Below, one piece after another: positions 1 through 64,000 of a stretch of 64,000 bases of DNA (positions are counted from its first letter, which is position 1; every line of letters begins with the position of its first letter). The position numbers and the translations under genes are program-made. This stretch comes from Phreatobacter cathodiphilus (lineage in GTDB: Bacteria > Pseudomonadota > Alphaproteobacteria > Rhizobiales > Phreatobacteraceae), in assembly GCF_003008515.1 (NCBI RefSeq), contig NZ_CP027668.1:2348001-2412000 (forward strand), in the 5' to 3' direction. The notes beneath the pieces are model-generated. The model was not told the DNA's origin. It did no database searches and saw only the letters and a list, made by a program, of their open reading frames with translations.

Positions 1-69
1 CTCGCCCGGGTCAAGGGCGAGAGCTTCGAGCTCTTCGGCGACGTCCTCTCCAACGAGAGCACGTCCTGA
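1..69 (+). CDS. C-terminal end of a gene cut by the window edge
   Basis: An open frame runs in from the left edge and stops at a TGA at 67-69. Only 22 residues are visible, ending in ...SNESTS. It lies 73 bases upstream of the acyl-CoA ligase on the same strand, so it may be the first gene of that unit. The tail is too short to identify a family, and no function is assigned. Confidence 0.5.
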   Translation, partial: LARVKGESFELFGDVLSNESTS

Positions 70-142
70 GGAGAGACCTGGCGGCGCGGGCGACCGCGCC
101 GCCTCTTCCCCGACCCGCCCGTCAGCCCACGAGAGCCGAACC

Positions 143-1693
143 ATGTATCCCGGGCACCATGCCGAGGCCCATCCGGGGCGCCCCGCCTTCATCATGGCCG
201 GCTCCGGCGAGACGGTCACCTATCGCGAGTTCGAACAGCGGGCGAACCGCCTCGCCCATCTGCTGCGCGCCCAAGGCCTGAAGCGGCTCGACCACTACGC
301 CATCTTCATGGAGAACAACGCCCGCTATCTCGAGGCCTGCGGCGCCGGCGAGCGGGCCGGGCTCTACTACACCTGCGTCAACTCCTACCTGCTGGCGGAC
401 GAGCTCGCCTACATCCTCAACAACAGCGAATCGAAGCTGCTGATCACCTCGCGGTCGAAGAAGGACGTGGCGCTGCAGGCGCTGAAGCAGTGCCCTAACG
501 TGACGCTCTGCCTCGTCGTCGACGGCGACCCGGCCGACACCGCCCATCCCGACTTCGCCACCGCCGTGGCGGCCTTTCCATCGACGCCTCTTCCCGACGA
601 GGCGCTCGGCACGCCCATGCTCTATTCCTCCGGCACGACGGGCCGGCCGAAGGGCATCCTGCGCCCGCTACCGGAGAACCCGCCCTCCGAGCCGCTGCCG
701 CTCTACACCTTCCTCGACAAGCTCTGGCGCTACCGCGACGACATGATCTACCTGTCGCCGGCGCCGCTCTATCACTCGGCCCCGCAGGCGGCCGTCGGCC
801 TCGCCATCCGCCGCGGCGGCACGGTGATCGTCATGGAGCACTTCGACCCCGAGGCCTATCTCGCCCTGGTCGAGAAGTACCGCGTCACCCACAGCCAGCT
901 CGTGCCCACCATGTTCTCGCGCATGCTCAAGCTGCCGATCGAGGTGCGCGCGCGCTACGACCTGTCGTCCCTCGAGATCGCCGTCCACGCCGCCGCCCCC
1001 TGCCCGCCGCAGGTGAAGGAGGACATGATCGGCTGGTGGGGTCCGATCATCCACGAATATTACGGGGCGACGGAGGCCATGGGGTTCACCGCCTGCGACA
1101 GCGAGCAATGGCTCAGCCATCGTGGCACCGTCGGCAAGGTGCTGATGGGCGACCTGCACATCCTCGACGCCGACATGAACCCGGCGCCGAAGGGCGAGCC
1201 GGGCGAGATCTGGTTCAAGACCGCCAACCCCTTCGTCTATTTCAACGATCCCGAGCGCACCGCCGCCTCGCGCTCGGCCGACGGCACCATGTCGACCGTC
1301 GGCGACGTCGGCTATGTCGACGACGACGGCTATCTCTACCTCACCGACCGCTCGACCTTCATGATCATCTCCGGGGGGGTGAACATTTATCCGCAGGAAT
1401 GCGAGAACCTGCTCATCACCCATCCGAAGGTGGCGGACGCCGCGGTCTTCGGCGTGCCCAACGAGGATTTCGGCGAGGAGGTGAAGGCGGTGATCCAGCC
1501 GATGCCGGGCCACGAGCCGGGCGAGGCCCTCGCCGCCGAGCTCATGGCCTTCTGCCGCGAGCACCTGTCGGTGCAGAAATGCCCGCGCTCCATCGACTTC
1601 ATGGACGCCCTGCCACGTCTGCCGACGGGCAAGCTCTACAAGAAGGCGCTGCGCGACCGCTACTGGGGCGACCGCAAGGTGAAGATCGTCTGA
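143..1693 (+). CDS. AMP-dependent acyl-CoA synthetase/ligase
   Basis: A 516-residue member of the ANL superfamily, which activates a carboxylic acid with ATP and joins it to CoA. Visible motifs are the P-loop-like YSSGTTGRPKGI near residue 160, YYGATEAMG near 305, the hinge region around YLTDRSTFMIISGGVNIYPQE near 400-420, and the C-terminal catalytic lysine motif LPTGKLYKK near 495. Length is normal for the family. The ATG at 143 follows a GAGAG-type Shine-Dalgarno. The acyl substrate cannot be told from sequence. A RidA gene follows 62 bases later on the same strand, suggesting a small catabolic unit. Confidence 0.93.
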   Translation: MYPGHHAEAHPGRPAFIMAGSGETVTYREFEQRANRLAHLLRAQGLKRLDHYAIFMENNARYLEACGAGERAGLYYTCVNSYLLADELAYILNNSESKLLITSRSKKDVALQALKQCPNVTLCLVVDGDPADTAHPDFATAVAAFPSTPLPDEALGTPMLYSSGTTGRPKGILRPLPENPPSEPLPLYTFLDKLWRYRDDMIYLSPAPLYHSAPQAAVGLAIRRGGTVIVMEHFDPEAYLALVEKYRVTHSQLVPTMFSRMLKLPIEVRARYDLSSLEIAVHAAAPCPPQVKEDMIGWWGPIIHEYYGATEAMGFTACDSEQWLSHRGTVGKVLMGDLHILDADMNPAPKGEPGEIWFKTANPFVYFNDPERTAASRSADGTMSTVGDVGYVDDDGYLYLTDRSTFMIISGGVNIYPQECENLLITHPKVADAAVFGVPNEDFGEEVKAVIQPMPGHEPGEALAAELMAFCREHLSVQKCPRSIDFMDALPRLPTGKLYKKALRDRYWGDRKVKIV

Positions 1694-1755
1694 GCCGGCG
1701 GCGCTTGCCATACAGGAGCTGGCGCGGTTGGCTGGCGGCCCGCCGAGGATATGCC

Positions 1756-2151
1756 ATGAAACGCCAGGTCATCGAGGTTCCCGTCATCTCCGAGGCGATC
1801 CGCCGGCTCGGCGCGCCGACCTCGGCCCTCGTGCGGGTCGGCGACCTCCTCTTCACCTGCGGCATGCCGCCGGTCGACGTCCACACCGGAGACATCGTGC
1901 GCGGCGACATCGCCGTGCAGACCCGCGCGGCCCTGGACGCCCTGGAGGCGACACTCGCCTTCGCCGGCTCGTCCCTCGCCATGGCGGTGAAGACCACCGT
2001 CTACATCACCGACCCCAAGCTGATGGGCACGGTGAACGCCCTCTACCGCGAGCGTTTCCCCGACGGCTTCCCGGCCCGCACCAGCGCCGGCATCAACCCC
2101 TGGCCGGCGCCCTTCGACATCGAGATCGAGTGCATCGCCGCGATCCCGTGA
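1756..2151 (+). CDS. RidA family protein (reactive imine/enamine deaminase family)
   Basis: A 131-residue small protein of the YjgF/YER057c/UK114 family. These trimeric cytosolic proteins hydrolyse reactive enamine/imine intermediates, or serve as ring-cleavage accessory enzymes in catabolic clusters. The pattern GDLLFTCGMPPVD...TTVYITD...FPARTS...IEIECIAA is typical; the last block usually follows the substrate-binding arginine region. I chose the ATG at 1756 because it starts just before the conserved first strand; the frame stays open upstream, but that part overlaps the ligase gene and has no family similarity. A specific metabolic partner is not evident. Confidence 0.88.
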   Translation: MKRQVIEVPVISEAIRRLGAPTSALVRVGDLLFTCGMPPVDVHTGDIVRGDIAVQTRAALDALEATLAFAGSSLAMAVKTTVYITDPKLMGTVNALYRERFPDGFPARTSAGINPWPAPFDIEIECIAAIP

Positions 2152-2318
2152 CGCGATCTTGCGCACGTGTATAAAATATGCACCGATGCGCGCCGACAGA
2201 ACGCTGGTGCTCCGGCACTGGCTCCAACTAGGATAAGCTGATCGTTCCAGCCGCCGCTGACGGCCTTTTTCGGGCCGGGAACGAAGCACGGACCGCCTGC
2301 CTGCGTGAGGACGCCGCG

Positions 2319-3557
2319 ATGAGCCTGACCCTGTTCCGCAATTTCCGCCTGCTGGATCCGGCCGTCGCCGACGAACTGGTCGAGGGCTACGAACTGCTGG
2401 TCGAGGGCGACAAGGTCAAGGAACTCTCGGACAAGCCGATCAAGGCGTCCAAGGCGACGGTCATGAACTGCGGCAAGCGCACGATGATGCCCGGCCTCAT
2501 CGACTGCCACGTCCACGTCATCGCGACTATGGTCAACATCGGCCAGAACGCCCTGGTGCCGGACGCGCTCATCGCCTATCGCGCCGCCCGCATCATGAAG
2601 GGCATGCTCGACCGCGGCTTCACCACCGTGCGCGATCTCGGCGGCGCCACCTATCCCCTGGTCGAGGCGCAGGAACAGGGCCTGATCGAAGCGCCCCGCC
2701 TCATTATCCCCGGCAAGGCCCTCTCCCAGACCGGCGGCCACGGCGACTCGCGCTCGCGCTACGACCGCCGCGACCCCGAGACATGGACGCGCACCCTCGG
2801 CTCGCTCGGCCGCCTCGCCGACGGCGTCGACGCCGTCCGTCAGGCCTGCCGCGAGGAGATCAAGCAGGGCGCCCACTTCATCAAGATCATGGCGAACGGC
2901 GGCGTCGCCTCGCCGAACGACCCGATCCACTTCCTCGGCTATTCGCGCGACGAGATCATCGCCGCCGTCGAGGAAGCCACCAATGCCGGCACCTATGTGG
3001 CCGCCCACCTCTACACCGACGAGGCCATCCGCCGCGCGGTGGAGTGCGGCGTCCACAGCCTCGAGCACTGCAACCTCATCCAGTCCAAGACAGCGAAGTT
3101 CGCTGCCGAAAAGGGCGCCATCGCCTGCCCGACGCTGGTCACCTACGAATATCTCGGCGTCGAAGGGCCGGCCCTCGGCCTCGATCCGATCTCGGTCGGC
3201 AAGGTCGACACCGTCCGCCTCGCCGGCATGAAGTCGCTGGAGATCATGCACAAGGCCAAGCTCACCATGGCCTACGGCTCCGACCTCCTCGGCGAGATGC
3301 ATCGCCACCAGTCGGAGGAATTCGTCATTCGCGGCCGCGTCCTCCCCGCCATCGAGGTGATCCGCTCCACCACCATGCATGCCGCCAAGCTCTGCCGCCG
3401 CGAGGGGCAGATCGGGACGCTGAAGGCCGGCGCCTATGCCGACGCCGTGCTCGTCGACGGCAATCCGCTGAAGGACCTGTCGCTGCTCACCAAGCAGGGC
3501 GCGCATCTGGCCCTGATCATGCAAGGCGGCCGCATGCACAAGAACCAGCTCTCCTGA
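2319..3557 (+). CDS. metal-dependent amidohydrolase (imidazolonepropionase/Xaa-Pro dipeptidase-like)
   Basis: A 412-residue amidohydrolase-superfamily protein of the COG1228 type. It has the HxH metal motif in GLIDCHVHV (His64, His66), a candidate bridging lysine in FIKIMANGGV near 190, further histidines in AAHLY and SLEHCN near 230-250, and the catalytic aspartate in YGSDLLGEMHRHQ near 320. Such enzymes hydrolyse amide or imide bonds in dipeptides, lactams and related compounds. The next gene, an ABC permease, begins 28 bases downstream, so hydrolase and importer are probably co-transcribed and the substrate is probably what the transporter brings in. Confidence 0.9.
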   Translation: MSLTLFRNFRLLDPAVADELVEGYELLVEGDKVKELSDKPIKASKATVMNCGKRTMMPGLIDCHVHVIATMVNIGQNALVPDALIAYRAARIMKGMLDRGFTTVRDLGGATYPLVEAQEQGLIEAPRLIIPGKALSQTGGHGDSRSRYDRRDPETWTRTLGSLGRLADGVDAVRQACREEIKQGAHFIKIMANGGVASPNDPIHFLGYSRDEIIAAVEEATNAGTYVAAHLYTDEAIRRAVECGVHSLEHCNLIQSKTAKFAAEKGAIACPTLVTYEYLGVEGPALGLDPISVGKVDTVRLAGMKSLEIMHKAKLTMAYGSDLLGEMHRHQSEEFVIRGRVLPAIEVIRSTTMHAAKLCRREGQIGTLKAGAYADAVLVDGNPLKDLSLLTKQGAHLALIMQGGRMHKNQLS

Positions 3558-3585
3558 CGGGCGGCACGATGACGGGATCGCCGGC

Positions 3586-4401
3586 ATGACCATGGACGGG
3601 CGCATCTGGGGCCGGGTGGCGCTCTACGGCGTCGCCTGGGCGACGCTCGGCTTCATCCTCCTGCCGCTCATCTTCGTCACCTGGCTCGCCTTCTTCGCCC
3701 AGGAGATCCCCTCCTTCCCGCCGGAGGGCTATTCGGTGAAGTGGTTCGGCGCCATCGCCGACAACCGCAACTTCGTCACCGGCTTCTCCACCAGCCTGCA
3801 GGTGGCGGTGGCGGCCACGGTCATCGGCCTGTTGATCGCGGTGCCGGCGAGCCTGATCCTCGCCCGCCGCCAGTTCCTCGGCAGCGCGGCGCTCAACCAG
3901 TTCCTGCTGCTGCCGCTGGTCGTGCCGGGCGTCGTCATGGGCACGTCGATCTACGTCTTCCAGATCGAGACCGAGATCGCCACGGGCCTGCCGATCCTCG
4001 GTTCGCTCGGCGGCCTCGTCGCCGGCCATACCCTCCTGGTCATTCCCTGGACCGTGCGCCTCGTCACCGCGAGCCTGACGGGCCTCGACCGCGCCGCCGA
4101 GGAGGCGGCCCAGAGCCTCGGCGCCAACCAGTGGACGACATTCTTCCGCGTCACCCTTCCGGCGATCCGGCCCGGCGTGGTGGCCGGCGCCCTGTTCGGC
4201 TTCGTCACCTCCTTCGGCAATCTGGAGATGAGCCTCTTCCTCGTCGGTCCGGGGCGCATCACCCTTCCCATCGCCATCCTCCAGTATCTGGAGTGGAAGA
4301 TCGATCCGACGGTCGCCGCCGTCTCCGTCCTGCAGATCCTTCTCATCGCGGTCGCCATGATCATCACCGACCGCTACGTCAAGCTTGCCCGAGTCGTCTG
4401 A
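3586..4401 (+). CDS. ABC transporter permease, PotC/YdcV type
   Basis: A 271-residue inner-membrane permease with about six hydrophobic segments. The cytoplasmic EAA loop reads AAEEAAQSLGANQWTTFF near residue 170 and would dock the ATPase. The family imports polyamines, iron or small organic amines. It starts 28 bases after the amidohydrolase and ends 3 bases before the ATPase start. The ATG at 3586 is immediately followed by a second in-frame ATG two codons on; either could be used. The specific substrate is unknown. Confidence 0.92.
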   Translation: MTMDGRIWGRVALYGVAWATLGFILLPLIFVTWLAFFAQEIPSFPPEGYSVKWFGAIADNRNFVTGFSTSLQVAVAATVIGLLIAVPASLILARRQFLGSAALNQFLLLPLVVPGVVMGTSIYVFQIETEIATGLPILGSLGGLVAGHTLLVIPWTVRLVTASLTGLDRAAEEAAQSLGANQWTTFFRVTLPAIRPGVVAGALFGFVTSFGNLEMSLFLVGPGRITLPIAILQYLEWKIDPTVAAVSVLQILLIAVAMIITDRYVKLARVV

Positions 4402-4404
4402 TCC

Positions 4405-5466
4405 ATGGCCTCCCTCTCCCTCGACGGTCTGACCAAGCGCTATGGCGACAACGCCGTGGTGAAGTCCGTCTCGCTCGACGTCAGCGACGGCGAATTCCTC
4501 GTCCTGCTCGGCCCCTCCGGCTGCGGCAAGACCACGACGCTGCGCATGATCGCAGGCTTCGTGCCGCCGAGCGGCGGCTCCATCCGCATCGGCGACACCG
4601 ACATCACCCGCCTGCCGCCGTGGAAGCGCAATGCCGGCCTCGTCTTCCAGAGCTATGCCCTGTTCCCCCACATGACCGTGGCGGAGAACGTCGCCTTCGG
4701 CCTGGAAATGCGGAAGACACCGAAGGCCGAGATCGGCCCGCGCGTCGCCGAGGCGCTGCGCCTCGTGCGCCTCGACGGCTACGGCGAGCGCTATCCCCGC
4801 CAGCTCTCCGGCGGCCAGCAGCAGCGCGTCGCCCTCGCCCGCGCCCTCGTCATCCGGCCGGACGTGCTGCTGCTCGACGAGCCGCTGTCCAACCTCGACG
4901 CCAAGCTGCGGCTCGAGGTGCGGCTGGAGATCCGTGCCCTGCAGCAGCAGCTCGGCCTCACCACCGTCATGGTCACCCACGACCAGGAGGAGGCCCTGAC
5001 CATGGCCGACCGGTTGGTGGTCATGTCCGAGGGCAGCGTGCGCCAGGTCGGCACCCAGTCCGACCTCTACGAGCGCCCCGCCGATCTCTTCGTCGCCGAT
5101 TTCGTCGGCCGCTCCACCATGATTTCCGGCGTGGTCACCGGCCCTGGTACCTTCCGGTCCGACGGCGGCCTGCCGCTGTCCTGCCAGGCGTCGTCGGCCG
5201 AGGGGCCCGCCACCATCGCCCTCCGACCGGAGCGGCTGACGCTCGGTGCCGCAGCCCGGGGCCTCGACAATCACGCCGCGGGCACGGTCACCTTCGTCTC
5301 CTATCTCGGCGCGCTGCTCGACGTGCACGTGCGCCTCAATGCCACCGACCACGTGGTGGTGCAGATCCCCAACCGCTCCGACGGGCAGGTGCCTGCGGTC
5401 GGCGACACGATCGAGGTCGGCTGGCCGGCCTCGGCCTGCCTCGTCTTTCCACGCGAGGCTGCATGA
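4405..5466 (+). CDS. ABC transporter ATP-binding protein, PotA type
   Basis: A 353-residue ATPase that powers the importer. It shows Walker A GPSGCGKTT (about 36-44), signature LSGGQQQR (134-141), Walker B VLLLDEP (154-160), the H-loop VTHDQEEA (His192), and a C-terminal TOBE-like extension from about 240 on, as in spermidine/putrescine and Fe3+ importers. It follows the permease by 3 bases, which implies translational coupling. All catalytic motifs look intact. Confidence 0.95.
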   Translation: MASLSLDGLTKRYGDNAVVKSVSLDVSDGEFLVLLGPSGCGKTTTLRMIAGFVPPSGGSIRIGDTDITRLPPWKRNAGLVFQSYALFPHMTVAENVAFGLEMRKTPKAEIGPRVAEALRLVRLDGYGERYPRQLSGGQQQRVALARALVIRPDVLLLDEPLSNLDAKLRLEVRLEIRALQQQLGLTTVMVTHDQEEALTMADRLVVMSEGSVRQVGTQSDLYERPADLFVADFVGRSTMISGVVTGPGTFRSDGGLPLSCQASSAEGPATIALRPERLTLGAAARGLDNHAAGTVTFVSYLGALLDVHVRLNATDHVVVQIPNRSDGQVPAVGDTIEVGWPASACLVFPREAA

Positions 5467-5513
5467 ACCCGCGGCGCCGCCGCCAACTGGGAATCCAGAA
5501 GGGAGACATCGAC

Positions 5514-6578
5514 ATGACGAAGTTCACCAAGGGAATCGACAGGCGCACGACGCTGAAGGGCATGGGCCTCGCGGCCGCCGGCGCGCTCCTGCCCGCAAGC
5601 CTTGCCACCCCGGCCTCCGCCCAGGCCGCCGGCCGGGTGGTCGTCGGCACCTGGGGCGGCGACTACGCCCGCCTCCTCAACAAGAACATCGAGGAGCCCT
5701 TCCTCAAGTCCAAGGGCTTCGAAGTGGTGCAGGACCAGGCCTCCGACGCGCCCCGCCGCGCCAAGATGGTCGCCGAGCGCCGCCTGCCGCGCGGCACCAC
5801 GGACATCCAGGGTCTCTCCGCCGCCCAGATGTTCGAGATGAACGCTGCCGGCCTCGCCGAGCCGATCGACTATTCCAAGCTGAAGAACGCCGGCAACATC
5901 ATCCCGATCGCCAAATATCCCTATGGCATCGGCCACATCATCTCGGGCAAGGTCGTCGTCTACAATCCGAAGCTCGTGACGCCGGCGCCGACCTCCTACA
6001 AGGATGCCTTCGATCCGAAATACGGCAACAAGCTCGGCTTCATCGACATCCAGTATCAGTACGTGATGCTCGCCGCGGGCCTTGCCGCCGCCGGTGACAT
6101 GACGGCTCTCGAGAAGGGCAAGGAGCTGCTGCTCGCCGCCAAGCGCGGCGGCGCCCGCATCTACCCGACCAACGAGGCCTTCGCTCAGGCGCTGAAGACC
6201 GAGGAGATTTCCATCGGCCTGATGTGGAAGGCGCGCGCCGTACAGTGGCAGAACGCCGGCATCACCGTGGACTCCGTCGCCCCGGTGGAGGGCACCATGG
6301 CCTATATCTCGGGCTTCATGATCCCGAAGAACGCCCCCAACAAGGCCGGCGCCTATGCCTATATGGACGCCATGCTGGAGAAGTCGGCGCAGGAGGCCTT
6401 CGCCGTCGACATGGGCTATGCGCCCACCGTCACCAATGCCGTCGTTGCCGCCGACCTCATGAAGCGCATCGGCTTCACCGAGGAGGAGAACAAGAAGATG
6501 AAGGACCTCGACTACGCCTTTCTCGCCAAGAACGACGCGGCGATGAAGGAGTGGTGGGACAAGGTCTTCAAGGCCTGA
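5514..6578 (+). CDS. ABC transporter substrate-binding protein, PotD-like, Tat-type signal
   Basis: A 354-residue extracellular solute-binding protein. The N-terminus has a twin-arginine motif RRTTLKG (residues 10-16), a hydrophobic alanine-rich stretch and a probable cleavage site after ASA near 38. The mature part, beginning VVVGTWGGDYARLL, resembles spermidine/putrescine-type binding proteins. The ATG at 5514 follows a strong AAGGGAGA ribosome-binding site. It is set inside the importer operon between the ATPase and a second permease. The ligand is not evident. Confidence 0.92.
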   Translation: MTKFTKGIDRRTTLKGMGLAAAGALLPASLATPASAQAAGRVVVGTWGGDYARLLNKNIEEPFLKSKGFEVVQDQASDAPRRAKMVAERRLPRGTTDIQGLSAAQMFEMNAAGLAEPIDYSKLKNAGNIIPIAKYPYGIGHIISGKVVVYNPKLVTPAPTSYKDAFDPKYGNKLGFIDIQYQYVMLAAGLAAAGDMTALEKGKELLLAAKRGGARIYPTNEAFAQALKTEEISIGLMWKARAVQWQNAGITVDSVAPVEGTMAYISGFMIPKNAPNKAGAYAYMDAMLEKSAQEAFAVDMGYAPTVTNAVVAADLMKRIGFTEEENKKMKDLDYAFLAKNDAAMKEWWDKVFKA

Positions 6579-6596
6579 TCGGAGCTCGGGCTCGCC

Positions 6597-7469
6597 ATGG
6601 CGGCAATTTCGGAACGTCCGGTCGGCGAGCCCGGCACTCTCACGGCGGCGGGCCTTCTCGTGCCCGCCACCCTCTTCGTCGCGGTCGGCCTCATGGTGCC
6701 GATCGCGATCCTCTTCCGCTACAGCCTGAACGCCTTCGTGCCCGGCCAGCTCATGGTCGACGCGCTGACCATCGCCAACTACGTCAAGTTCTTCACCGAC
6801 CCCTTCTACCTGCAGGTGCTCTGGCGCACGATCCGCGTGGCGGTGGCCTGCACCGTCTTCTGCCTGATCTTCGGCTTCCCGCTCGCCTATGTGCTGGCGC
6901 GCACCCAGTCCCGCTACAAGAACCTGCTGGTCATGGCGATCGTGCTGCCGCTCTTCGTCGGCAATGCGGTGCGCGCCGCCGGCTGGATGGTCGCCTTCGG
7001 CTCCAAGGGCTTCGTCAATGCGACGCTGATGGGAATGGGTCTGATCTCCCAGCCCATCGAGATCATGTACACCGAGCTCGCCGTGGTCATCGGCATCATC
7101 GCGGTGAACCTGCCCTTCATGGTGCTGACCCTGCAGAGCGTCATCGAGGGCATCGACCGCAACGTCGAGGAGGCCGCCTTCTCCCTCGGCGCCCCGCCCA
7201 TGACCATGGCGACGCGCGTGCTCTTCCCCCTCGCCCTGCCCGGCATCCTCGCCGGCGTCATCCTCACCTTCATCCTGGCGATGAACGCCTATGCGACGCC
7301 GGTGCTGCTCGGCGGGCCGAAGTTCCAGACCATGGGGCCGCTGGTCTTCTCCACCTTCGCCCAGCAGAACAACTGGCCCTTCGGCGGCGCCGTCTCCTTC
7401 ATCCTGATGACCGCGACGCTGATCCTGACCGTTGCCTCGAGCCTGCTGATCCGCCGCCGCTACGCCTGA
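6597..7469 (+). CDS. ABC transporter permease, PotB/YdcU type
   Basis: A 290-residue permease, the partner of the one at 3586. It has about six membrane spans and an EAA loop VEEAAFSLGAPPMTMATRV near residue 200. It starts 18 bases after the binding-protein gene and closes the importer operon. Its last 10 bases overlap the 3' end of the convergent kinase-like gene. The two permeases flank the ATPase and binding protein rather than sitting together, a common alternative order in this family. Confidence 0.92.
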   Translation: MAAISERPVGEPGTLTAAGLLVPATLFVAVGLMVPIAILFRYSLNAFVPGQLMVDALTIANYVKFFTDPFYLQVLWRTIRVAVACTVFCLIFGFPLAYVLARTQSRYKNLLVMAIVLPLFVGNAVRAAGWMVAFGSKGFVNATLMGMGLISQPIEIMYTELAVVIGIIAVNLPFMVLTLQSVIEGIDRNVEEAAFSLGAPPMTMATRVLFPLALPGILAGVILTFILAMNAYATPVLLGGPKFQTMGPLVFSTFAQQNNWPFGGAVSFILMTATLILTVASSLLIRRRYA

Positions 7470-8956
7470 GCCGAGGCCACGATCTCCGCCGCCAGCTCCT
7501 CCTGCGGGCGGCCGGCATCGAGCCGCCGCCAGCCGATGACGCCGAGATCGTAGCCGAACTGCGCCTCCACCGTGTCGACGGTGGCGTCCGACGGGTCGCC
7601 CTGCCGCGCCGCCACCCGCGCCTTCAGCCGCCCGGGTGGCACGTCGAGCCAGATGCCGGTGAAGCGGCAGCCGGCGGCGCGCGCCACCGCCTCCACCGCC
7701 TCGCGCTCCGCGGAACGGGCATGGACCGCGTCGGCGACGACCGCATGGCCCGCCGCCAGCACCGCCGCCGCGCCCTCGCGCATCGCGCCATAGACGGCGG
7801 TGGACACCTCCGGGCAATAGGCCTCCGGCCCGAGCCGCTCCGTCGGCGCGACGCCGAACCGAGCCTTGCGCAGCCGGTCACTCGAGAGGATGCGCGCGCC
7901 CGGCAGGGGCCCGAGGGATGGAGCGACGAGGGTCGCGAGCGTCGACTTGCCGGAGCCGCTCAACCCGCCGACGGCCAGGAGCCTGGGCGTCGCAGGCGCC
8001 AGCGCCTCGCGGACCAGCGCCAGATAGGTTTGCGCCTCCCCGGCATCGCCGGCCGCCGCCGTCACATGGGCGCGCACCGCCGCCCTCACCGCCACGAGGA
8101 AGGGCATGAGCGCCAGACCCCCCGCCTCGGCCCTCGCGTCGCAATAGCGGTTCATCACCCGGTTCGCCGCCGTCTTCTGGCCGCGATGCCAGAGATCCAT
8201 GACCAGGAAGGCGAGGTCGTAGAGCACGTCGGTGGTGGCGAGGTCCTCGTCGAACTCCAGGCAGTCGAAGATCACGGGACGGCCGTCGATCGTGCAGATG
8301 TTGCGCAGGTGGAGATCCCCGTGGCAGCGGCGCACCAGGCCCGCCGCGGCGCGGCTGTCGAGGAGCGCCGCGTGCCGGTCCAGGGCCGCGCGGAACAGCC
8401 CGTCGAGCTGTCGCGCCGCCGCCTCGTCCATCAGCCCGCTGGCGGTGAAGGCGGCGGCGTTGACGTCCAGCACCCGCGCCATGCGCGCTGCCCCAGCCCG
8501 GTCGGCGGAAACCTCAGCGGCCGCATGCAGCGCGGCGATGTCGGCGGCGAGCCTGTCGACGAGATCCCCCGGCAGCGGCCCCTCACCTGCCAACCGGTCG
8601 AGGAGGCCCGCCTGATCGAAGGGGCGCATGCGCACCACCGCGTCCACCAGCTCCCCCTCGCCGTCGAGGGCGAGACTGCCGTCCGCCCTGCGGGCGATGC
8701 GGCTGGCGCCCGAATAGATGAGCCCGTCCGGGTCGCTGCGCCGGTTGAGCGCGTACTCGCGTTCGCAGAAGCCGAGCCTCAGCGCCGGCGTGGAGAAGTC
8801 GAGATAGGGCAACTTCACCGGCTTCTTCAGCTTGAACACCACCTCCCGGCCGATCACCACCCTGGAAATGTGCGTGGTGACGACCTCGGCGCCCTCGCCC
8901 GCGAGGTCTTTCAGGAAGGCGAAAACCTCCGCTCCGTCAGCGCCTTCATCACCCAT
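7460..8956 (-). CDS. bifunctional aminoglycoside phosphotransferase-like / P-loop kinase protein
   Basis: A 498-residue two-domain protein. The N-terminal half is an APH/choline-kinase fold with the catalytic HGDLHLRN (212-219) and the metal-binding region VIFDCLEF (about 228-235). The C-terminal half is a P-loop nucleoside-kinase-like domain with GGLSGSGKST (330-339). This architecture is a known conserved family whose substrate is unsettled; it is not a proven resistance gene. The ATG at 8956 is preceded by GGAAGG. It is convergent with the importer operon and divergent from the GMC oxidoreductase. Confidence 0.85.
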   Translation of the reverse strand: MGDEGADGAEVFAFLKDLAGEGAEVVTTHISRVVIGREVVFKLKKPVKLPYLDFSTPALRLGFCEREYALNRRSDPDGLIYSGASRIARRADGSLALDGEGELVDAVVRMRPFDQAGLLDRLAGEGPLPGDLVDRLAADIAALHAAAEVSADRAGAARMARVLDVNAAAFTASGLMDEAAARQLDGLFRAALDRHAALLDSRAAAGLVRRCHGDLHLRNICTIDGRPVIFDCLEFDEDLATTDVLYDLAFLVMDLWHRGQKTAANRVMNRYCDARAEAGGLALMPFLVAVRAAVRAHVTAAAGDAGEAQTYLALVREALAPATPRLLAVGGLSGSGKSTLATLVAPSLGPLPGARILSSDRLRKARFGVAPTERLGPEAYCPEVSTAVYGAMREGAAAVLAAGHAVVADAVHARSAEREAVEAVARAAGCRFTGIWLDVPPGRLKARVAARQGDPSDATVDTVEAQFGYDLGVIGWRRLDAGRPQEELAAEIVASAQA

Positions 8957-9048
8957 GTCCCGCGCCTTCCAAAACCCCGCCCCGCGCCTGCCTGCATAGC
9001 CGGGATCATGGCGAGGCTCTATGACGAGGATCAGGCGGAGGGGACGGC

Positions 9049-10617
9049 ATGATCGACGTCATCGTGGTGGGTGCGGGTTCGGCGGGCGCGGCCCTCGCCG
9101 CGCGGCTCTCGGAGGATCCGGGGCGGCGCGTCCTGCTGCTGGAGGCCGGGCGCGACTGGAGAGCCGCCGAGGCGCCGCACGCCCTGCGCAGCGCCAACAT
9201 CATCCCCTTCATGCACGACCCGCGTCATCAGGCCGAGTGGCAATGGCCGGGCCTCATGACCCGCCGCACGCGCGCGCAGGAGCCGAAATTCTATTGGCGC
9301 GGCAAGACCATGGGCGGCAGCTCCACGGTCAATGCGCAGATCGCCATCCGCGGCGTTCCCGAGGCCTTCGACGGCTGGGCGGCGCTCGGCTGCACCGGCT
9401 GGTCGGCAGCCGACGTCCTGCCGCTCTTCGACGCCATCGAGGACGATCCGGTGACCGGCACGGGCCCCGGCGCCCGCCGCGGCGGGCCGCTCCCCGTCCA
9501 CCGCACGCCCTTCGCCGAGTGGGGCAGCGTCGACCGGGCATTGCGCGAAGCCGCCCTCGCAGCCGGCCATCCCTGGAAGGAGGACCTCAACGCCCCCGCC
9601 GGCGAAGGCGTCTCCTGCTACCCGATCAACAGCCGCGACGGCCTGCGCGTCACCACCAATGACGGCTATCTCGAACCCGCCCGCAGCCGGCCGAACCTGA
9701 CGATCCGCGGCGGCGCGCTGGTCGACCGCGTGCTGTTCGACGGCCGCCGCGCCACCGGCGTGCGCGTCCGCTTCGACGGCGGCACGAGCGAGGACATCGC
9801 GGCGCGCGAGGTGGTGCTCTCGGCCGGCGCCATCCACAGCCCCGCCATCCTGATGCGCTCCGGCGTCGGCGCTGCGAGCGACCTCGCCGCCCTCGGCATT
9901 GCCGTCGTCCACGACGTCCCCGCCGTCGGCCGCGGCTTCATGGACCACCCGATCCTGCGCGCCAGCCTCGCCCTCACCCCCGAGGCGGCGGCCGAGCACC
10001 CGGATGCCCGCCACACCAATTGCTGCGTCACCTATTCCACCGGTCTCGCCGGCGGCGGCGAGCGCGACATGATCATGATCGGCTTCAACCATCGCGGCCT
10101 CGGCGACGGCCGCCCCGCCCCCCAGGGCGCCATCGGCATCGCCCTCTACGACGCTTTTTCGCGCGGCGAGGTGCGCCTCGCCGCCGCCGACCCGCAAGCC
10201 AATCCGGTGGTCGAGGAGAACATGCTCGACGACGAACGCGACCTCATACGCATGCGCGACGGCATCCGCCGCCTCGCCGCCCTCACCGCCCATCCCGCCG
10301 TCGCCGGCATCGCCTCAGCGATCACCTTCGGCGAGAGCGGCATGGATTTCGCCGCGGCAGCCGCCCTCCCCGATGCGGAGCTCGACGCGCTGATGCTCCA
10401 GGAGGCTTCCGACATCCAGCACGCTGCCGGCACCTGCCGCATGGGCCCGTCCGGCGACCCCGCCGCCGTGGTCGACCCGCACCTCAAGGTCCATGGCCTC
10501 GAGGGCCTGCGGGTCGCCGACGCCGCCATCATGCCCACCGACTGCCGCGCCAACCTGCACTTCACCTGCGTGATGATCGGCGAGATGGCGGCGAAGCGGA
10601 TGAGGGCGGGACGGTAG
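9049..10617 (+). CDS. GMC family FAD-dependent oxidoreductase (choline/alcohol dehydrogenase type)
   Basis: A 522-residue flavoenzyme. It begins with the dinucleotide motif VVGAGSAGAALAARLSE and has the GMC signature GKTMGGSSTVNAQIAIRG near 85-102, plus a C-terminal active-site block HAAGTCRMGP near 465 followed by NLHFTCVMIGE near 505. Members oxidise choline, glucose or other alcohols with FAD. Length is typical. No betaine-aldehyde dehydrogenase lies next to it, so a choline role is not supported by context. It is divergent from the kinase-like gene, with 92 bases between starts. Confidence 0.9.
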   Translation: MIDVIVVGAGSAGAALAARLSEDPGRRVLLLEAGRDWRAAEAPHALRSANIIPFMHDPRHQAEWQWPGLMTRRTRAQEPKFYWRGKTMGGSSTVNAQIAIRGVPEAFDGWAALGCTGWSAADVLPLFDAIEDDPVTGTGPGARRGGPLPVHRTPFAEWGSVDRALREAALAAGHPWKEDLNAPAGEGVSCYPINSRDGLRVTTNDGYLEPARSRPNLTIRGGALVDRVLFDGRRATGVRVRFDGGTSEDIAAREVVLSAGAIHSPAILMRSGVGAASDLAALGIAVVHDVPAVGRGFMDHPILRASLALTPEAAAEHPDARHTNCCVTYSTGLAGGGERDMIMIGFNHRGLGDGRPAPQGAIGIALYDAFSRGEVRLAAADPQANPVVEENMLDDERDLIRMRDGIRRLAALTAHPAVAGIASAITFGESGMDFAAAAALPDAELDALMLQEASDIQHAAGTCRMGPSGDPAAVVDPHLKVHGLEGLRVADAAIMPTDCRANLHFTCVMIGEMAAKRMRAGR

Positions 10618-10636
10618 GGGAGAGTTTCTGATCAGC

Positions 10637-10670
10637 CCCAAAAAAATGGGCCGCCCGAGGGCGACCCATT
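10637..10670 (-). terminator. Rho-independent terminator of the 10703 outer-membrane gene
   Basis: Read on the minus strand, a 12-base-pair GC-rich stem with one G:U pair and a tiny loop is followed directly by seven T. It lies 33 bases past the stop of the outer-membrane protein gene. Confidence 0.85.
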
Positions 10671-10702
10671 CGATGAGCACATTCGGTGCGCCGCGGAGAG
10701 GC

Positions 10703-11380
10703 TCAGTAGCGTGCCACCACAGCCGAGGGGCCCGTCGAAAACAGATAGTTGACGCCCAGCTTGACGGTGTGGATGTCCGAACGCACCGTACCGGCGTAGA
10801 GCGGCCCGAGGGTCCGGGTGCCGAAATTGTAGTACATATACTCCGCCTTGACCGTCCAGTTCGGCGTCATCGCATATTCGATGCCGGCTCCGAGCGCATA
10901 GCCGACACGGCTGTAGCTCTCGGGCCCGACAGGAGTCTGGGCCGTCGCAGCGCCCTGGAAGCCGAGGCCGCCCGTCACATAGATGAGCGCGCGGTTCGCG
11001 GCGAAGCCGGCGCGGGCCCGCACGGAACCGAGCATGTTGGTACGGTGGGAGATGGCCGCGAGATTGCTGGCGCGGCCTGTGATGGCCGCATAGGCCAGAT
11101 CAGCCTCGACGCCGAGAACGATCTGGTTGAACTGGTAGTTGAAGCCCAGCTGCCCACCGATCAACGGCCCGTTGGTGGAGGTCGGGAAGGCAATGCCGTT
11201 GAAGAAGCGCGAATTGCCCCAGCCGTAGCCAGCGTGCGCACCGACATAGAAACCGGTCCAGCTGAACGCGGGGACGACGACGGAGGCTGCGATCGGCGTG
11301 CGCGGTGCGCCGAGGTCGGCGGCCTGCGCACCAGCCGAAAGAGCAAAGAGAGCGGTGGTGGCGAGGAGCAGTGCCTTCAT
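10703..11380 (-). CDS. outer-membrane beta-barrel protein (Omp31-like)
   Basis: A 225-residue exported barrel protein with signal peptide MKALLLATTALFALSAGAQA, a mature start AADLGAPR, the first strand FSWTGFYVGAHAGYGWG, and alternating-hydrophobicity strands to the end, closing with LFSTGPSAVVARY. The fold is that of Omp25/Omp31 surface proteins of rhizobial and brucella relatives, which contribute to envelope stability. It is a clear paralogue of the genes at 47017 and 48194. A strong terminator follows. Confidence 0.88.
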   Translation of the reverse strand: MKALLLATTALFALSAGAQAADLGAPRTPIAASVVVPAFSWTGFYVGAHAGYGWGNSRFFNGIAFPTSTNGPLIGGQLGFNYQFNQIVLGVEADLAYAAITGRASNLAAISHRTNMLGSVRARAGFAANRALIYVTGGLGFQGAATAQTPVGPESYSRVGYALGAGIEYAMTPNWTVKAEYMYYNFGTRTLGPLYAGTVRSDIHTVKLGVNYLFSTGPSAVVARY

Positions 11381-11643
11381 TTCGTATCTTCCCTAATGTC
11401 CGCGCGAGGAAGTCTTCCGTAAGGCCACGAGCGGCACAACAGCAACAGTTTCCATCACCGAACGGGCTTCCGACCACGCTTCGTGTCGCTCCTGTGTCAA
11501 GAATACCGCAGTTACGTGCTACGTAATGACCGCAAGGAGGAGCTGAACTCGCCCTGCGCGGCACATCTCCAGCTACGGCAGGTGGCCGCCGGCGAACACC
11601 CCTGGCGTGTCTGCGATTCTCGCGTTTTCGGGAGGAGAGCAAA

Positions 11644-11719
11644 TGGTGGGCCCGGAGGGACTCGAACCCCCAACCAAGCGGTTATGAGCCGCCGGCTCTA
11701 ACCATTGAGCTACAGGCCC
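11644..11719 (-). tRNA. tRNA with CAU anticodon, probably tRNA-Ile2 (lysidine type)
   Basis: A 76-base cloverleaf including an encoded CCA end. The acceptor is GGGCCTG/CGGGCCC, the anticodon loop CTCATAA closes on a GGCGG/CCGCT stem, and the T arm contains GGTTCGAGTCC. CAU can mark initiator Met, elongator Met or Ile2. The arm around CTCATAA with CGCTTGG following resembles known Ile2 tRNAs more than elongator Met. The regular first pair G-C argues against an initiator. The TilS substrate status is inferred. Confidence 0.9.
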
Positions 11720-11853
11720 ACCGGCCGGGCGCCTCGGCGCGCGCGGCGTGCCGCGAAAAGGCTGCAAAGAAACCCTTGCGGCGGCACGAAACGGTGATGG
11801 CATTCCGCTCCCGCGGCGTCAATCATCGCCCGCGTGCAACCATCGGGATCAAC

Positions 11854-12588
11854 ATGGCCTCGTCCTCGCTCCGCCTCTCGCGCCGCCTTCCCCTCGCCGC
11901 CCTCGCCTTCGCCGCCATGGCGGCAACCCTCGCCCCCGCGAGCGCCCAGTCCGCCGGCACCCAGCGCCAGATCAGCATCCAGGGCGAGGGCAAGGCCTCG
12001 GCCGCCCCCAACGAGGCGGTGATCGGCGGCGGCACGCAGGTCCAGGCCCGCACCGCCCGCGAGGCCATGGAGGGCAATTCCGCCGCCATGCGGCAGGTCC
12101 AGCAGGCGCTGAAGCAGGCCGGCATCGCCGAGCGCGACGTCGCCACCTCCGCCCTCACCCTCAGGCCCGTGATCGACTACGGATCGGGCAACCGCCCGCG
12201 CGTCACGGGCTATACGGCCGGGCACCGGGTCGAGGTGCGCGTCCGCGACCTCACCAGCCTCGGCGACGTGCTCGACCGCATGGTCGCCGCCGGCGCCAAC
12301 CAGATCGACGGGCTGGATCTCACGGTCTCCGACTGGTCGGCCAAGGTGGACGAGGCCCGCATCGCCGCCATCGCCGATGCCCGGCGCAAGGCCGAGGCCC
12401 TCGCACAGGCCGCCGGCGCCCGGCTCGGCAAGGTGCTCACCATCACCGAGCACGGCGGCGCCATGCCGCCGCCCATGACCCGCAGCGCTCCGGCGCGCTC
12501 GCTCTCCGCCTCCGGTCCGACGCCGGTCGCGACCGGAGACCAGACCTTCCGCCTGTCCGTTTCGGTGGTGTGGGAACTGGTGGACTGA
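11854..12588 (+). CDS. SIMPL domain protein (DUF541)
   Basis: A 244-residue exported protein. I chose the ATG at 11854, which opens a standard signal peptide (SRRLPLAALAFAAMAATLAPASAQS); the frame stays open upstream but those residues do not look like a leader. The mature part starts RQISIQGEGKASAAPNEAVI, followed by the long helix/strand repeats and EARIAAIADARRKAEALAQAAGARLG typical of SIMPL/YggE-type proteins. YggE-type members are linked to oxidative-stress protection and form periplasmic oligomers; the role here is not known. Confidence 0.88.
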   Translation: MASSSLRLSRRLPLAALAFAAMAATLAPASAQSAGTQRQISIQGEGKASAAPNEAVIGGGTQVQARTAREAMEGNSAAMRQVQQALKQAGIAERDVATSALTLRPVIDYGSGNRPRVTGYTAGHRVEVRVRDLTSLGDVLDRMVAAGANQIDGLDLTVSDWSAKVDEARIAAIADARRKAEALAQAAGARLGKVLTITEHGGAMPPPMTRSAPARSLSASGPTPVATGDQTFRLSVSVVWELVD

Positions 12589-12603
12589 CCGGCGGGCGTA
12601 TGC

Positions 12604-14388
12604 CTATTCGGCCGCGTCGTCGCGCTCACCGAACTGGATCGCCACGTAATGGGCGTAGAGCCCGTTGCGGGCGATGAGTTCGGCGTGGGTGCCGCTTTCC
12701 GCCACCCGGCCCGCCTCGATGACGAGGATCCTGTCGGCGCGCATGATGGTGGAGAGCCGGTGCGCGATGACGATGGAGGTGCGGCCGCTCAAAAGCTGGT
12801 CGAGCGCCCGCTGCACCTCGAACTCGCTCTCCGAATCGAGGGCGGAGGTCGCCTCGTCGAGGAGCATGATCGGCGCATCCTTCAGGATGGCGCGGGCGAT
12901 GGCGACGCGCTGGCGCTGGCCGCCGGAGAGGCCCTGCCCGTGCTCGCCGATCAGCGTCTGGTAACCCTCCGGCAAGCCGAGAATGAAGTCGTGGGCATGG
13001 GCCGCCCGGGCCGCCGCCTCGATCTCCGCCTCGGTGGCCTCGGGCCGGCCCACCGCGATGTTCTCGCGCACCGTGCCCTGGAACAGGAACACGTCCTGGC
13101 TGACGAAGGCCATGGCGCCGCGCAGCGAGGCGAAGGTGACGTCGCGCACGTTCTGCCCGTCCACCGTGATGGCGCCGCCGCTGACGTCGAAGAAGCGCTG
13201 GACCAGCGAGATGATGGTGGATTTGCCGCCGCCGGAGGGGCCGACCAGCGCCGTCGTCTTGCCGCCCGCGGCGACGAAGGACAGTTCGCGCAGGACCGGC
13301 TCCTCCGCGTGATAGCCGAAGGTCACGCGGTCGAAGGCGACGGTGCCCTCGCCGACCGCCAGCGCGGGGGCCTGCGGCTTCTCCTTCAGCGTCGGCTCGG
13401 TGTCGAGCAGCTCGTACATCAACCGCACGCCGACGAGCCCCTTCTCCACCTCGACGCCGAGCCGGGCGAGCCGCTTGGCCGGGTCATAGGCGAGGAGTAG
13501 CGCCGTCACGAAGGCGAAGAAGGCGCCGGCATCGACGCCCTGGTGGATGACGCGCCAGGCGCCGTAGACGATGGCGGCGGAGATGGCGAGGCCGCCGAGC
13601 GTCTCCATCAGCGGGCCGGTGCGCGCGCCGAGCGTCGCGATCTTGTCGGCGCGGTGACGCACCGAGGCGATGGTGTCGTCCATGCGCGCCTGCATCCGGT
13701 CCTCCATGCCGAAGGACTTGACGATGCGCACGCCCTGCACCGTCTCCTGCACCACGCCGACCATGGAGGAGAGCGAGGTGAACTCGCTCTGCGCCAGCCG
13801 CCGCACCCGCCGCCTCAGCCGGTTCACGCCGTAGACCGCCACCGGCATGACGGCGCCGGAGACGACGAACATCAGGGGGTCGGTGACGATCATCACCACC
13901 AGCAGACCGGCGACCGTCAGGAGGTCGCGGCCCACCGTCGTGACGATGTTCTGCAGCACGTCGCGGGCGGCCTGGGCGTTGTGCGTCACCCGCGTCACCA
14001 GGTCGGCGGAGGCATGCTGCTGATAGAAGTCGACGCCCTGGGAGAGCAGGTGGTTGAAGATGCGCGTCTGCTGGGCCGCCACGATGGCGTTGCCGATGCG
14101 CGAGAGGATGACGTTGGAGGCGTAGGAGGCCACGCCCTTGACGAGAAAAATGGAGAAGACCGTGACGCCGAACCACACCGCCAGCGTGAAGTCGCGGTTC
14201 TGGAACACGCCGTTGATCAGGTCGCGCATGATCCAGGCGCTGAGCGCCGTGCAGCCGGCGACGATGCCCATGCAGACGAAGGCCAGCGCATAGCGCGGCG
14301 CATAGGCGCGCAGGCTCTCCCCCACCAGGCGCTTGAGCGTCTGGCCCCGCTGGGCGTCGATTCTGGGGAACAGGCGGAGAAGCCTCAT
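12604..14388 (-). CDS. ABC exporter, fused permease and ATPase (MsbA-like)
   Basis: A 594-residue half-transporter with a six-helix export domain (about residues 30-325) and an ATPase domain. Motifs are Walker A GPSGGGKST near 385, signature LSGGQRQR near 490, Walker B IMLLDEATSALD near 510-520 and the H-loop IAHRLST near 545. Such homodimers flip lipids such as lipid A precursors or export peptides. No lipid A biosynthesis gene is adjacent, so an MsbA assignment is by similarity of architecture only. It is convergent with the SIMPL gene 15 bases away. Confidence 0.92.
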   Translation of the reverse strand: MRLLRLFPRIDAQRGQTLKRLVGESLRAYAPRYALAFVCMGIVAGCTALSAWIMRDLINGVFQNRDFTLAVWFGVTVFSIFLVKGVASYASNVILSRIGNAIVAAQQTRIFNHLLSQGVDFYQQHASADLVTRVTHNAQAARDVLQNIVTTVGRDLLTVAGLLVVMIVTDPLMFVVSGAVMPVAVYGVNRLRRRVRRLAQSEFTSLSSMVGVVQETVQGVRIVKSFGMEDRMQARMDDTIASVRHRADKIATLGARTGPLMETLGGLAISAAIVYGAWRVIHQGVDAGAFFAFVTALLLAYDPAKRLARLGVEVEKGLVGVRLMYELLDTEPTLKEKPQAPALAVGEGTVAFDRVTFGYHAEEPVLRELSFVAAGGKTTALVGPSGGGKSTIISLVQRFFDVSGGAITVDGQNVRDVTFASLRGAMAFVSQDVFLFQGTVRENIAVGRPEATEAEIEAAARAAHAHDFILGLPEGYQTLIGEHGQGLSGGQRQRVAIARAILKDAPIMLLDEATSALDSESEFEVQRALDQLLSGRTSIVIAHRLSTIMRADRILVIEAGRVAESGTHAELIARNGLYAHYVAIQFGERDDAAE

Positions 14389-14525
14389 GGGGCGCGGAAC
14401 TCGCAGCGATTTCAGCGCGCCGAATATCAGGTTTCGCGCACAACACCAAGGCGAACGCCCCCGCCGGCTTTCCCCTGCCGGCGGCCGCTTGCGGCGGTCG
14501 GCCGTCGGTGCGAAGAGAGGCCGCC

Positions 14526-15140
14526 ATGGCGACCATCGAAAACCTCTTCGTGACCCGGCTCTACCGCGGCGAGATCGGCCCCGAGGACGGCCTTCTCGCC
14601 GAGGTCGAACAGGCCTGCCGCTCGCTGGCGGTGGATGACGCGGCCGGCATCCGCTGGTGCCGCAAGAACGGCTATCCGGGATATACGAGCTATGCCTCGC
14701 TGAATGATCTTCCCTGGCGCTTTCCCACCTTCAAGGCGCTGGCGCGCCAGCTCGACCGCCACGTCGCCGCCTTCGCCAAGGATCTGGCGCTGGACCTCGG
14801 CGGCCGAAAGCTGGTCCTCGATTCCCTCTGGGTGAACGTGCTGCCGGAAGGGGGTGCCCACGCCTCCCACATCCACCCGCACAGCGTCGTCTCCGGCACG
14901 CTCTACGTCGCCATGCCGAAGGGCGCGGCGGCACTGAAGCTCGAGGACCCCCGCAGCGGCCGCATGATGGCCCACCCGCCCCGCAAGGCCGCGGCGCCGC
15001 GCGAACTGAAGACCTTCGTCTCGGTGGAGACGCAGCCCGGCGACGTTCTTCTCTGGGAGAGCTTCGTGCGCCACGAGGTGCCGGTGAACCGCAGCGCCGA
15101 GGAGCGCATCTCCGTCAGCTTCAACTACCGCTGGGGCTAG
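14526..15140 (+). CDS. TIGR02466-type 2-oxoglutarate/Fe(II) oxygenase-like protein
   Basis: A 204-residue protein. It carries SLWVNVLPEGGAHASHIHPHSVVSGTLYV in the middle (given here as key residues His-x-His before a serine-valine strand), PGDVLLWESFVRHEVPVN near 180, and a final RISVSFNYRWG with the arginine expected to hold 2-oxoglutarate. This is the double-stranded beta-helix pattern of the TIGR02466 family; substrate unknown. The ATG at 14526 is preferred over an in-frame start 18 bases upstream because the conserved part starts with ATIENLF. Confidence 0.82.
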   Translation: MATIENLFVTRLYRGEIGPEDGLLAEVEQACRSLAVDDAAGIRWCRKNGYPGYTSYASLNDLPWRFPTFKALARQLDRHVAAFAKDLALDLGGRKLVLDSLWVNVLPEGGAHASHIHPHSVVSGTLYVAMPKGAAALKLEDPRSGRMMAHPPRKAAAPRELKTFVSVETQPGDVLLWESFVRHEVPVNRSAEERISVSFNYRWG

Positions 15141-15146
15141 GCGGCT

Positions 15147-15548
15147 TCACGCCGCCGGCACCGGCCGGGGACGACCATCCTCGTCGATGGCGACGAAGGC
15201 GAAGGTCGCTTCGGTCACCTTCTCCCGCTCGGTGGTGCGGAAGCGCTGCGCCCAGGCCTCGACATGGATCTTCATCGAGGTGCGGCCGATGTGGAAGACC
15301 TCCGTATAGACCTCCAGCACGTCGCCCACCCGCACCGGGCGGATGAAGGTCATCGCCTCCACGGCGATCGTGACGACGCGCCCCTGCGCCCTCTCCACCC
15401 CGGCAATGCCCCCCGCCTGGTCCATCCGCGCCATCACCCAGCCGCCGAAAATGTCGCCGTTGGCGTTCGTGTCGGCCGGCATGGCGCTGATGCGCACCGT
15501 CAGCTGGCCGCGTGGCGCTGCGTCGATCTGGCGAAGGGGGCGGGGCAT
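15147..15548 (-). CDS. acyl-CoA thioesterase, hotdog fold
   Basis: A 133-residue hotdog-fold thioesterase of the YciA/BACH type, which hydrolyses acyl-CoA to free acid and CoA. The diagnostic stretch is NANGDIFGGWVMARMDQAGG near residues 23-42, containing the catalytic aspartate region, followed by TFIRPVRVGDVLEVYTEV and a strand with GRTSMKIHVEAWAQR. The start at 15548 is chosen because the frame upstream encodes low-complexity arginine-rich sequence unlike the family. It is convergent with the oxygenase, 6 bases apart. Confidence 0.9.
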   Translation of the reverse strand: MPRPLRQIDAAPRGQLTVRISAMPADTNANGDIFGGWVMARMDQAGGIAGVERAQGRVVTIAVEAMTFIRPVRVGDVLEVYTEVFHIGRTSMKIHVEAWAQRFRTTEREKVTEATFAFVAIDEDGRPRPVPAA

Positions 15549-15910
15549 GGGTGATTCCGTGTAGGGACTGCGCGCCGATTGAGCCAGCCTTCCGGGGCCC
15601 GCACAACTCGGTTCCCGCCCCTGGAGCGGGCTGCCGCCGGCGCGAGACAATTTGCCCCGACGGCGAGAGAAACGGCGGCAAATCAGCCGTTTGCGGCCAT
15701 CAGCCATAGGGTCTTCGGCTCCCCTGGAAAGTTCCTTGTTGCATTTGCCCGCCGAAGCGCGTATCTCTGATGGACGTTTCGGCCGTTCTTTTTTGGCCCC
15801 GCGCCAGCAATGCGGCGCACCGCTGATCAAAAATCTTCGAAAACGTGACCCGAACTGCTCGTGCGTGACGCGAGTCGTCGATCTCTGCTCGCTTCGCGAA
15901 AGGATACCCC
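15549..15910. other. gene-free leader and promoter region of the cold-shock gene
   Basis: A 362-base stretch without a credible gene. On the plus strand TTGCAT (15739-15744) and TATCTC (15762-15767) with a 17-base spacer could be a sigma-70 promoter for the cold-shock gene, giving a leader of about 140 bases, as is common for cspA-type genes. A T-rich run near 15787 after a short GGCC repeat may form a weak attenuator. All of this is pattern reading only. Confidence 0.4.
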
Positions 15911-16123
15911 ATGCAGACCGGAACCGTGAAATGGTTCAACTCCCAGAAGGGCTTCGGCTTCATTCAGCCGGACGGTGGCGGCACTGACGTGTTCGTCCAC
16001 ATCAGCGCCGTCGAGCGCGCTGGCCTCTACGGCCTCAACGAAGGCCAGAAGATCTCCTTCGAAGTCGTCGCCGACCGCCGCTCGGGCAAGTCGTCGGCCG
16101 ACAACCTGAAGGCTGTCGACTGA
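15911..16123 (+). CDS. cspA: cold-shock protein, CspA family
   Basis: A 70-residue single cold-shock domain. The RNA-binding motifs KGFGFI (RNP1, residues 13-18) and VFVHIS (RNP2, 27-32) are intact, and the length is exactly that of stand-alone Csp proteins. They bind single-stranded nucleic acid and melt RNA structure. The start is set by AAAGGA 7 bases upstream. It precedes a small unknown gene and rpsU on the same strand, an arrangement that ties it to translation. Confidence 0.95.
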
Positions 16124-16278
16124 TTTCAGGGCATCGGTCCCCGCCGCCGTGGATGTATCGGCGGCGCGGAACCGCGAATGCTTGAAGACCCGGAGCCGCA
16201 CCGTTCCCCGGATCGCGCGGCTCCGAACCCGTTTATCGGCCGGCCTTCCGTCGGCCCTGTGGCGATCGAGGACGCGTG

Positions 16279-16524
16279 ATGAATTCCGAACGCCCGAGGC
16301 TCTTCATGTTCAGGTCGGGGAGCAACGACAAGCTCTACGGCTTCGCCTCCGACCACACGGGCGGCAAGCTGCCCGAGAAATTCGCCCCGTGGACCAGCAT
16401 CGGCGTGATCCGCGGTGACCAGAAACCACCCCACGGCCTGAAGCGCGAAGCCATCGAGAACGGCATTGCCGAATTCGGCTTCCAGCTCTGGCGCAAGAAG
16501 GATGCTCCGGCCAAGACGGCCTGA
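16279..16524 (+). CDS. small conserved-looking protein of unknown function
   Basis: An 81-residue soluble protein beginning MNSERPRLFMFRSG. I do not recognise a family. It holds GFASDHTGGKLPEKFAPW and IENGIAEFGFQLWRKKD, and has no signal peptide or membrane segment. An in-frame GTG lies one codon before the chosen ATG. It sits between cspA and rpsU with 33 bases to rpsU, and codon choice matches its neighbours, so it is probably real and co-expressed with S21. Confidence 0.7.
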   Translation: MNSERPRLFMFRSGSNDKLYGFASDHTGGKLPEKFAPWTSIGVIRGDQKPPHGLKREAIENGIAEFGFQLWRKKDAPAKTA

Positions 16525-16557
16525 GCCCTCGCAACCACGATCCGACCGGGAGAAGAC

Positions 16558-16863
16558 ATGCAGGTTCTCGTCCGCGACAACAATGTCGACCAGGCTTTGC
16601 GCGTTCTGAAGAAGAAGATGCAGCGCGAGGGTATTTTCCGCGAGATGAAGCAGCGGAAGTCCTTCGAGAAGCCGTCGGAGCGGAAGAACCGCGAGAAGGC
16701 CGAGGCCATTCGCCGCGCCCGCAAGGCCGCCCGCAAGCAGGCCCAGCGCGACGGCCTCATCGCCGCCCCGAAGCCGAAGCCGCGCCCGGACCGCAAGCCG
16801 AAGTTCGGCGCCTCGCCGGGCCCGCTCGCCGCTCCGCCCGCCGCCGACACCGGCACGCGCTGA
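16558..16863 (+). CDS. rpsU: 30S ribosomal protein S21
   Basis: A 101-residue S21 protein of the small ribosomal subunit, where it helps base-pair the mRNA with the 16S tail. The core [20 protein letters not shown]...[23 protein letters not shown] is typical. The protein runs on into a lysine/proline-rich tail longer than in enteric bacteria but usual in alphaproteobacteria. A GGGAGAAG site precedes the ATG, and a strong terminator follows. Confidence 0.95.
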
Positions 16864-16894
16864 GCCGCAGCCTCCTCTGCGCTCCGCCGACGAC

Positions 16895-16919
16895 AAAGGG
16901 CCCTCGCGGGCCCTTTTTT
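16895..16919 (+). terminator. Rho-independent terminator after rpsU
   Basis: A perfect 9-base-pair stem AAAGGGCCC/GGGCCCTTT with a TCGC loop followed by a T run. It lies 32 bases after the rpsU stop and is near symmetrical, so it may also act on the convergent HlyU gene's transcript. Confidence 0.9.
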
Positions 16920-16940
16920 CGTGCCCTGATCCCGGCCGGT

Positions 16941-17228
16941 TCAGCGGAACAGCCGCTCACCCTGCTCGTCGACGATCTGCCGGCCCTTGGCCAGCGAGAA
17001 GGTCACCGCGTCCTCCATCGAGGCGTGGCGGTCGGCGCGGATGAACGTGTGCTCCTTCGGCACGCCGTCCACCGTCTTGGTGATGGTGCCCGCCGTCTGG
17101 AACTGCCCCTCGTTGCGGAACGGCGCGGCGGTGATGGTGAAGCCCTTGTGCTCCAGCGAGGCGGCGGGCGCCTCCTCCTGCGGGGCGGCGGACGAGCCCC
17201 AGCCGAACAGCGATTTCAGAAAGGACAT
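16941..17228 (-). CDS. HlyU family protein
   Basis: A 95-residue protein starting MSFLKSLFGWGSS. The part from about residue 26 (HKGFTITAAPFRNEGQFQTAG) through FIRADRHASMEDAVTFSLAKGRQIVDEQGERLF matches the HlyU family. In Vibrio, HlyU is an activator of haemolysin genes; most alphaproteobacterial members have no tested role. There is no toxin gene nearby, so a virulence role is not implied. It is convergent with rpsU. Confidence 0.82.
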   Translation of the reverse strand: MSFLKSLFGWGSSAAPQEEAPAASLEHKGFTITAAPFRNEGQFQTAGTITKTVDGVPKEHTFIRADRHASMEDAVTFSLAKGRQIVDEQGERLFR

Positions 17229-17436
17229 GGTGCGCCTCGCCTCGCGCGGGCCCTGCGCCCGCGGCCTCCTTGATAGCCTCTCCCGCGCGCCGGGGAAACG
17301 ACCGGTCGCGGTGCATCCCCTCGCCTGCGGAACATCGGCGGGCGCCGCCGGTTCATACCGGGTTCACCGTTCCGGCCTCAGTGTCCGGAGCGCCGGAGCC
17401 CGCGACGCGGCGCACCGGCACGAGAAAGGATACCCC

Positions 17437-18186
17437 ATGGCCTTCGGTCTCAGACGGCTGCTTCCCCTTGCCGGCACCCTGATCGTCGGGCTCGGCGCAA
17501 CGGCGGCGAGTGCCCAGGATGCGGTGACCACCGGCGCCGTCAACATGCGCGCGGGCCCCGGCACGCAGTACGAGCGCATCACCACCCTTCCCGCCGGCGC
17601 CCCGGTCGACGTCGCGGATTGCACCGGCTCCTGGTGCCGCGTCGTCTATCGCGGCCTGACCGGCTATGTCGCCCGCAGCCTCCTCGACGAGGACGGCGGC
17701 GTGGTCGAGGCGCCCCCGCGCGTCTATGTCGAGCCGCCGCCAGTCTATGTCGAGCCGCCCTATTTCTACGGGTCTCCCGGCTACTACGGCCCCTACCGGC
17801 CCGGCTTTCGTCCGCCCTATCGTCCCGGTCGTCCCGACTGGCGTCCGCCCACGCGGCCCGACAGGCCTGACTGGCGTCCGCCCACGCGGCCTGACAGGCC
17901 CGACTGGCGCCCCCCGGGCCGTCCTCGTCCGGGCTGGGATGGCGGCGGTCCGCGCCCCGGCGGCTGGGGCACGGGCGGAGCCGGTCGTCCCGGCATGGGC
18001 TCGCCCGGCGGCGGGGGCCCGCGCCCCGGCATGAGCGGCGGTGGCGGCGGTCCCCGGCCCGGAATGACCTCGCCGGGTGGCGGTGGTCCGCGCCCGGGCA
18101 TGGGCGGCGGTGGCGGCGGTCCGCGTCCCGGCTTCGGTGGCGGCGGTCGTCCCGGCGGCGGCCCGGGCCGCCCCGACCGGAACTGA
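17437..18186 (+). CDS. secreted SH3-domain protein with proline/glycine repeat tail
   Basis: A 249-residue exported protein. A signal peptide (LLPLAGTLIVGLGATAASAQ) is followed by one bacterial SH3 domain (VTTGAVNMRAGPGTQYERI... to GYVARSLLDEDGG, about residues 28-90). After that comes a low-complexity tail: tyrosine/proline-rich, then repeats of DWRPPTRPDRP, then repeats of GGGGPRPGM. SH3b domains of this kind bind cell-wall or surface ligands. The ATG at 17437 is chosen for the signal peptide; the open frame upstream overlaps the HlyU gene. Confidence 0.85.
   Translation: MAFGLRRLLPLAGTLIVGLGATAASAQDAVTTGAVNMRAGPGTQYERITTLPAGAPVDVADCTGSWCRVVYRGLTGYVARSLLDEDGGVVEAPPRVYVEPPPVYVEPPYFYGSPGYYGPYRPGFRPPYRPGRPDWRPPTRPDRPDWRPPTRPDRPDWRPPGRPRPGWDGGGPRPGGWGTGGAGRPGMGSPGGGGPRPGMSGGGGGPRPGMTSPGGGGPRPGMGGGGGGPRPGFGGGGRPGGGPGRPDRN
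17836..17920 (+). repeat. 33-base tandem repeat inside the SH3 protein gene
   Basis: Two almost identical 33-base units (17836-17868 and 17869-17901) and a partial third encode DWRPPTRPDRP copies. Unit number could vary between strains by slippage. Confidence 0.85.
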
Positions 18187-18210
18187 TCCGGCCAGACATG
18201 ATCTCTGCGG

Positions 18211-18234
18211 CGGCGGGCTTCGGCCCGCCGTTTT
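18211..18234 (+). terminator. Rho-independent terminator after the SH3 protein gene
   Basis: A perfect 8-base-pair stem CGGCGGGC/GCCCGCCG closes on a stable TTCG tetraloop and is followed by four T. It lies 24 bases after the stop. Confidence 0.85.
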
Positions 18235-18250
18235 GCGTTCTGCCGAGGCC

Positions 18251-18862
18251 TTACTTCTCCTGCAGGGCGAGCCGCGCGCCGAGGGCCACGAAGGCGCCGG
18301 CGAAGATCCGTCGCATCCAGGCCATGACCGCCGGCCGGGAGATCACCTTCTCCCGCATCGCGGCGGCGAAGAGGCCGTAGACGGCGAAGACCACGAAGGT
18401 CATCGCCATGAACACGCCCGACAGTTCCAGCATGCGCTGCAGCGGAGCCGCCTCGCCCGCCGGGATGAACTGGGGCAGGAAGGCGACGAAGAAGATCGAC
18501 AGCTTGGGGTTCAGCACGTTGATGGCGATGCCGTCGAGGATCACTCGCCAAGAGGAACGCCGGTCGTCGGCGGCCTCCACCTTCAACGCGCCGTCCTCGC
18601 GCAGCGTCTGCCAGGCCATCCAGAGCAGATAGGCGACGCCGGCATATTTGACCGCATTGTAGGCGAGCGCGCTGGTGTGCAGCAGCGCGGCAAGGCCCAG
18701 CATCGCGGCCACCAGATGCGGCACGATGCCGAGCGTGCAGGCGAAGGCGGCGAGCACGCTCGCCCGGGAGCCGCGCGAAAGGCCGGCCGCCAGCGTGTAG
18801 ATGACGCCCGTGCCGGGCGAGGCCACGATGATCAGGGTGGTCAGCAGGAATTCGAGGGACAT
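18251..18862 (-). CDS. LysE/RhtB family amino-acid exporter
   Basis: A 203-residue inner-membrane protein with about six hydrophobic helices. The N-terminal segment has the family's SPGTGVIYTLAAGLSRGSRAS (key residues S-P-G near 18), and a middle segment has INVLNPKLSIFFVAFLPQF near 125-143. Members export lysine, threonine, homoserine lactone or similar solutes. The start at 18862 is preferred over an ATG 18 bases upstream because MSLEFLLTTL fits the family N-terminus. No cognate LysG-type regulator is adjacent. Confidence 0.9.
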   Translation of the reverse strand: MSLEFLLTTLIIVASPGTGVIYTLAAGLSRGSRASVLAAFACTLGIVPHLVAAMLGLAALLHTSALAYNAVKYAGVAYLLWMAWQTLREDGALKVEAADDRRSSWRVILDGIAINVLNPKLSIFFVAFLPQFIPAGEAAPLQRMLELSGVFMAMTFVVFAVYGLFAAAMREKVISRPAVMAWMRRIFAGAFVALGARLALQEK

Positions 18863-18941
18863 GGGCGCACTCCGCGGCATCGGCCACGATCAGGCCCGAG
18901 CCGCCCGCCCCTTGGCAAGCCAGGAACCGCCTTGATCCAAA

Positions 18942-18961
18942 ACTTAGGTATTGACCTAAGT
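18942..18961 (+). promoter_or_regulatory. ArsR operator, perfect inverted repeat
   Basis: ACTTAGGTATTGACCTAAGT is an exact 8-base inverted repeat with a 4-base spacer, 24 bases before the start of the ArsR-type gene. A candidate -35 TTGACC (18951-18956) lies inside it and a candidate -10 TAGCCT (18974-18979) follows after 17 bases, so bound repressor would block polymerase. Autoregulation is inferred. Confidence 0.7.
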
Positions 18962-18985
18962 GTTAGCGCTGGGTAGCCTCCTCCC

Positions 18986-19336
18986 ATGAACGCAGCGCCC
19001 GCCCGCCTCGACGACACGTTCCGCGCCCTCGCCGACCCGACCCGCCGGGCGGTGGTGGAGGCGCTGGGCCGCGGCCCGGCCTCGGTCAGTGACCTCGCCC
19101 GCCCCTTCTCCATGGCCCTGCCGAGCTTCCTCCAGCACCTCAAGCTGCTTGAGGAGTGCGGCCTCGTCGCCACGGAGAAGCGCGGCCGGGTGCGCACCTG
19201 CCGGCTGAAGCCGGAACCGCTCGCCGCGGCGGAACACTGGCTCGAGGCGCAGCGCAGCCTGTGGACCTGCCGCCTCGACCAGCTCGACGCCCTGCTCGCC
19301 ACACTGAAGGACGAGCCGCGCGACGGGTCCGCCTGA
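18986..19336 (+). CDS. ArsR/SmtB family transcriptional regulator
   Basis: A 116-residue winged-helix repressor with RALADPTRRAVVEALGRGPASVSDLARPF and the recognition helix MALPSFLQHLKLLEECGLV near residues 43-61, then the wing KRGRVRTCRL. It lacks the usual metal-binding cysteine pair in the recognition helix region, so it is more like the ArsR regulators paired with AHSA1 genes than a metal sensor. The AHSA1/SRPBCC gene follows 32 bases downstream. No ribosome-binding site is evident before the ATG, which fits a leaderless start. Confidence 0.92.
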   Translation: MNAAPARLDDTFRALADPTRRAVVEALGRGPASVSDLARPFSMALPSFLQHLKLLEECGLVATEKRGRVRTCRLKPEPLAAAEHWLEAQRSLWTCRLDQLDALLATLKDEPRDGSA

Positions 19337-19368
19337 TCACCTTCCCCCCAACAAGCAGCCGAGGAGAC

Positions 19369-19857
19369 ATGCCCATGACCCCCGAACCCCATTTCGTCTT
19401 CGATCCCGCCCTCGACCTGGAGCTCCGCCGCGAGGTGGACGTGCCGCCGCAGCTCGTCTGGCGCGCCTGGACCGAGCCTGCGCTGCTGATGAAGTGGTTC
19501 ACGCCCGCTCCCTGGCGCACGACGCTCTGCGAGCTGGACGTCCGCCCCGGTGGCGGGTTCCGCACGGTGATGGAGGGGCCGAACGGGGAGAAGCACGACA
19601 GCACCGGCTGCGTGCTTCACGTGATCCCGGAAAGGCTGTTCGTCTTCACCGACGCCCTCGGCCCGGGCTTCCGCCCCACGGGGAGCGCCTTCATGACCGG
19701 GGTGATTTCCATCGAGGCGACGGCGAAGGGCACGCTCTACACCGCCCGGGCCCTCCACAAGGACCCCGAGGCGAAGAAGCAGCACGACGACATGGGCTTC
19801 CATTCGGGCTGGGGCACGGCGCTCGATCAGCTGGTCGCGCTGGTGAAGGGGATGTGA
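19369..19857 (+). CDS. SRPBCC/AHSA1 domain protein
   Basis: A 162-residue START-like (AHSA1) domain protein. Typical elements are LRREVDVPPQLVWRAWTEPALLMKWF near 20-46, LDVRPGGGFRTVMEGPNG, and the C-terminal helix DDMGFHSGWGTALDQLVALVK. AHSA1-like proteins bind hydrophobic ligands, and those coupled to ArsR regulators are frequent in proteobacteria. A GAGGAGA site precedes the ATG at 19369; a second in-frame ATG lies two codons on. It is probably co-transcribed with and controlled by the regulator upstream. Confidence 0.9.
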   Translation: MPMTPEPHFVFDPALDLELRREVDVPPQLVWRAWTEPALLMKWFTPAPWRTTLCELDVRPGGGFRTVMEGPNGEKHDSTGCVLHVIPERLFVFTDALGPGFRPTGSAFMTGVISIEATAKGTLYTARALHKDPEAKKQHDDMGFHSGWGTALDQLVALVKGM

Positions 19858-19859
19858 GG

Positions 19860-20294
19860 TCAGCAGGCGGCGACGAGGTCGGCGACACGGGGGTCGTCGT
19901 CCCCGATCGCGTCGACGATCATGAATGCGTACCGCGCGACCGGATAGCCGATGACCTGGTCACGGGAGACGGCACGGGCGGCGAGGTCCTTGAATTTCTC
20001 AAGCCCGGGAGCCGCATCCACGACCATGAAGCTGTTAGCGGCGCGCCGGAACAGCATGCTGAGCAGGAAGCGGTCGTCGGGCGTGGTGCCATCGCCCCAT
20101 TCGCCCATGACCAGATCGATTCCGGCATCGTGTCCGGGGTCCCCCACCGTCCATCGGCAATAGTAGACGGCAACTGCGCCTCCGTTATCGTGATGGATCT
20201 CACCCCAGATCGTCCGGGACAGCCGTCCGCAGCACGGGCAGTCGAAGGTCGACTGCCCTCGGGCGGTGGCGTGGATCGGGCGGGGCTCTGCCAT
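19860..20294 (-). CDS. uncharacterised protein with a CPCC cysteine knuckle
   Basis: A 144-residue soluble protein of unknown function. An N-terminal FDCPCCGRLSRTIWGE (Cys19, Cys21, Cys22) looks like half of a small metal site; YYCRW near residue 45 and a C-terminal AAC supply further cysteines. The rest is acidic and lacks membrane segments. Its stop lies 2 bases past the end of the convergent AHSA1 gene. I do not recognise the family. Confidence 0.65.
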   Translation of the reverse strand: MAEPRPIHATARGQSTFDCPCCGRLSRTIWGEIHHDNGGAVAVYYCRWTVGDPGHDAGIDLVMGEWGDGTTPDDRFLLSMLFRRAANSFMVVDAAPGLEKFKDLAARAVSRDQVIGYPVARYAFMIVDAIGDDDPRVADLVAAC

Positions 20295-20380
20295 GGCAAC
20301 CTCACGGGAGAGACCGCGAGTTCACGCCGAGGCGACAGACAATACAACCTCAGGATGAATCCTGACGAGGCTGGTTGCAC

Positions 20381-20794
20381 TTACCCCTTCCGCTCGTCGT
20401 CGTCCGTGTCGGCGTGGAAGACGTGCAGCACGTGCTGGACGATGGGCGAGAGCACCACGCCCGTGGCAAGGACGATGACCAGCCCGGAGAAGATGGCGTA
20501 GGTGCCGGCGAAGAGCTTGCCGCCATCGGTCTTGAGCTCTGTCACAGGGCCCATGCCGGAGAGGATCATCGCGGCGTTGAGGTAGGAATCGCGCCAGCCC
20601 ATGCCCTCGAAGCCGGAATAGCCGGCCATGCCCACGGTGAGGCCGAAGAGCATCAGGCAGAACCAGATGGCGATGGAGCGGCCGAGGCGTCCCCAGAGCG
20701 GCGAGTTCCGCGGCACCCGGAAGAGGGAACGCGAACGGCGGCCCGATGAGCCGCCGTTGTCTGTTCTGCCATGATCCGCCGCGTGTTCCGTCAT
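20381..20794 (-). CDS. two-helix membrane protein with a pore-loop-like segment
   Basis: A 137-residue inner-membrane protein. A basic N-terminus leads to helix 1 (about 38-60), then a re-entrant-looking segment [18 protein letters not shown] (67-84), then helix 2 (about 93-119) and an acidic tail. The TM-pore-TM layout recalls the bacterial two-helix ion-channel fold, but the potassium filter TVGYG is not present; SGMGPV occupies the place. It is transcribed in the same direction as rpoD, 31 bases downstream of its stop. Confidence 0.7.
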
Positions 20795-20825
20795 GTCGAC
20801 GTTCCTCGCAGGCAGGCTTTCGGCG

Positions 20826-22817
<1,992 letters not shown>

Positions 22818-23043
22818 CTAGACCGTCCATCGCTCACGAACCGCAAGCGGCCCGCATGACGCGCCGGCGACGGGTTCAAGGCCCGCCTCAACGCCAAAAA
22901 AGGGGCTGCGCTCGCTCTCTAGCGCGCCCCCGTCAATTCCGACATCCCCGCCCTAAGGCCCTCACCCTTAAGACGTGGTGAACCATGACCTGCCGCCCCG
23001 TTGCCGCGGCGCGGTCCTGATCCGTTCGTTCTGCCGACACAAG

Positions 23044-24966
23044 TCAAGCGCTGCGACCTCCCCGCCCGGATTGCGCGCCGAAACCCTCCACCAGGGCCTC
23101 GGTCCCCACGAGCTCCGCCTCCCGCCGCTTGGCGTCCAGGAGCCAGTGTTCGTTTGCTTCGGTCGGGTCGTCGCCGAAGGCTCGCTCGGCATCCCGGATT
23201 TCCTTAATTAGCGCTTGCTTCTTGCGATGCAAGGCCAAGAGCTGGCCGAACGTCACCTCGACGTCGCTTTTTGCCGCCCCCGGCATGGCGCCCCAGACCG
23301 CCCCCGTCGACACCGAGGCGCGGACCTGATCGACCAACGCCCCGTGCCCGTCCGCCGCCAGCGCCGTGCGATAGGCCTCCTCCTCCCCCTCGACGCCCTG
23401 GGCGTGGACGTCGAGCAAGGCCGCCTTCAGCGTCTCCGCCTGCGGGTGGCGCAGGTCCAGGGCGGCGATGTCCTCCTCCTGCCCGTCGATCAGCCAGGGA
23501 TGGTTGAGGAGGGCCGTGAGGATCAGCGCTTCGCGCATCGGCAGGGCGGCGCGCGGCCCCCTGACCAGCGCGCTGGAGGCGAGCGCCGGCGAAGGCCGGT
23601 GGTCCGGCACGGCGAAGGGCGAGAAACCGCGCCCGCCGCCCCTGGCACCGCCCCCCTGCCCGCCGCCGCGCCGTTCGCGCTGCATCGGCCGGAACAGGTC
23701 CGAGAGCCGGCCGAACACGTCGTCGCGGTAATGCCGGCGCACGTTCTCGTCGCCGATCGTCGACACCACCTCGGCGAAGCGGGCTTCCAGCGCCGCGCGC
23801 TTCTCCGGCGTGCCGAAGACGCCGGCCTCGGTCTCGCGCTGCCACAGCATGCTCGCCAGCGGCTGGGCCTGCGCCAGCACCGCGTCCATCGCCTCGCGGC
23901 CGGAGGAGCGGATGAGGTCGTCCGGGTCCTGGCCCTCGGGGAGGGCGGCGAAGAGCAGGCTGCGGCCGGGCTTCAGCAGCGGCAGGGCGATGTCGATGGC
24001 ACGGTAGGCGGCGCGCCGGCCCGCCTTGTCGCCGTCGAAGAGCAGCACCGGCTCCGGCGCCATCTTCCACAACAGGTCGAGCTGGCCCTCGGTCAGCGCC
24101 GTTCCGAGCGGGGCGACCGTCTCGCCGAAGCCGGCCATCACCATGGCGATGACGTCGACATAGCCCTCGACGGCGATGACGCGGCCGCTCTTGTGCGCGG
24201 CCTCGCGCGCGGAAAAGGCGTTGTAGAGCAGCGACCCCTTGTGGAAGAGGTCGGTCTCCGGCGAGTTCAGATATTTCGCCGGCACGTCCTTTTCCAGCGC
24301 CCGGCCGCCGAAGGCCACCACCCGGCCGCGCAGGTCGGTGATGGGGAACATGACGCGGTCGCGGAACCGGTCGTAGGGCACGGGAATGTCGTCGCCGTGC
24401 ACCAGCAGCCCCGTCGCGATCATGTCGGCGACGGAGACACCCTTGGCGCCGAGATGCTCCTTCAGGGCGAAGCGCGCGCCGGGCGCATAGCCCATGCGGA
24501 ACTTCACCTGGGTCGGCGCGCGCAGCTCGCGGCCGGCGAGGTAGCCGCGGGCCTTGGCGCCGGCGCGGTCCTGCAACTGTGCCTCGAAGAACTTCGCCGC
24601 GAGCTCCATGACGTCGTAGAGGGTCTTGGCCTTCTCGGCGCGCTGCACCTCCTCCACCGAGACCTTCGGCAGGGCGAGGCCCGCCTCCCCCGCCAGCCGC
24701 TCCACGGCCTCGGGGAAGCTCACCCCTTCCGTCTCCATCAGGAAGCGGAACTGGTCGCCGTGCTTGCCGGAGGAGAAGCAGTGGTAGAAGCCCTTCTGGT
24801 CGTTGACGTAGAAGGACGGCGTCTTCTCGGCGTTGAAGGGCGACAGGCCGCGCCACTCGCGGCCCTGCTTCTTCAGCTTGACGCGCTTTCCCACCACCTC
24901 CGACACCGGGAGGCGTTGCCGGATCTCGTCCAGGAACGATGGGGGGAAGCGCATGGGGGATGCCAT
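23044..24966 (-). CDS. dnaG: DNA primase
   Basis: A 640-residue primase that lays down RNA primers at the fork. The N-terminal zinc-domain region, the catalytic core with TOPRIM motif (AVEGYVDVIAM near 265 and LLFDGDKAGRRAA near 310) and the C-terminal DnaB-interaction part are all present. The zinc ligands are degenerate: Ser42, Asn45, Cys63 and Ser66 stand where C-H-C-C is usual. The 226 bases between dnaG and rpoD hold no gene, and probably hold the rpoD promoter. Confidence 0.96.
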   Translation of the reverse strand: MASPMRFPPSFLDEIRQRLPVSEVVGKRVKLKKQGREWRGLSPFNAEKTPSFYVNDQKGFYHCFSSGKHGDQFRFLMETEGVSFPEAVERLAGEAGLALPKVSVEEVQRAEKAKTLYDVMELAAKFFEAQLQDRAGAKARGYLAGRELRAPTQVKFRMGYAPGARFALKEHLGAKGVSVADMIATGLLVHGDDIPVPYDRFRDRVMFPITDLRGRVVAFGGRALEKDVPAKYLNSPETDLFHKGSLLYNAFSAREAAHKSGRVIAVEGYVDVIAMVMAGFGETVAPLGTALTEGQLDLLWKMAPEPVLLFDGDKAGRRAAYRAIDIALPLLKPGRSLLFAALPEGQDPDDLIRSSGREAMDAVLAQAQPLASMLWQRETEAGVFGTPEKRAALEARFAEVVSTIGDENVRRHYRDDVFGRLSDLFRPMQRERRGGGQGGGARGGGRGFSPFAVPDHRPSPALASSALVRGPRAALPMREALILTALLNHPWLIDGQEEDIAALDLRHPQAETLKAALLDVHAQGVEGEEEAYRTALAADGHGALVDQVRASVSTGAVWGAMPGAAKSDVEVTFGQLLALHRKKQALIKEIRDAERAFGDDPTEANEHWLLDAKRREAELVGTEALVEGFGAQSGRGGRSA

Positions 24967-25021
24967 AGCACTTTAGCGGCGACGTTCGAAGCGGCCTTTG
25001 TGAGCCGCCTGGCGGCTTGGC

Positions 25022-25477
25022 TCAGTCCTGCGACCAGCGGTCGGCCGCCGCGTCGTCGACGTCCTTGGCGGCGACCCAGCCGCCCTCCCCGCCCGTCTCC
25101 TCGAACTTCCAGAACGGCGCCCGCGTCTTCAGGAAATCCATGATGAACTCCGCGGCGGCGAAGGCGGCCTGCCGGTGCTCCGACAGCGCCACCACCAGCA
25201 CGATGTTGTCGCCCGGCTCCATGCGGCCGTAGCGATGGACCACCAGGACGTCGGCCAGCGGCCAGCGGCCACGTGCCTCCTCCTCGATCCGCTGCAACTC
25301 GGCGAGCGCCATCGCCTCGTAGGTCTCGAGCGTCATCGCCCCGACGGTGTCCGAGCCGGTCCGGCCACGGCACAGGCCGGTAAAGGTCGCGACGGCGCCG
25401 ACGTCGACGCGCCCGGCCGTCAGCCGCTTCACCTCGGCGCCGAGGTCGAAATCCTCGCGCTGGACCCTGACCGTCAT
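25022..25477 (-). CDS. moaE: molybdopterin synthase catalytic subunit
   Basis: A 151-residue MoaE, which with thiocarboxylated MoaD converts cPMP to molybdopterin. The conserved FTGLCRG near 30, LETYEAMALAELQRIEEEA near 55, VVHRYGRMEPGDNIVLV near 78-94 and FIMDFLKTRAPFWKFEE near 115-131 (with the catalytic lysine region) are all present. Its ATG overlaps the stop of the GST gene by 4 bases, so the two are translationally coupled. The usual partner moaD is not adjacent in the window. Confidence 0.94.
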   Translation of the reverse strand: MTVRVQREDFDLGAEVKRLTAGRVDVGAVATFTGLCRGRTGSDTVGAMTLETYEAMALAELQRIEEEARGRWPLADVLVVHRYGRMEPGDNIVLVVALSEHRQAAFAAAEFIMDFLKTRAPFWKFEETGGEGGWVAAKDVDDAAADRWSQD

Positions 25478-26115
25478 GGGGCACCCGCTGCCTGGAGCGG
25501 CGCCGGTCGCCAGTCCATGCCGACATGGCCGGGAAGCGCGGCGATCCGCCCCGTCCAGTCGCGCACCGCCGGGAACAGCGCGAGGTCGAGGTCAGCCTCG
25601 TGGGCGAGATGGGTGTTGGCGTAGAGCGCGAGGTCCGCCAGCGTCAGGCGGTGGCCGGCGATGTAGGGCGTCGTCGCCAGTTGCGTCTCCATGCGCGACA
25701 GCGCCGCCTCCGCCCGCTCCATCCAGTCGTCGATGAGGTCGCGCTTCAGCTCGCGCCCGCCCGGCACCAGCGACATCCAGAAGCGCGCCTCGCCGATGGA
25801 GGGGTGATGGGCGTTCTGCTCGAAGAACAGCCATTGCATCATCACGGCGCGCTCGACCTTGTCATAGGGCACGAAATCCGTCCCCTCGCCGAGATACATG
25901 AGGATGGCGTTGGATTCGACAAGGACGGTCGTGGCGCCGAGCTGGACCACGGGGACGCGCCCGAGAGGGTTCATCGCCAGGAAGGTGGGCGTGCGCGTGT
26001 CGCCACGCAGGATGTCCACGTCCTTCAGCACGAAAGGCAGCCCGAGATGCGCCAGGAGAAGGCGCACCTTGTAGCAATTGGCGGACCGCTGCATGGCGTG
26101 GAGGACGAGGGTCAT
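25474..26115 (-). CDS. glutathione S-transferase family protein
   Basis: A 213-residue GST with a thioredoxin-fold N-terminal domain (LVLHAMQRSANCYKVRLLLAHLGLPF, the Ser/Asn region of the glutathione site; LGRVPVVQLG with cis-proline; LVESNAILMYL binding the gamma-glutamyl) and an all-helical C-terminal domain with the capping motif TLADLALYA near 160. It couples glutathione to electrophiles. It is the first gene of a GST-moaE pair. Confidence 0.9.
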   Translation of the reverse strand: MTLVLHAMQRSANCYKVRLLLAHLGLPFVLKDVDILRGDTRTPTFLAMNPLGRVPVVQLGATTVLVESNAILMYLGEGTDFVPYDKVERAVMMQWLFFEQNAHHPSIGEARFWMSLVPGGRELKRDLIDDWMERAEAALSRMETQLATTPYIAGHRLTLADLALYANTHLAHEADLDLALFPAVRDWTGRIAALPGHVGMDWRPAPLQAAGAP

Positions 26116-26145
26116 ACGTTCGTTATAGCGAACGCAGCGGGATTG

Positions 26146-27213
26146 TCAGCCGCCGGGACGCCGGGCCGCGGCCGGCTCGCAGGAGAGCGCCGGCAGGTCG
26201 AGATATCGCATCCGTTTCATCTCCCGCCGTCCGCCCGACACGGCGTCGACGACGAGGCCGCAGACCAGCATGAGGAAGGCCAGTTGCATCACCGCCGCCG
26301 ACAGGATGGCGGTGGGAAAGCGCGGCACCAGGCCGGTCTCGAGATAGGTCTGGACGATGGGCGCGGCGAGGCCGAGGCTCGCGAGGGCCAGCACGCCGGC
26401 GATCAGGCCGTAGAAACGCAGCGGCTGCACCGCACGGTACATGTTGACCAGCGTCCAGAGGATGCGGGCGCCGTCCCGGTAGGTCTTCAGCTTGGAATGC
26501 GAGTTCTCCGGGCGCTTGCCGTAGGGCAGCGGCACCTCGCCGGTGCGCAGCTTCAGATCGATGGCGTGGACGGTGAGCTCGGCCTCGATCTCGAAGCCGG
26601 AAGACGAGGCGGGGAAGGACTTGGCGAAGCGGCGCGAGAAGACCCGGTAGCCGGAGAAGATGTCCTTGAAGGGCGAGCCGAACATCGCGGTCGTGATGCG
26701 GTTGAACAGGGCGTTGCCGAAGCGGTGGCCGCGCCGGTAGGCCGCCTCCTCGCTGTCGACGCGCGCGCCGACCACCATGTCGAGCTGGTCGCGGAGGAGC
26801 AGGTCGACGAGGCCGGGCGCCGCCGTCGGGTCATAGGTCATGTCGCCGTCGGCCATGACGTAGATGTCGGCGTCGACGTCGGCGAACATGCGCCTGACGA
26901 CGTTGCCCTTGCCCTGGAACGGCTCGTGGCGGACCACGGCGCCGGCGGCGCCCGCGGCCTCCGCCGTGCCGTCGGTGGAGTTGTTGTCGTAGACGTAGAC
27001 GGTCGCCTCGGGCAGCGCGGCACGAAAGGCGCCGACCGTGGCGGCGATCGTCGCCGCCTCGTTGTAGCAGGGCAGCAGGACGGCGACGGAGGGCCGTGCC
27101 GCCTCGACCGCGAGACGGCGGGCGAGATCGTCGATGAGGGCGCGGGCCGGGCTGCCCGCGGCGGGGGCGGCGGAGGCGGGGGAGCGGGACGCGCGCTTCT
27201 GCGGTTCAGCCAC
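26146..27213 (-). CDS. family 2 glycosyltransferase with C-terminal membrane helices
   Basis: A 355-residue enzyme. The GT-A domain has VAVLLPCYNEAATIAATV near 43-60, VYDNNSTDGT near 74-83, and the metal-binding DGDMTYDP near 122-129. Two hydrophobic segments at the C-terminus (about 270-320) anchor it. The layout matches the dolichyl/undecaprenyl-phosphate glycosyl transferases (DPM1/GtrB-like). Its start overlaps the stop of the upstream polytopic gene by 8 bases; the pair probably makes and uses a lipid-linked sugar at the membrane. Confidence 0.9.
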   Translation of the reverse strand: MAEPQKRASRSPASAAPAAGSPARALIDDLARRLAVEAARPSVAVLLPCYNEAATIAATVGAFRAALPEATVYVYDNNSTDGTAEAAGAAGAVVRHEPFQGKGNVVRRMFADVDADIYVMADGDMTYDPTAAPGLVDLLLRDQLDMVVGARVDSEEAAYRRGHRFGNALFNRITTAMFGSPFKDIFSGYRVFSRRFAKSFPASSSGFEIEAELTVHAIDLKLRTGEVPLPYGKRPENSHSKLKTYRDGARILWTLVNMYRAVQPLRFYGLIAGVLALASLGLAAPIVQTYLETGLVPRFPTAILSAAVMQLAFLMLVCGLVVDAVSGGRREMKRMRYLDLPALSCEPAAARRPGG

Positions 27214-28429
27214 GGGCGGGGCTCCAGCGGGCGGAGAGGCGGAGGAGGTCGGCGCCGAGCGCCCGATGGGCGAGGACGCCGAAGAACAGGGCCATGACCA
27301 GGACGCCGATCGGGATGCCGGTCACCATCATGCCCGGCCGGGCGACGAGCGGCAGCAGCCAGACCCCGGCGAGGAGGCTCTTCTCGTAAGGGCCGAAGCC
27401 CTTTTCCGCGCCGTGGGCGGCGGTGAAGGCCACGGCGACCGCGAGGATCGTCATGTCGTAGTCGAGGCAATAGGGCGTCGCGAGCAGCGCGCCGGTGGCG
27501 GTCATGGCGGCGAGCAGGCGGTGGTCGGCCCGCCGCAAGGCGGCGAGCGCCAGGGTCGCGACGACGAGCCCGGTGACGGCGAACTGCGCGCCGTAGGCGA
27601 GCGGCAGCGGCGCGCCGAAGGACCGCAGGGCCGAGAAGGTCGACTGGATCTTGGCCCAGCCGGTGATGCCCTGTTCGAGAATGACCTCGCGGGTGAAGAC
27701 GGCGCCCTTCAGGAACGCCGTCCAGACCTCCGGGCCGAGCCAGAGCGTGACGCCCGCGGCCATGGCGAGGACCGTGGCGCCCGCCGCGACAACGGCCCGG
27801 ACATGCCAGCCGAGCACCATGGCGACCGGCAGCACGAGGCCGAACTGCGGCTTGTAGGCGAGGAGGCCGATGCAGATTCCGGCGACGACCGGGCGGGTCG
27901 GCAGGAGAAGCAGGCCGAAGCCGAGCAGGCCGGCGGTGAGGAAGGCGTTGTGGCCGTGCCCCAGCGTGACGAAGACGGCCGGGAAGCCGACGGCGACGGC
28001 CAGCAGCGCCCGGTGCGGCGGGGCGATGGCCCTCACCGCCGCGAGATAGAGCGCGAAGGTCGAGGCCTGCCAGGCGATCAGGGCCGGCACATAGGGCACG
28101 GACCCCATCAGCGCCGCGACCGCGAGGAAGAAGGGCGGATAGTGCCAGCCGTAGACGTCGACATCGGGGTTGGCGAAGACCTGCCGCTGGAAGGCGAAGT
28201 GAGTTTCCGGATCGAACAGACCGAGCGGGTCGCCGCCGAGCAGCATCCGCCCCGCCGTCCACATGCCCGAGAAATCGGTCGCGATCGGCCGGCCGAACCG
28301 GTCCGTCATCGGCCCACCGGTCGTCCAGATGAAGGCGAGCGAGACGGCGCCGAACAGCGCGATCATCAGCGCATAGACGCGTGCGCGCTCTTCGGTAAGC
28401 CAGTCGCCGCTGCGGAGGGAGGCCAGCAT
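27206..28429 (-). CDS. polytopic membrane glycosyltransferase-like protein (GT87/DUF2029)
   Basis: A 407-residue protein with roughly ten hydrophobic helices. A periplasmic loop early on carries GRPIATDFSGMWTAGRMLLGGDP and YGWHYPPFF, the aspartate-containing block typical of the GT87 mannosyltransferase-like family (DUF2029). It shares its 3' end with the GT2 gene, implying one pathway: the GT2 makes a polyprenyl-phosphate sugar and this protein transfers it. The start is set at 28429; an in-frame codon 39 bases upstream is possible. Confidence 0.82.
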   Translation of the reverse strand: MLASLRSGDWLTEERARVYALMIALFGAVSLAFIWTTGGPMTDRFGRPIATDFSGMWTAGRMLLGGDPLGLFDPETHFAFQRQVFANPDVDVYGWHYPPFFLAVAALMGSVPYVPALIAWQASTFALYLAAVRAIAPPHRALLAVAVGFPAVFVTLGHGHNAFLTAGLLGFGLLLLPTRPVVAGICIGLLAYKPQFGLVLPVAMVLGWHVRAVVAAGATVLAMAAGVTLWLGPEVWTAFLKGAVFTREVILEQGITGWAKIQSTFSALRSFGAPLPLAYGAQFAVTGLVVATLALAALRRADHRLLAAMTATGALLATPYCLDYDMTILAVAVAFTAAHGAEKGFGPYEKSLLAGVWLLPLVARPGMMVTGIPIGVLVMALFFGVLAHRALGADLLRLSARWSPARG

Positions 28430-28499
28430 GAATGCCCCGGTTGCAAGACCGGGGCACCATCGCAGCAAGGCGCTAAGACATGGTTAGCCGGCCGGGGCT

Positions 28500-29501
28500 T
28501 CAACCAGAGGGCTGGATGTTGGCGGCGCGGATGATCTCGGCCCAGGTCTGCATCTCCTGGGCGTGATAGGGCCGGAACGCCGCGGGGTCGCGCGCCGTGA
28601 TGGTGAAGCCGAGCTTGGTGATCGCCTCCACCACCGGCGGCTTGGCGAGCGAGGCGAGGATCTCCTTCGACAGGCGGTCGAGGGCCGGCTGCGGCGTCGC
28701 CACGGGCGCAAAGAAGCCCGTCCAGCTCTCGGCATCGGCATTGGTCACGCCCTGCTCGCGCAGCGTCGCGACCTCGGGAAGCTGCGGATTGCGCTTCGGC
28801 GAGCCGATGGCGATGGCGCGCAGCGTGCCGGCCTGGATCTGGGTGAAGACGCTGGCCATGGTGGAGTTGGCGACGTCGATGCGGTTGCCGACGATGTCCT
28901 GCACCAGCGGCGCGGCGCCGCGATAGGGCACGTGGGTCATCTTGATGCCGGTGCGCACCATGAAGAGCTCGGTGGACAGGTGCGAGCCCGAGCCGACGCC
29001 GGTCGAGCCGTAATTGAGCTCGCCGGGCTTGGACTTGGCCAGCGCGATCAGCTCAGGGATCGTCTTCACCGGCAGGTCGTTCTTGACGACGAAGATGTGT
29101 TCGAAGGCGCCCGCCCCCGCCAGCGGCGCGAAGTCCTTCACCGCGTCGTAGCCGGGCTCCTTCATCAGGAACATGTTGTTCCCGTGGGTCTGGTTGTTGC
29201 CGAAGGTGATCGTGTGGCCGTCCGCATCGGCCCGGGCGACCTGCCGCGTACCGATGGCGCCCGAGGCGCCGCCGACGTTCTCCACCACCACCTGCTGGCC
29301 GAGGCTCGTCGACAGATCCTGGGCCACGATGCGGGCGATGCCGTCGGTCGGGCCGCCGGCCGGATAGGCGACGACGAGCCGGATCGGCCGGCTCGGCGCC
29401 CAGGTCTGGGCCGAGGCGGAACGGACGATCGCCGGCGCCGCGCCGAGCGCGCCGAGGCCGAGGACGACGACGCGTCGCGAGGTCTTGGGGATGGTGGTCA
29501 C
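28500..29501 (-). CDS. Bug/TctC family tripartite tricarboxylate transporter substrate-binding protein
   Basis: A 333-residue periplasmic binding protein with a signal containing the SRRVVVLG twin-arginine-like start, then ASAQTWAPSRPIRLVVAYPAGGPTDGIARI, the classic Bug family beginning. LNYGSTGVGSGSHLSTELF near 170 and MTHVPYRGAAPLVQDIVGNRID near 195-216 shape the carboxylate-binding site. No TctA/TctB membrane genes are in the window, so it is an orphan receptor, common in this family. Confidence 0.93.
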   Translation of the reverse strand: MTTIPKTSRRVVVLGLGALGAAPAIVRSASAQTWAPSRPIRLVVAYPAGGPTDGIARIVAQDLSTSLGQQVVVENVGGASGAIGTRQVARADADGHTITFGNNQTHGNNMFLMKEPGYDAVKDFAPLAGAGAFEHIFVVKNDLPVKTIPELIALAKSKPGELNYGSTGVGSGSHLSTELFMVRTGIKMTHVPYRGAAPLVQDIVGNRIDVANSTMASVFTQIQAGTLRAIAIGSPKRNPQLPEVATLREQGVTNADAESWTGFFAPVATPQPALDRLSKEILASLAKPPVVEAITKLGFTITARDPAAFRPYHAQEMQTWAEIIRAANIQPSG

Positions 29502-29620
29502 GGGGTCCCTCCGGGATGATGGCTTCTATGAATGTTTTTCGCTTGTTCGCCCCCTGCGGCGCGACTAAACGTCCCGCCGGAACGCCGAGGCGCCGCGGAA
29601 TAGGATTGCCGTGGTCATAA

Positions 29621-30862
<1,242 letters not shown>

Positions 30863-30885
30863 GCCTCATCCCGGCGATCCCAGCG

Positions 30886-30918
30886 AGCCCGCCCCTCCCC
30901 GGGGCGGGCTTTTTTTTT
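30886..30918 (+). terminator. Rho-independent terminator after the aminotransferase
   Basis: A perfect 10-base-pair stem AGCCCGCCCC/GGGGCGGGCT with a TCCCC loop and a run of nine T (30910-30918). It lies 24 bases after the stop. The remaining bases to 31105 show no gene. Confidence 0.92.
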
Positions 30919-31105
30919 CGTGAACCTTCCCGCCGGCCGCTGCGACCCATGTCCAAGTGGGTGGCTCCAGGGCCTCTCTTCGTGACGATCCCGGGCGACA
31001 CGGCGCCTCTCGCCGGGATGTCCAACACACGCGCAGCGGAATAAGGGAACCTTAACCCTTTCGCGCTGTTGTCATGGCGGTCAACGCACCGGAAGGGTCG
31101 TTCCG

Positions 31106-31375
31106 ATGCCTCTCTCGCCTCTCTCCACGCTCGCCGCCGCGGGCTTCGCCGTCGCCGGGGCCATGGGCCTTGCCGGCGACGCGCCGCGTCATCAGGCCAC
31201 TGCCGTCCTCTATTGCACCGGCTGCCTCTGCGACGAGGACAGGCCCGAGATGAGCGTGCCAGGCGACTGGCGTCCCTCCGGCCGCATGGGCGACCGCGTG
31301 ACCCTGCGCTACCATCCCCGCCATCCGGCTCTCCAGGCGGCGTCTGCCTGCCGGCGCGCCAGCCCCGCGGGCTGA
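31106..31375 (+). CDS. small secreted CxxCxC protein, first of a tandem pair
   Basis: An 89-residue protein of unknown function. A weak N-terminal leader (LSTLAAAGFAVAGAMGLAG) precedes YCTGCLCDEDRPEMSVPGDWRPSGRM, with three cysteines in C-x-x-C-x-C and a fourth in ASACRR near the end. GGAAGG precedes the ATG. The next gene is a paralogue 123 bases downstream. Codon usage is like the neighbours. The cysteine pattern could hold a metal or form two disulfides in the periplasm; that is inference. Confidence 0.72.
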   Translation: MPLSPLSTLAAAGFAVAGAMGLAGDAPRHQATAVLYCTGCLCDEDRPEMSVPGDWRPSGRMGDRVTLRYHPRHPALQAASACRRASPAG

Positions 31376-31498
31376 CACCTTCTCCAGCGCGAAAAAAGTC
31401 GCCGCGACCCTGAACCTTTCGGGGCCCCGCCGAGACCCATGGTCAAGTTCATCGTCCAGCGGCCGGAGAAACCAGCGCCGCCGACCAGGAGACAGACC

Positions 31499-31771
31499 AT
31501 GTCCCTCATCCGCACCGCCACCGCCGCCCTCGTCCTCGCGGCAGGTTTCGCCGCCTCCGCCCAGGCCTCCTCGGCGGGCCAGTCGCCCGCCCAGTCCCTC
31601 GGCTCCCGCCCGGTGACCTACTGTGGCGCCTGCCTCTGCACAGCCAACCCGCCGGCCATGACGGTCGCGGGCGACTGGGTGCCGAACGGCCAGCTCCTCG
31701 GCGGCTCCACCGTGCTGAAGTTCCGCCCGGCCGGCCAGGCGGTCTCCGCCGCTACCGCCTGCCTGCGCTGA
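31499..31771 (+). CDS. small secreted CxxCxC protein, second of a tandem pair
   Basis: A 90-residue protein with a clear signal peptide (SLIRTATAALVLAAGFAASAQA) and a short mature domain. It contains YCGACLCTANPPAMTVAGDWVPNG and ends SAATACLR. It aligns residue for residue with the preceding gene over about 50 positions: YCxxCLC, PxM[ST]VxGDWxPxG, and the terminal AC. I chose the ATG at 31499, after AGGAGA, over an in-frame ATG 60 bases upstream because it opens the leader directly. No known family recognised. Confidence 0.75.
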   Translation: MSLIRTATAALVLAAGFAASAQASSAGQSPAQSLGSRPVTYCGACLCTANPPAMTVAGDWVPNGQLLGGSTVLKFRPAGQAVSAATACLR

Positions 31772-31776
31772 TCCGT

Positions 31777-32208
31777 TCAGGCCGGCCGCGGCCCCATCGC
31801 CATCAGCCGCTCGCGCATCTTCTCGTGCACCAGGTTGATCGCCTTCAGGGGCCGGATCATCACCTTGAAGTGGGTGATGCGGTCGCTCGCGTCCCAGCTG
31901 ATCATGTCGATGCCGTTGACGGTGATGCCGTCGATCTCGGTGGCGAATTCCAGCACCGCGGACGTCTCGCCGAACCACTGGTTCGGATAGTGGAAGGCCT
32001 CGTTGTTCAAGACGTCGAAGGCCGCTGCGAGATAACGCGTCACCAGCGCCTTGCCGGCCTGGGGCGTGTGGACGACCGGGCTCTCGAACACTGCATCCTC
32101 GGCGAGCAGGGCCTCGAGCCCCGCCACGTCCCGCGCCACGGCGATCTCGTGCCAGCGGCGGATGGCGGCGGGCAGGGAGGCATGGGCGGACGGACCGGCG
32201 GTCGACAT
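31777..32208 (-). CDS. NTF2-like/SnoaL-like nuclear-transport-factor fold protein
   Basis: A 143-residue protein of the SnoaL-like fold: IRRWHEIAVARDVAGLEALLAEDAVFESPV near the start is the family's opening helix and strand, then GKALVTRYLAAAFDVL and a series of strands. Members are small hydrolases, isomerases or ligand-binding proteins; the catalytic outcome is unknown here. The ATG at 32208 follows AGGAGAG; an upstream in-frame ATG would add 8 residues. Its 5' side is shared with a perfect CtrA box. Confidence 0.82.
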   Translation of the reverse strand: MSTAGPSAHASLPAAIRRWHEIAVARDVAGLEALLAEDAVFESPVVHTPQAGKALVTRYLAAAFDVLNNEAFHYPNQWFGETSAVLEFATEIDGITVNGIDMISWDASDRITHFKVMIRPLKAINLVHEKMRERLMAMGPRPA

Positions 32209-32291
32209 GGGCGCTCTCCTGTTCTCGTCCACAGGCTAGGCCTCTACGCCCGGCCCGCAATCCCGCCGAACGCCCGATACGGGATCGGCCG

Positions 32292-32306
32292 TTAACCAGT
32301 TCTTAA
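32292..32306 (+). promoter_or_regulatory. perfect CtrA box (TTAA-N7-TTAA)
   Basis: TTAACCAGTTCTTAA lies between the divergent SnoaL-like gene (start 32208) and the membrane protein gene (start 32369). Both half sites are exact, and the left half reads TTAACC like the known preference for TTAACC. CtrA is the alphaproteobacterial cell-cycle/motility response regulator. Confidence 0.65.
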
Positions 32307-32368
32307 CCTTGTCGTTGCCGCCGCACAGCCTCGCTCCTAGGGTCCGATCGGGAGTTCGGGAGTACGGC

Positions 32369-32914
32369 ATGAGACGCCTCGTCATCACCTTCTGCGGGAT
32401 CTATCTCGCAGCGGCGGGCCTTGCCGCCCTCACCACCGGCTGGGGCTTGATCGAGCCCGTTCCGCACTACCGCCTCGCGATCTTCTGGATGTCGCCGGAC
32501 ACGCTCGCCGCCCGCATCGACGTACTTCTCGCGGCGAACCGCGTCTTCGAGGCGCAGGTCTATGCCGGCATGCACGCGGTCTCCTGGGCCGTGGTTCTGA
32601 CCCTCGTCCTCGTCGGCGCGCTGCGCCCGCTCCTCGGCCCGAGCGTGCCGCTCGCCAACATCCGCTCCACCGCCATCGTCATGGCAGGTGTGGCGGGCCT
32701 CGTGGTCCTGTCGGTTCTCGCCCAGCCGCTGCTCGACCAGGCCTCGCGCATCCCCTCGCCCACCAATGCGCTCTCGTCCATGCCCGGCTATTGGCTCTTC
32801 GGCATGGCGCTGTCGGCGGCGATCACCGCGGGCCACCTGTCGCTCTTCGCCCATGACGCGGTGCTGGCGGCGAAGCGCCGCTGGATGGGTGAGGACCTTT
32901 CCGCCGCCGCCTGA
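32369..32914 (+). CDS. four-helix inner-membrane protein of unknown function
   Basis: A 181-residue protein with hydrophobic segments at about 5-25, 68-88, 103-123 and 142-162. No catalytic motif is apparent and I do not recognise the family. A GGAG-like site sits before the ATG at 32369, chosen over an in-frame upstream start that gives an unlikely arginine-rich leader. The CtrA box 63 bases upstream may drive it. Its 3' end is 6 bases from the convergent histidine kinase. Confidence 0.7.
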   Translation: MRRLVITFCGIYLAAAGLAALTTGWGLIEPVPHYRLAIFWMSPDTLAARIDVLLAANRVFEAQVYAGMHAVSWAVVLTLVLVGALRPLLGPSVPLANIRSTAIVMAGVAGLVVLSVLAQPLLDQASRIPSPTNALSSMPGYWLFGMALSAAITAGHLSLFAHDAVLAAKRRWMGEDLSAAA

Positions 32915-32920
32915 GCCGCT

Positions 32921-34333
32921 TCAGACCGGCACGCGCACCGTCACCCTCAATCCCCCCAGCGGGCTGTCCGACAGGGTGATCTCGCCCCCGTGGGACCGCG
33001 CAATGTCGCGGGCGATGGCGAGGCCGAGACCCGACCCCCCGTCGTCCACGTTGCGCGCATCATCGAGCCTGAGGAAGGGCTTGAACACGTCCTCGCGCCG
33101 GTCGGCGGGAATGCCCGGCCCGTCGTCGTCGACGGTGACCGTCAGCCAGCGGTGGTCGCGGTGTCCGGACAGGGCGATGGTGTCGCCGTGGCGCGCCGCG
33201 TTGACGACGAGGTTGGAGATGCAGCGGCGGAAGGCGTCGGGCCGAACCTTGACCGTAGACATGCCGTGGAAGGTGACCGTGGTCTTGGCCCCGGTGCGCT
33301 CGGCATCGGCGCCGATGTCGCGCAGCGACGCCTCGATGTCCGTCATGGCCGGGGCTTCCCCGGCATCGCCGCGCGCAAACGACAGGTAGCCCTCGACCAT
33401 CCGCCCCATTTCGTCGACGTCGCGGCGCAGCGCCTCGGTCTCCGGCCCCTCGGGCAGCAGCGCCAGTTCCAGCTTGAAGCGGGTGAGGATGGTGCGCAGG
33501 TCGTGGCTGACGCCGGCGAGCATGGTGGTGCGCTGGTCGATCTGCCGCTCGATCCTGCGGCGCATCTCGATGAAGGCGAGCGCCGCCTTGCGCACCTCGC
33601 TCGCCCCGCGCGGCCGGAAGCCGGCGACGTCGCGGCCCTTGCCGAAATCCTCCGCCGCCGAGGCCAGCGCCTGGATCGGGCGGATCTGGTTGCGCAGGAA
33701 CAGGATGGCGATGCCGATCAGCACCAGCGAGGCGATCACCATCCAGACGAGGAAGATGTGGCTGTTGGAGGCATAGGCCATGCCGCGGCGGGCGAAGACC
33801 TTCATGATCTTGCCGTCCTCGAGCTGGATGCGGATCTCGATCAGCGCCGAATTGCCGACCGTGTCGACCCAGAACGGCCGGCCGACCTGCAGGGCGAGTT
33901 CCCGCGACAGGGCCGCGTCGAGCACGTCGAAGAAGGGCCGCGGTCCGGGCAGCGGAAGCGGCTCCGGCGGCAGGATCTCCACCATCAGGCTCAGGCGCTC
34001 GCGCGCGATGCGCCGCAACGTGGCGTAGTCACGGTCCTGGGGATAGGTGCGCTGGATGTCGATGAGGGCGGCGATGTCCTGCGTCACCGCCGCCGAGAGG
34101 CGATGGGTGACGAGCTGCCAGTGCCGCTCCATGAAGATATAGGCGACGACCGACTGCAGGATGACGATCGGCGCGATGACGATGATCAGCGAGCGGGCAT
34201 AGAGCCCCTTCGGCATGAGGTCGTTGAAGCGCCGGCCGAAGCGCTCCGCCAGGGCGCCGAGCCCCGATGCCGTGTTGGCGATCAGGCCCCTGAGGCCGCC
34301 ATGGGTGGATCGGGCGCGCTCGACGGTCGACAT
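32921..34333 (-). CDS. EnvZ-like sensor histidine kinase, orphan in this window
   Basis: A 470-residue membrane sensor kinase. TM1 lies near 46-68, a periplasmic sensing domain near 70-190, TM2 near 193-213, then a HAMP domain (RNQIRPIQALASAAEDFGKG), the H-box AGVSHDLRTILTRF near 272-285, N-box LVVNAARHG, G1 DDGPGIP and G2 GSGLGLAI. All catalytic boxes are intact. EnvZ-type kinases usually follow an OmpR gene; none is next to it here. The upstream neighbour on the other strand starts at 34507. Confidence 0.9.
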   Translation of the reverse strand: MSTVERARSTHGGLRGLIANTASGLGALAERFGRRFNDLMPKGLYARSLIIVIAPIVILQSVVAYIFMERHWQLVTHRLSAAVTQDIAALIDIQRTYPQDRDYATLRRIARERLSLMVEILPPEPLPLPGPRPFFDVLDAALSRELALQVGRPFWVDTVGNSALIEIRIQLEDGKIMKVFARRGMAYASNSHIFLVWMVIASLVLIGIAILFLRNQIRPIQALASAAEDFGKGRDVAGFRPRGASEVRKAALAFIEMRRRIERQIDQRTTMLAGVSHDLRTILTRFKLELALLPEGPETEALRRDVDEMGRMVEGYLSFARGDAGEAPAMTDIEASLRDIGADAERTGAKTTVTFHGMSTVKVRPDAFRRCISNLVVNAARHGDTIALSGHRDHRWLTVTVDDDGPGIPADRREDVFKPFLRLDDARNVDDGGSGLGLAIARDIARSHGGEITLSDSPLGGLRVTVRVPV

Positions 34334-34506
34334 GGGGCGAGCTTATCACCCCCCCGGCGCCGCGTCGCAAGCCACGGGTCTGTTCACGTCCGGTAAATCT
34401 CGCCTGTGGTTTCTGGCCACCAAGCGCAGACAAATCACTTGAAATGGACGGGTGATCACGTTTCAGTGAGTTGCGCGGACCGTCATCTGGTCCCGGGGGG
34501 CAGGCA

Positions 34507-36993
34507 GTGTCGTCGCAAGTCATGGTTGGTGCCACGGGTCCCGGCGCGCCGTCCCCAATCCTTCCCTCCCCCGCAACGGGCCGGCTCCGCCGATTGGCGC
34601 GCTCGCCGCGTGCCGGTCTGTGGGCGGCCCTCCTCGCCGTCACCGCCGTCTGGACCGCCGCCTGGATGCAATGGTGGCTCTACGATCTCGTGGTGCCGTG
34701 GGATTCGAAGAACCAGTTTTACGCCTTCTTCCGCTTCCTCGCCTCGGCCCTCCATTCCGGCGCCACGCCGTTCTGGAACGCCTATCACTATGCCGGCCAC
34801 CCCAGCATCGCCGACCCGCAATCGCTGATCTTCCAGCCGCCCTTCCTGATCTGGGCCTGGTTCGACGCCGAACCCTCGATGTTCGCGTTCGACTTCATCG
34901 TCTTCGCCCATCTCCTGGTCGGCGGGCTCGCCCTCGTCGTCCACGGCAGGCGGCTCGGCTGGCCGCCGGCGGCCTCGGTGCTGGCGGCCTGCATCTTCAT
35001 GCTCGGCGGCGTCGTCTCCGGCCGCATGAACCATGTCGGCATCATCACCGCCTTCGGCCTCTTCCCCCTGGCGGTGCTGCTCCTCGACGTGGCACTCGAC
35101 CGCCGCTCGGTGCTGGCCGCCGTCGGCTTCACCGTGGTCGCCGTCGTCATCGCCCTCGGCCGCACCCAGACGCCCATGCTGCTCTGCGTGATCATCGCCG
35201 TCATGGCGGTTCGGCAGGTGGTCATCCAGCCGCAGCCGGGGCGCTATCTGCTCTCCCGCCTGCCGCTCCTCCTGCTGATGGCGGTGCTGGGTGCCGCGCT
35301 GATGGCCGTGCCGCTGTTGCTCACCGCCCAGTTCGCGGCCTTCTCCAACCGGCCGGCGATCGACCTCGCCTATGCGCTGACATCGTCCTGGTACCCGGTG
35401 AACTTCGCCAATTTCATTGCGCCCGACGTCCTCGGCTCGCTGCAGCCGAGTTCGCGCGGCGACTGGGGGCCGGGCCACGGCACCCGCCCCGGCCTCGACA
35501 GCACCGACCGTGCCTTCAACTATCTCTTCGCCGGCTCGCTCACCGCGCTCCTCGTGCTCTGGCACGGCATCGCCGGCGGCCGCATCGTCGCCTCGGGCCG
35601 CCGCGTCTTCGCCGCCATCGCCCTCGTCGCGCTGTGCTATGCGCTGGGCCGCTACACGCCGCTCTTCCCGCTGCTGTTCCAGTATGCGCCGGGCGTGTCG
35701 CAGTTCCGCCGTCCGGTCGGCGGCCTCTTCATCGTCGTCCTGGCGCTCGCCTATCTGTCTGGCTTCCTGGTCGCCGACTACGTGCGCAACGGCCTGCCGA
35801 AGCTGAACCGGTTCGTCGCCGTGCCCCTCGCCCTCGCCGTGGTGGCTGTGCTCGCCTGGGCGGTGCATTTCTCCACCTTCTCCGGCAAGGGCTGGGACTC
35901 GGCGCTCGCCATCGCCAAGGTCGCGCCGATCTACGTCGCCCTCGTGGTGCTCCTCGCCTGGCCGAAGACCCCGCGCCTGCGCCTCGCCGCCGCCAGTCTC
36001 GCCGTCGCCTTCACGGCCGGCGAACTGGTGACGCGCAACGCCGGCTCGTCCATGAATGCCGAGCCGCGCGCCTATTACGCCTTCCTCGAGAAGCCCGCCG
36101 GCCGCGACGCGCAGATCATCGCCACGCTCACCCGGGAGATGAAGCGCCATGGCGCCGCCGCGCGCCCGCGCGTGGAGATCGTCGGTCTCGGCGGCCCCTG
36201 GCAGAACGCCGCCATGGTCTATGGCCTGGAGGCCACCAACGGCTACAACCCGCTGCGCATCGGCTCCTACGACCGGCTCGTGGCGCCCGGCGAGAGCCCC
36301 TACACGGTCTTCCACCGCCGCTTCCCCACCTCCTTCCCCGGCTATAGCTGCGACCTCGGCAAACTGCTGGGCATCGAATACATCGTGCTCGACCGGCCCA
36401 TCGAACTGATGCCGCACCTCGCCCAGTGGTCGACGGTCGACACGATCATGGCCGGGCCCACCGCCTGGATCTACCGCCTGCCGGACGCGGCCCCCCGCGT
36501 CGCTCTCGCCAGCGTCGTGCGCGTCGCCGATGCCGACGCCTTCGTCGATGCCGGCCAGTTCCCGCGGCTGAACGGCACGTCCGAGGTGATGATCGACGAT
36601 GACGACGAGCTCAGCCCGGCCCGCGCCGTGGCGTCCGCCGGCGCGGCGGCGGCGGTATCCGGAACGTCTCCCCGCCCCGCCAACATCCTCGCCCCTGCCC
36701 TGCAGCAGATGATCCGCTCGCCCGGCAAGGCCGAGATCACTGCCTGGCGCCCGGACCGCGTCGAGATCGCCGTGGACGCCCGCGTCTCCACGGTGCTCAC
36801 CCTGCACGAGCCCTGGTATCCCGGCTGGGAGGTGGAGGTGAACGGCGAGCGCAAGCCGCTGCTGCGCGCCGACATCCTGTTCCGCGGCGTCGAGGTCCCG
36901 GCCGGCACGAGCAAGGTGGTGTTCACCTATCGGCCGCTGTCGCTGGAGAACCTGACCGCCGCCCTCAACGGCGTTCTCGGCCGGGACGAGTGA
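34507..36993 (+). CDS. large polytopic membrane protein, YfhO family
   Basis: An 828-residue protein. About twelve or more hydrophobic helices occupy the N-terminal two thirds. Early loops hold LVVPWDSKNQFYAFFRFLASALHSG and FWNAYHYAGHP, the acidic block seen in GT-C-type glycosyltransferases. The C-terminal soluble part ends in LHEPWYPGWEVEVNGERKP and VVFTYRPLS, typical of YfhO-family proteins, which add sugars to teichoic acid precursors in Firmicutes. The GTG at 34507 is the best start guess; an ATG at 34522 is an alternative. Confidence 0.85.
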   Translation: MSSQVMVGATGPGAPSPILPSPATGRLRRLARSPRAGLWAALLAVTAVWTAAWMQWWLYDLVVPWDSKNQFYAFFRFLASALHSGATPFWNAYHYAGHPSIADPQSLIFQPPFLIWAWFDAEPSMFAFDFIVFAHLLVGGLALVVHGRRLGWPPAASVLAACIFMLGGVVSGRMNHVGIITAFGLFPLAVLLLDVALDRRSVLAAVGFTVVAVVIALGRTQTPMLLCVIIAVMAVRQVVIQPQPGRYLLSRLPLLLLMAVLGAALMAVPLLLTAQFAAFSNRPAIDLAYALTSSWYPVNFANFIAPDVLGSLQPSSRGDWGPGHGTRPGLDSTDRAFNYLFAGSLTALLVLWHGIAGGRIVASGRRVFAAIALVALCYALGRYTPLFPLLFQYAPGVSQFRRPVGGLFIVVLALAYLSGFLVADYVRNGLPKLNRFVAVPLALAVVAVLAWAVHFSTFSGKGWDSALAIAKVAPIYVALVVLLAWPKTPRLRLAAASLAVAFTAGELVTRNAGSSMNAEPRAYYAFLEKPAGRDAQIIATLTREMKRHGAAARPRVEIVGLGGPWQNAAMVYGLEATNGYNPLRIGSYDRLVAPGESPYTVFHRRFPTSFPGYSCDLGKLLGIEYIVLDRPIELMPHLAQWSTVDTIMAGPTAWIYRLPDAAPRVALASVVRVADADAFVDAGQFPRLNGTSEVMIDDDDELSPARAVASAGAAAAVSGTSPRPANILAPALQQMIRSPGKAEITAWRPDRVEIAVDARVSTVLTLHEPWYPGWEVEVNGERKPLLRADILFRGVEVPAGTSKVVFTYRPLSLENLTAALNGVLGRDE

Positions 36994-36997
36994 GGCC

Positions 36998-37492
36998 TCA
37001 CCGCGCCGCGCAGGCGGACGCGGCGGCAGGCCTCAGCAGGAAGACCCGGTCGTCGCTGACGGCGAGGTCGGGACTCGAGCCGCGCGCCCCCTCCACCTCG
37101 AGCCGCTCCACCTCGATGCGCAGCGCCTCGCCGGCGAGGGCCAGGCGGAAGGCGCCCGTGTCGCCCTCGCCCGTGCAGTCGGCCGCCGGGCCGTCGCCGG
37201 TGCACACGGCGTTGGTCTCGTAGCTGTCCCTGTCGACGCGCAGGCGGAATCCGATGCGGACGGTGAAGCGCTGCGGATTGTTCTCGTCCGCCACGTCAAC
37301 GCGCTCGCGGGCCAGGTGGATGCGCACCACCTTCTGCCGCGGGTTGCGCCTGAGATGGTCGGCGTCGTAGGCACGGGCGAAACAAGGATCGCCCGCTGCC
37401 GCCCGGCCCGACAGCCGCTCGAAGACCGGCCCCGCCTCGGCCCCCGTCGCCGTCGCCGCCAGAACCATCCCGAGGATCATCGCCGTCCGCAT
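36998..37492 (-). CDS. small secreted protein of unknown function
   Basis: A 164-residue exported protein with a signal peptide (AMILGMVLAATATGAEA) from the ATG at 37492. The mature part has one GDPCFARAYDAD near 35 and VCTGDGPAADCTGEG near 95, giving several cysteines, and a run of charged strands. I do not recognise a family. Its 3' end is 4 bases from the YfhO-like gene. The next stretch to 37755 (263 bases) holds the rplY leader. Confidence 0.65.
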   Translation of the reverse strand: MRTAMILGMVLAATATGAEAGPVFERLSGRAAAGDPCFARAYDADHLRRNPRQKVVRIHLARERVDVADENNPQRFTVRIGFRLRVDRDSYETNAVCTGDGPAADCTGEGDTGAFRLALAGEALRIEVERLEVEGARGSSPDLAVSDDRVFLLRPAAASACAAR

Positions 37493-37755
37493 GTCATACC
37501 CCCTGCCCCGCCGGGCACTGCCGCGGATCGCTCCGGCCCGACGCCGAATGTCCGCAGCCTCGACTGTGGGGGTACCGCGTGTCCATCCGGTTGCGCCGCC
37601 CCCGACCCATTGTTGCAGCACGGTCTCCCTGGAGGTGGCGCCGGCCCTCCCGCTTGCCCCTATCCCCCTTTTCGGCTATAGGCCGCCCGTCCCGTGGCAT
37701 CTCCGCACCCCTGGAGGCTCCCGCCGCGGGCCTTTTCTTTTGGAGAACTGAGACC

Positions 37756-38376
37756 ATGGCTGCCAACGAGACGTTGTCGGCGACGGTCCGCGCGAAGGGC
37801 GGCAAGGGGGCCGCACGCGCCGAACGTCGTCAGGGCCGCGTGCCCGGTGTGATCTACGGGGACAAGAAGCCCCCCGTTCTGATCTCGCTCGATTACAAGA
37901 CCCTTCACCTGCGCATCTACGCCGGTCACTTCAAGTCGACCGTGTTCGACCTCGAGGTCGACGGCGAGAAGCACCGCGTCATCCCGCGCGACTACCAGCT
38001 CGATCCCGTCAAGGACACGCCGGTCCACGTCGACTTCCTGCGCCTCGGCGCCGGTGCTGAGATCAGCGTCGACATTCCGATCCACGTGAAGGGCGCCGAA
38101 GTCTCCCCGGGCGTCAAGCTCGGCGGCACGGTCAACCTCGTGCTCCACTCGCTGACGCTGCTCTGCAACGCCGACAACATCCCCGACGGTGTCGACGTCG
38201 ACATCTCGGAGCTCGGCATGGGCGCCACCGTCCACATCGACGACGTCAAGCTGCCGGCCGGCACCCGCCCCGCGAGCAAGGAGAACGCCACGATCCTGTC
38301 GATCGTCGCTCCGGTCGCGGCCGAGGAGGAACCGGCCGCCGAGGCGGCTCCGGCCGCTCCCGCCGCCAAGAAGTGA
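37756..38376 (+). CDS. rplY: 50S ribosomal protein L25/general stress protein Ctc
   Basis: A 206-residue two-domain L25 (CTC type). The N-terminal 5S-rRNA-binding domain starts TLSATVRAKGGKGAARAERRQGRVPGVIYG and the C-terminal TL5 domain runs to about 185 before an alanine/proline-rich end. It is followed by pth, the standard L25-Pth pair. A TTTTCTTTTGGAG stretch lies before the ATG; the segment 37716-37741 contains a short CCCG/CGGG hairpin followed by T-rich sequence that could attenuate the transcript. Confidence 0.95.
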   Translation: MAANETLSATVRAKGGKGAARAERRQGRVPGVIYGDKKPPVLISLDYKTLHLRIYAGHFKSTVFDLEVDGEKHRVIPRDYQLDPVKDTPVHVDFLRLGAGAEISVDIPIHVKGAEVSPGVKLGGTVNLVLHSLTLLCNADNIPDGVDVDISELGMGATVHIDDVKLPAGTRPASKENATILSIVAPVAAEEEPAAEAAPAAPAAKK

Positions 38377-38411
38377 TGCGTCGGGGCCCCGGCCCCGGAC
38401 GTTTCCGCACC

Positions 38412-38436
38412 GGGGCGCCCTCAAGCGGGGCGCCCC
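38412..38436 (+). terminator. GC hairpin between rplY and pth, terminator-like without a T run
   Basis: A perfect 9-base stem GGGGCGCCC/GGGCGCCCC with a 7-base loop lies 36 bases after rplY. The following bases are TCGTCGTTTC, so strong intrinsic termination is not expected and read-through into pth (start 38482) is likely. Confidence 0.45.
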
Positions 38437-38481
38437 TCGTCGTTTCGAGCAGGGCCTTCGGCCCGTGACGGACCCGGCGCG

Positions 38482-39105
38482 ATGATCCTCATGGCGGGCC
38501 TCGGCAATCCCGGGGCGAAATACCAGAACAACCGGCACAATATCGGCTTCATGGCGGCCGAGGCGATCCATCGCCGCCACCGCTTCGGCCCTTGGCGCCA
38601 GCGCTTCCAGGGGCTCTGCGCGGAAGGGGCGGTGGGCTCGCACAAGGTGCTGCTGCTGATGCCCGGCACCTACATGAACGAGAGCGGCCGCGCCGTCGGC
38701 GAGGCCATGCGCTTCTTCAAGATCCCCCTCGGCGACGTCATCGTCTTCCACGACGAACTCGACCTTCCCCCCGCCAGGCTCCGCGTGAAGACCGGCGGCG
38801 GCAATGCCGGTCACAACGGCCTGCGCTCCATCACCGCCCAGTGCGGCAACGATTATCGCCGCGTCAGGATGGGCATCGGCCATCCCGGCGACAAGGCGCT
38901 CGTCCATTCCTACGTCCTCAACGACTTCGCCAAGGCCGAGATGCCCTGGGTGGAGGACCTGTGCGACGCCTGTGCCGACAATGCGGAGATGCTGGCCGCC
39001 GGCGAGGACCCCGCCTTCCAGAACCGTATCCACCTCGCCATGGAGGGACGCGGCTGGACCGAGGTGAAGCGGCCCGGCGAGGCCAAGGACGCGCCGAAAG
39101 CCTGA
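38482..39105 (+). CDS. pth: peptidyl-tRNA hydrolase
   Basis: A 207-residue Pth that frees tRNA from stalled peptidyl-tRNA. The motifs [24 protein letters not shown] with the catalytic asparagine/histidine pair (about residues 3-26), [10 protein letters not shown] near 60, [29 protein letters not shown] (residues ~90-115) and the C-terminal VHSYVLNDF are all present. It lies in the rplY-pth-ychF run, the usual rhizobial order. Confidence 0.96.
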
Positions 39106-39169
39106 CCCCTCCCTTGACACCCCCCGCCTCGCATTCGACAAGGCGCCACAGCTTCAGATCGGACCTCCC

Positions 39170-40267
39170 ATGGGCTTCAAATGCGGCATCGTCGGCCTGC
39201 CGAACGTCGGCAAGTCGACCCTCTTCAACGCCCTGACGCAGACCGCTGCGGCGCAGGCGGCCAATTATCCCTTCTGCACCATCGAGCCGAACGTCGGTGA
39301 CGTCGCGGTGCCGGATCCGCGCCTGGACCAGCTCGCCGCCATCGGAAAGTCGCAGACGATCATCCCGACCCGCATCACCTTCGTCGACATCGCCGGCATC
39401 GTGCGCGGCGCCTCCAAGGGCGAGGGCCTCGGCAACCAGTTCCTCGCCAACATCCGCGAGGTCGACGCCATCGCCCATGTCGTGCGCTGCTTCGAGGACG
39501 GCGACATCACCCATGTCGAGGGCAAGGTCGACCCGATCGCCGACATCGAGACCATCGAGACCGAGCTCATGCTGGCGGACCTCGAGAGCCTCGAGAAGCG
39601 CGTCGTCAGCCTCGAGAAGAAGGCGAAGGGCGGCGACAAGGAGGCCAAGGAGCAGGTCGACCTCATCAACCGCGCCCTCGTCCATCTGCGCGACGGCCGC
39701 CCCGCCCGCATGACCGAGGTGAAGCCGGAGGAGGCCAAGACCTTCGAAATGCTGAACCTCCTCACCTCCAAGCCGGTGCTCTACGTCTGCAACGTCGAGG
39801 AGGCCTCCGCCGACAAGGGCAACGGCTTCTCGGCGAAGGTCTTCGAGCGGGCGAAGGAGGAAGGCGCACGGGCCGTCGTCGTCTCCGCCAAGATCGAGAG
39901 CGAGATCGCCGTCATGCCGGCCGAGGACCAGAAGGACTTCCTGGAAGCCGTCGGCCTCGAAGAGCCCGGTCTCAACCGCGTCATCCGCGCCGGTTACGAG
40001 CTCCTCTCCCTCGTCACCTACTTCACCGTGGGGCCGAAGGAGGCGCGTGCCTGGACCATCACCAAGGGCACCAAGGCGCCGGGCGCCGCCGGCGTGATCC
40101 ATTCCGACTTCGAGAAGGGCTTCATCCGCGCCGAGACCATCGCCTTCGCCGACTACACGGCGCTGGGCGGCGAGGCCGGTGCGCGCGATGCCGGCAAGCT
40201 CCGCCTCGAAGGCAAGGAGTACGTGGTCGCCGACGGCGACGTGCTGCACTTCCGCTTCGCCAACTGA
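39170..40267 (+). CDS. ychF: redox-regulated GTPase-like ATPase YchF (OLA1)
   Basis: A 365-residue Obg-related P-loop NTPase. G1 is GLPNVGKST near 8-16, G3 is DIAGIVRGASKGEGLGNQFLANI near 72-94, the NxxE variant appears as CNVEEAS near 207, and the TGS-like C-terminus is intact with RAWTITKGTKAPGAAG...HSDFEKGFIRAE. YchF binds ATP rather than GTP and interacts with ribosomes and stress regulators. It closes the rplY-pth run with 64 bases to the start. Confidence 0.96.
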   Translation: MGFKCGIVGLPNVGKSTLFNALTQTAAAQAANYPFCTIEPNVGDVAVPDPRLDQLAAIGKSQTIIPTRITFVDIAGIVRGASKGEGLGNQFLANIREVDAIAHVVRCFEDGDITHVEGKVDPIADIETIETELMLADLESLEKRVVSLEKKAKGGDKEAKEQVDLINRALVHLRDGRPARMTEVKPEEAKTFEMLNLLTSKPVLYVCNVEEASADKGNGFSAKVFERAKEEGARAVVVSAKIESEIAVMPAEDQKDFLEAVGLEEPGLNRVIRAGYELLSLVTYFTVGPKEARAWTITKGTKAPGAAGVIHSDFEKGFIRAETIAFADYTALGGEAGARDAGKLRLEGKEYVVADGDVLHFRFAN

Positions 40268-40308
40268 GGGCGGGGGGCACCGGCCCCGCTCGTGACGCAT
40301 CGCGCCAT

Positions 40309-40458
40309 CCGTCACCCCCGGCGAGGCCGAAGGCCGAGCGAAGGGGGTCCAGGGGCCGATGGCGCGTCCGCAGCGCTGCGGACGGCTCGCGTGGAAGGGA
40401 TTCGCCCTGCAACTTCCTGGATCCCCTTCCCCTCGCTTCGCTCGGCCGGGGATGACGG
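40309..40458. repeat. palindromic repetitive element (REP/RUP-like) between ychF and the MaoC genes
   Basis: Two outer arms (about 40309-40352 and 40417-40458) are imperfect reverse complements of one another over about 40 bases. Between them lies GTCCGCAGCGCTGCGGAC (40366-40383), an exact 18-base palindrome. The full piece would fold into a long cruciform. It has the look of the extragenic palindromes scattered through many Rhizobiales genomes, but only one copy is visible here. The 297 bases from 40268 to 40564 hold no gene. Confidence 0.7.
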
Positions 40459-40564
40459 GCAGCGTAATGGGCGCCCCCCACGCCCCCTCCCTGCCGAAGG
40501 TCCAGCGGGACGAAGCCCGCCGTTTCCGGCATAAGGCGGAACAGCCACCGCGCCGGATGCCGCC

Positions 40565-41032
40565 ATGACAGCCAAGCCCTATCCCGCCTTTGAGGATTTC
40601 GTCTCCGGTGAGATCACCACCTTCGGCGCCTACCGCGTCACCAAGGAGGAGGTGATCGACTTCGCCCGGCAGTTCGACCCTCAGCCCTTCCATCTCGACG
40701 AGGAGGCCGGGCGCGCCTCCATGCTCGGCGGCCTCGCCGCCTCCGGCTGGCACACCTGCTCGATCCTCATGCGGATGATGTTCGACCACTTCATGGACGG
40801 CTCGAGTTCCATCGGCTCGCCCGGCATCGACGAGGTGAGGTGGATCCGCCCGGTCTTCCCCGGCGACGTGCTCTCCGTTCGCCGCACCATCCTCGACGCC
40901 CGCCCCTCCGCCTCGAAACCCGACCGCGGCGTCGTGCGCTTCCGCTTCGAGCTGATGAACCAGAAGGGCGAGGTGGTGATGGAGCAGACCAACCCGATCT
41001 TCTTCGCCCGGCGCAGCCAGGACGCGGCCTGA
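40565..41032 (+). CDS. MaoC family dehydratase, first of a pair
   Basis: A 155-residue hotdog-fold (R)-specific enoyl-CoA hydratase-like protein. The hydratase-2 motif is clear: DFARQFDPQPFHLDEEAG (key D-x-x-P-F-H near 39-44) and GGLAASGWHT near 58-67. It would hydrate 2-enoyl-CoA to (R)-3-hydroxyacyl-CoA. A second copy-like gene starts 1 base after its stop. The two probably pair as a heterodimer or as tandem domains; substrate unknown. Confidence 0.92.
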   Translation: MTAKPYPAFEDFVSGEITTFGAYRVTKEEVIDFARQFDPQPFHLDEEAGRASMLGGLAASGWHTCSILMRMMFDHFMDGSSSIGSPGIDEVRWIRPVFPGDVLSVRRTILDARPSASKPDRGVVRFRFELMNQKGEVVMEQTNPIFFARRSQDAA

Positions 41033-41033
41033 C

Positions 41034-41495
41034 ATGTACGACGACATCGTCCTCGGCGAGCGCGAGCGGCTCGGCTCCTACACCTTCACCGCAGAGGCCA
41101 TCATCGCCTTCGCCCGCAACTACGACCCCCAGCCCTTCCACCTCTCGGAGGAAGGCGGCAAGGCGACCCATTTCGGCGGCCTCGTCGCCTCCGGCTGGCA
41201 TACGGGCAGCGTCTGGATGCGCATGCGGGTGGAACACTCCCAGCGGATCGCCGCGGAACGGGCGGCGCAGGGCCTGCCGCCGCAATGGAACGGCCCCTCC
41301 GGCGGCTTCAAGAACCTCAAATGGCCCCGCCCGGTGCGGGCCGGCGACACGGTGACCTACTACACCGAATATGTTTCCAAGCGCCCCCTCGCCTCCCGGC
41401 CGGGCTGGGGCATCGTCTTCTCGCTGAACACCGGCGAGAACCAGCACGGCGAACTGGTGTTCTCGTTCGACGGCTCGGTCTTCGTGCCGCTGTGA
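41034..41495 (+). CDS. MaoC family dehydratase, second of a pair
   Basis: A 153-residue hotdog-fold protein with FARNYDPQPFHLSEEGG near 25-41 and GGLVASGWHTGSVW near 48-61, the same catalytic layout as the preceding gene. The two share about the first 70 residues closely and differ later, so they are diverged duplicates. Start spacing to the previous gene is one base, so they are translated together. Confidence 0.92.
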   Translation: MYDDIVLGERERLGSYTFTAEAIIAFARNYDPQPFHLSEEGGKATHFGGLVASGWHTGSVWMRMRVEHSQRIAAERAAQGLPPQWNGPSGGFKNLKWPRPVRAGDTVTYYTEYVSKRPLASRPGWGIVFSLNTGENQHGELVFSFDGSVFVPL

Positions 41496-41513
41496 GGCGG
41501 GCCCGGCCCGTGC

Positions 41514-42053
41514 TCAATGCCCGCCGAAGGCCATCAGCGTCCGTACCGGCACGTCCATGGCGCGCAGCCTGTCGGCGCCTCCGAGGTCCGGCAGGTCGAT
41601 GATGAAGCATGCCGCCACCACCTCGGCGCCGATCTGGCGCAAGAGCTTCACCGCGCCCTCCGCCGTCCCGCCGGTGGCGATGAGGTCGTCGACGAGGATC
41701 ACCTTCTCGCCGCGCCGGATGGCGTCCACGTGGATCTCCATCTCGTCGGTGCCGTATTCCAGGGCATAGGCCATGCGCACCGTCTGGTGCGGAAGCTTGC
41801 CCTTCTTGCGGATCGGCACGAAGCCCGCGGAGAGCTGGTGCGCGACCGCGCCGCCGAGGATGAAGCCGCGGGCCTCGATGCCGGCCACCTTGTCGATCTT
41901 GCCGCCGGCATAGGGATGGACGAGTTGGTCCACGGCCCGCCGGAAGGCGCGGGCATTGCCGAGCAGCGTGGTGATGTCGCGGAACATGATGCCGGGCTTC
42001 GGATAGTCCGGGATCGTCCTCACCGACGCCTTCAGTTCCTCGTCCTCGACCAT
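41514..42053 (-). CDS. apt: adenine phosphoribosyltransferase
   Basis: A 179-residue APRT, which makes AMP from adenine and [19 protein letters not shown] near 19-33 is the adenine/hood region, [16 protein letters not shown] near 57-72 the core, and [16 protein letters not shown] near 119-134 the PRPP motif. With mtnP next door it completes recycling of adenine from methylthioadenosine. Convergent with the second MaoC gene, 18 bases apart. Confidence 0.97.
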
Positions 42054-42187
42054 GCGTTTTCTCCGTCGGCGGTGAAACCTTACCGCGAATTCATTGGCGC
42101 GGACCCCGCGCCCTTTCTAACTCTAGCGGTACGGCGAGGCGCGCGGGAAGCAACGGCGCTAACGACCGCAACGGACGGAGAGACACG

Positions 42188-42424
42188 ATGACCATGCCGC
42201 AGGCACCGGCCGCCCCGGTCACCTACCAGCCGACCCCGATCACCGTCACGGCGATCGACGTGCCCTTCACCCGGCTGGTCGGCTTCTTCTTCAAGGCGGC
42301 GCTCGCCGCCATCCCCGCCCTCATCGCCGTCGCCCTGGTGGTGAAGCTGATCGGCGCCATCCTCTTTTTCGGCTTCGGCGCCTGGCGCTACGGCTTCATG
42401 GGCGGGCCCTTCGGCTGGCTCTGA
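42188..42424 (+). CDS. small single-pass membrane protein of unknown function
   Basis: A 78-residue protein with a proline-rich soluble start (about 1-28) and one or two hydrophobic stretches (about 32-56 and 58-66), ending GGPFGWL. No catalytic motif. It lies between apt and mtnP on the opposite strand, with a GGAGAGAC site before the ATG. I do not recognise the family. Confidence 0.65.
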   Translation: MTMPQAPAAPVTYQPTPITVTAIDVPFTRLVGFFFKAALAAIPALIAVALVVKLIGAILFFGFGAWRYGFMGGPFGWL

Positions 42425-42428
42425 CCCG

Positions 42429-43304
42429 TCAGCGCCCCAGGACCCGGCCAGCGACGGCGTCGAGCTTCGCCACGAGATCCGGATCGCGGTGCTCGGGGGC
42501 GGTGATGACGGCGTGTTCCAGCGCCCGGTCGGAATGGATCGGGCACGGCTCGTGGTCGGCCGGAAAGTCGCGGGCGAGTCGCGCCACCAGGCGCCGGCCC
42601 TTGTCGGCGTTGGAATGCAAGTGGTGGATGACCTGGGACACGTCCACGGGTCCGACCTCCTCGTGCCAGGCGTCGAAATCGGTGACCATGCCGACGAAGG
42701 CGTAGGAGATCTCCGCCTCGCGGGCGAGCTTGGCCTCGGGCATCGAGGTCATGCCGATGAGGTCCCAGCCCTGGCCCTTGTGGAACAGGCTCTCGGCGAG
42801 CGTCGAGAAGGCCGGCCCCTCCATGCACACCGCCGTGCCGCCCACCTGGTGGGCGATGCCCTCGGCCTCCGCCGCCCGGGCGATTCGCTTCTGCAGCAGC
42901 GGCGCCACCGGGTGCGAGAAGGCGACATGGGCGACGCAGCCCCGCCCGAAGAAGCTCGACGGGCGCAGATAGGTGCGGTCCACGAACTGGTCCGCCAGGA
43001 CGAAATGGCCGGGCGGCAGTTCGCCCTTGAACGAGCCGACCGCCGACAGCGAGACGAGGTCGGTGACGCCCGCCCGCTTCAGCACGTCGATATTGGCGCG
43101 ATAGTTGATGTCCGAGGGGCTGTAGTGATGGCCGCGGCCGTGGCGCGGCAGGAAGACGATCTCGGTCGTGCCGATGCGGCCGCGGCGCAGCACGTCCGAC
43201 GGCTCGCCCCAGGGCGAGGCGACCGCGACATCCTCAAGGCCTTCGAGACCCGGCAGGTCGTAGATGCCGGAGCCTCCGATCACGCCGAGCACGGCCCTGG
43301 TCAT
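42429..43304 (-). CDS. mtnP: S-methyl-5'-thioadenosine phosphorylase
   Basis: A 291-residue purine-nucleoside-phosphorylase-superfamily enzyme that splits methylthioadenosine into adenine and 5-methylthioribose-1-phosphate. It begins TRAVLGVIGGSGIYDLPG, followed by LPRHGRGHHYSPSDINYRANI near 58-78 for phosphate binding, CMEGPAFSTLAES near 170 and GMTSMPEAKLAREAEI near 190-205. The ATG at 43304 follows GGGAGAG; the frame stays open upstream into the pet terminator. It lies just downstream of the bc1 operon, and its product adenine feeds apt. Confidence 0.95.
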   Translation of the reverse strand: MTRAVLGVIGGSGIYDLPGLEGLEDVAVASPWGEPSDVLRRGRIGTTEIVFLPRHGRGHHYSPSDINYRANIDVLKRAGVTDLVSLSAVGSFKGELPPGHFVLADQFVDRTYLRPSSFFGRGCVAHVAFSHPVAPLLQKRIARAAEAEGIAHQVGGTAVCMEGPAFSTLAESLFHKGQGWDLIGMTSMPEAKLAREAEISYAFVGMVTDFDAWHEEVGPVDVSQVIHHLHSNADKGRRLVARLARDFPADHEPCPIHSDRALEHAVITAPEHRDPDLVAKLDAVAGRVLGR

Positions 43305-43378
43305 CCTGGCTCTCCCATCCGCTTGCCGGTCCGCACGGACCGGATTCCCGCGACGCCCGTGTGACGGCGCGCGCCATG

Positions 43379-43401
43379 AAAAAGGGCCGCTCGCGCGGCC
43401 C
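43379..43401 (-). terminator. Rho-independent terminator of the cytochrome bc1 operon
   Basis: Read on the minus strand, a perfect 7-base stem GGGCCGC/GCGGCCC with a GCGA loop is followed by five T. It lies 27 bases after the petC stop and separates the bc1 operon from mtnP. Confidence 0.85.
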
Positions 43402-43427
43402 CTCGTCAAGTCCCGTCGGGCGCGCCC

Positions 43428-44267
43428 TCAGGCGTGTCCCTCGATGTTCTTCCAGACCTTCTTCTTGGTGAAATAGGCGAGGCCGCCCAGCACCAGCAGG
43501 AAGAGAATGACCTGGAAGCCGATGCGCTTGCGGGCCTCCATGTGCGGCTCGGCGGCCCACATCAGGAAGGCGGTGACGTCGGCGGCATACTGCTGGCGGG
43601 TCGCCGGCGAGCCGTCCGAATAGCTCACCTGGCCGTCCTGCAGCACGTTCGGCATGCCGACGAAGTTGCCGGGATAGTACTTGTTGTAGTGGGTGCCCGG
43701 CGGCGTCTCGTGGCCGTCCTCGTAGCCGGTCAGGAACGCCTTCACGTAGTCGGCGCCGTGCTCCTGGTAGAGCGTCACGATGTCGGTCAGGAACCAGGGG
43801 AAGCCGCGCTCGTAGGAGCGCGCCTTCGGCATCAGCGTGAGGTCCGGCGGCGCCTTGCCGCCATTGGCCGCCTCGGCCGCCTTGACGTTCGGGAACGGGC
43901 CGGGGATGCGGTCGGCGACGCGCGGCGTGCGCTCGGCCGGCTGGCCGTCGTCGCCGATCTCGCGCACCTTGTGCATCCAGTCCGCCGCGATGGCGGCCGC
44001 CTGGGCGGCGGAGAACTCCGGACCGCCGCGCTGGGCGAGATTGCGGAAGGACAGGAGGTTGACGCTGTGGCAGGCGGCGCAGACCTCCTTGTAGACCTGG
44101 AAGCCGCGCTGCAGCTGCGCCCGGTCGAAGGTGCCGAAAATGCCGGCGAACGACCAAGTGTAGCGCGGCGGGTTGAGCTGCTCGGCGGCCTGGGCCGGAG
44201 CGAGCGAGGCCATGACCAGGCCAGTGAGACCGGCCGCCGCCATGCGGAGAGAGAAACGCTTCATCAT
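43428..44267 (-). CDS. petC: cytochrome c1 of the bc1 complex
   Basis: A 279-residue membrane-anchored c-type cytochrome. Signal peptide MMKRFSLRMAAAGLTGLVMA.. is followed by the haem attachment site CAACH (Cys63, Cys66, His67), the axial methionine region near residue 205, and a single C-terminal anchor VILFLLVLGGLAYF. It passes electrons from the Rieske centre to cytochrome c. It is the last gene of petA-petB-petC. Confidence 0.96.
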   Translation of the reverse strand: MMKRFSLRMAAAGLTGLVMASLAPAQAAEQLNPPRYTWSFAGIFGTFDRAQLQRGFQVYKEVCAACHSVNLLSFRNLAQRGGPEFSAAQAAAIAADWMHKVREIGDDGQPAERTPRVADRIPGPFPNVKAAEAANGGKAPPDLTLMPKARSYERGFPWFLTDIVTLYQEHGADYVKAFLTGYEDGHETPPGTHYNKYYPGNFVGMPNVLQDGQVSYSDGSPATRQQYAADVTAFLMWAAEPHMEARKRIGFQVILFLLVLGGLAYFTKKKVWKNIEGHA

Positions 44268-44293
44268 CGTGGATCCTTAAGCTCTCTCTCGCC

Positions 44294-45610
44294 TCAGCCC
44301 TTGGTCTGCGGCGCAGCCGCAGCCCCGGCCGTCACCGGCGCCCCGGCCTTCTTCGTCTTCGCCAGCACCGCGTCGGCGATGGAGGCGGGAAGCTGGCGCG
44401 GCGTCTCGAACAGACCGAGCAGCGGCAGCACGACGAGGAAATAGGCGAAGTACAGGCCGGTGAAGATCAGCGACAACACCGTGTAGGGATACTCCGCGGG
44501 CTTGGAGCCGAGCCAGCCGAGCATCACGCAGACCACCACGAAGGCCCAGAAGAACTGCTTGTGCAGCGGCCGGTAGGCGGTGGACTTCACCTTCGACGTG
44601 TCGAGCCAGGGCAGGAAGGCCAGCACGGCGATGGCCGCGAACATGGCCAGCACGCCGCCGAGCTTCGAGGGGATCGTGAAGATGATGAGGTTGATGTCGA
44701 AGGTGATGGCCCGCAGGATCGCGTAGAAGGGCAGGAAGTACCACTCCGGCACGATGTGCGGCGGCGTCACCAGCGGGTCGGCCGGCACGTAGTTCACCGC
44801 GTGGCCGAGATAGTTCGGCTGGAAGAAGGCGAACCACATGAACAGGATCATGAAGAAGATCAGGCCGACCGCGTCCTTCAGCGTCGCATAGGGCGTGAAG
44901 GGCACGGTGTCCTTCTTCACGTCCTTCACCTCGACGCCGGTCGGATTGTTCTGGCCGGTGACGTGCAGCGCCCAGACGTGCAGGACGACCACGCCGGCGA
45001 TCATGAACGGCAACAGGTAGTGCAGCGAGAAGAAGCGGTTGAGGGTCGGGTTGTCGACCGAGTAGCCGCCCCACAGGAACTCCACGACGGTCGGGCCGAC
45101 CAGCGGGATCGCCGAGAACAGGTTGGTGATGACGACGGCGCCCCACAGCGACATCTGGCCCCAGGGCAGCACGTAGCCGAGGAAGGCGGTGGCCATCATC
45201 AGGAGGTAGATGATGACGCCGAGGATCCACAGCACCTCGCGCGGGGCCTTGTAGGACCCGTAATAGAGGCCGCGGAACATGTGCACGTAGACGGCGATGA
45301 AGAACATCGAGGCGCCGTTGGAGTGCAGGTAGCGGATCATCCAGCCGTAATTGACGTCGCGCATGATCTTCTCGATCGAGTTGAACGCGAGGTCGACATG
45401 GGCGGTGTAGTGCATCGCCAGCACCACGCCGGTGACGATCTGGGCCACCAGCATGAAGGAGAGGATGGCGCCGAACGTGTAGAAATAGTTCAGGTTGCGC
45501 GGCACCGGATAGGCGATGAAGCTGTCATAGACCAGCCGCGGCAGGGGCAGACGGGTGTCCATCCACTTGCCAATGCCCGAGGTGGGTACGTAGTGCGAAT
45601 GACCCTGCAT
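44294..45610 (-). CDS. petB: cytochrome b of the bc1 complex
   Basis: A 438-residue eight-helix quinone-oxidising subunit. Two haem histidine pairs lie in helix B ([30 protein letters not shown]) and helix D ([26 protein letters not shown]), and the Qo-site PEWY motif is at about residue 284. Length is that of the unsplit alphaproteobacterial form. It follows petA by 26 bases and precedes petC by 26. Confidence 0.97.
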
Positions 45611-45636
45611 GGTCGAGATACCTCTGGATCCGGGCG

Positions 45637-46182
45637 TCAGGCGGTGGCCGCCGCACCCGTGATGCGGATGCGCGTGTCGCTAACAAAGGTGTACTGCGGA
45701 ACGGGAAGATTGGTCGGGGCGGGACCCTTGCGGATGCGGCCCGACGTGTCGAAATGCGATCCGTGGCAGGGGCAGAACCAGCCGCCGTAGTCGCCCTGGT
45801 TGCCGAGCGGCACGCAGCCGAGATGGGTGCAGTTGGCGGCGGTGATCAGCCACTTGGCGTGGCCTTCCTTGACGCGCGCCGAGTCCGGCTGCGGGTCGCG
45901 CAGCGACTTCACGTCGACGTCCGCGGCCGCCTTTATCTCGGCTTCGGTGCGGTTGCGCACGAAATAGGGCTTACCGCGCCACAGGATCTTGATCTGGCCG
46001 CCTTCGGGAATGGCGGCGAGGTCGATCTCCACCGGCGCGCCGGCGGCAACTGTTCCGGCATCAGGCGCCAGTTGGCTGATGAAGGGCCAGATCGCCGCCG
46101 CTCCGCCGACGGCTGCGGCCGCGCCGGTCGCCAGGTAGAGGAAATCGCGGCGATCACCCTCGGAATGTTGAACGCTTGCCAC
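45637..46182 (-). CDS. petA: ubiquinol-cytochrome c reductase Rieske iron-sulfur subunit
   Basis: A 181-residue Rieske protein. The N-terminus carries the twin-arginine [11 protein letters not shown] (residues 10-20) and a single anchor, then the [2Fe-2S] motifs CTHLGC (118-123) and CPCHGSHFD (137-145), with histidines 120 and 140 as ligands. The start is set at the GTG at 46182 (VASVQHSEG) after AAGGA; an upstream in-frame ATG would add a 26-residue arginine-rich stretch unlike the family. First gene of petABC. Confidence 0.93.
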
Positions 46183-46496
46183 TTCTCGTCGTCCTTTCGC
46201 TCGTCGGCCCGTCACGAAGGCCTGATCGCGCCGACCGCGCGAAGAGCGCTGCCGCGCCACCTGACCCGACGCGCGGCAGCCTTCAGGGGCGGCGCCGCCA
46301 CGCCGAAACGGCCCTGAAGGGCCTGGTGGAATCCGCGCGGGAACCTTGATCGGCGTCGCTTATTCGCACCGTTATAAGGTGATGTCCAGTGCGCCCTTGT
46401 GAACATGGCATTGCGCCGCATCGCACCTTCGTCTGATCCGGTGAACCGCCACGCGGGCTCTTCCGTAAAGCCCCGTCCGTCGGGCACCCTGTGGCC
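46183..46496. other. gene-free region upstream of petA and trmL
   Basis: A 314-base divergent intergenic stretch. Short AT-rich patches near 46369-46378 (around TTATAA) may hold promoters for one or both directions; no exact -35/-10 pair stands out. No small gene is convincing. Confidence 0.4.
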
Positions 46497-47000
46497 ATGA
46501 TCCGTATCGCCCTCTACCAGCCCGACATCGCCCAGAACACCGGCACCATCCTGCGATTTGCGGCCTGCCTCGGCGTCGCCGTCGACATCGTCGAACCCGC
46601 CGGATTTCCCGTCTCCGACAAGACCTTCCGCCGTGCCGGCATGGATTATCTCGACCATGTCGTCTGGAGGCGCCACGACGACTTCGCTGCCTTCGAGGCC
46701 TGGCGGCGCGGCGAAGGCCGGCGTCTGGTGCTGATGACCACGCGGGGCGCCCTCCCATATCCGGACTTCGCCTTCCGCGCCGGCGACGTGCTGATGGCGG
46801 GACGCGAATCGGCCGGCGTTCCCGACGCGGTGCACGCCTGCGCCGACGGGCGCATCGTCGTTCCCATGCGGCCTGCCATGCGATCGCTGAACGTCGCCGT
46901 GGCCACCGCCATGGTGGCCGGCGAGGCGCTGCGCCAGCTCGGCGGCCTGCCGTCCATCCCCAACGAAAAAGGGCTGCCCGAGGGCAGCCCTTTCGCGTGA
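46497..47000 (+). CDS. trmL: tRNA (cytidine(34)-2'-O)-methyltransferase
   Basis: A 167-residue SPOUT-fold methyltransferase. It begins MIRIALYQPDIAQNTGTILR, then VEPAGFPVSDKTFRRAGMDYLD near 38-59, and the C-terminal knot GRESAGVPDAVHA near 103-115 and MRSLNVAVATAMVAGEALRQ near 130-150. It methylates the wobble position of tRNA-Leu species. The ATG at 46497 follows a GTG two codons upstream that is less likely. Its last codons overlap a terminator for the opposite gene. Confidence 0.94.
   Translation: MIRIALYQPDIAQNTGTILRFAACLGVAVDIVEPAGFPVSDKTFRRAGMDYLDHVVWRRHDDFAAFEAWRRGEGRRLVLMTTRGALPYPDFAFRAGDVLMAGRESAGVPDAVHACADGRIVVPMRPAMRSLNVAVATAMVAGEALRQLGGLPSIPNEKGLPEGSPFA
46966..46993 (-). terminator. 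terminator of the 47017 outer-membrane gene, embedded in the trmL end
   Basis: A perfect 12-base-pair stem AAAGGGCTGCCC/GGGCAGCCCTTT with a two-base loop. On the minus strand it is followed by five T, so it serves the outer-membrane gene; it lies within the last codons of trmL on the plus strand. Confidence 0.85.
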
Positions 47001-47016
47001 TCGACGAAGCCGGCGA

Positions 47017-47775
47017 TCAGTAACGGGCCACCGCGCCCGGACCGGTCGAGAACAGATAGTTCAGGCCGATCTTGACGGTGTGGACGTTGTTGCGGATCCG
47101 CGTGCTGTCGAAGCCGGTCGGGTCGAGCGAGCCCGGGCCCGGGAGCTGCGTCGAGGAACCGAAGTCGTAGTACATGTACTCGAGCTTGGTCGTGACGTTC
47201 GGGGTCCAGGCATATTCGAGGCCGGCACCGAGAGCGTAGCCGACGCGCGAGTTGCTGTAGCCGCCGACCTGGGTGACGGTCGGAGCGTCATAGGTCCGGT
47301 GGCGGAACTGGCCGAAGGCGACACCGCCCGTGGCGTAGATCAGCGTGCGGTCCCATGCCCAGCCCACGCGGCCGCGGATCGAGCCGAGGAAGTTGGCGCG
47401 CGAGGCGCAGGTGAAGGCGGCGTTGGGGCAGGAGCTCCAGCCGCTGAGGTCGGCGGCGGAGGCGTCGCCCTCGATGCCGAGCACGATGTTGTTGATCTGA
47501 TAGTTGAAGCCGAGCTGGCCGCCGCCGAAGACGCCGTCCATGGAGGGCGAGACCGAGGTGCCCGAAGGGCTGAAGCCCCAGTTCGACCGGCCCCAGCCGT
47601 AGCCGACGTGGACGCCGCCGTAGAAGCCCGACCAGTTGAAGGCGGAGGGAACCACGACCGCAGTCTCGGCCACCGGCATGCGCGGCGAGCCGAGATCGGC
47701 GGCGAGCGCGCCGGACGAGATCGCGGTGGTGGAGAGAGCAGCGGCGGCGACGCCGGCAAGGAGCAGCTTTTTCAT
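47017..47775 (-). CDS. outer-membrane beta-barrel protein (Omp31-like), paralogue 2
   Basis: A 252-residue exported barrel. Signal KKLLLAGVAAAALSTTAISSGALA, mature start ADLGSPRMPV, first strand FNWSGFYGGVHVGYGWG, inner barrel strands GQLGFNYQINNIVLGIEGD, and C-terminus NYLFSTGPGAVARY. It has an extra cysteine pair (SCPNAAFTCAS) in one loop not seen in the 10703 or 48194 copies. The terminator at 46966 lies 24 bases past its stop. Confidence 0.88.
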   Translation of the reverse strand: MKKLLLAGVAAAALSTTAISSGALAADLGSPRMPVAETAVVVPSAFNWSGFYGGVHVGYGWGRSNWGFSPSGTSVSPSMDGVFGGGQLGFNYQINNIVLGIEGDASAADLSGWSSCPNAAFTCASRANFLGSIRGRVGWAWDRTLIYATGGVAFGQFRHRTYDAPTVTQVGGYSNSRVGYALGAGLEYAWTPNVTTKLEYMYYDFGSSTQLPGPGSLDPTGFDSTRIRNNVHTVKIGLNYLFSTGPGAVARY

Positions 47776-48143
47776 CTGTGTCGTCCCTTGAAGAGCGCGG
47801 GGACGAGACCCCGGCTACCAGAGTTCAGAACCCCTTGCCCCCAAGGCGGTTCCCGTTGCACGAAACAATTCCACGGGTGACACCGCCTTTTCGCGGGCGC
47901 AACCCGCGAAATTCCCGCTCTGGTAGCCCGATATTGTCGACTGGTAGGGAGGTGGGTGAGCCAGGACTCACGAAGCCTGAGGTGTCGCCTCAAAGCCACT
48001 CACGCAGGGTCAGGGACGGGCCGTAGCGACGGCGGACCATCGCCGTGTCCGCCGACGGTCCGGCAGACCATGCGGCAGGCACCTCTACCCGGACGCCGAG
48101 GCTCCGCTCATCTGGCCTTCCGTGCGAGGCGCCGAAACGCAAA
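47776..48143. promoter_or_regulatory. gene-free leader region with nested inverted repeats
   Basis: This stretch upstream of the 47017 gene holds an exact 11-base inverted repeat, GGCTACCAGAG (47813-47823) against CTCTGGTAGCC (47918-47928). Inside it lies TTTCGCGGG (47889-47897) against CCCGCGAAA (47903-47911), a 9-base hairpin. These would form a long structured leader in the outer-membrane gene's mRNA. No gene is supported on either strand. Confidence 0.5.
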
Positions 48144-48165
48144 CGGGCCGCCCGAAGGCGGCCCG
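48144..48165 (-). terminator. probable terminator of the 48194 outer-membrane gene
   Basis: A perfect GGGCCGCC/GGCGGCCC stem with a small loop, 28 bases after the stop on the minus strand; it is followed by GTTTGCGTTT rather than a clean T run, so termination may be partial. Confidence 0.65.
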
Positions 48166-48193
48166 CTCGTCCCTCCGACGTTGATGCGTCAGA

Positions 48194-48919
48194 TCAGTAG
48201 CGTGCGACGACGGCCGACGGGCCGGTCGAGAAGAGGTAGCTCACGCCGAGACGGACCGTGTGCGCCTGCAGCGACGTCCGCTGGATCACGAACGGATAAA
48301 GCGGCGCCAGGTCACGGGCAACGCTGCCGTAATTCGCATAACGGTACTCGAGGCGCGTGGTCCAGTTCGGGGCGAAGGCATACTCGACGCCGGCGCCGAG
48401 CGTCCAGCCGGCGCGGGTCATGTTATAGCCCTGGAGCTGGCCACCAGCCGGACCACCCGACAGACCGAACTGGGCGAACGCGAGGCCGCCGGTCACGTAG
48501 AGGAGAGCCCTGTCGACGGCGACACCGGCGCGCGCGCGCAGCGAACCCTGCCAGCGGTCGTCGAAGCGACCAGATGACGTGCCCCCGGTCAGATCGGTCC
48601 GGATCCCGCGAATGCCCGAGATCTCAATGTCGCCCTCGAAGCCGAGGACGGCATTGTTGATCTGGTAGTTGTAACCGGCATGAACGCCGCCGAAAACGCC
48701 GTTCGATCGCACCGGGAGGGTCGGCGCGCCGTTGTCGAAGGTGGATGAGCCGTTCAGCCAGCCATAGCCAATCTGGGCGCCGAGATAGAAGCCGGTCCAG
48801 TTGAAGACCGGGGCGACGACAGCCGCCGCGACAGGCGCGCGCGGCACGCCGAGGTCGGCGGCCTGGGCGCCGGCGGCGAAGGCCACGAGGGCGGTGGTGG
48901 CGAGAATGAACGTCTTCAT
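48194..48919 (-). CDS. outer-membrane beta-barrel protein (Omp31-like), paralogue 3
   Basis: A 241-residue exported barrel with signal KTFILATTALVAFAAGAQA, mature start AADLGVPRAPVA, first strand FNWTGFYLGAQIGYGWL, and end LFSTGPSAVVARY. Closest to the 10703 copy over the signal and C-terminus. The ATG at 48919 is chosen because it opens the signal peptide; the open frame upstream has no barrel features. Confidence 0.88.
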   Translation of the reverse strand: MKTFILATTALVAFAAGAQAADLGVPRAPVAAAVVAPVFNWTGFYLGAQIGYGWLNGSSTFDNGAPTLPVRSNGVFGGVHAGYNYQINNAVLGFEGDIEISGIRGIRTDLTGGTSSGRFDDRWQGSLRARAGVAVDRALLYVTGGLAFAQFGLSGGPAGGQLQGYNMTRAGWTLGAGVEYAFAPNWTTRLEYRYANYGSVARDLAPLYPFVIQRTSLQAHTVRLGVSYLFSTGPSAVVARY

Positions 48920-49173
48920 CAAATGGTCCTCGAAAACTGCGGGCCTGCGAGTGAAGGCGCATGCGGCCTCACCAACAATCTGAGCAGGTGATACCCCCAC
49001 CCGGACCGTCGGTCGAGGACCGGAATACCTCCTGAAAGCGGGGTGTTGCTCGGCCGCCACAGATTTCACATGGCGCCTGTGGAGTGGTCATGGCGGACAG
49101 CCGACCGAACGGTCTGGTCGAGGCCGAGGTCAACCGATCGCCGAAGCATCGGCCGTCGAATCGGAGCCCAAAA

Positions 49174-49224
49174 AGCAGACGGGCCGGTCGTGAAGAGGTA
49201 GCTCACGCCGACACGGACGGCATG
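49174..49224 (-). pseudogene. decayed C-terminal fragment of an outer-membrane barrel gene
   Basis: Minus-strand codons give HAVRVGVSYLFTTGPSA, closely matching the end of the 48194 protein (HTVRLGVSYLFSTGPSA). A 41-base stretch (49178-49218) is identical to 48216-48256 at all but two positions. The final ARY and stop are lost. No other barrel sequence is recognisable in the rest of this 647-base gene-free interval (48920-49566). Confidence 0.75.
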
Positions 49225-49566
49225 GTGGAGACGAACTGTGCATGTGAAGGTGCCGCCCCGTCCGGCGAATTCAATGTCCGTTCGACGTGAAATCCGAGGA
49301 TTCCGACGCGGAGCCTCGTGTCCGGCCACTGGTTCATTATCGGCACCGAGTCGCGCAAGGTCATCGCTTCGGCACGCGCAGATAGCGGGCCATGGAAGCA
49401 ATGGCGCCCTGCGGAACTGGGCATTTTCAACACCGTCGTTGGCGAGTCGAGCAGCACGAACTCTCGCATCCCCGGCGTTCTGCGGCGGCTTGGGCCGGCG
49501 GCGGGAGCATGCTTATATGGGCGTTAACCCTAGCCGGCCTGCCGGCAATGCCTCTGTGAGGTTCCA

Positions 49567-50223
49567 GTGGACCCCAAGCCAGCATCCACCCGCCCAGGCC
49601 TGGCCGAGACGATCCGCGCCATCCGCATCGACGAGGCCGAGCGCACCGGCGTCGTCGTCGCGTTGCGCGAGGCCGACATCGCCCGCCTCGACATCCTGCA
49701 CGACCGGCTGAAGCCGGTGCTCGCCGACATTCCCCGCGGCGTCGACCTGTTCGACGTCGCGGTCACCCCCGGCGCCACGCCGCGCCTGTGGATCGACATG
49801 ATCGCCTTCGTCGAGATGGCCCGCGACAAGCGCAGCTACCGCTTCCTGCAGGACACGCGCGAGGGCCGCCGCGTCATGATCGAGAGCGCCGATCCCGATC
49901 AGGTCGCCGAGCGCATCACCGCCTATATCGCCCGCCGGCTGATCGAGCGCGAGCGGCTGCTGGCGATGCCGCCCGTCCTCGACTATCCGGCCCTGCCCCC
50001 GGCCGACCTGCCGCCGGTTTTCGCCGCACCGCGTGCAGTCGGCGGGTCCGCGCCGGCCGGGGAGGCCTCCGCGGATCCCGCGCCTGCTCCTGCCCCGCCG
50101 CCTGCCGTCGCACGCGAGGGCGTCCGCTTCTCCGGCCTCGGTGCCTTCGTCCTCTTCCTGCTCGGCATCGCCGTCGGGATCGGTGGCGTGCTCGGCCTCG
50201 CCCAGTTCGCCGCCCGCTTCTGA
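49567..50223 (+). CDS. protein with C-terminal membrane anchor, unknown function
   Basis: A 218-residue protein from a GTG start after GAGG. The N-terminal 140 residues are a soluble globular part (RLWIDMIAFVEMARDKRSYRFLQDTREGRRVMIE is distinctive), then a proline/alanine linker and one membrane helix (FVLFLLGIAVGIGGVLGL near 196-213). The family seems conserved in Rhizobiales but I cannot name a function. It is followed by the sugar-acid operon. Confidence 0.75.
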   Translation: MDPKPASTRPGLAETIRAIRIDEAERTGVVVALREADIARLDILHDRLKPVLADIPRGVDLFDVAVTPGATPRLWIDMIAFVEMARDKRSYRFLQDTREGRRVMIESADPDQVAERITAYIARRLIERERLLAMPPVLDYPALPPADLPPVFAAPRAVGGSAPAGEASADPAPAPAPPPAVAREGVRFSGLGAFVLFLLGIAVGIGGVLGLAQFAARF

Positions 50224-50341
50224 CGGCCGTGCGTAAAGGCTCCCATGCGACGCCCCCCTTCCGGAGAGGGGGTGCGGGAGGCTAGCGTGCGCGCCCGAAT
50301 TGCCGCGGCCCGAGGCCGACGACCATCACGAGAGCCGAAGC

Positions 50342-51820
50342 ATGAGCACCCAGACCATCGCCGCCACCCGCGCCGTCGCGCCGAACTATCTCAACGTGGT
50401 CGACGGCCGGAGCGTCGCGGCGCTCGGCGGGGCCACCCTCGACGTGGTCGGCCCCTCGGACGGCGCGGTCCTCACGCAGATGCCGCGCAGCGGCGCCGAG
50501 GACGTCGACCGCGCCGTCGCCGCCGCCCGCAAGGCCTTCGAGGAGGGCCCCTGGGGCCGCATGACCGCCACCGAGCGCGGCCGCCTGCTCTGCAAGCTGG
50601 GCGAAGCCATCCTCGCCAACCACGACGAGCTCTCCTTCCTCGAGAGCGTCGACACCGGCAAGCCGGCCCGCCAGGGCAAGGCCGACATCACCGCTGCCGC
50701 CCGCTATTTCGAGTTCTACGGCACCGCCGCCGACAAGGTGCACGGCGAGACCATCCCCTTCCTCAACGGCTACACCGTCGCCGTCGTCCGCGACCCCCAC
50801 GGCGTCACCGGCCACATCGTGCCCTGGAACTATCCGGCGCAGATCTTCGGCCGCTCCGTCGCCGCCTCCCTCGCCTGCGGCAACACCTGCGTGGTGAAGC
50901 CGGCGGAGGACGCCTGCCTCTCCCTCATCCGCATCTGCGAGCTGGCCCTCGAGGTCGGCTTCCCGCCGGGCGTGCTCAACCTCGTCACCGGCCTCGGCGA
51001 GGAGGCGGGCGCGGCCCTCTCCTCCCATCGCGGCATCGACTTCATCTCCTTCACCGGCTCTCCGGAGGTGGGCACGCTGATCCAGGCGGCGGCGGCGAAG
51101 AACCATATCGGCTGCACCCTGGAGCTCGGCGGCAAGTCGCCCCAGGTGGTGTTCAAGGACGCCGACTTCGACGCGGCGGTGCCGAGCCTCGTCAACGCCA
51201 TCATCCAGAACGGCGGCCAGACCTGCTCGGCAGGTTCCCGCATGCTGGTGGAGCGCCCCGCCTATGACGAGCTCGTCGCGCGCGTCGCCGAGCGTTTCCG
51301 CACCGTGCGCGTCGGCGCCTGGGACATGGATCTCGACTGCGGCCCGATGATCACCCCCGGCCAGAAGAAGCGCGTCGAGGACTTCCTCGCCCGCGCCCGC
51401 GCCGACGGCATTCCGGTCCTCGCCGAGGGCCAGCTCGCGCCGAACCTGCCGCCCAACGGCTACTACGTCGCGCCCACCCTGTTCGGCCCGGTGCCGCGCT
51501 CCAACCGCCTCGCCTGCGACGAGGTCTTCGGCCCGGTCCTCTCCGCCATTCCCTTCGACGACGAGGAGGACGCCGTCCGCCTCGCCAACGGCACCGATTT
51601 CGGCCTCGTCGCTGGCGTCTGGAGCCGCGACGCGAAGCGCTCCATGCGGGTCGCCCGCGCCATGCGCTGCGGCCAGGTCTTCGTCAACGGCTACGGCGCC
51701 GGCGGCGGCATCGAGCTGCCCTTCGGCGGCGTCAAGAAGTCCGGCCACGGCCGCGAGAAGGGCTTCGAGGCGCTCTACGAGTTCTCCGCCTCCAAGACCG
51801 TCGTCATCAACCACGGCTGA
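50342..51820 (+). CDS. NAD(P)+-dependent aldehyde dehydrogenase
   Basis: A 492-residue ALDH-superfamily enzyme. The catalytic asparagine is in VPWNYPAQIFGRSVA near 160, the nucleotide motif is GSPEVGTLI near 237, the glutamate motif is LELGGKSPQVVF near 260, and the catalytic cysteine is in GQTCSAGSRML near 292. It oxidises an aldehyde to the acid. It is the first gene of an ALDH-SDR-FAH operon, so a sugar-derived semialdehyde such as 2-oxoglutarate semialdehyde is possible. Confidence 0.92.
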   Translation: MSTQTIAATRAVAPNYLNVVDGRSVAALGGATLDVVGPSDGAVLTQMPRSGAEDVDRAVAAARKAFEEGPWGRMTATERGRLLCKLGEAILANHDELSFLESVDTGKPARQGKADITAAARYFEFYGTAADKVHGETIPFLNGYTVAVVRDPHGVTGHIVPWNYPAQIFGRSVAASLACGNTCVVKPAEDACLSLIRICELALEVGFPPGVLNLVTGLGEEAGAALSSHRGIDFISFTGSPEVGTLIQAAAAKNHIGCTLELGGKSPQVVFKDADFDAAVPSLVNAIIQNGGQTCSAGSRMLVERPAYDELVARVAERFRTVRVGAWDMDLDCGPMITPGQKKRVEDFLARARADGIPVLAEGQLAPNLPPNGYYVAPTLFGPVPRSNRLACDEVFGPVLSAIPFDDEEDAVRLANGTDFGLVAGVWSRDAKRSMRVARAMRCGQVFVNGYGAGGGIELPFGGVKKSGHGREKGFEALYEFSASKTVVINHG

Positions 51821-51864
51821 CCGCCCGGTCGCCGCACCAAGCATCCACGCATTAGGGGGAAACC

Positions 51865-52611
51865 ATGCGTCTCAAGGACAAGGTCGCCATCGTCACCGGC
51901 GGCGCGCAGGGCTTCGGTCTCGGCATCGTCGAGACCTTCGCCAAGGAGGGCGCGCGCGTCGTCGTCCTCGACCTCAACGAGGAGGGCGCCAAGGCGGCGG
52001 CCAAGCCCTTTGGCCGCAAGGCCTTCGGCATGAAGTGCGACGTCTCCAAGGCCAGGGACGTGCAGCGCGCCGTGGCCAAGACGCTGGAGCGCTTCGGCCG
52101 GGTCGACGTGCTGGTCAACAACGCCGGCACCTCCCACCGCAACCGCCCGATGCTGGAGGTCGACGAGGAGACCTTCGACCGCGTCTTCGACGTCAACGTG
52201 AAGTCGATCTTCCACTTCGCCCACGCGGTCGTCCCGCCCATGCGCGCCCAGGGCGGCGGCGCCATCATCAATGTCGGCTCCACCGCCGGCATCCGGCCGC
52301 GCCCGGGCCTCGCCTGGTACAACGCCTCCAAAGGCGCGGTGAACCTGCTCACCAAGTCGATGGCCGTGGAACTCGCCCCCGACAAGATCCGCGTCTGCGC
52401 CCTCGCCCCGGTGGCCGGCGACACGCCTCTCCTCGGCATGTTCATGGGCGAGGACACCCCGGAGATGCGCAAGAAGTTCATCGCCTCCATCCCCATGGGC
52501 CGCCTGTCGACGCCCAAGGACATCGCCGACGCGGCGCTGTTCCTCGCCGCCGATCCCGGCAACTTCCTCACCGGCGTCGTGCTGGAAGTGGATGGAGGAC
52601 GCTGCATATGA
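51865..52611 (+). CDS. short-chain dehydrogenase/reductase
   Basis: A 248-residue SDR. Classical motifs are present: TGGAQGFGLGI near 12-22 (cofactor), NNAG near 88, catalytic serine in NVGSTAG near 138, and YNASKGAV near 152-159 with Tyr and Lys. The end VDGGRCI is standard. Its stop overlaps the ATG of the FAH gene by 4 bases, so the two are coupled. Probably oxidises a hydroxy group in the same sugar or sugar-acid pathway. Confidence 0.93.
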   Translation: MRLKDKVAIVTGGAQGFGLGIVETFAKEGARVVVLDLNEEGAKAAAKPFGRKAFGMKCDVSKARDVQRAVAKTLERFGRVDVLVNNAGTSHRNRPMLEVDEETFDRVFDVNVKSIFHFAHAVVPPMRAQGGGAIINVGSTAGIRPRPGLAWYNASKGAVNLLTKSMAVELAPDKIRVCALAPVAGDTPLLGMFMGEDTPEMRKKFIASIPMGRLSTPKDIADAALFLAADPGNFLTGVVLEVDGGRCI

Positions 52612-53780
52612 CCGCCCTCGCCCTCTCCGCCGCCACCACCCTTCCCGCCGACGGCACGGCGGGAACCCTCGTCGGCCGCGTCTTCCGGCCGGGCCTCGGG
52701 CCCTCCGTGGTCGCGATCCGCGCAGAGGGCGTCTTCGACCTCACGAGCGCCTTCCCGACCACCGCCGACCTCTTCGATACGGCAGACCCGGCGAAGGCGG
52801 TGGCCGCCACCGCCGGCGAGCGCATCGGCGACCTCGCCACCCTGCTCGCCAACACCCCGCCCGACGGTCGCGACGCGTCGAGGCCCTTCTTCCTCTCCCC
52901 CGTCGACCTGCAGGCGGTGAAGGCGGCGGGCGTCACCTTCGCCATCTCCATGGTGGAGCGCGTCATCGAGGAACAGGCCAAGGGCGTGCCGGAGCGCGCC
53001 GCCGCCATTCGCGAGGAGATCGGCGCCATCATCGGCGGCGAGCTGAAAGGCCTCAAACCCGGCTCCCCGGAGGCCGCCGCCCTCAAGAAGCACCTGCAGG
53101 AGCGCGGGCTCTGGTCGCAATATCTCGAGGTCGGCATCGGTCCCGACGCGGAGATCTTCACCAAGGCCCCGGTCCTCTCTTCCGTCGGCACCGGCGCCGA
53201 TGTCGGCATCCACCCGATCTCTACCTGGAACAACCCGGAGCCCGAGGTGGTGCTGGTCATCGCCTCGACGGGGCGCATCGTCGGCGCCACCCTCGGCAAC
53301 GACGTCAACCTGCGCGACGTCGAGGGCCGCTCGGCCCTGCTCCTCGGCAAGGCGAAGGACAACAACGCCTCCGCCGCCCTCGGTCCCTTCGTGCGCCTGT
53401 TCGACGGCACCTTCGGCATCGACCACGTCAGGTCCATGAAGATCGCCCTCACCGTCACCGGCGAGGATGGCTTCGTGCTCGACGGCCGCAGCGACATGGC
53501 GGCCATCTCGCGCGACGTCGAGGACCTGGCGCGCCAGGCCATCGGCCCGCACCACCAATATCCCGACGGGCTCGTGCTCTATTGCGGCACGCTCTTCGCG
53601 CCGATCAAGGACCGCGGCGAGGCCGGCAAGGGCTTCACCCACAGGCTCGGCGACATCGTCACCATCGCCAGCGACGGCCTCGGCAGCCTGACCAACCGGG
53701 TGCGGCTCTCGACCGAATGCCCACCCTGGACGGAGGGCATCCGCAGCCTGATGGCGAGCCTGTCGCGGCGGCGCGCCTGA
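52608..53780 (+). CDS. fumarylacetoacetate-hydrolase family protein
   Basis: A 390-residue FAH-superfamily protein of the longer COG3970 kind. A metal-binding block lies near residues 125-145 (ERVIEEQAKGVPERAAAIREE), with HPISTWNNPEPEVVLVIASTG and LGNDVNLRDVEGRSALLLGKAKDNN near 200-250, and GTLFAPIKDRGEAGKGF near 325-341. Members hydrate or cleave 2-oxo-3-deoxy sugar acids. In this operon a role in sugar-acid breakdown is plausible; substrate unknown. Confidence 0.88.
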   Translation: MTALALSAATTLPADGTAGTLVGRVFRPGLGPSVVAIRAEGVFDLTSAFPTTADLFDTADPAKAVAATAGERIGDLATLLANTPPDGRDASRPFFLSPVDLQAVKAAGVTFAISMVERVIEEQAKGVPERAAAIREEIGAIIGGELKGLKPGSPEAAALKKHLQERGLWSQYLEVGIGPDAEIFTKAPVLSSVGTGADVGIHPISTWNNPEPEVVLVIASTGRIVGATLGNDVNLRDVEGRSALLLGKAKDNNASAALGPFVRLFDGTFGIDHVRSMKIALTVTGEDGFVLDGRSDMAAISRDVEDLARQAIGPHHQYPDGLVLYCGTLFAPIKDRGEAGKGFTHRLGDIVTIASDGLGSLTNRVRLSTECPPWTEGIRSLMASLSRRRA

Positions 53781-53875
53781 CGGGGACGGCGAGGGACGTC
53801 CCTCGCCGGCCGCCGCTGTGATGGGCCCGTCACGGAGCACCGCTAGGGTTTGCCTCGCACCCTAAGGAGGCACCC

Positions 53876-54115
53876 ATGACGTTCACACCCGGCGATATCG
53901 TTACCCTGAAGTCCGGCGGCCAGCCGCTGACGGTCACCGCCATCGGCGACGACGAGGCCACCTGCATCTGGCTCGGCGAGGAGGGTGACCTCTTCCGTGA
54001 GGCCATTCCGCTCGTCGCCCTGCAGGCCCTCGACCTCGAGGAGGAAGAGGGTGAGGACGACGAGGATGGCGACGACGACGAGAAGGACGAGGAAGAGGAA
54101 GAGGCTGCGGCCTGA
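53876..54115 (+). CDS. YodC family protein (DUF2158)
   Basis: A 79-residue protein. The domain FTPGDIVTLKSGGQPLTV (near 3-20) and CIWLGEEGDLFREAIPL is the YodC/DUF2158 beta-domain, followed by a tail of about 25 glutamates and aspartates. Function is unknown. AAGGAGG lies before the ATG at 53876. It is convergent with the next small gene. Confidence 0.78.
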   Translation: MTFTPGDIVTLKSGGQPLTVTAIGDDEATCIWLGEEGDLFREAIPLVALQALDLEEEEGEDDEDGDDDEKDEEEEEAAA

Positions 54116-54122
54116 GGGGTCC

Positions 54123-54365
54123 TCAGTCCGACGTCGGAAGGCGGCGCATCGTGAACTCGATGCGCCCGTCCTCCAGTTCGCGCCAGAACTCGACCTCGGT
54201 CAGATAGGCGGCGCGGGGAAACCGGTCGAGGATTTCCCGCGCCTTGATGCGGGCCGCATCGCGCGGCAGCACGAAGGTCTCGCGCTTCCAGCCGTCGGAT
54301 TCGCGGCTCGCCGACCCCGGCGCCCGGCGGAATGCGTCGAAGGGTCTGCGGCCGCCGGATCTCAT
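54123..54365 (-). CDS. small protein of unknown function
   Basis: An 80-residue basic soluble protein with RETFVLPRDAARIKAREILDRFPRAAYL and EFWRELEDGRIEFTMRRL, helical in look. No signal peptide. I do not recognise the family. Its 5' end lies 20 bases downstream of the FeeM-like gene's stop, transcribed in the same direction, so it could be a second gene of that unit. Confidence 0.6.
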   Translation of the reverse strand: MRSGGRRPFDAFRRAPGSASRESDGWKRETFVLPRDAARIKAREILDRFPRAAYLTEVEFWRELEDGRIEFTMRRLPTSD

Positions 54366-54385
54366 GGCCCTCGCCTCCCGGTGTG

Positions 54386-55099
54386 TCAGGCCGCGGCGGC
54401 CGCTCCGGCCACCGCCACCTTGACGCGGCTCCGCCGCGGTCCGAACAGGCGCTCCTGCTCCTCGCGCGTCGAGGCCATGAACGGATAACGCTTGTAGACG
54501 CTCTGCCGCATCAGCGGAAACGACACGCCCATCAGGTTGATCGGGTTCTTCAGGTTCGGATAGTAGCGCGCCTCGCCGACCGGTTCCATGAACAAGAGGC
54601 GGCGGTAGAAGGCCCGGTGCTCCGTCCTCACCGTCGCCAGCGCGTAGTCCGCCTCCGCGTGTTCGGAGGCGAGCATGCCCATGCGCACGGTCGCGTAGGG
54701 CAGGCCGGGATGGAGCCGCGAGGACTCGTGATCGACGACGAAGCGGGTGGGGTCGACGATGGTCTCCCCCGCCGCGATCCGCGGGCCCAGGATGTCGCCG
54801 AAGACGGCCAGGGCCGGCGCGATCGGTTCCTCCGGGGTGGCGACGTGGACGCGGATCGAGCTCGCGAGCTGGCCGTCGAGATAGAGCCCGAAGATCGAGA
54901 CGTTGGGCGCCCGGTCGAGCTCGTCCTCGAACAGCCCCGTCTCGTTCTCGGCGATGGCTCCTTCGCGCAGGTAGCAGTCGTAGCGGAGGCGATAGACCGC
55001 CCGGCGATCCTCCTCCGCCTCGATCCGCCGGTAGGTCACCCGCGCGATCAGGTCGGCGACGTTGCGCGAGAACGAGCCGTCAGCATTCGCCGTTGTCAT
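54386..55099 (-). CDS. FeeM-like N-acyl amino acid synthase, LuxI-fold GNAT
   Basis: A 237-residue protein whose core, from about residue 20 (VTYRRIEAEEDRRAVYRLRYDCYLREGAI), has the LuxI/FeeM fold: RLRYDCYLREG early helix, NVSIFGLYLDGQLASSIRVHV near 65-85, DPTRFVVDHESSRLHPGLPYATVRMGMLASEH near 115-145, and HRAFYRRLLFMEPVGEARYYPNL. These enzymes join an acyl chain to an amino acid or homoserine lactone. The product is unknown. The start at 55099 is preferred over an upstream in-frame start that gives a basic leader. Two CtrA boxes lie just upstream. Confidence 0.82.
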   Translation of the reverse strand: MTTANADGSFSRNVADLIARVTYRRIEAEEDRRAVYRLRYDCYLREGAIAENETGLFEDELDRAPNVSIFGLYLDGQLASSIRVHVATPEEPIAPALAVFGDILGPRIAAGETIVDPTRFVVDHESSRLHPGLPYATVRMGMLASEHAEADYALATVRTEHRAFYRRLLFMEPVGEARYYPNLKNPINLMGVSFPLMRQSVYKRYPFMASTREEQERLFGPRRSRVKVAVAGAAAAA

Positions 55100-55149
55100 C
55101 TGCCATGCCCCACGAGATGCGCTGAACTTCGCCGCCAGTGGGAATGATG

Positions 55150-55164
55150 TTAATGCTTTTTTAA
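55150..55164 (-). promoter_or_regulatory. perfect CtrA box 1 upstream of the FeeM-like gene
   Basis: TTAATGCTTTTTTAA fits the TTAA-N7-TTAA consensus exactly. It ends 51 bases upstream of the FeeM-like ATG on the minus strand. The surrounding 400 bases (55100-55499) hold no gene. Confidence 0.65.
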
Positions 55165-55182
55165 CGTCTGGAAAGCGTTTGG

Positions 55183-55197
55183 TTAAATCATCGTTAA
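55183..55197 (-). promoter_or_regulatory. perfect CtrA box 2 upstream of the FeeM-like gene
   Basis: TTAAATCATCGTTAA is a second exact TTAA-N7-TTAA site, three helical turns (33 bases) further upstream than the first. Tandem boxes of this kind are typical of strong CtrA-regulated promoters. Confidence 0.65.
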
Positions 55198-55466
55198 CGC
55201 AGGCGCGGAAACACAATTAAATACACGAAACGTTATGATGATACCGCCATGTCGGAGATATTTTTACTCTGCCGCGCCGCCGCGTGATCCGCCGCGGCTC
55301 CGGCCCACCGCGCCGCCCGGCGAACCAGAAAGCGGGTATTCGACAGCAAAAACGAGGGAATTCCGGCGCCGACGGGCGGACGAGGCCGCGTTTTCAGCCC
55401 GCAGGCGGCGTGACGCGGCCCGAGGATCGGCAGCGGCTCTGCGCGGCTCGCACAGTCATGGTCGTG

Positions 55467-55493
55467 AGTATAGATGACGTAACGTCAGTATAG
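55467..55493. promoter_or_regulatory. palindrome with flanking direct repeats
   Basis: TGACGTAACGTCA (55475-55487) is an exact odd palindrome. Direct copies of AGTATAG lie on both sides (55467-55473 and 55487-55493), two helical turns apart. It sits just past the stop of the GGDEF-EAL gene. A transcription-factor site is possible; the owner is unknown. Confidence 0.35.
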
Positions 55494-55499
55494 CGACGC

Positions 55500-57812
55500 T
55501 CACGCGGCGCGGCGCAGCAGGTCCTTGCCCGACCGGCCCATCAGCGCGGTGAGCTGCGCGTCCGGGATCGCCGGGCTGAGGATGAAGCCCTGGACCTCGC
55601 TGACGACGCCGGGCGCGTCGATCAGCTTGAGCTGCTCCAGCGTCTCGACGCCTTCGACGACGACCGACAGGCCGAGTTCCGATCCGAGGCGGGTGACGCC
55701 GCGCAGGAGCTTGGCGGCCTTCCGGTCGGTGGTGATGGAGCGCACGAAGGAGCGGTCGATCTTGACCTTGTCGATCGGGAACTTGTGCAGGTAGCTGAGG
55801 CTCGAATAGCCGGTGCCGAAATCGTCGAGCGCCAGCCGCACGCCCATGGCCCGCAGCCTGTTGAGGCTGTCGAGGACGGCAGCGGAGTCCTTGAGCAGCA
55901 GGGTCTCGGTGATCTCGAGCTCGAGACGGTCCGGATCAAGGCCTGTCGCCTTCAGCGTTTCGGCGACGAGTGCCACCACGTCGTCACGCTCGAACTGGAC
56001 GGAGGAGAGGTTGACCGAGACGCGCACCCGGTCCGGCCAGGCGACGCAGGCCTGGGCCGCCTTGCGCATGACCTGTCGGCCAAGCTCGATGACGAGACCC
56101 GTCTCCTCGGCGACGGGGATGAAATCGCCCGGCGAGATCATCCCGCGCACCGGATGCGGCCAGCGCACCAGCGCCTCGCAGGTCGTGATGGTCAGCGACT
56201 TGAGGTTCAGCATGGGCTGGAAATAGACCGCCAGCTCTTCGTTCTGGATCGCCTTGCGCAGATCCATCTCGATCGCCCGGCGTGCCTGGGCCTGGCGATC
56301 CATCTCCTCTTCATAGAAATGCAGGATGCCGCGGCCGCCGGCCTTGGCGCGGCTGAGCGCCATGTCGGCGCTCTTCAGCAGCTGGTCCGGATCGCGGCCG
56401 TCGCGCGGCGCCAGGGCGATGCCGACCGAGGCCCCGATCGCGATGGGCTTCTCGTCGATCTGCGTGATGTCGCTGATGGTCTCGATGATGCGGGCGGCGA
56501 GAGTGGTGACGTCGTTGACGGTGCGGCCACCGCTCTGCAGCACCACGAATTCGTCGGCGCCGAAGCGGGCCACCACGTCGTTCTCGCCCACGGCGAAGCG
56601 CAGGCGGTCGGCGACCGCCACCAGCACCGCGTCGCCCACCGTATGACCGAGTGTGTCGTTGACCTGCTGGAAGTGGTCGAGGTCGACGAAGAGTACGGCC
56701 AGCATGTCGTCGTCGGCGGTCATGGCGAGGGCCGTTTCCAGCCGCTCCTGGAACAGCGACCGGTTCGGCAGTCCGGTCAGGGCATCATGGCGCGCCATAT
56801 GGGCGATCCGCGCCTCGGTCCGGCGCTTCTCGGTGATGTCCTCGATGGCGACCACGAGACCACCGGTCTCCATGGGCTGGAAGGTCAGGTCGACGTTGCA
56901 GCCGTTGGCCTGCAGCTCGAACTGTTCGCGCGCCAGGCCGTCGACGCGCCGGGCCACGGCGTCGAGTACCCGGCCGCCGTCACGCTCGCTGAGGATGCCG
57001 AGATCGACATAGGCGGCGACGATGGCACGGGCCCTGGCGCCGGGGGCGAGGCTGTCGGGATCGAGCGGCAGAATCTGCGCCCAGCGGCGGTTGACCACCA
57101 CTAGCCGGCCGTCGGCGTCGAACATGGCGAGGCCGTGCGGCATGTTGTTGAGGGCGGTGTCGAAGCGGTCGGCGAGCAGCGACACGTCGCGCTTGGCGAT
57201 GATGGCGTTGAGCAGGATGTCCCTGAGGCGGCGCGCAATGCTGCGCACGCTGCCGAAGAAGGGCACCGCAAAACAGGCCAGGATCAGATAGTCCCAGACC
57301 CCCGTCATCACCATGCCCAGCACCAGGGGCGCGCAGAGAAGGGCGATCTGGTTGTCGACGAAGGGGCCGTTGGCAAAGTTCCGGCCGGTGACGCCCACCA
57401 TGTAGGACAGTGCCACCGAGACGCAGAACAGGTGCGCCGCCATCGACTGCGTCAGGTTGAAGGTCGCGAAGCACCAGATGCCGATGGTGAAAACCAGGAG
57501 ATTGGCGCCGACCGTGTACTCGCGCTCCCAGCGCAGCGCCTGCTCGTAGGTCACCACCTCCGTGCGCACGCGCCTGTAGGCCATCATGCGCATCGTGCGC
57601 ACGGCGCCGATGAGGACGATGGCGAAGGGAAAGCAGACGAGCAGCGGGTGGCCGGTGAGATAGGCCGTGTAGACGGTGCCCGCGAGGGCTGCGACGATCC
57701 CCAGCAGCAGCGAGCGCACGTCCTCGTAGAGCGCATCGACCATCGAAACGTAAATTTCGACGGGCAGCTCGCGCATCATGTCGCTCGATGACTTGCCCTG
57801 CACGCGCGTCAT
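55500..57812 (-). CDS. membrane GGDEF-EAL protein, probable c-di-GMP phosphodiesterase
   Basis: A 770-residue protein. Several hydrophobic helices (first at about 34-53 and 56-74) form a membrane sensor region, then a PAS-like domain, a GGDEF domain and an EAL domain. The cyclase motif reads GADEF instead of GGDEF, and no RxxD inhibitory site is seen. The EAL part is complete: EALVRW, NLSS, ETLL, DDFGTGYSS, KIDRSFV, EGVE and QGFILSPAIP. It therefore probably degrades c-di-GMP. The ATG at 57812 is preferred over a TTG 60 bases upstream. The palindrome CAATTAATTG lies at 57892-57901. Confidence 0.88.
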   Translation of the reverse strand: MTRVQGKSSSDMMRELPVEIYVSMVDALYEDVRSLLLGIVAALAGTVYTAYLTGHPLLVCFPFAIVLIGAVRTMRMMAYRRVRTEVVTYEQALRWEREYTVGANLLVFTIGIWCFATFNLTQSMAAHLFCVSVALSYMVGVTGRNFANGPFVDNQIALLCAPLVLGMVMTGVWDYLILACFAVPFFGSVRSIARRLRDILLNAIIAKRDVSLLADRFDTALNNMPHGLAMFDADGRLVVVNRRWAQILPLDPDSLAPGARARAIVAAYVDLGILSERDGGRVLDAVARRVDGLAREQFELQANGCNVDLTFQPMETGGLVVAIEDITEKRRTEARIAHMARHDALTGLPNRSLFQERLETALAMTADDDMLAVLFVDLDHFQQVNDTLGHTVGDAVLVAVADRLRFAVGENDVVARFGADEFVVLQSGGRTVNDVTTLAARIIETISDITQIDEKPIAIGASVGIALAPRDGRDPDQLLKSADMALSRAKAGGRGILHFYEEEMDRQAQARRAIEMDLRKAIQNEELAVYFQPMLNLKSLTITTCEALVRWPHPVRGMISPGDFIPVAEETGLVIELGRQVMRKAAQACVAWPDRVRVSVNLSSVQFERDDVVALVAETLKATGLDPDRLELEITETLLLKDSAAVLDSLNRLRAMGVRLALDDFGTGYSSLSYLHKFPIDKVKIDRSFVRSITTDRKAAKLLRGVTRLGSELGLSVVVEGVETLEQLKLIDAPGVVSEVQGFILSPAIPDAQLTALMGRSGKDLLRRAA

Positions 57813-57915
57813 ATCGACAGAAGAACCAATCGGGGGGCTGGTCGGGGAGGACCGGCTTACCGATCGAATCAATCAAAAAAAACTTGCCCATCAATTAATT
57901 GGCGAGAGATGGTTG

Positions 57916-59193
57916 CTAGTACTCGCGATCGGGGGGCCGTTCCGACTGTTGCTTACCCGTTACAAATCCGGCGAGGGCGGCGTCGACCAGCGCGCCCACG
58001 GCCGCCCGGCCCGCCGGGAAATCCGCGGCCATCCAGCGCTCGCGAACCTCGGCGAGGACGGCCCCGATATCCGGTCCCGGGGCGAGGCCACGTCGCTGCA
58101 GCTCCTCGCCCGACACAGGGAAGTGCGGCGCCGTCCAGCGCTCGGGAAGGGCAACGAGGGCGCGCCAGGCCGGATTGTCAGGCGGCGCGCCGGAGCGGGC
58201 GAAGCCGACCAGAACCCGGTCGCGGAAGCCGCGCGGGCCGACCGCGTAGAGGAGCCTCTTCGCGGCGGCCTCCCCGGCGGCCGGATCGATGCGCCAGCCG
58301 TGGCCGATGCCGTCGAGGCGGCGGAATTCGGCATTGGAGAGGGCGAGGCGCTCGCGCAGGCGCAGCGCGTCCTCGCGCGTGAGGACCGCCAGCAACCCCA
58401 GGCGCTGCACGGGGTCGGGGCCGATGGAGAGGGCGCGCTCGACGGCGGCGAGCCGGTCCAGGGCGGCGGCCGTGGTCACGCCCCCGAGCACCCGGCCGAG
58501 GAGGCCGCAATCGGCCATGGCCTGGCATGTCGCGCCCGCGCGCGGGGCGGCGACGAGCTTCATGATCTCCGCGCGCAGGCGCTCGCGCGAGAGGTCGGCG
58601 AGCCCCTCCCGCTCGGCGATGCAGGCGGCGAGCGCCTCGCGGTCGATCTCTCCGCGCGCGTAGGTGGCGTGGAAGCGGAACAGGCGGAGGATGCGCAGCC
58701 GGTCCTCGCGCACGCGCGCCCGCGCGTCACCGATGAACCGGACCCTCCCCTCCGCGAGGTCGTCGCGGCCGCCGAAATAGTCGAAGAGCTCGCCCTCCGC
58801 CGAAAGGCTCATGGCATTGATGGTGAAGTCGCGCCGCGCCGCATCGGCCCGCCAGTCGCGGCCGAACCGCACGACGGCCCTGCGTCCATCCGTCGCGATG
58901 TCCTCGCGCAGCGTCGTCACCTCGTAGCCGGTGCCCTCGACCACCACGGTGACGGTGCCGTGGTCGATGCCCGTCGGCACCACCTTGAAACCGGCCCGCG
59001 CCGCCCGCGCCGCGACGGTGCCGGGCTCCGCCGTGGTGGCGAGGTCGACGTCCCCCGGCGGCATGCCGACCAGCCAGTTCCTGACCGCCCCACCGACCGC
59101 CCGCACCGCGTCGCCGTCCACCGCGAGGGCCCCGATCAGCCGCGGCACGTTGCCCCCGGCGAGCCAGTCCGGCAGGTCCGCGAGCGGCTTCAT
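57916..59193 (-). CDS. cca: CCA tRNA nucleotidyltransferase
   Basis: A 425-residue class II nucleotidyltransferase that adds or repairs the CCA tail of tRNA. The head holds AVGGAVRNWLVGMPPGDVDLATT (GG-x-x-R and DVD) near 31-53, motif RRDFTINAMSL near 126-136, and EDRLRILRLFRFH near 170. The C-terminal neck and body are intact. Its ATG overlaps the stop of DUF6111 by 4 bases; last gene of the DUF1285-NUDIX-DUF6111-cca run. Confidence 0.94.
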   Translation of the reverse strand: MKPLADLPDWLAGGNVPRLIGALAVDGDAVRAVGGAVRNWLVGMPPGDVDLATTAEPGTVAARAARAGFKVVPTGIDHGTVTVVVEGTGYEVTTLREDIATDGRRAVVRFGRDWRADAARRDFTINAMSLSAEGELFDYFGGRDDLAEGRVRFIGDARARVREDRLRILRLFRFHATYARGEIDREALAACIAEREGLADLSRERLRAEIMKLVAAPRAGATCQAMADCGLLGRVLGGVTTAAALDRLAAVERALSIGPDPVQRLGLLAVLTREDALRLRERLALSNAEFRRLDGIGHGWRIDPAAGEAAAKRLLYAVGPRGFRDRVLVGFARSGAPPDNPAWRALVALPERWTAPHFPVSGEELQRRGLAPGPDIGAVLAEVRERWMAADFPAGRAAVGALVDAALAGFVTGKQQSERPPDREY

Positions 59194-59471
59194 CGCGGTG
59201 CCTGGTCGCCGCGCCGCTCCATGCGGGCGGGATGGAAGACGCCGTTCTCCACCCGCGCCGGGCGGTAGATCACGTTGGGGTCCCGCACCTGATAGGCGAG
59301 GTGGTAGAGGAAGTAGCCGCCGCCCAGCACGATGCCGAACAGGCCGAGCCAGATCACCGGCCGGCGTTCCCAGTGCTCCTTCAGGAAGGGGCTCTTCTCC
59401 TTCAGGTGCAGCCAGCCGATATAGAGGACGAAGGGCAGGACGAAGAGCAGGAGATTGACGACGATCCTCAT
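59190..59471 (-). CDS. DUF6111 family small membrane protein
   Basis: A 93-residue protein with two hydrophobic helices (about 5-21 and 41-57), ending in a short soluble tail with NVIYRPARVENGVFHP. It is an uncharacterised alphaproteobacterial family and always seems to sit beside cca. Both ends overlap its neighbours by 4 bases, so it is translationally coupled to both. Confidence 0.85.
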   Translation of the reverse strand: MRIVVNLLLFVLPFVLYIGWLHLKEKSPFLKEHWERRPVIWLGLFGIVLGGGYFLYHLAYQVRDPNVIYRPARVENGVFHPARMERRGDQAPR

Positions 59472-60124
59472 GCCCCGTCCCCCGCCACAGCATCCTCGCT
59501 GAGGCGCTCCCAGAGGTTGCGGAGGATGCCGGCGGTGATGCCCCAGATGTAACGGTTCTCGAAGGGCATGGCGTAGAAGTGCCGCGTCTGGCCGTTGAAG
59601 TCGCGCGACTTCTTCTGGTGGTTGCGCGGGTCCATCAGGAAGGCGAGCGGCACCTCGAAGGCGTCCGTCACCTCCCGCGGGTTGAGCGTCAGCTCGAAGG
59701 GCGGCGTCACCAGCCCGACCACCGGCGTGATCAGATAGCCGGTCCGCGAGTGGAAGGGCAGGAGATAGCCGAGCGGGCGCACATGGGCCCGCGCCAGCCC
59801 CACCTCCTCCTCCGCCTCGCGGAGCGCGGCGTCGAGCGGCGTTGCGTCCCCCGGCTCGATCTTGCCGCCGGGAAAGGCGATCTGGCCGGAATGATCCGGC
59901 ATGTCGCTGGAACGCTGGGTCAAGAGGATGGTCGGCACCGGCCGCGCCACGACGGGCACCAGCACCGCCGCCGGGCGGGCCGGGCGCCCCTCGTTGACCG
60001 TGTGGTCGCCAAGGTCGGGGCCGTTGCCGAGGGCGCCGAACAGGTCCTGCCGCACGGAGGGCACGGCGAGCGACAGCCGGCGGGTGACGACCGTGCTGAA
60101 TTCGTCGGTCGACAGGGGAATCAC
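59468..60124 (-). CDS. CoA pyrophosphatase, Nudix hydrolase
   Basis: A 218-residue NudL/YeaB-type Nudix enzyme that cleaves CoA and its derivatives to 4'-phosphopantetheine and 3',5'-ADP. The CoA-specific lead-in LLTQRSSDMPDHSGQIAFPGG and Nudix box GGKIEPGD...LREAEEEVGL near 85-108 are present. It starts at a GTG that overlaps the DUF1285 stop by 4 bases. The acid residue in the Nudix loop is Asp rather than the canonical Glu. Confidence 0.92.
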   Translation of the reverse strand: MIPLSTDEFSTVVTRRLSLAVPSVRQDLFGALGNGPDLGDHTVNEGRPARPAAVLVPVVARPVPTILLTQRSSDMPDHSGQIAFPGGKIEPGDATPLDAALREAEEEVGLARAHVRPLGYLLPFHSRTGYLITPVVGLVTPPFELTLNPREVTDAFEVPLAFLMDPRNHQKKSRDFNGQTRHFYAMPFENRYIWGITAGILRNLWERLSEDAVAGDGA

Positions 60125-60699
60125 GTCAGGCCCTCGATCTCGGTCGCTTCCACCATGGGATAGAAGCGCCCCGCAATGAAGACGCCGAACCAGTCCCGCC
60201 CCTCGTGGGAGGCGACCTCGCCGAGGCTCGCGAGATCGTGAAAGAGCGCGCGGGAGACCAGCGCCCAGAGGTCGCGGCGCACGTGCAGGTAGGGCTTGAC
60301 GCCCTCCGTCCCGGTCTCCTTCTCGAAGCGCAGGGGATGCTCGTCGCGCACCTCGATCCAGTCGTCCACCTGGGTGCGGAAGGCGAGGCGCCGCTCCCTC
60401 CCCTCGCCCTCGGCCCGCATCTCCACCGCGGTGAAGGGCGCGTCGTCGACGGTGATCCCGATTTTCTCCACCGGCGTGACGAGAAAGAATCGCCCGTCTT
60501 CCCGCTTCAGAACCGAGGAAAACAGCTTCACGAGCGGCATCCGGCCGATCGGCGACTTCATGTAGTACCAGGTGCCGTCCGCCGCGATCCGGATGTCGAG
60601 GTCGCCGCAAAAGGGCGGGTTCCACAGGTGCACGGGCGCCCCGCCGCCGCCCCGTTTCACCTGGGCGGCGATGGCGTCGAGCCCGGCCGGCGGGGTCAT
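60121..60699 (-). CDS. DUF1285 family protein
   Basis: A 192-residue soluble protein of the DUF1285 family. Features are FCGDLDIRIAADGTWYYMKSPIGR near 30-53, and the C-terminal EGVKPYLHVRRDLWALVSRALFHDL. Function is unknown, though the family is regularly encoded upstream of the CoA pyrophosphatase and cca. The ATG at 60699 follows GAGGGTG; a GTG 12 bases upstream is possible. First gene of a four-gene overlapping run. Confidence 0.85.
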   Translation of the reverse strand: MTPPAGLDAIAAQVKRGGGGAPVHLWNPPFCGDLDIRIAADGTWYYMKSPIGRMPLVKLFSSVLKREDGRFFLVTPVEKIGITVDDAPFTAVEMRAEGEGRERRLAFRTQVDDWIEVRDEHPLRFEKETGTEGVKPYLHVRRDLWALVSRALFHDLASLGEVASHEGRDWFGVFIAGRFYPMVEATEIEGLT

Positions 60700-60860
60700 G
60701 GCGGTCGTCACCCTCTGCACCTCACGATTGAGTGAAAGACTTCTCAAAAAGGCCCGACTTTCGCTCGAAGCCTGTGACGAACGTAAGTCTCGACTATCCC
60801 CGTCGCAACGCATGGGCCATGATGCACTGCGACGAAAACGCAGCCTCGAAGGGAGTGACC

Positions 60861-61862
60861 ATGACCGCCGAGACCGCCGAACGCATGGAAGACGCCATCG
60901 TCCGCGCCGCGGAAACCACCGCCGCGCAGGTGCGCGCGGCCCGCGGCAACATCTCCGCGGTCATCTTCGGCCAGCAGTCCGTCATCGACCGCGCCCTCAT
61001 CACCGTTCTCTCGGGCGGCCATGCGCTGCTCGTCGGCCTGCCCGGCCTCGCCAAGACCAAGCTGGTCGAGACCATGGGCACGGTGCTCGGCCTCGACGCC
61101 CGCCGCATCCAGTTCACACCGGACCTGATGCCTTCCGACATCCTCGGCTCCGAGGTGCTGGAGGAGGCGGCCGGCGGCAAGCGCGCCTTCCGCTTCGTGA
61201 AGGGCCCGGTCTTCACCCAGCTCCTCATGGCGGACGAGATCAACCGCGCCTCGCCGCGCACCCAGTCGGCCCTGCTCCAGTCCATGCAGGAGCACCACGT
61301 GACGGTCGCCGGCGAGACCTACGACCTGCCGCGGCCGTTCCACGTCCTCGCCACCCAGAACCCGCTGGAGCAGGAGGGCACCTATCCCCTACCCGAGGCC
61401 CAGCTCGACCGCTTCCTGATGCAGATCGACGTCGACTATCCCGATCTCGAGGCCGAACGGAAGATCCTGTTCGACACCACCGGTTCCGAGGAATCGCGGC
61501 CCAAGCAGGCGCTGACCGCCGAGGACCTGATGGCCGCCCAGCGCCTGGTGCGCCGCCTGCCGGCCGGCGAGTCGGTCGTCGAGGCCATCCTCCAGCTCGT
61601 CCGCTCCGCCCGTCCCGGCGCCGCCAAGGGCGAACTCGCCGACGCCATCGCATGGGGCCCGGGCCCGCGCGCCTCGCAGGCGCTGATGCTGGCGGTGCGC
61701 GCCCGCGCCCTGCTCGACGGGCGGCTCGCCCCCTCCATCGACGACGTGGTGGCCCTCGCCGAGCCGGTCCTCAAGCACCGCATGGCGCTCTCCTTCTCCG
61801 CCCGCGCCGACGGGCTGACGGTGGAGAAGACCATCGCCGCCCTGGTCAAGCCGATCGGCTGA
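60861..61862 (+). CDS. MoxR family AAA+ ATPase
   Basis: A 333-residue MoxR-type ATPase. Walker A is atypical, GLPGLAKTK near 58-66, as in MoxR; Walker B is LLMADEINRASPRTQSAL near 118-135 with the sensor I asparagine in ATQNPLEQEGTYPLPEAQLDRF near 165. MoxR ATPases fold or activate partner complexes carrying a von Willebrand-type domain. The ATG at 60861 follows GGGAGTG; the open frame upstream gives a basic leader and is not used. It is the first gene of moxR-DUF58-DUF4159. Confidence 0.93.
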   Translation: MTAETAERMEDAIVRAAETTAAQVRAARGNISAVIFGQQSVIDRALITVLSGGHALLVGLPGLAKTKLVETMGTVLGLDARRIQFTPDLMPSDILGSEVLEEAAGGKRAFRFVKGPVFTQLLMADEINRASPRTQSALLQSMQEHHVTVAGETYDLPRPFHVLATQNPLEQEGTYPLPEAQLDRFLMQIDVDYPDLEAERKILFDTTGSEESRPKQALTAEDLMAAQRLVRRLPAGESVVEAILQLVRSARPGAAKGELADAIAWGPGPRASQALMLAVRARALLDGRLAPSIDDVVALAEPVLKHRMALSFSARADGLTVEKTIAALVKPIG

Positions 61863-61865
61863 TCC

Positions 61866-62804
61866 ATGGCCCTTTTCGACCTCGGCCGGACGGACAGTCG
61901 CGAGGATCACGCCGGGCGCCTGATGCGCGACGGCGAGATGCTGGCGGCCGCCCTGCCGCGGCTGGTGCTGGAGGCGCGGCGCGTCGCCTCCACCGTCGTG
62001 CACGGGCTGCACGGCCGCCGCCGCGCCGGATCGGGTGAGAATTTCTGGCAGTTCCGGCGCTTCTCCAGCGGCGAGCCGGCGAGCCGCATCGACTGGCGCC
62101 GCTCGGGGCGCGACCAGCACCTCTACGTCCGCGAGCGCGAATGGGAGGCGGCCCACACCGTCTGGATCTGGCCGGACTGCTCGGCCTCCATGCAGTTCGT
62201 TTCGCCCCTCGCCTGGGAGACCAAGCGCGACCGCTGCATCGTCCTCGCCTTCGCCCTGGCCGAGATCATGGTGCGCGGCGGCGAACGCGTCGGCATTCCC
62301 GGCATCATGAGGCCGACCGCGAGCCGCGCCATCATCGACCGCATGGCCGATGCCCTCCTCGCCGTGCCCAACCTCGCCGCCGCCAGCCTGCCGCCTCGCG
62401 CGCCGGTCTCGCGCCTCTCCGAGGTCGTCATCCTCTCCGACTGCCTGGTGCCGCTGGAGACCTTCCGCGACGAGATCAAGAGCCTCGCCTCCGCCGGGTC
62501 CCGCGGCCACGTGCTGATGATCAACGATCCGATCGAGGAGACCTTCCCGTACAAGGGTCGTGTCGAGTTCGAGGAGCTGGAGGACAGCCTGACCATCACC
62601 GCGGGCCGCGCCGAAACCTGGCGGGACGACTACGTGGCGCGCCTCGCCGCGCACCGCGCGGCGCTGCGCCAGGACTGCGACAGCCGCGGCTGGAGCTTCG
62701 GCATTCACCGCACCGACCAGCCTCCGGCGACCGCCATCCTCGCCCTGCACCAGCGCATGGGGCCGGGTTCGCGCGATGCGGCTCCGCGGATCGGGGGCGC
62801 CTGA
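61866..62804 (+). CDS. DUF58 domain protein, MoxR partner
   Basis: A 312-residue DUF58 protein starting 3 bases after moxR. The family motif SGENFWQFRRFSSGEPASRIDWRRSGRDQHLYVREREWEA lies near 55-95 (key residues: R-I-D-W-R-R), followed by a von Willebrand-like IWPDCSASM near 103. DUF58 proteins are MoxR partners in systems that act on periplasmic or membrane clients. Its stop overlaps the next gene's ATG (TGATG). Confidence 0.92.
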   Translation: MALFDLGRTDSREDHAGRLMRDGEMLAAALPRLVLEARRVASTVVHGLHGRRRAGSGENFWQFRRFSSGEPASRIDWRRSGRDQHLYVREREWEAAHTVWIWPDCSASMQFVSPLAWETKRDRCIVLAFALAEIMVRGGERVGIPGIMRPTASRAIIDRMADALLAVPNLAAASLPPRAPVSRLSEVVILSDCLVPLETFRDEIKSLASAGSRGHVLMINDPIEETFPYKGRVEFEELEDSLTITAGRAETWRDDYVARLAAHRAALRQDCDSRGWSFGIHRTDQPPATAILALHQRMGPGSRDAAPRIGGA

Positions 62805-64000
62805 TGCTCGGCCTGCCCCTCGCCTTCGCCTCGCCCCTGGTGCTCTTCGCCCTCGCTGCGCTGCCGGCGCTCTGGTGGCTGCTGCGCCTCGTGCCGCCGC
62901 GCCCGCGCCGCGTCCGCTTTCCCCCGACGCGCATCCTCATGGACATCGCGCCGAAGGAGGAAACGCCGTCGAACAGCCCCTGGTGGCTGACCTTGCTGCG
63001 GCTGCTGCTCGCCGCGATCATCATCCTCGCCATGGCGGGTCCCCTGTGGAACCCGCCGGCGGCGACCTCCGGCGGCCGCGGTCCCGTTCTTCTGTTGATG
63101 GACGACGGCTGGCCCTCGGCCGCCTCCTTCGAACAGCGCCAGCGGGTGGCCGGCGAGATCGTCGCCTCTGCCGAAAGCGCCGGCCGTGCCATAGCGCTCG
63201 TGCCCACCGCCCGCCCGGTGATCGACATCGCGCTGGAGACGCCCTCCTCGGTCCGCGAGCGTCTGCGCTCCCTCGAGCCGCAGCCCCATACGCCGGATCG
63301 CACCGCCATCCTGCCGGCGCTGCAGAAGTTCCTCGGCGCCCAGCCGGAGGCGGAGATCGTATGGCTCTCCGATGGCACCGATACCGGCCGCGGCGAAGCC
63401 TTCGTTAGCCAGCTCGCACCGCTGGTGCGGGGCCGCAGCGTCACCGTCTTCGAGGGCGGCACGCCCCCTCCCCTCGCACTCGCCGGTGCCACCAACACCG
63501 CCGGCGGCTTCAACGCCAAGGTCCTGCGCCCGGAGGGCGGTCCCGCCCGGCCGGGCCGCGTCCGCGCCCTCGACAGCCGCGGCCTGCCGCTCGGCGAGGC
63601 GGCCTTCGCCTTCGAGGACGGCAAGACCGAGGCCGACGTGCGCTTCGAACTGCCGGTGGAGATCCGCAACGAGATCACCCGGATGGACATCCTCTCCGAG
63701 CGCTCGGCCGGCGCGGTCCAGCTCGTCGATTCGCGCTGGGCCCGGCGCACCATCGGCGTCGTTTCGGGCGCCAGCACCGACGTCGCCCAACCGCTCCTGT
63801 CGCCGACCTATTATCTCGGCCGCGCGCTCGACCCCTTCGCCGACATCCGCACCGTCGAGGGCGCCTCGCCTTCAGAGGCCATCATCCGCTTCATCGAGGG
63901 GCGCGTGCCGATGATCGTGCTGACCGACGTCGGCACGGTGACCCCCGTGGCGCGCGACGCCCTCAATCGCTTCATCGACAACGGCGGCATTCTGCTGCGC
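62804..64000 (+). CDS. DUF4159/BatA-type membrane protein, partial at right edge
   Basis: At least 399 residues; the frame runs off the window. The N-terminal part has two hydrophobic helices (about 8-27 and 60-80) around FPPTRILMDIAPKEETP, typical of the BatA-like N-domain, then a von Willebrand-like domain beginning GPVLLLMDDGWPSAAS with a degenerate MIDAS, then a soluble glutamine-amidotransferase-like region. This is the usual third partner of the MoxR-DUF58 system. The end and a possible fourth gene lie outside. Confidence 0.88.
   Translation, partial: MLGLPLAFASPLVLFALAALPALWWLLRLVPPRPRRVRFPPTRILMDIAPKEETPSNSPWWLTLLRLLLAAIIILAMAGPLWNPPAATSGGRGPVLLLMDDGWPSAASFEQRQRVAGEIVASAESAGRAIALVPTARPVIDIALETPSSVRERLRSLEPQPHTPDRTAILPALQKFLGAQPEAEIVWLSDGTDTGRGEAFVSQLAPLVRGRSVTVFEGGTPPPLALAGATNTAGGFNAKVLRPEGGPARPGRVRALDSRGLPLGEAAFAFEDGKTEADVRFELPVEIRNEITRMDILSERSAGAVQLVDSRWARRTIGVVSGASTDVAQPLLSPTYYLGRALDPFADIRTVEGASPSEAIIRFIEGRVPMIVLTDVGTVTPVARDALNRFIDNGGILLR

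Follow-up and report, generated by a model that had tools for sequence, protein, structure and literature searches.

Why should the gene for a LuxI-fold synthase in Phreatobacter cathodiphilus lie just behind two perfect copies of the recognition box of CtrA, the cell-cycle regulator, and what might such a synthase serve? The sequence-only reading of the window (the whole 64,000-nt stretch of DNA analysed here) had proposed a tandem pair of exact TTAA-N7-TTAA boxes upstream of a FeeM-like gene and had judged the pair to be more than background. Both boxes are indeed there, with starts 33 bases apart (Table 1), and the pattern occurs three times in the window as against no match in 100 dinucleotide shuffles of it. 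The gene behind them was likewise aptly named, its product matching the Pfam FeeM family with an E of 2.3e-45 and 154.7 bits against a curated cut-off of 27. The start codon matters here, since the most upstream start, a TTG at 55216, would place both boxes within the feeM ORF; aligned starts across the genus support the ATG at 55099 as the probable start, leaving 83 nt to the distal box and 50 nt to the proximal one. The third box of the window, at 32292-32306, has a SnoaL_2 gene on one side and, on the other, a 201-aa ORF that matches no Pfam family.

Table 1. Features of the feeM locus, in window coordinates
Feature	Position	Strand	Basis and remarks
Distal CtrA-type box TTAACGATGATTTAA	55183..55197	(-)	Exact match; half-sites palindromic
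Proximal CtrA-type box TTAAAAAAGCATTAA	55150..55164	(-)	Exact match; 50 nt to FeeM ATG
CTTTCC element directly 5' of proximal box	55170..55175	(-)	Family consensus lines; candidate -35
FeeM-family acyltransferase (LuxI/NAS-type synthase), 237 aa	54386..55099	(-)	Pfam FeeM PF21926
80-aa ORF 3' of FeeM	54123..54365	(-)	No Pfam family
Partner: about six hydrophobic segments, PAS_7, GGDEF (here GADEF), EAL	55500..57872	(-)	Pfam, hydropathy

The box also recurs across the 4,494,445-bp genome (one contig), where 20 exact copies compare with 2 of the reversed control pattern AATT-N7-AATT, and pairs within 50 bp occur at only two sites, the feeM promoter and 2318759/2318796 (37 bp). In 20 other genomes of the order, however, the control pattern is often about as common as the box, or commoner, so that genome-wide enrichment alone is weak there; the strong evidence for the boxes lies in their position and conservation. 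Sixteen of the 20 genomic boxes fall entirely between mechanically called ORFs (in 17 stretches covering all 20 sites), and four (467251, 2318796 and the two feeM boxes) fall in first codons if the most upstream start is used. Genes near boxes encode a methyl-accepting chemotaxis protein (MCP), a flagellar rod protein, FliX, FlgI, an N-acetylmuramoyl-L-alanine amidase, a sigma-54 response regulator and a DUF1465 protein, as well as FliO, which scores below its Pfam cut-off; an ABC ATPase beside one box is read as FtsE, and another box lies 0.8 kb before dnaA with a further ORF in between. Such a set of neighbours has the typical look of a CtrA regulon. Other boxes flank outer-membrane proteins, a mechanosensitive channel, an amidohydrolase and ETF-QO, for which a cell-cycle role is not obvious. 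CtrA itself is present, with an orthologue at 2424841-2425521 that is 82% identical to Caulobacter CtrA across residues 1-227 of the latter (E 3.2e-125).

Several further sites were considered along the way. The only other tandem pair, at 2318759-2318810, lies between a gene of the Peptidase_C93 family, which we take to be the LapG-type family, and ETF-QO, and on the strength of these Pfam flanks we rejected it as a ccrM promoter. We also rejected the feeM boxes as part of a replication origin, a dnaA gene lying at about 3.04 Mb. Elsewhere an identical 15-mer, TTAATTGGCGGTTAA, occurs at 3555514 and 3570306, 14.8 kb apart, preceding a DUF3426 gene and an FtsE-like gene respectively; some of the ORFs at either end of the intervening DNA are lower in third-position GC, a pattern that an inserted island with duplication of this CtrA box could give.

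Conservation upstream of orthologous genes, whose absence the sequence-only reading had said would speak against it, is extensive. Our search of 397 genomes of the order returned 88 FeeM matches in 85 genomes, 87 of which were used (L109, with no tblastn match, was dropped); those above 105 bits were taken as orthologues (76 in 75 genomes) and the 11 lower-scoring ones as remote FeeM, and near-copies within the genus (L018-L021) were left out of the counts. All 12 genus genomes searched, the source genome included, carry feeM, with the distal box exact at the matching place in every one and the proximal box exact in seven and one mismatch away in the other five. It is the proximal box that matches, by its distance, the single box of most other families. 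Within 200 nt upstream of the 76 orthologues, the box is exact in 46 and present with at most one mismatch in 70 (Table 2), the corresponding figures for the other families being 34 and 58 of 64. Exact boxes are found in eight of the nine families with FeeM orthologues in the sample, although the species counted are related and the occurrences are not independent events. Nine other 200-nt windows of the orthologue loci hold no exact box, and boxes with at most one mismatch appear among them in 1 of 76 loci at -400 to -200, in 15 of 75 at 800 to 1000 (all f35) and otherwise nowhere. Six orthologues lack a box even with one mismatch allowed (one each in f16, f23 and f28, and all three g34 loci of f34), and none precedes any of the 11 remote FeeM genes.

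Table 2. CtrA-type boxes within 200 nt upstream of FeeM orthologues, by family
Family	Orthologues	Exact box	Box with <=1 mismatch
f1 (source genus)	12	12	12
f35	16	16	16
f6	19	9	19
f23	15	4	14
f16	7	2	6
f34	4	1	1
f28	1	0	0
f29	1	1	1
f42	1	1	1

Could such boxes be chance, or a likeness inherited along with TTAA repeats in AT-rich intergenic DNA, without any involvement of CtrA? The reversed control pattern, common in several relatives, would allow for this, yet it appears in only 2 of the 76 orthologue upstream windows, and 200 dinucleotide shuffles of those windows yield on average 0.42 exact boxes (maximum 3) against the 46 found, and 7.4 (maximum 14) with up to one mismatch. Furthermore, among the gaps between upstream TTAA half-sites, 7 is the commonest (46/76), followed by 2 (22), 18 (12), 6 (11) and 19 (9). 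Outside the box, promoters from families that share about 40% protein identity have little in common: in 70 promoters aligned on the box, and hence with half-sites conserved by construction, every other column stays at or below 0.9 bits. We thus regard chance or inherited likeness as very improbable, and direct control of feeM by CtrA, as predicted from these promoters, as very probable. As a separate observation, 15 of the 16 f35 loci (e.g., L037 and L083) carry a one-mismatch site such as TTTACAACCCATTAA downstream of FeeM, 826-920 nt past its start, possibly serving the next gene.

Whether CtrA would switch feeM on or off is a question of geometry. A second full box is mostly missing outside the genus, and in its stead an upstream TTAA half-site recurs at -34, in 14 of the 16 f35 and 4 of the 19 f6 loci; -34 is the commonest half-site offset outside the genus (19/58 loci), and the genus itself (f1) has -33 in all 12 loci. 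A spacing of 33-34 nt, or about three helical turns, suggests cooperative binding on one face of the helix. For Caulobacter, the available part of one report associates activation with a full box whose 5' nucleotide stands at -39, and repression with one whose 5' nucleotide stands at -14 (PMC4287350). With the 5' nucleotide set at -39 here, leaders would measure 26-29 nt in f1 and 17-25 nt in 14 of 16 f35 loci; 15 of 19 f6 loci would be left with 0-13 nt, and four f23 loci with a negative length, so one mode of CtrA action does not suit all families. On balance the box geometry appears to fit activation in the source genus, a reading we hold somewhat better than evenly, and not in every family.

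The opposite sign would have CtrA repress feeM from a box lying between a CTTTGCA or CTTTCC -35 and a -10 that overlaps the second TTAA, so that feeM would be on when CtrA is absent; this alternative concerns the sign only. Consistent with it, both f35 and f1 have CTTTCC (CTTTGCA in f35), a possible -35 promoter element, some 6-13 nt before the box, and the distance from box to ATG is short in f6 and in four f23 loci, where an activator at -39 would have no room (in f23, 15-18 nt separate the four exact boxes from the ATG, and 66-82 nt the ten with one mismatch). The repressing position at -14 in Caulobacter offers a precedent (partial text of PMC4287350), and in some other families a repressor position between the CTTTGCA-like element and the second half-site is the better match. 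Activating geometry, by contrast, yields normal leaders in f1, f16 and f35, and in the reported case of CtrA acting on a synthase the effect is activation (PMC4046655, partial text). Repression is a possibility that we rate below even odds.

What the synthase makes is less readily deduced. The residues conserved in the fold, R39, D59 and R83, are present in 76 of 76 orthologues, and R119 in 75, and the FeeM profile reaches the LuxI-type synthases EsaI (0.0047) and TofI (0.024), both weakly. Position 116, however, is Asp in 73 of the 76 orthologues, that of the source genome included, as against Glu in all 11 remote FeeM proteins, and TofI has a Glu (of ELSRF) where Asp116 stands. We infer, from alignments in which FeeM itself does not figure, that the Glu at this position is the catalytic one (Glu95 of FeeM, Glu103 of Nas354); in Nas354, according to the part of the report available, changing it to Ala abolished activity (PMC4897644). 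Asp116 could still act as the base. The substitution means that enzymatic activity is not to be taken for granted and makes the product of this FeeM subfamily uncertain, so that of the earlier label "acyl-amino-acid synthase" the family assignment holds by Pfam and the product does not follow from it. Other comparisons added little: one of five orthologues scanned (L060) passes the PF00765 cut-off, phmmer of the FeeM protein against PDB sequences returned nothing relevant, and an AlphaFold model built from five close sequences reached a mean pLDDT of 42. The subfamily belongs to the order, as far as a class-wide search of 385 genomes goes, in which five had any FeeM match and none outside the order exceeded 105 bits (best 66). 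An ORF similar to the 80-aa one follows FeeM in 10 of the 12 genus genomes.

More telling for function than the boxes are two features absent from the sequence-only reading, the gene next to feeM and the exchange of feeM for another synthase gene beside it. The ORF next upstream of feeM, encoded on the same strand, is 790 aa long if begun at a TTG, its true start being probably further in, and combines a hydrophobic N-terminus with PAS, GGDEF and EAL domains (Table 1); no Pfam domain precedes the PAS, where the hydrophobic segments stand instead. A query of 243 residues from an inner ATG matched 94 times at 60 bits or more across the 397 genomes searched in the order, in 93 of them. Such a partner is found no more than 5 kb from 74 of the 76 FeeM orthologues, 72 on the same strand and two divergently (G338 and G391), and in most loci it is directly upstream of FeeM. 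We considered whether the boxes might serve a divergent neighbour and rejected this, the partner gene being co-directional in 72 of the 74 pairs. From this linkage, feeM and the partner gene are in all likelihood functionally paired. The EAL motif is kept in all 72 readable FeeM-linked partners, whereas GGDEF is intact in 53 of 64; genus copies have GADEF or SADEF in all five that are readable (the other seven are incomplete), and f23 copies have MGDQF, VGDQF or MGDEF in 6 of 15. With EAL constant and GGDEF varying, the phosphodiesterase motifs are the partner's constant feature.

RpfF makes DSF fatty-acid signals, and RpfF-type genes stand beside the same kind of partner in place of FeeM. Among 19 genomes with the partner and without a FeeM orthologue, 15 have an RpfF-type crotonase gene within 500 nt of it. 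One such protein (L116) finds as its best four PDB sequences 7zq7, 3m6m, 5fus and 6dgn (1e-59 to 3.6e-47), of which two bear the name RpfF and two that of crotonase or enoyl-CoA hydratase, with the next match at 2e-17; in NCBIfam, this protein and two others (L119, L120) match PRK08788 above its cut-off and RpfF second, at 2e-65 to 5e-70, below that model's cut-off. Five further RpfF-type proteins carry the ECH_1 crotonase domain, and the remaining genes were called by similarity to L116 or L121, the weakest (G300) at 30% identity. Of the remaining four genomes, one (G187) has RpfF near the end of another contig than the partner, and three (G294, G360 and G365) have no RpfF adjoining the partner in the stretch examined and none in the genome at an E of 1e-30. 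In a further genome (G228), additional to the 19, RpfF adjoins a partial partner copy (L135). In two genomes, represented by longer stretches of the same genes (L174 and L175, replacing L127 and L132), the partner is preceded by RpfF and followed by a short convergent crotonase-like ORF.

The two synthase types rarely meet. RpfF was found in 53 of the 397 genomes and together with a FeeM orthologue only in G346, where about 10 such genomes would be expected if the two were independent (the P of 1e-4 is overstated, the species being related), and the source genome has no RpfF match at an E of 1e-30. A quick tree built from 95 partner sequences requires a single change of the FeeM/RpfF label, so that at least one exchange is shown, not many. 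CtrA-type boxes also precede RpfF genes, exactly in 11 of 53 and with at most one mismatch in 31, compared with 0.16 and 3.3 in shuffles that, for these promoters, preserved composition only; the 15 genes beside the partner account for 4 and 10 of these and the other 38 for 7 and 21. A hybrid histidine kinase, recognised by a motif through which it presumably resembles RpfC, stands beside RpfF in 21 of 41 stretches, with kinase domains in all three scanned, and the membrane domain of the partner showed no similarity to that of RpfC-like kinases. In f34, a box no more than one mismatch from exact precedes nine of ten RpfF genes (among L146-L164), in most cases 59-71 nt from the start, and many of these genes adjoin hybrid histidine kinases.

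RpfF and the PAS-GGDEF-EAL protein RpfR are a known synthase-receptor pair, and the best overall reading of the feeM locus is consequently a CtrA-controlled acyl-signal synthase whose product is sensed by an accompanying c-di-GMP enzyme, a reading to which we assign a probability of roughly 0.6. CtrA would bind both boxes in the promoter of the FeeM-subfamily gene and thereby tie the making of an acyl compound (an N-acyl amino acid or something closely related) to the cell cycle or the motile phase; the partner, as the likely sensor and effector of that compound, would respond by altering c-di-GMP, chiefly by way of the EAL phosphodiesterase motifs that it keeps intact and much as in RpfF-RpfR. 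The signal-receptor part draws on analogy and on the gene exchange, and we consider perception of the acyl signal by the partner to be evenly balanced. Tentatively, and at somewhat less than even odds, the scheme may extend to a CtrA-controlled module in which either the FeeM subfamily, with its Asp for Glu, or the unrelated RpfF feeds a membrane PAS-GGDEF-EAL receptor and the signal resets c-di-GMP. In Caulobacter, c-di-GMP acts on the CtrA pathway.

Control by CtrA might instead serve a different product, a membrane lipid or surfactant (an N-acyl amino acid) made at one stage of the cell cycle, with the GGDEF-EAL neighbour being no sensor and merely sharing the theme of motility and biofilm. 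One study, in its accessible portion, describes FeeM-type N-acyltyrosines as surface-active and their physiological role as unclear (PMC4897644), and two such synthases, Nas343 and Nas354, carry a PilZ c-di-GMP domain, which provides a link to c-di-GMP without a receptor role. A lipid role would nevertheless not lead one to expect that a family of signal synthases, RpfF, should replace FeeM next to such a partner, and we think this explanation unlikely.

If the signalling reading is true, the cell cycle would set a self-made acyl signal that resets c-di-GMP, and many Hyphomicrobiales would gain a conserved branch of chemical signalling tied to CtrA, in contrast to the scattered CtrA sites described at LuxI/LuxR genes in the available part of an earlier survey (PMC4046655). 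FeeM-type enzymes, whose role the partial text of PMC4897644 calls unclear, would have both a concrete role and a receptor proposed for them. In these bacteria the cell cycle, signalling and the switch of lifestyle may thus be connected.

Control of LuxI synthases by CtrA is already known, and a module of FeeM with a GGDEF-EAL protein was not found described in the literature searched; we found no mention of such a synthase in the portions available of CtrA studies on Sinorhizobium (PMC4433202), on alphaproteobacterial CtrA prediction (PMC2877005) and on a stalked budding bacterium (PMC7200025). The closest regulatory parallel is Dinoroseobacter shibae, in which, according to the accessible text, CtrA activates luxR2I2 and luxI3 and expression falls without CtrA (PMC4046655). 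There as here, CtrA-type sites (predicted in our case) precede a gene for a synthase of acyl-signal type, but those are PF00765 AHL synthases with LuxR partners, whereas the present ones are of FeeM type (PF21926) with a GGDEF-EAL partner. The same source, in the part available, surveyed 89 genomes with PF00765 and describes the CtrA sites at LuxI/LuxR genes as scattered in Rhizobiales and Rhodobacterales (PMC4046655), unlike the exact box of eight in nine orthologue-bearing families here; since L060 passes the PF00765 cut-off, a few FeeM genes could be among the matches of that survey. The organisation of the gene pair recalls RpfF/RpfR of Cronobacter and Burkholderia, where a synthase gene likewise adjoins one for a PAS-GGDEF-EAL protein (74 of 76 loci here); rpfF and rpfR are convergent, and RpfR binds the fatty-acid signal, as the available part of the report states (PMC6361424). 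Convergent order is also seen in several of our RpfF loci. The receptors would appear to differ at the N-terminus, RpfR beginning with an FI domain and the partner with hydrophobic segments, and the synthases differ in that RpfF has the crotonase fold, whereas the 74 loci here have FeeM and, in addition, CtrA-type boxes. With FeeM, NasY and Nas343/Nas354, finally, the synthase shares a FeeM domain scoring over the Pfam cut-off and the nearly invariant Arg and Asp residues of the fold, while departing from remote members in its Asp for Glu; and where Nas343 and Nas354 carry a fused PilZ domain, the subfamily described here has instead CtrA boxes and a separate c-di-GMP partner gene.
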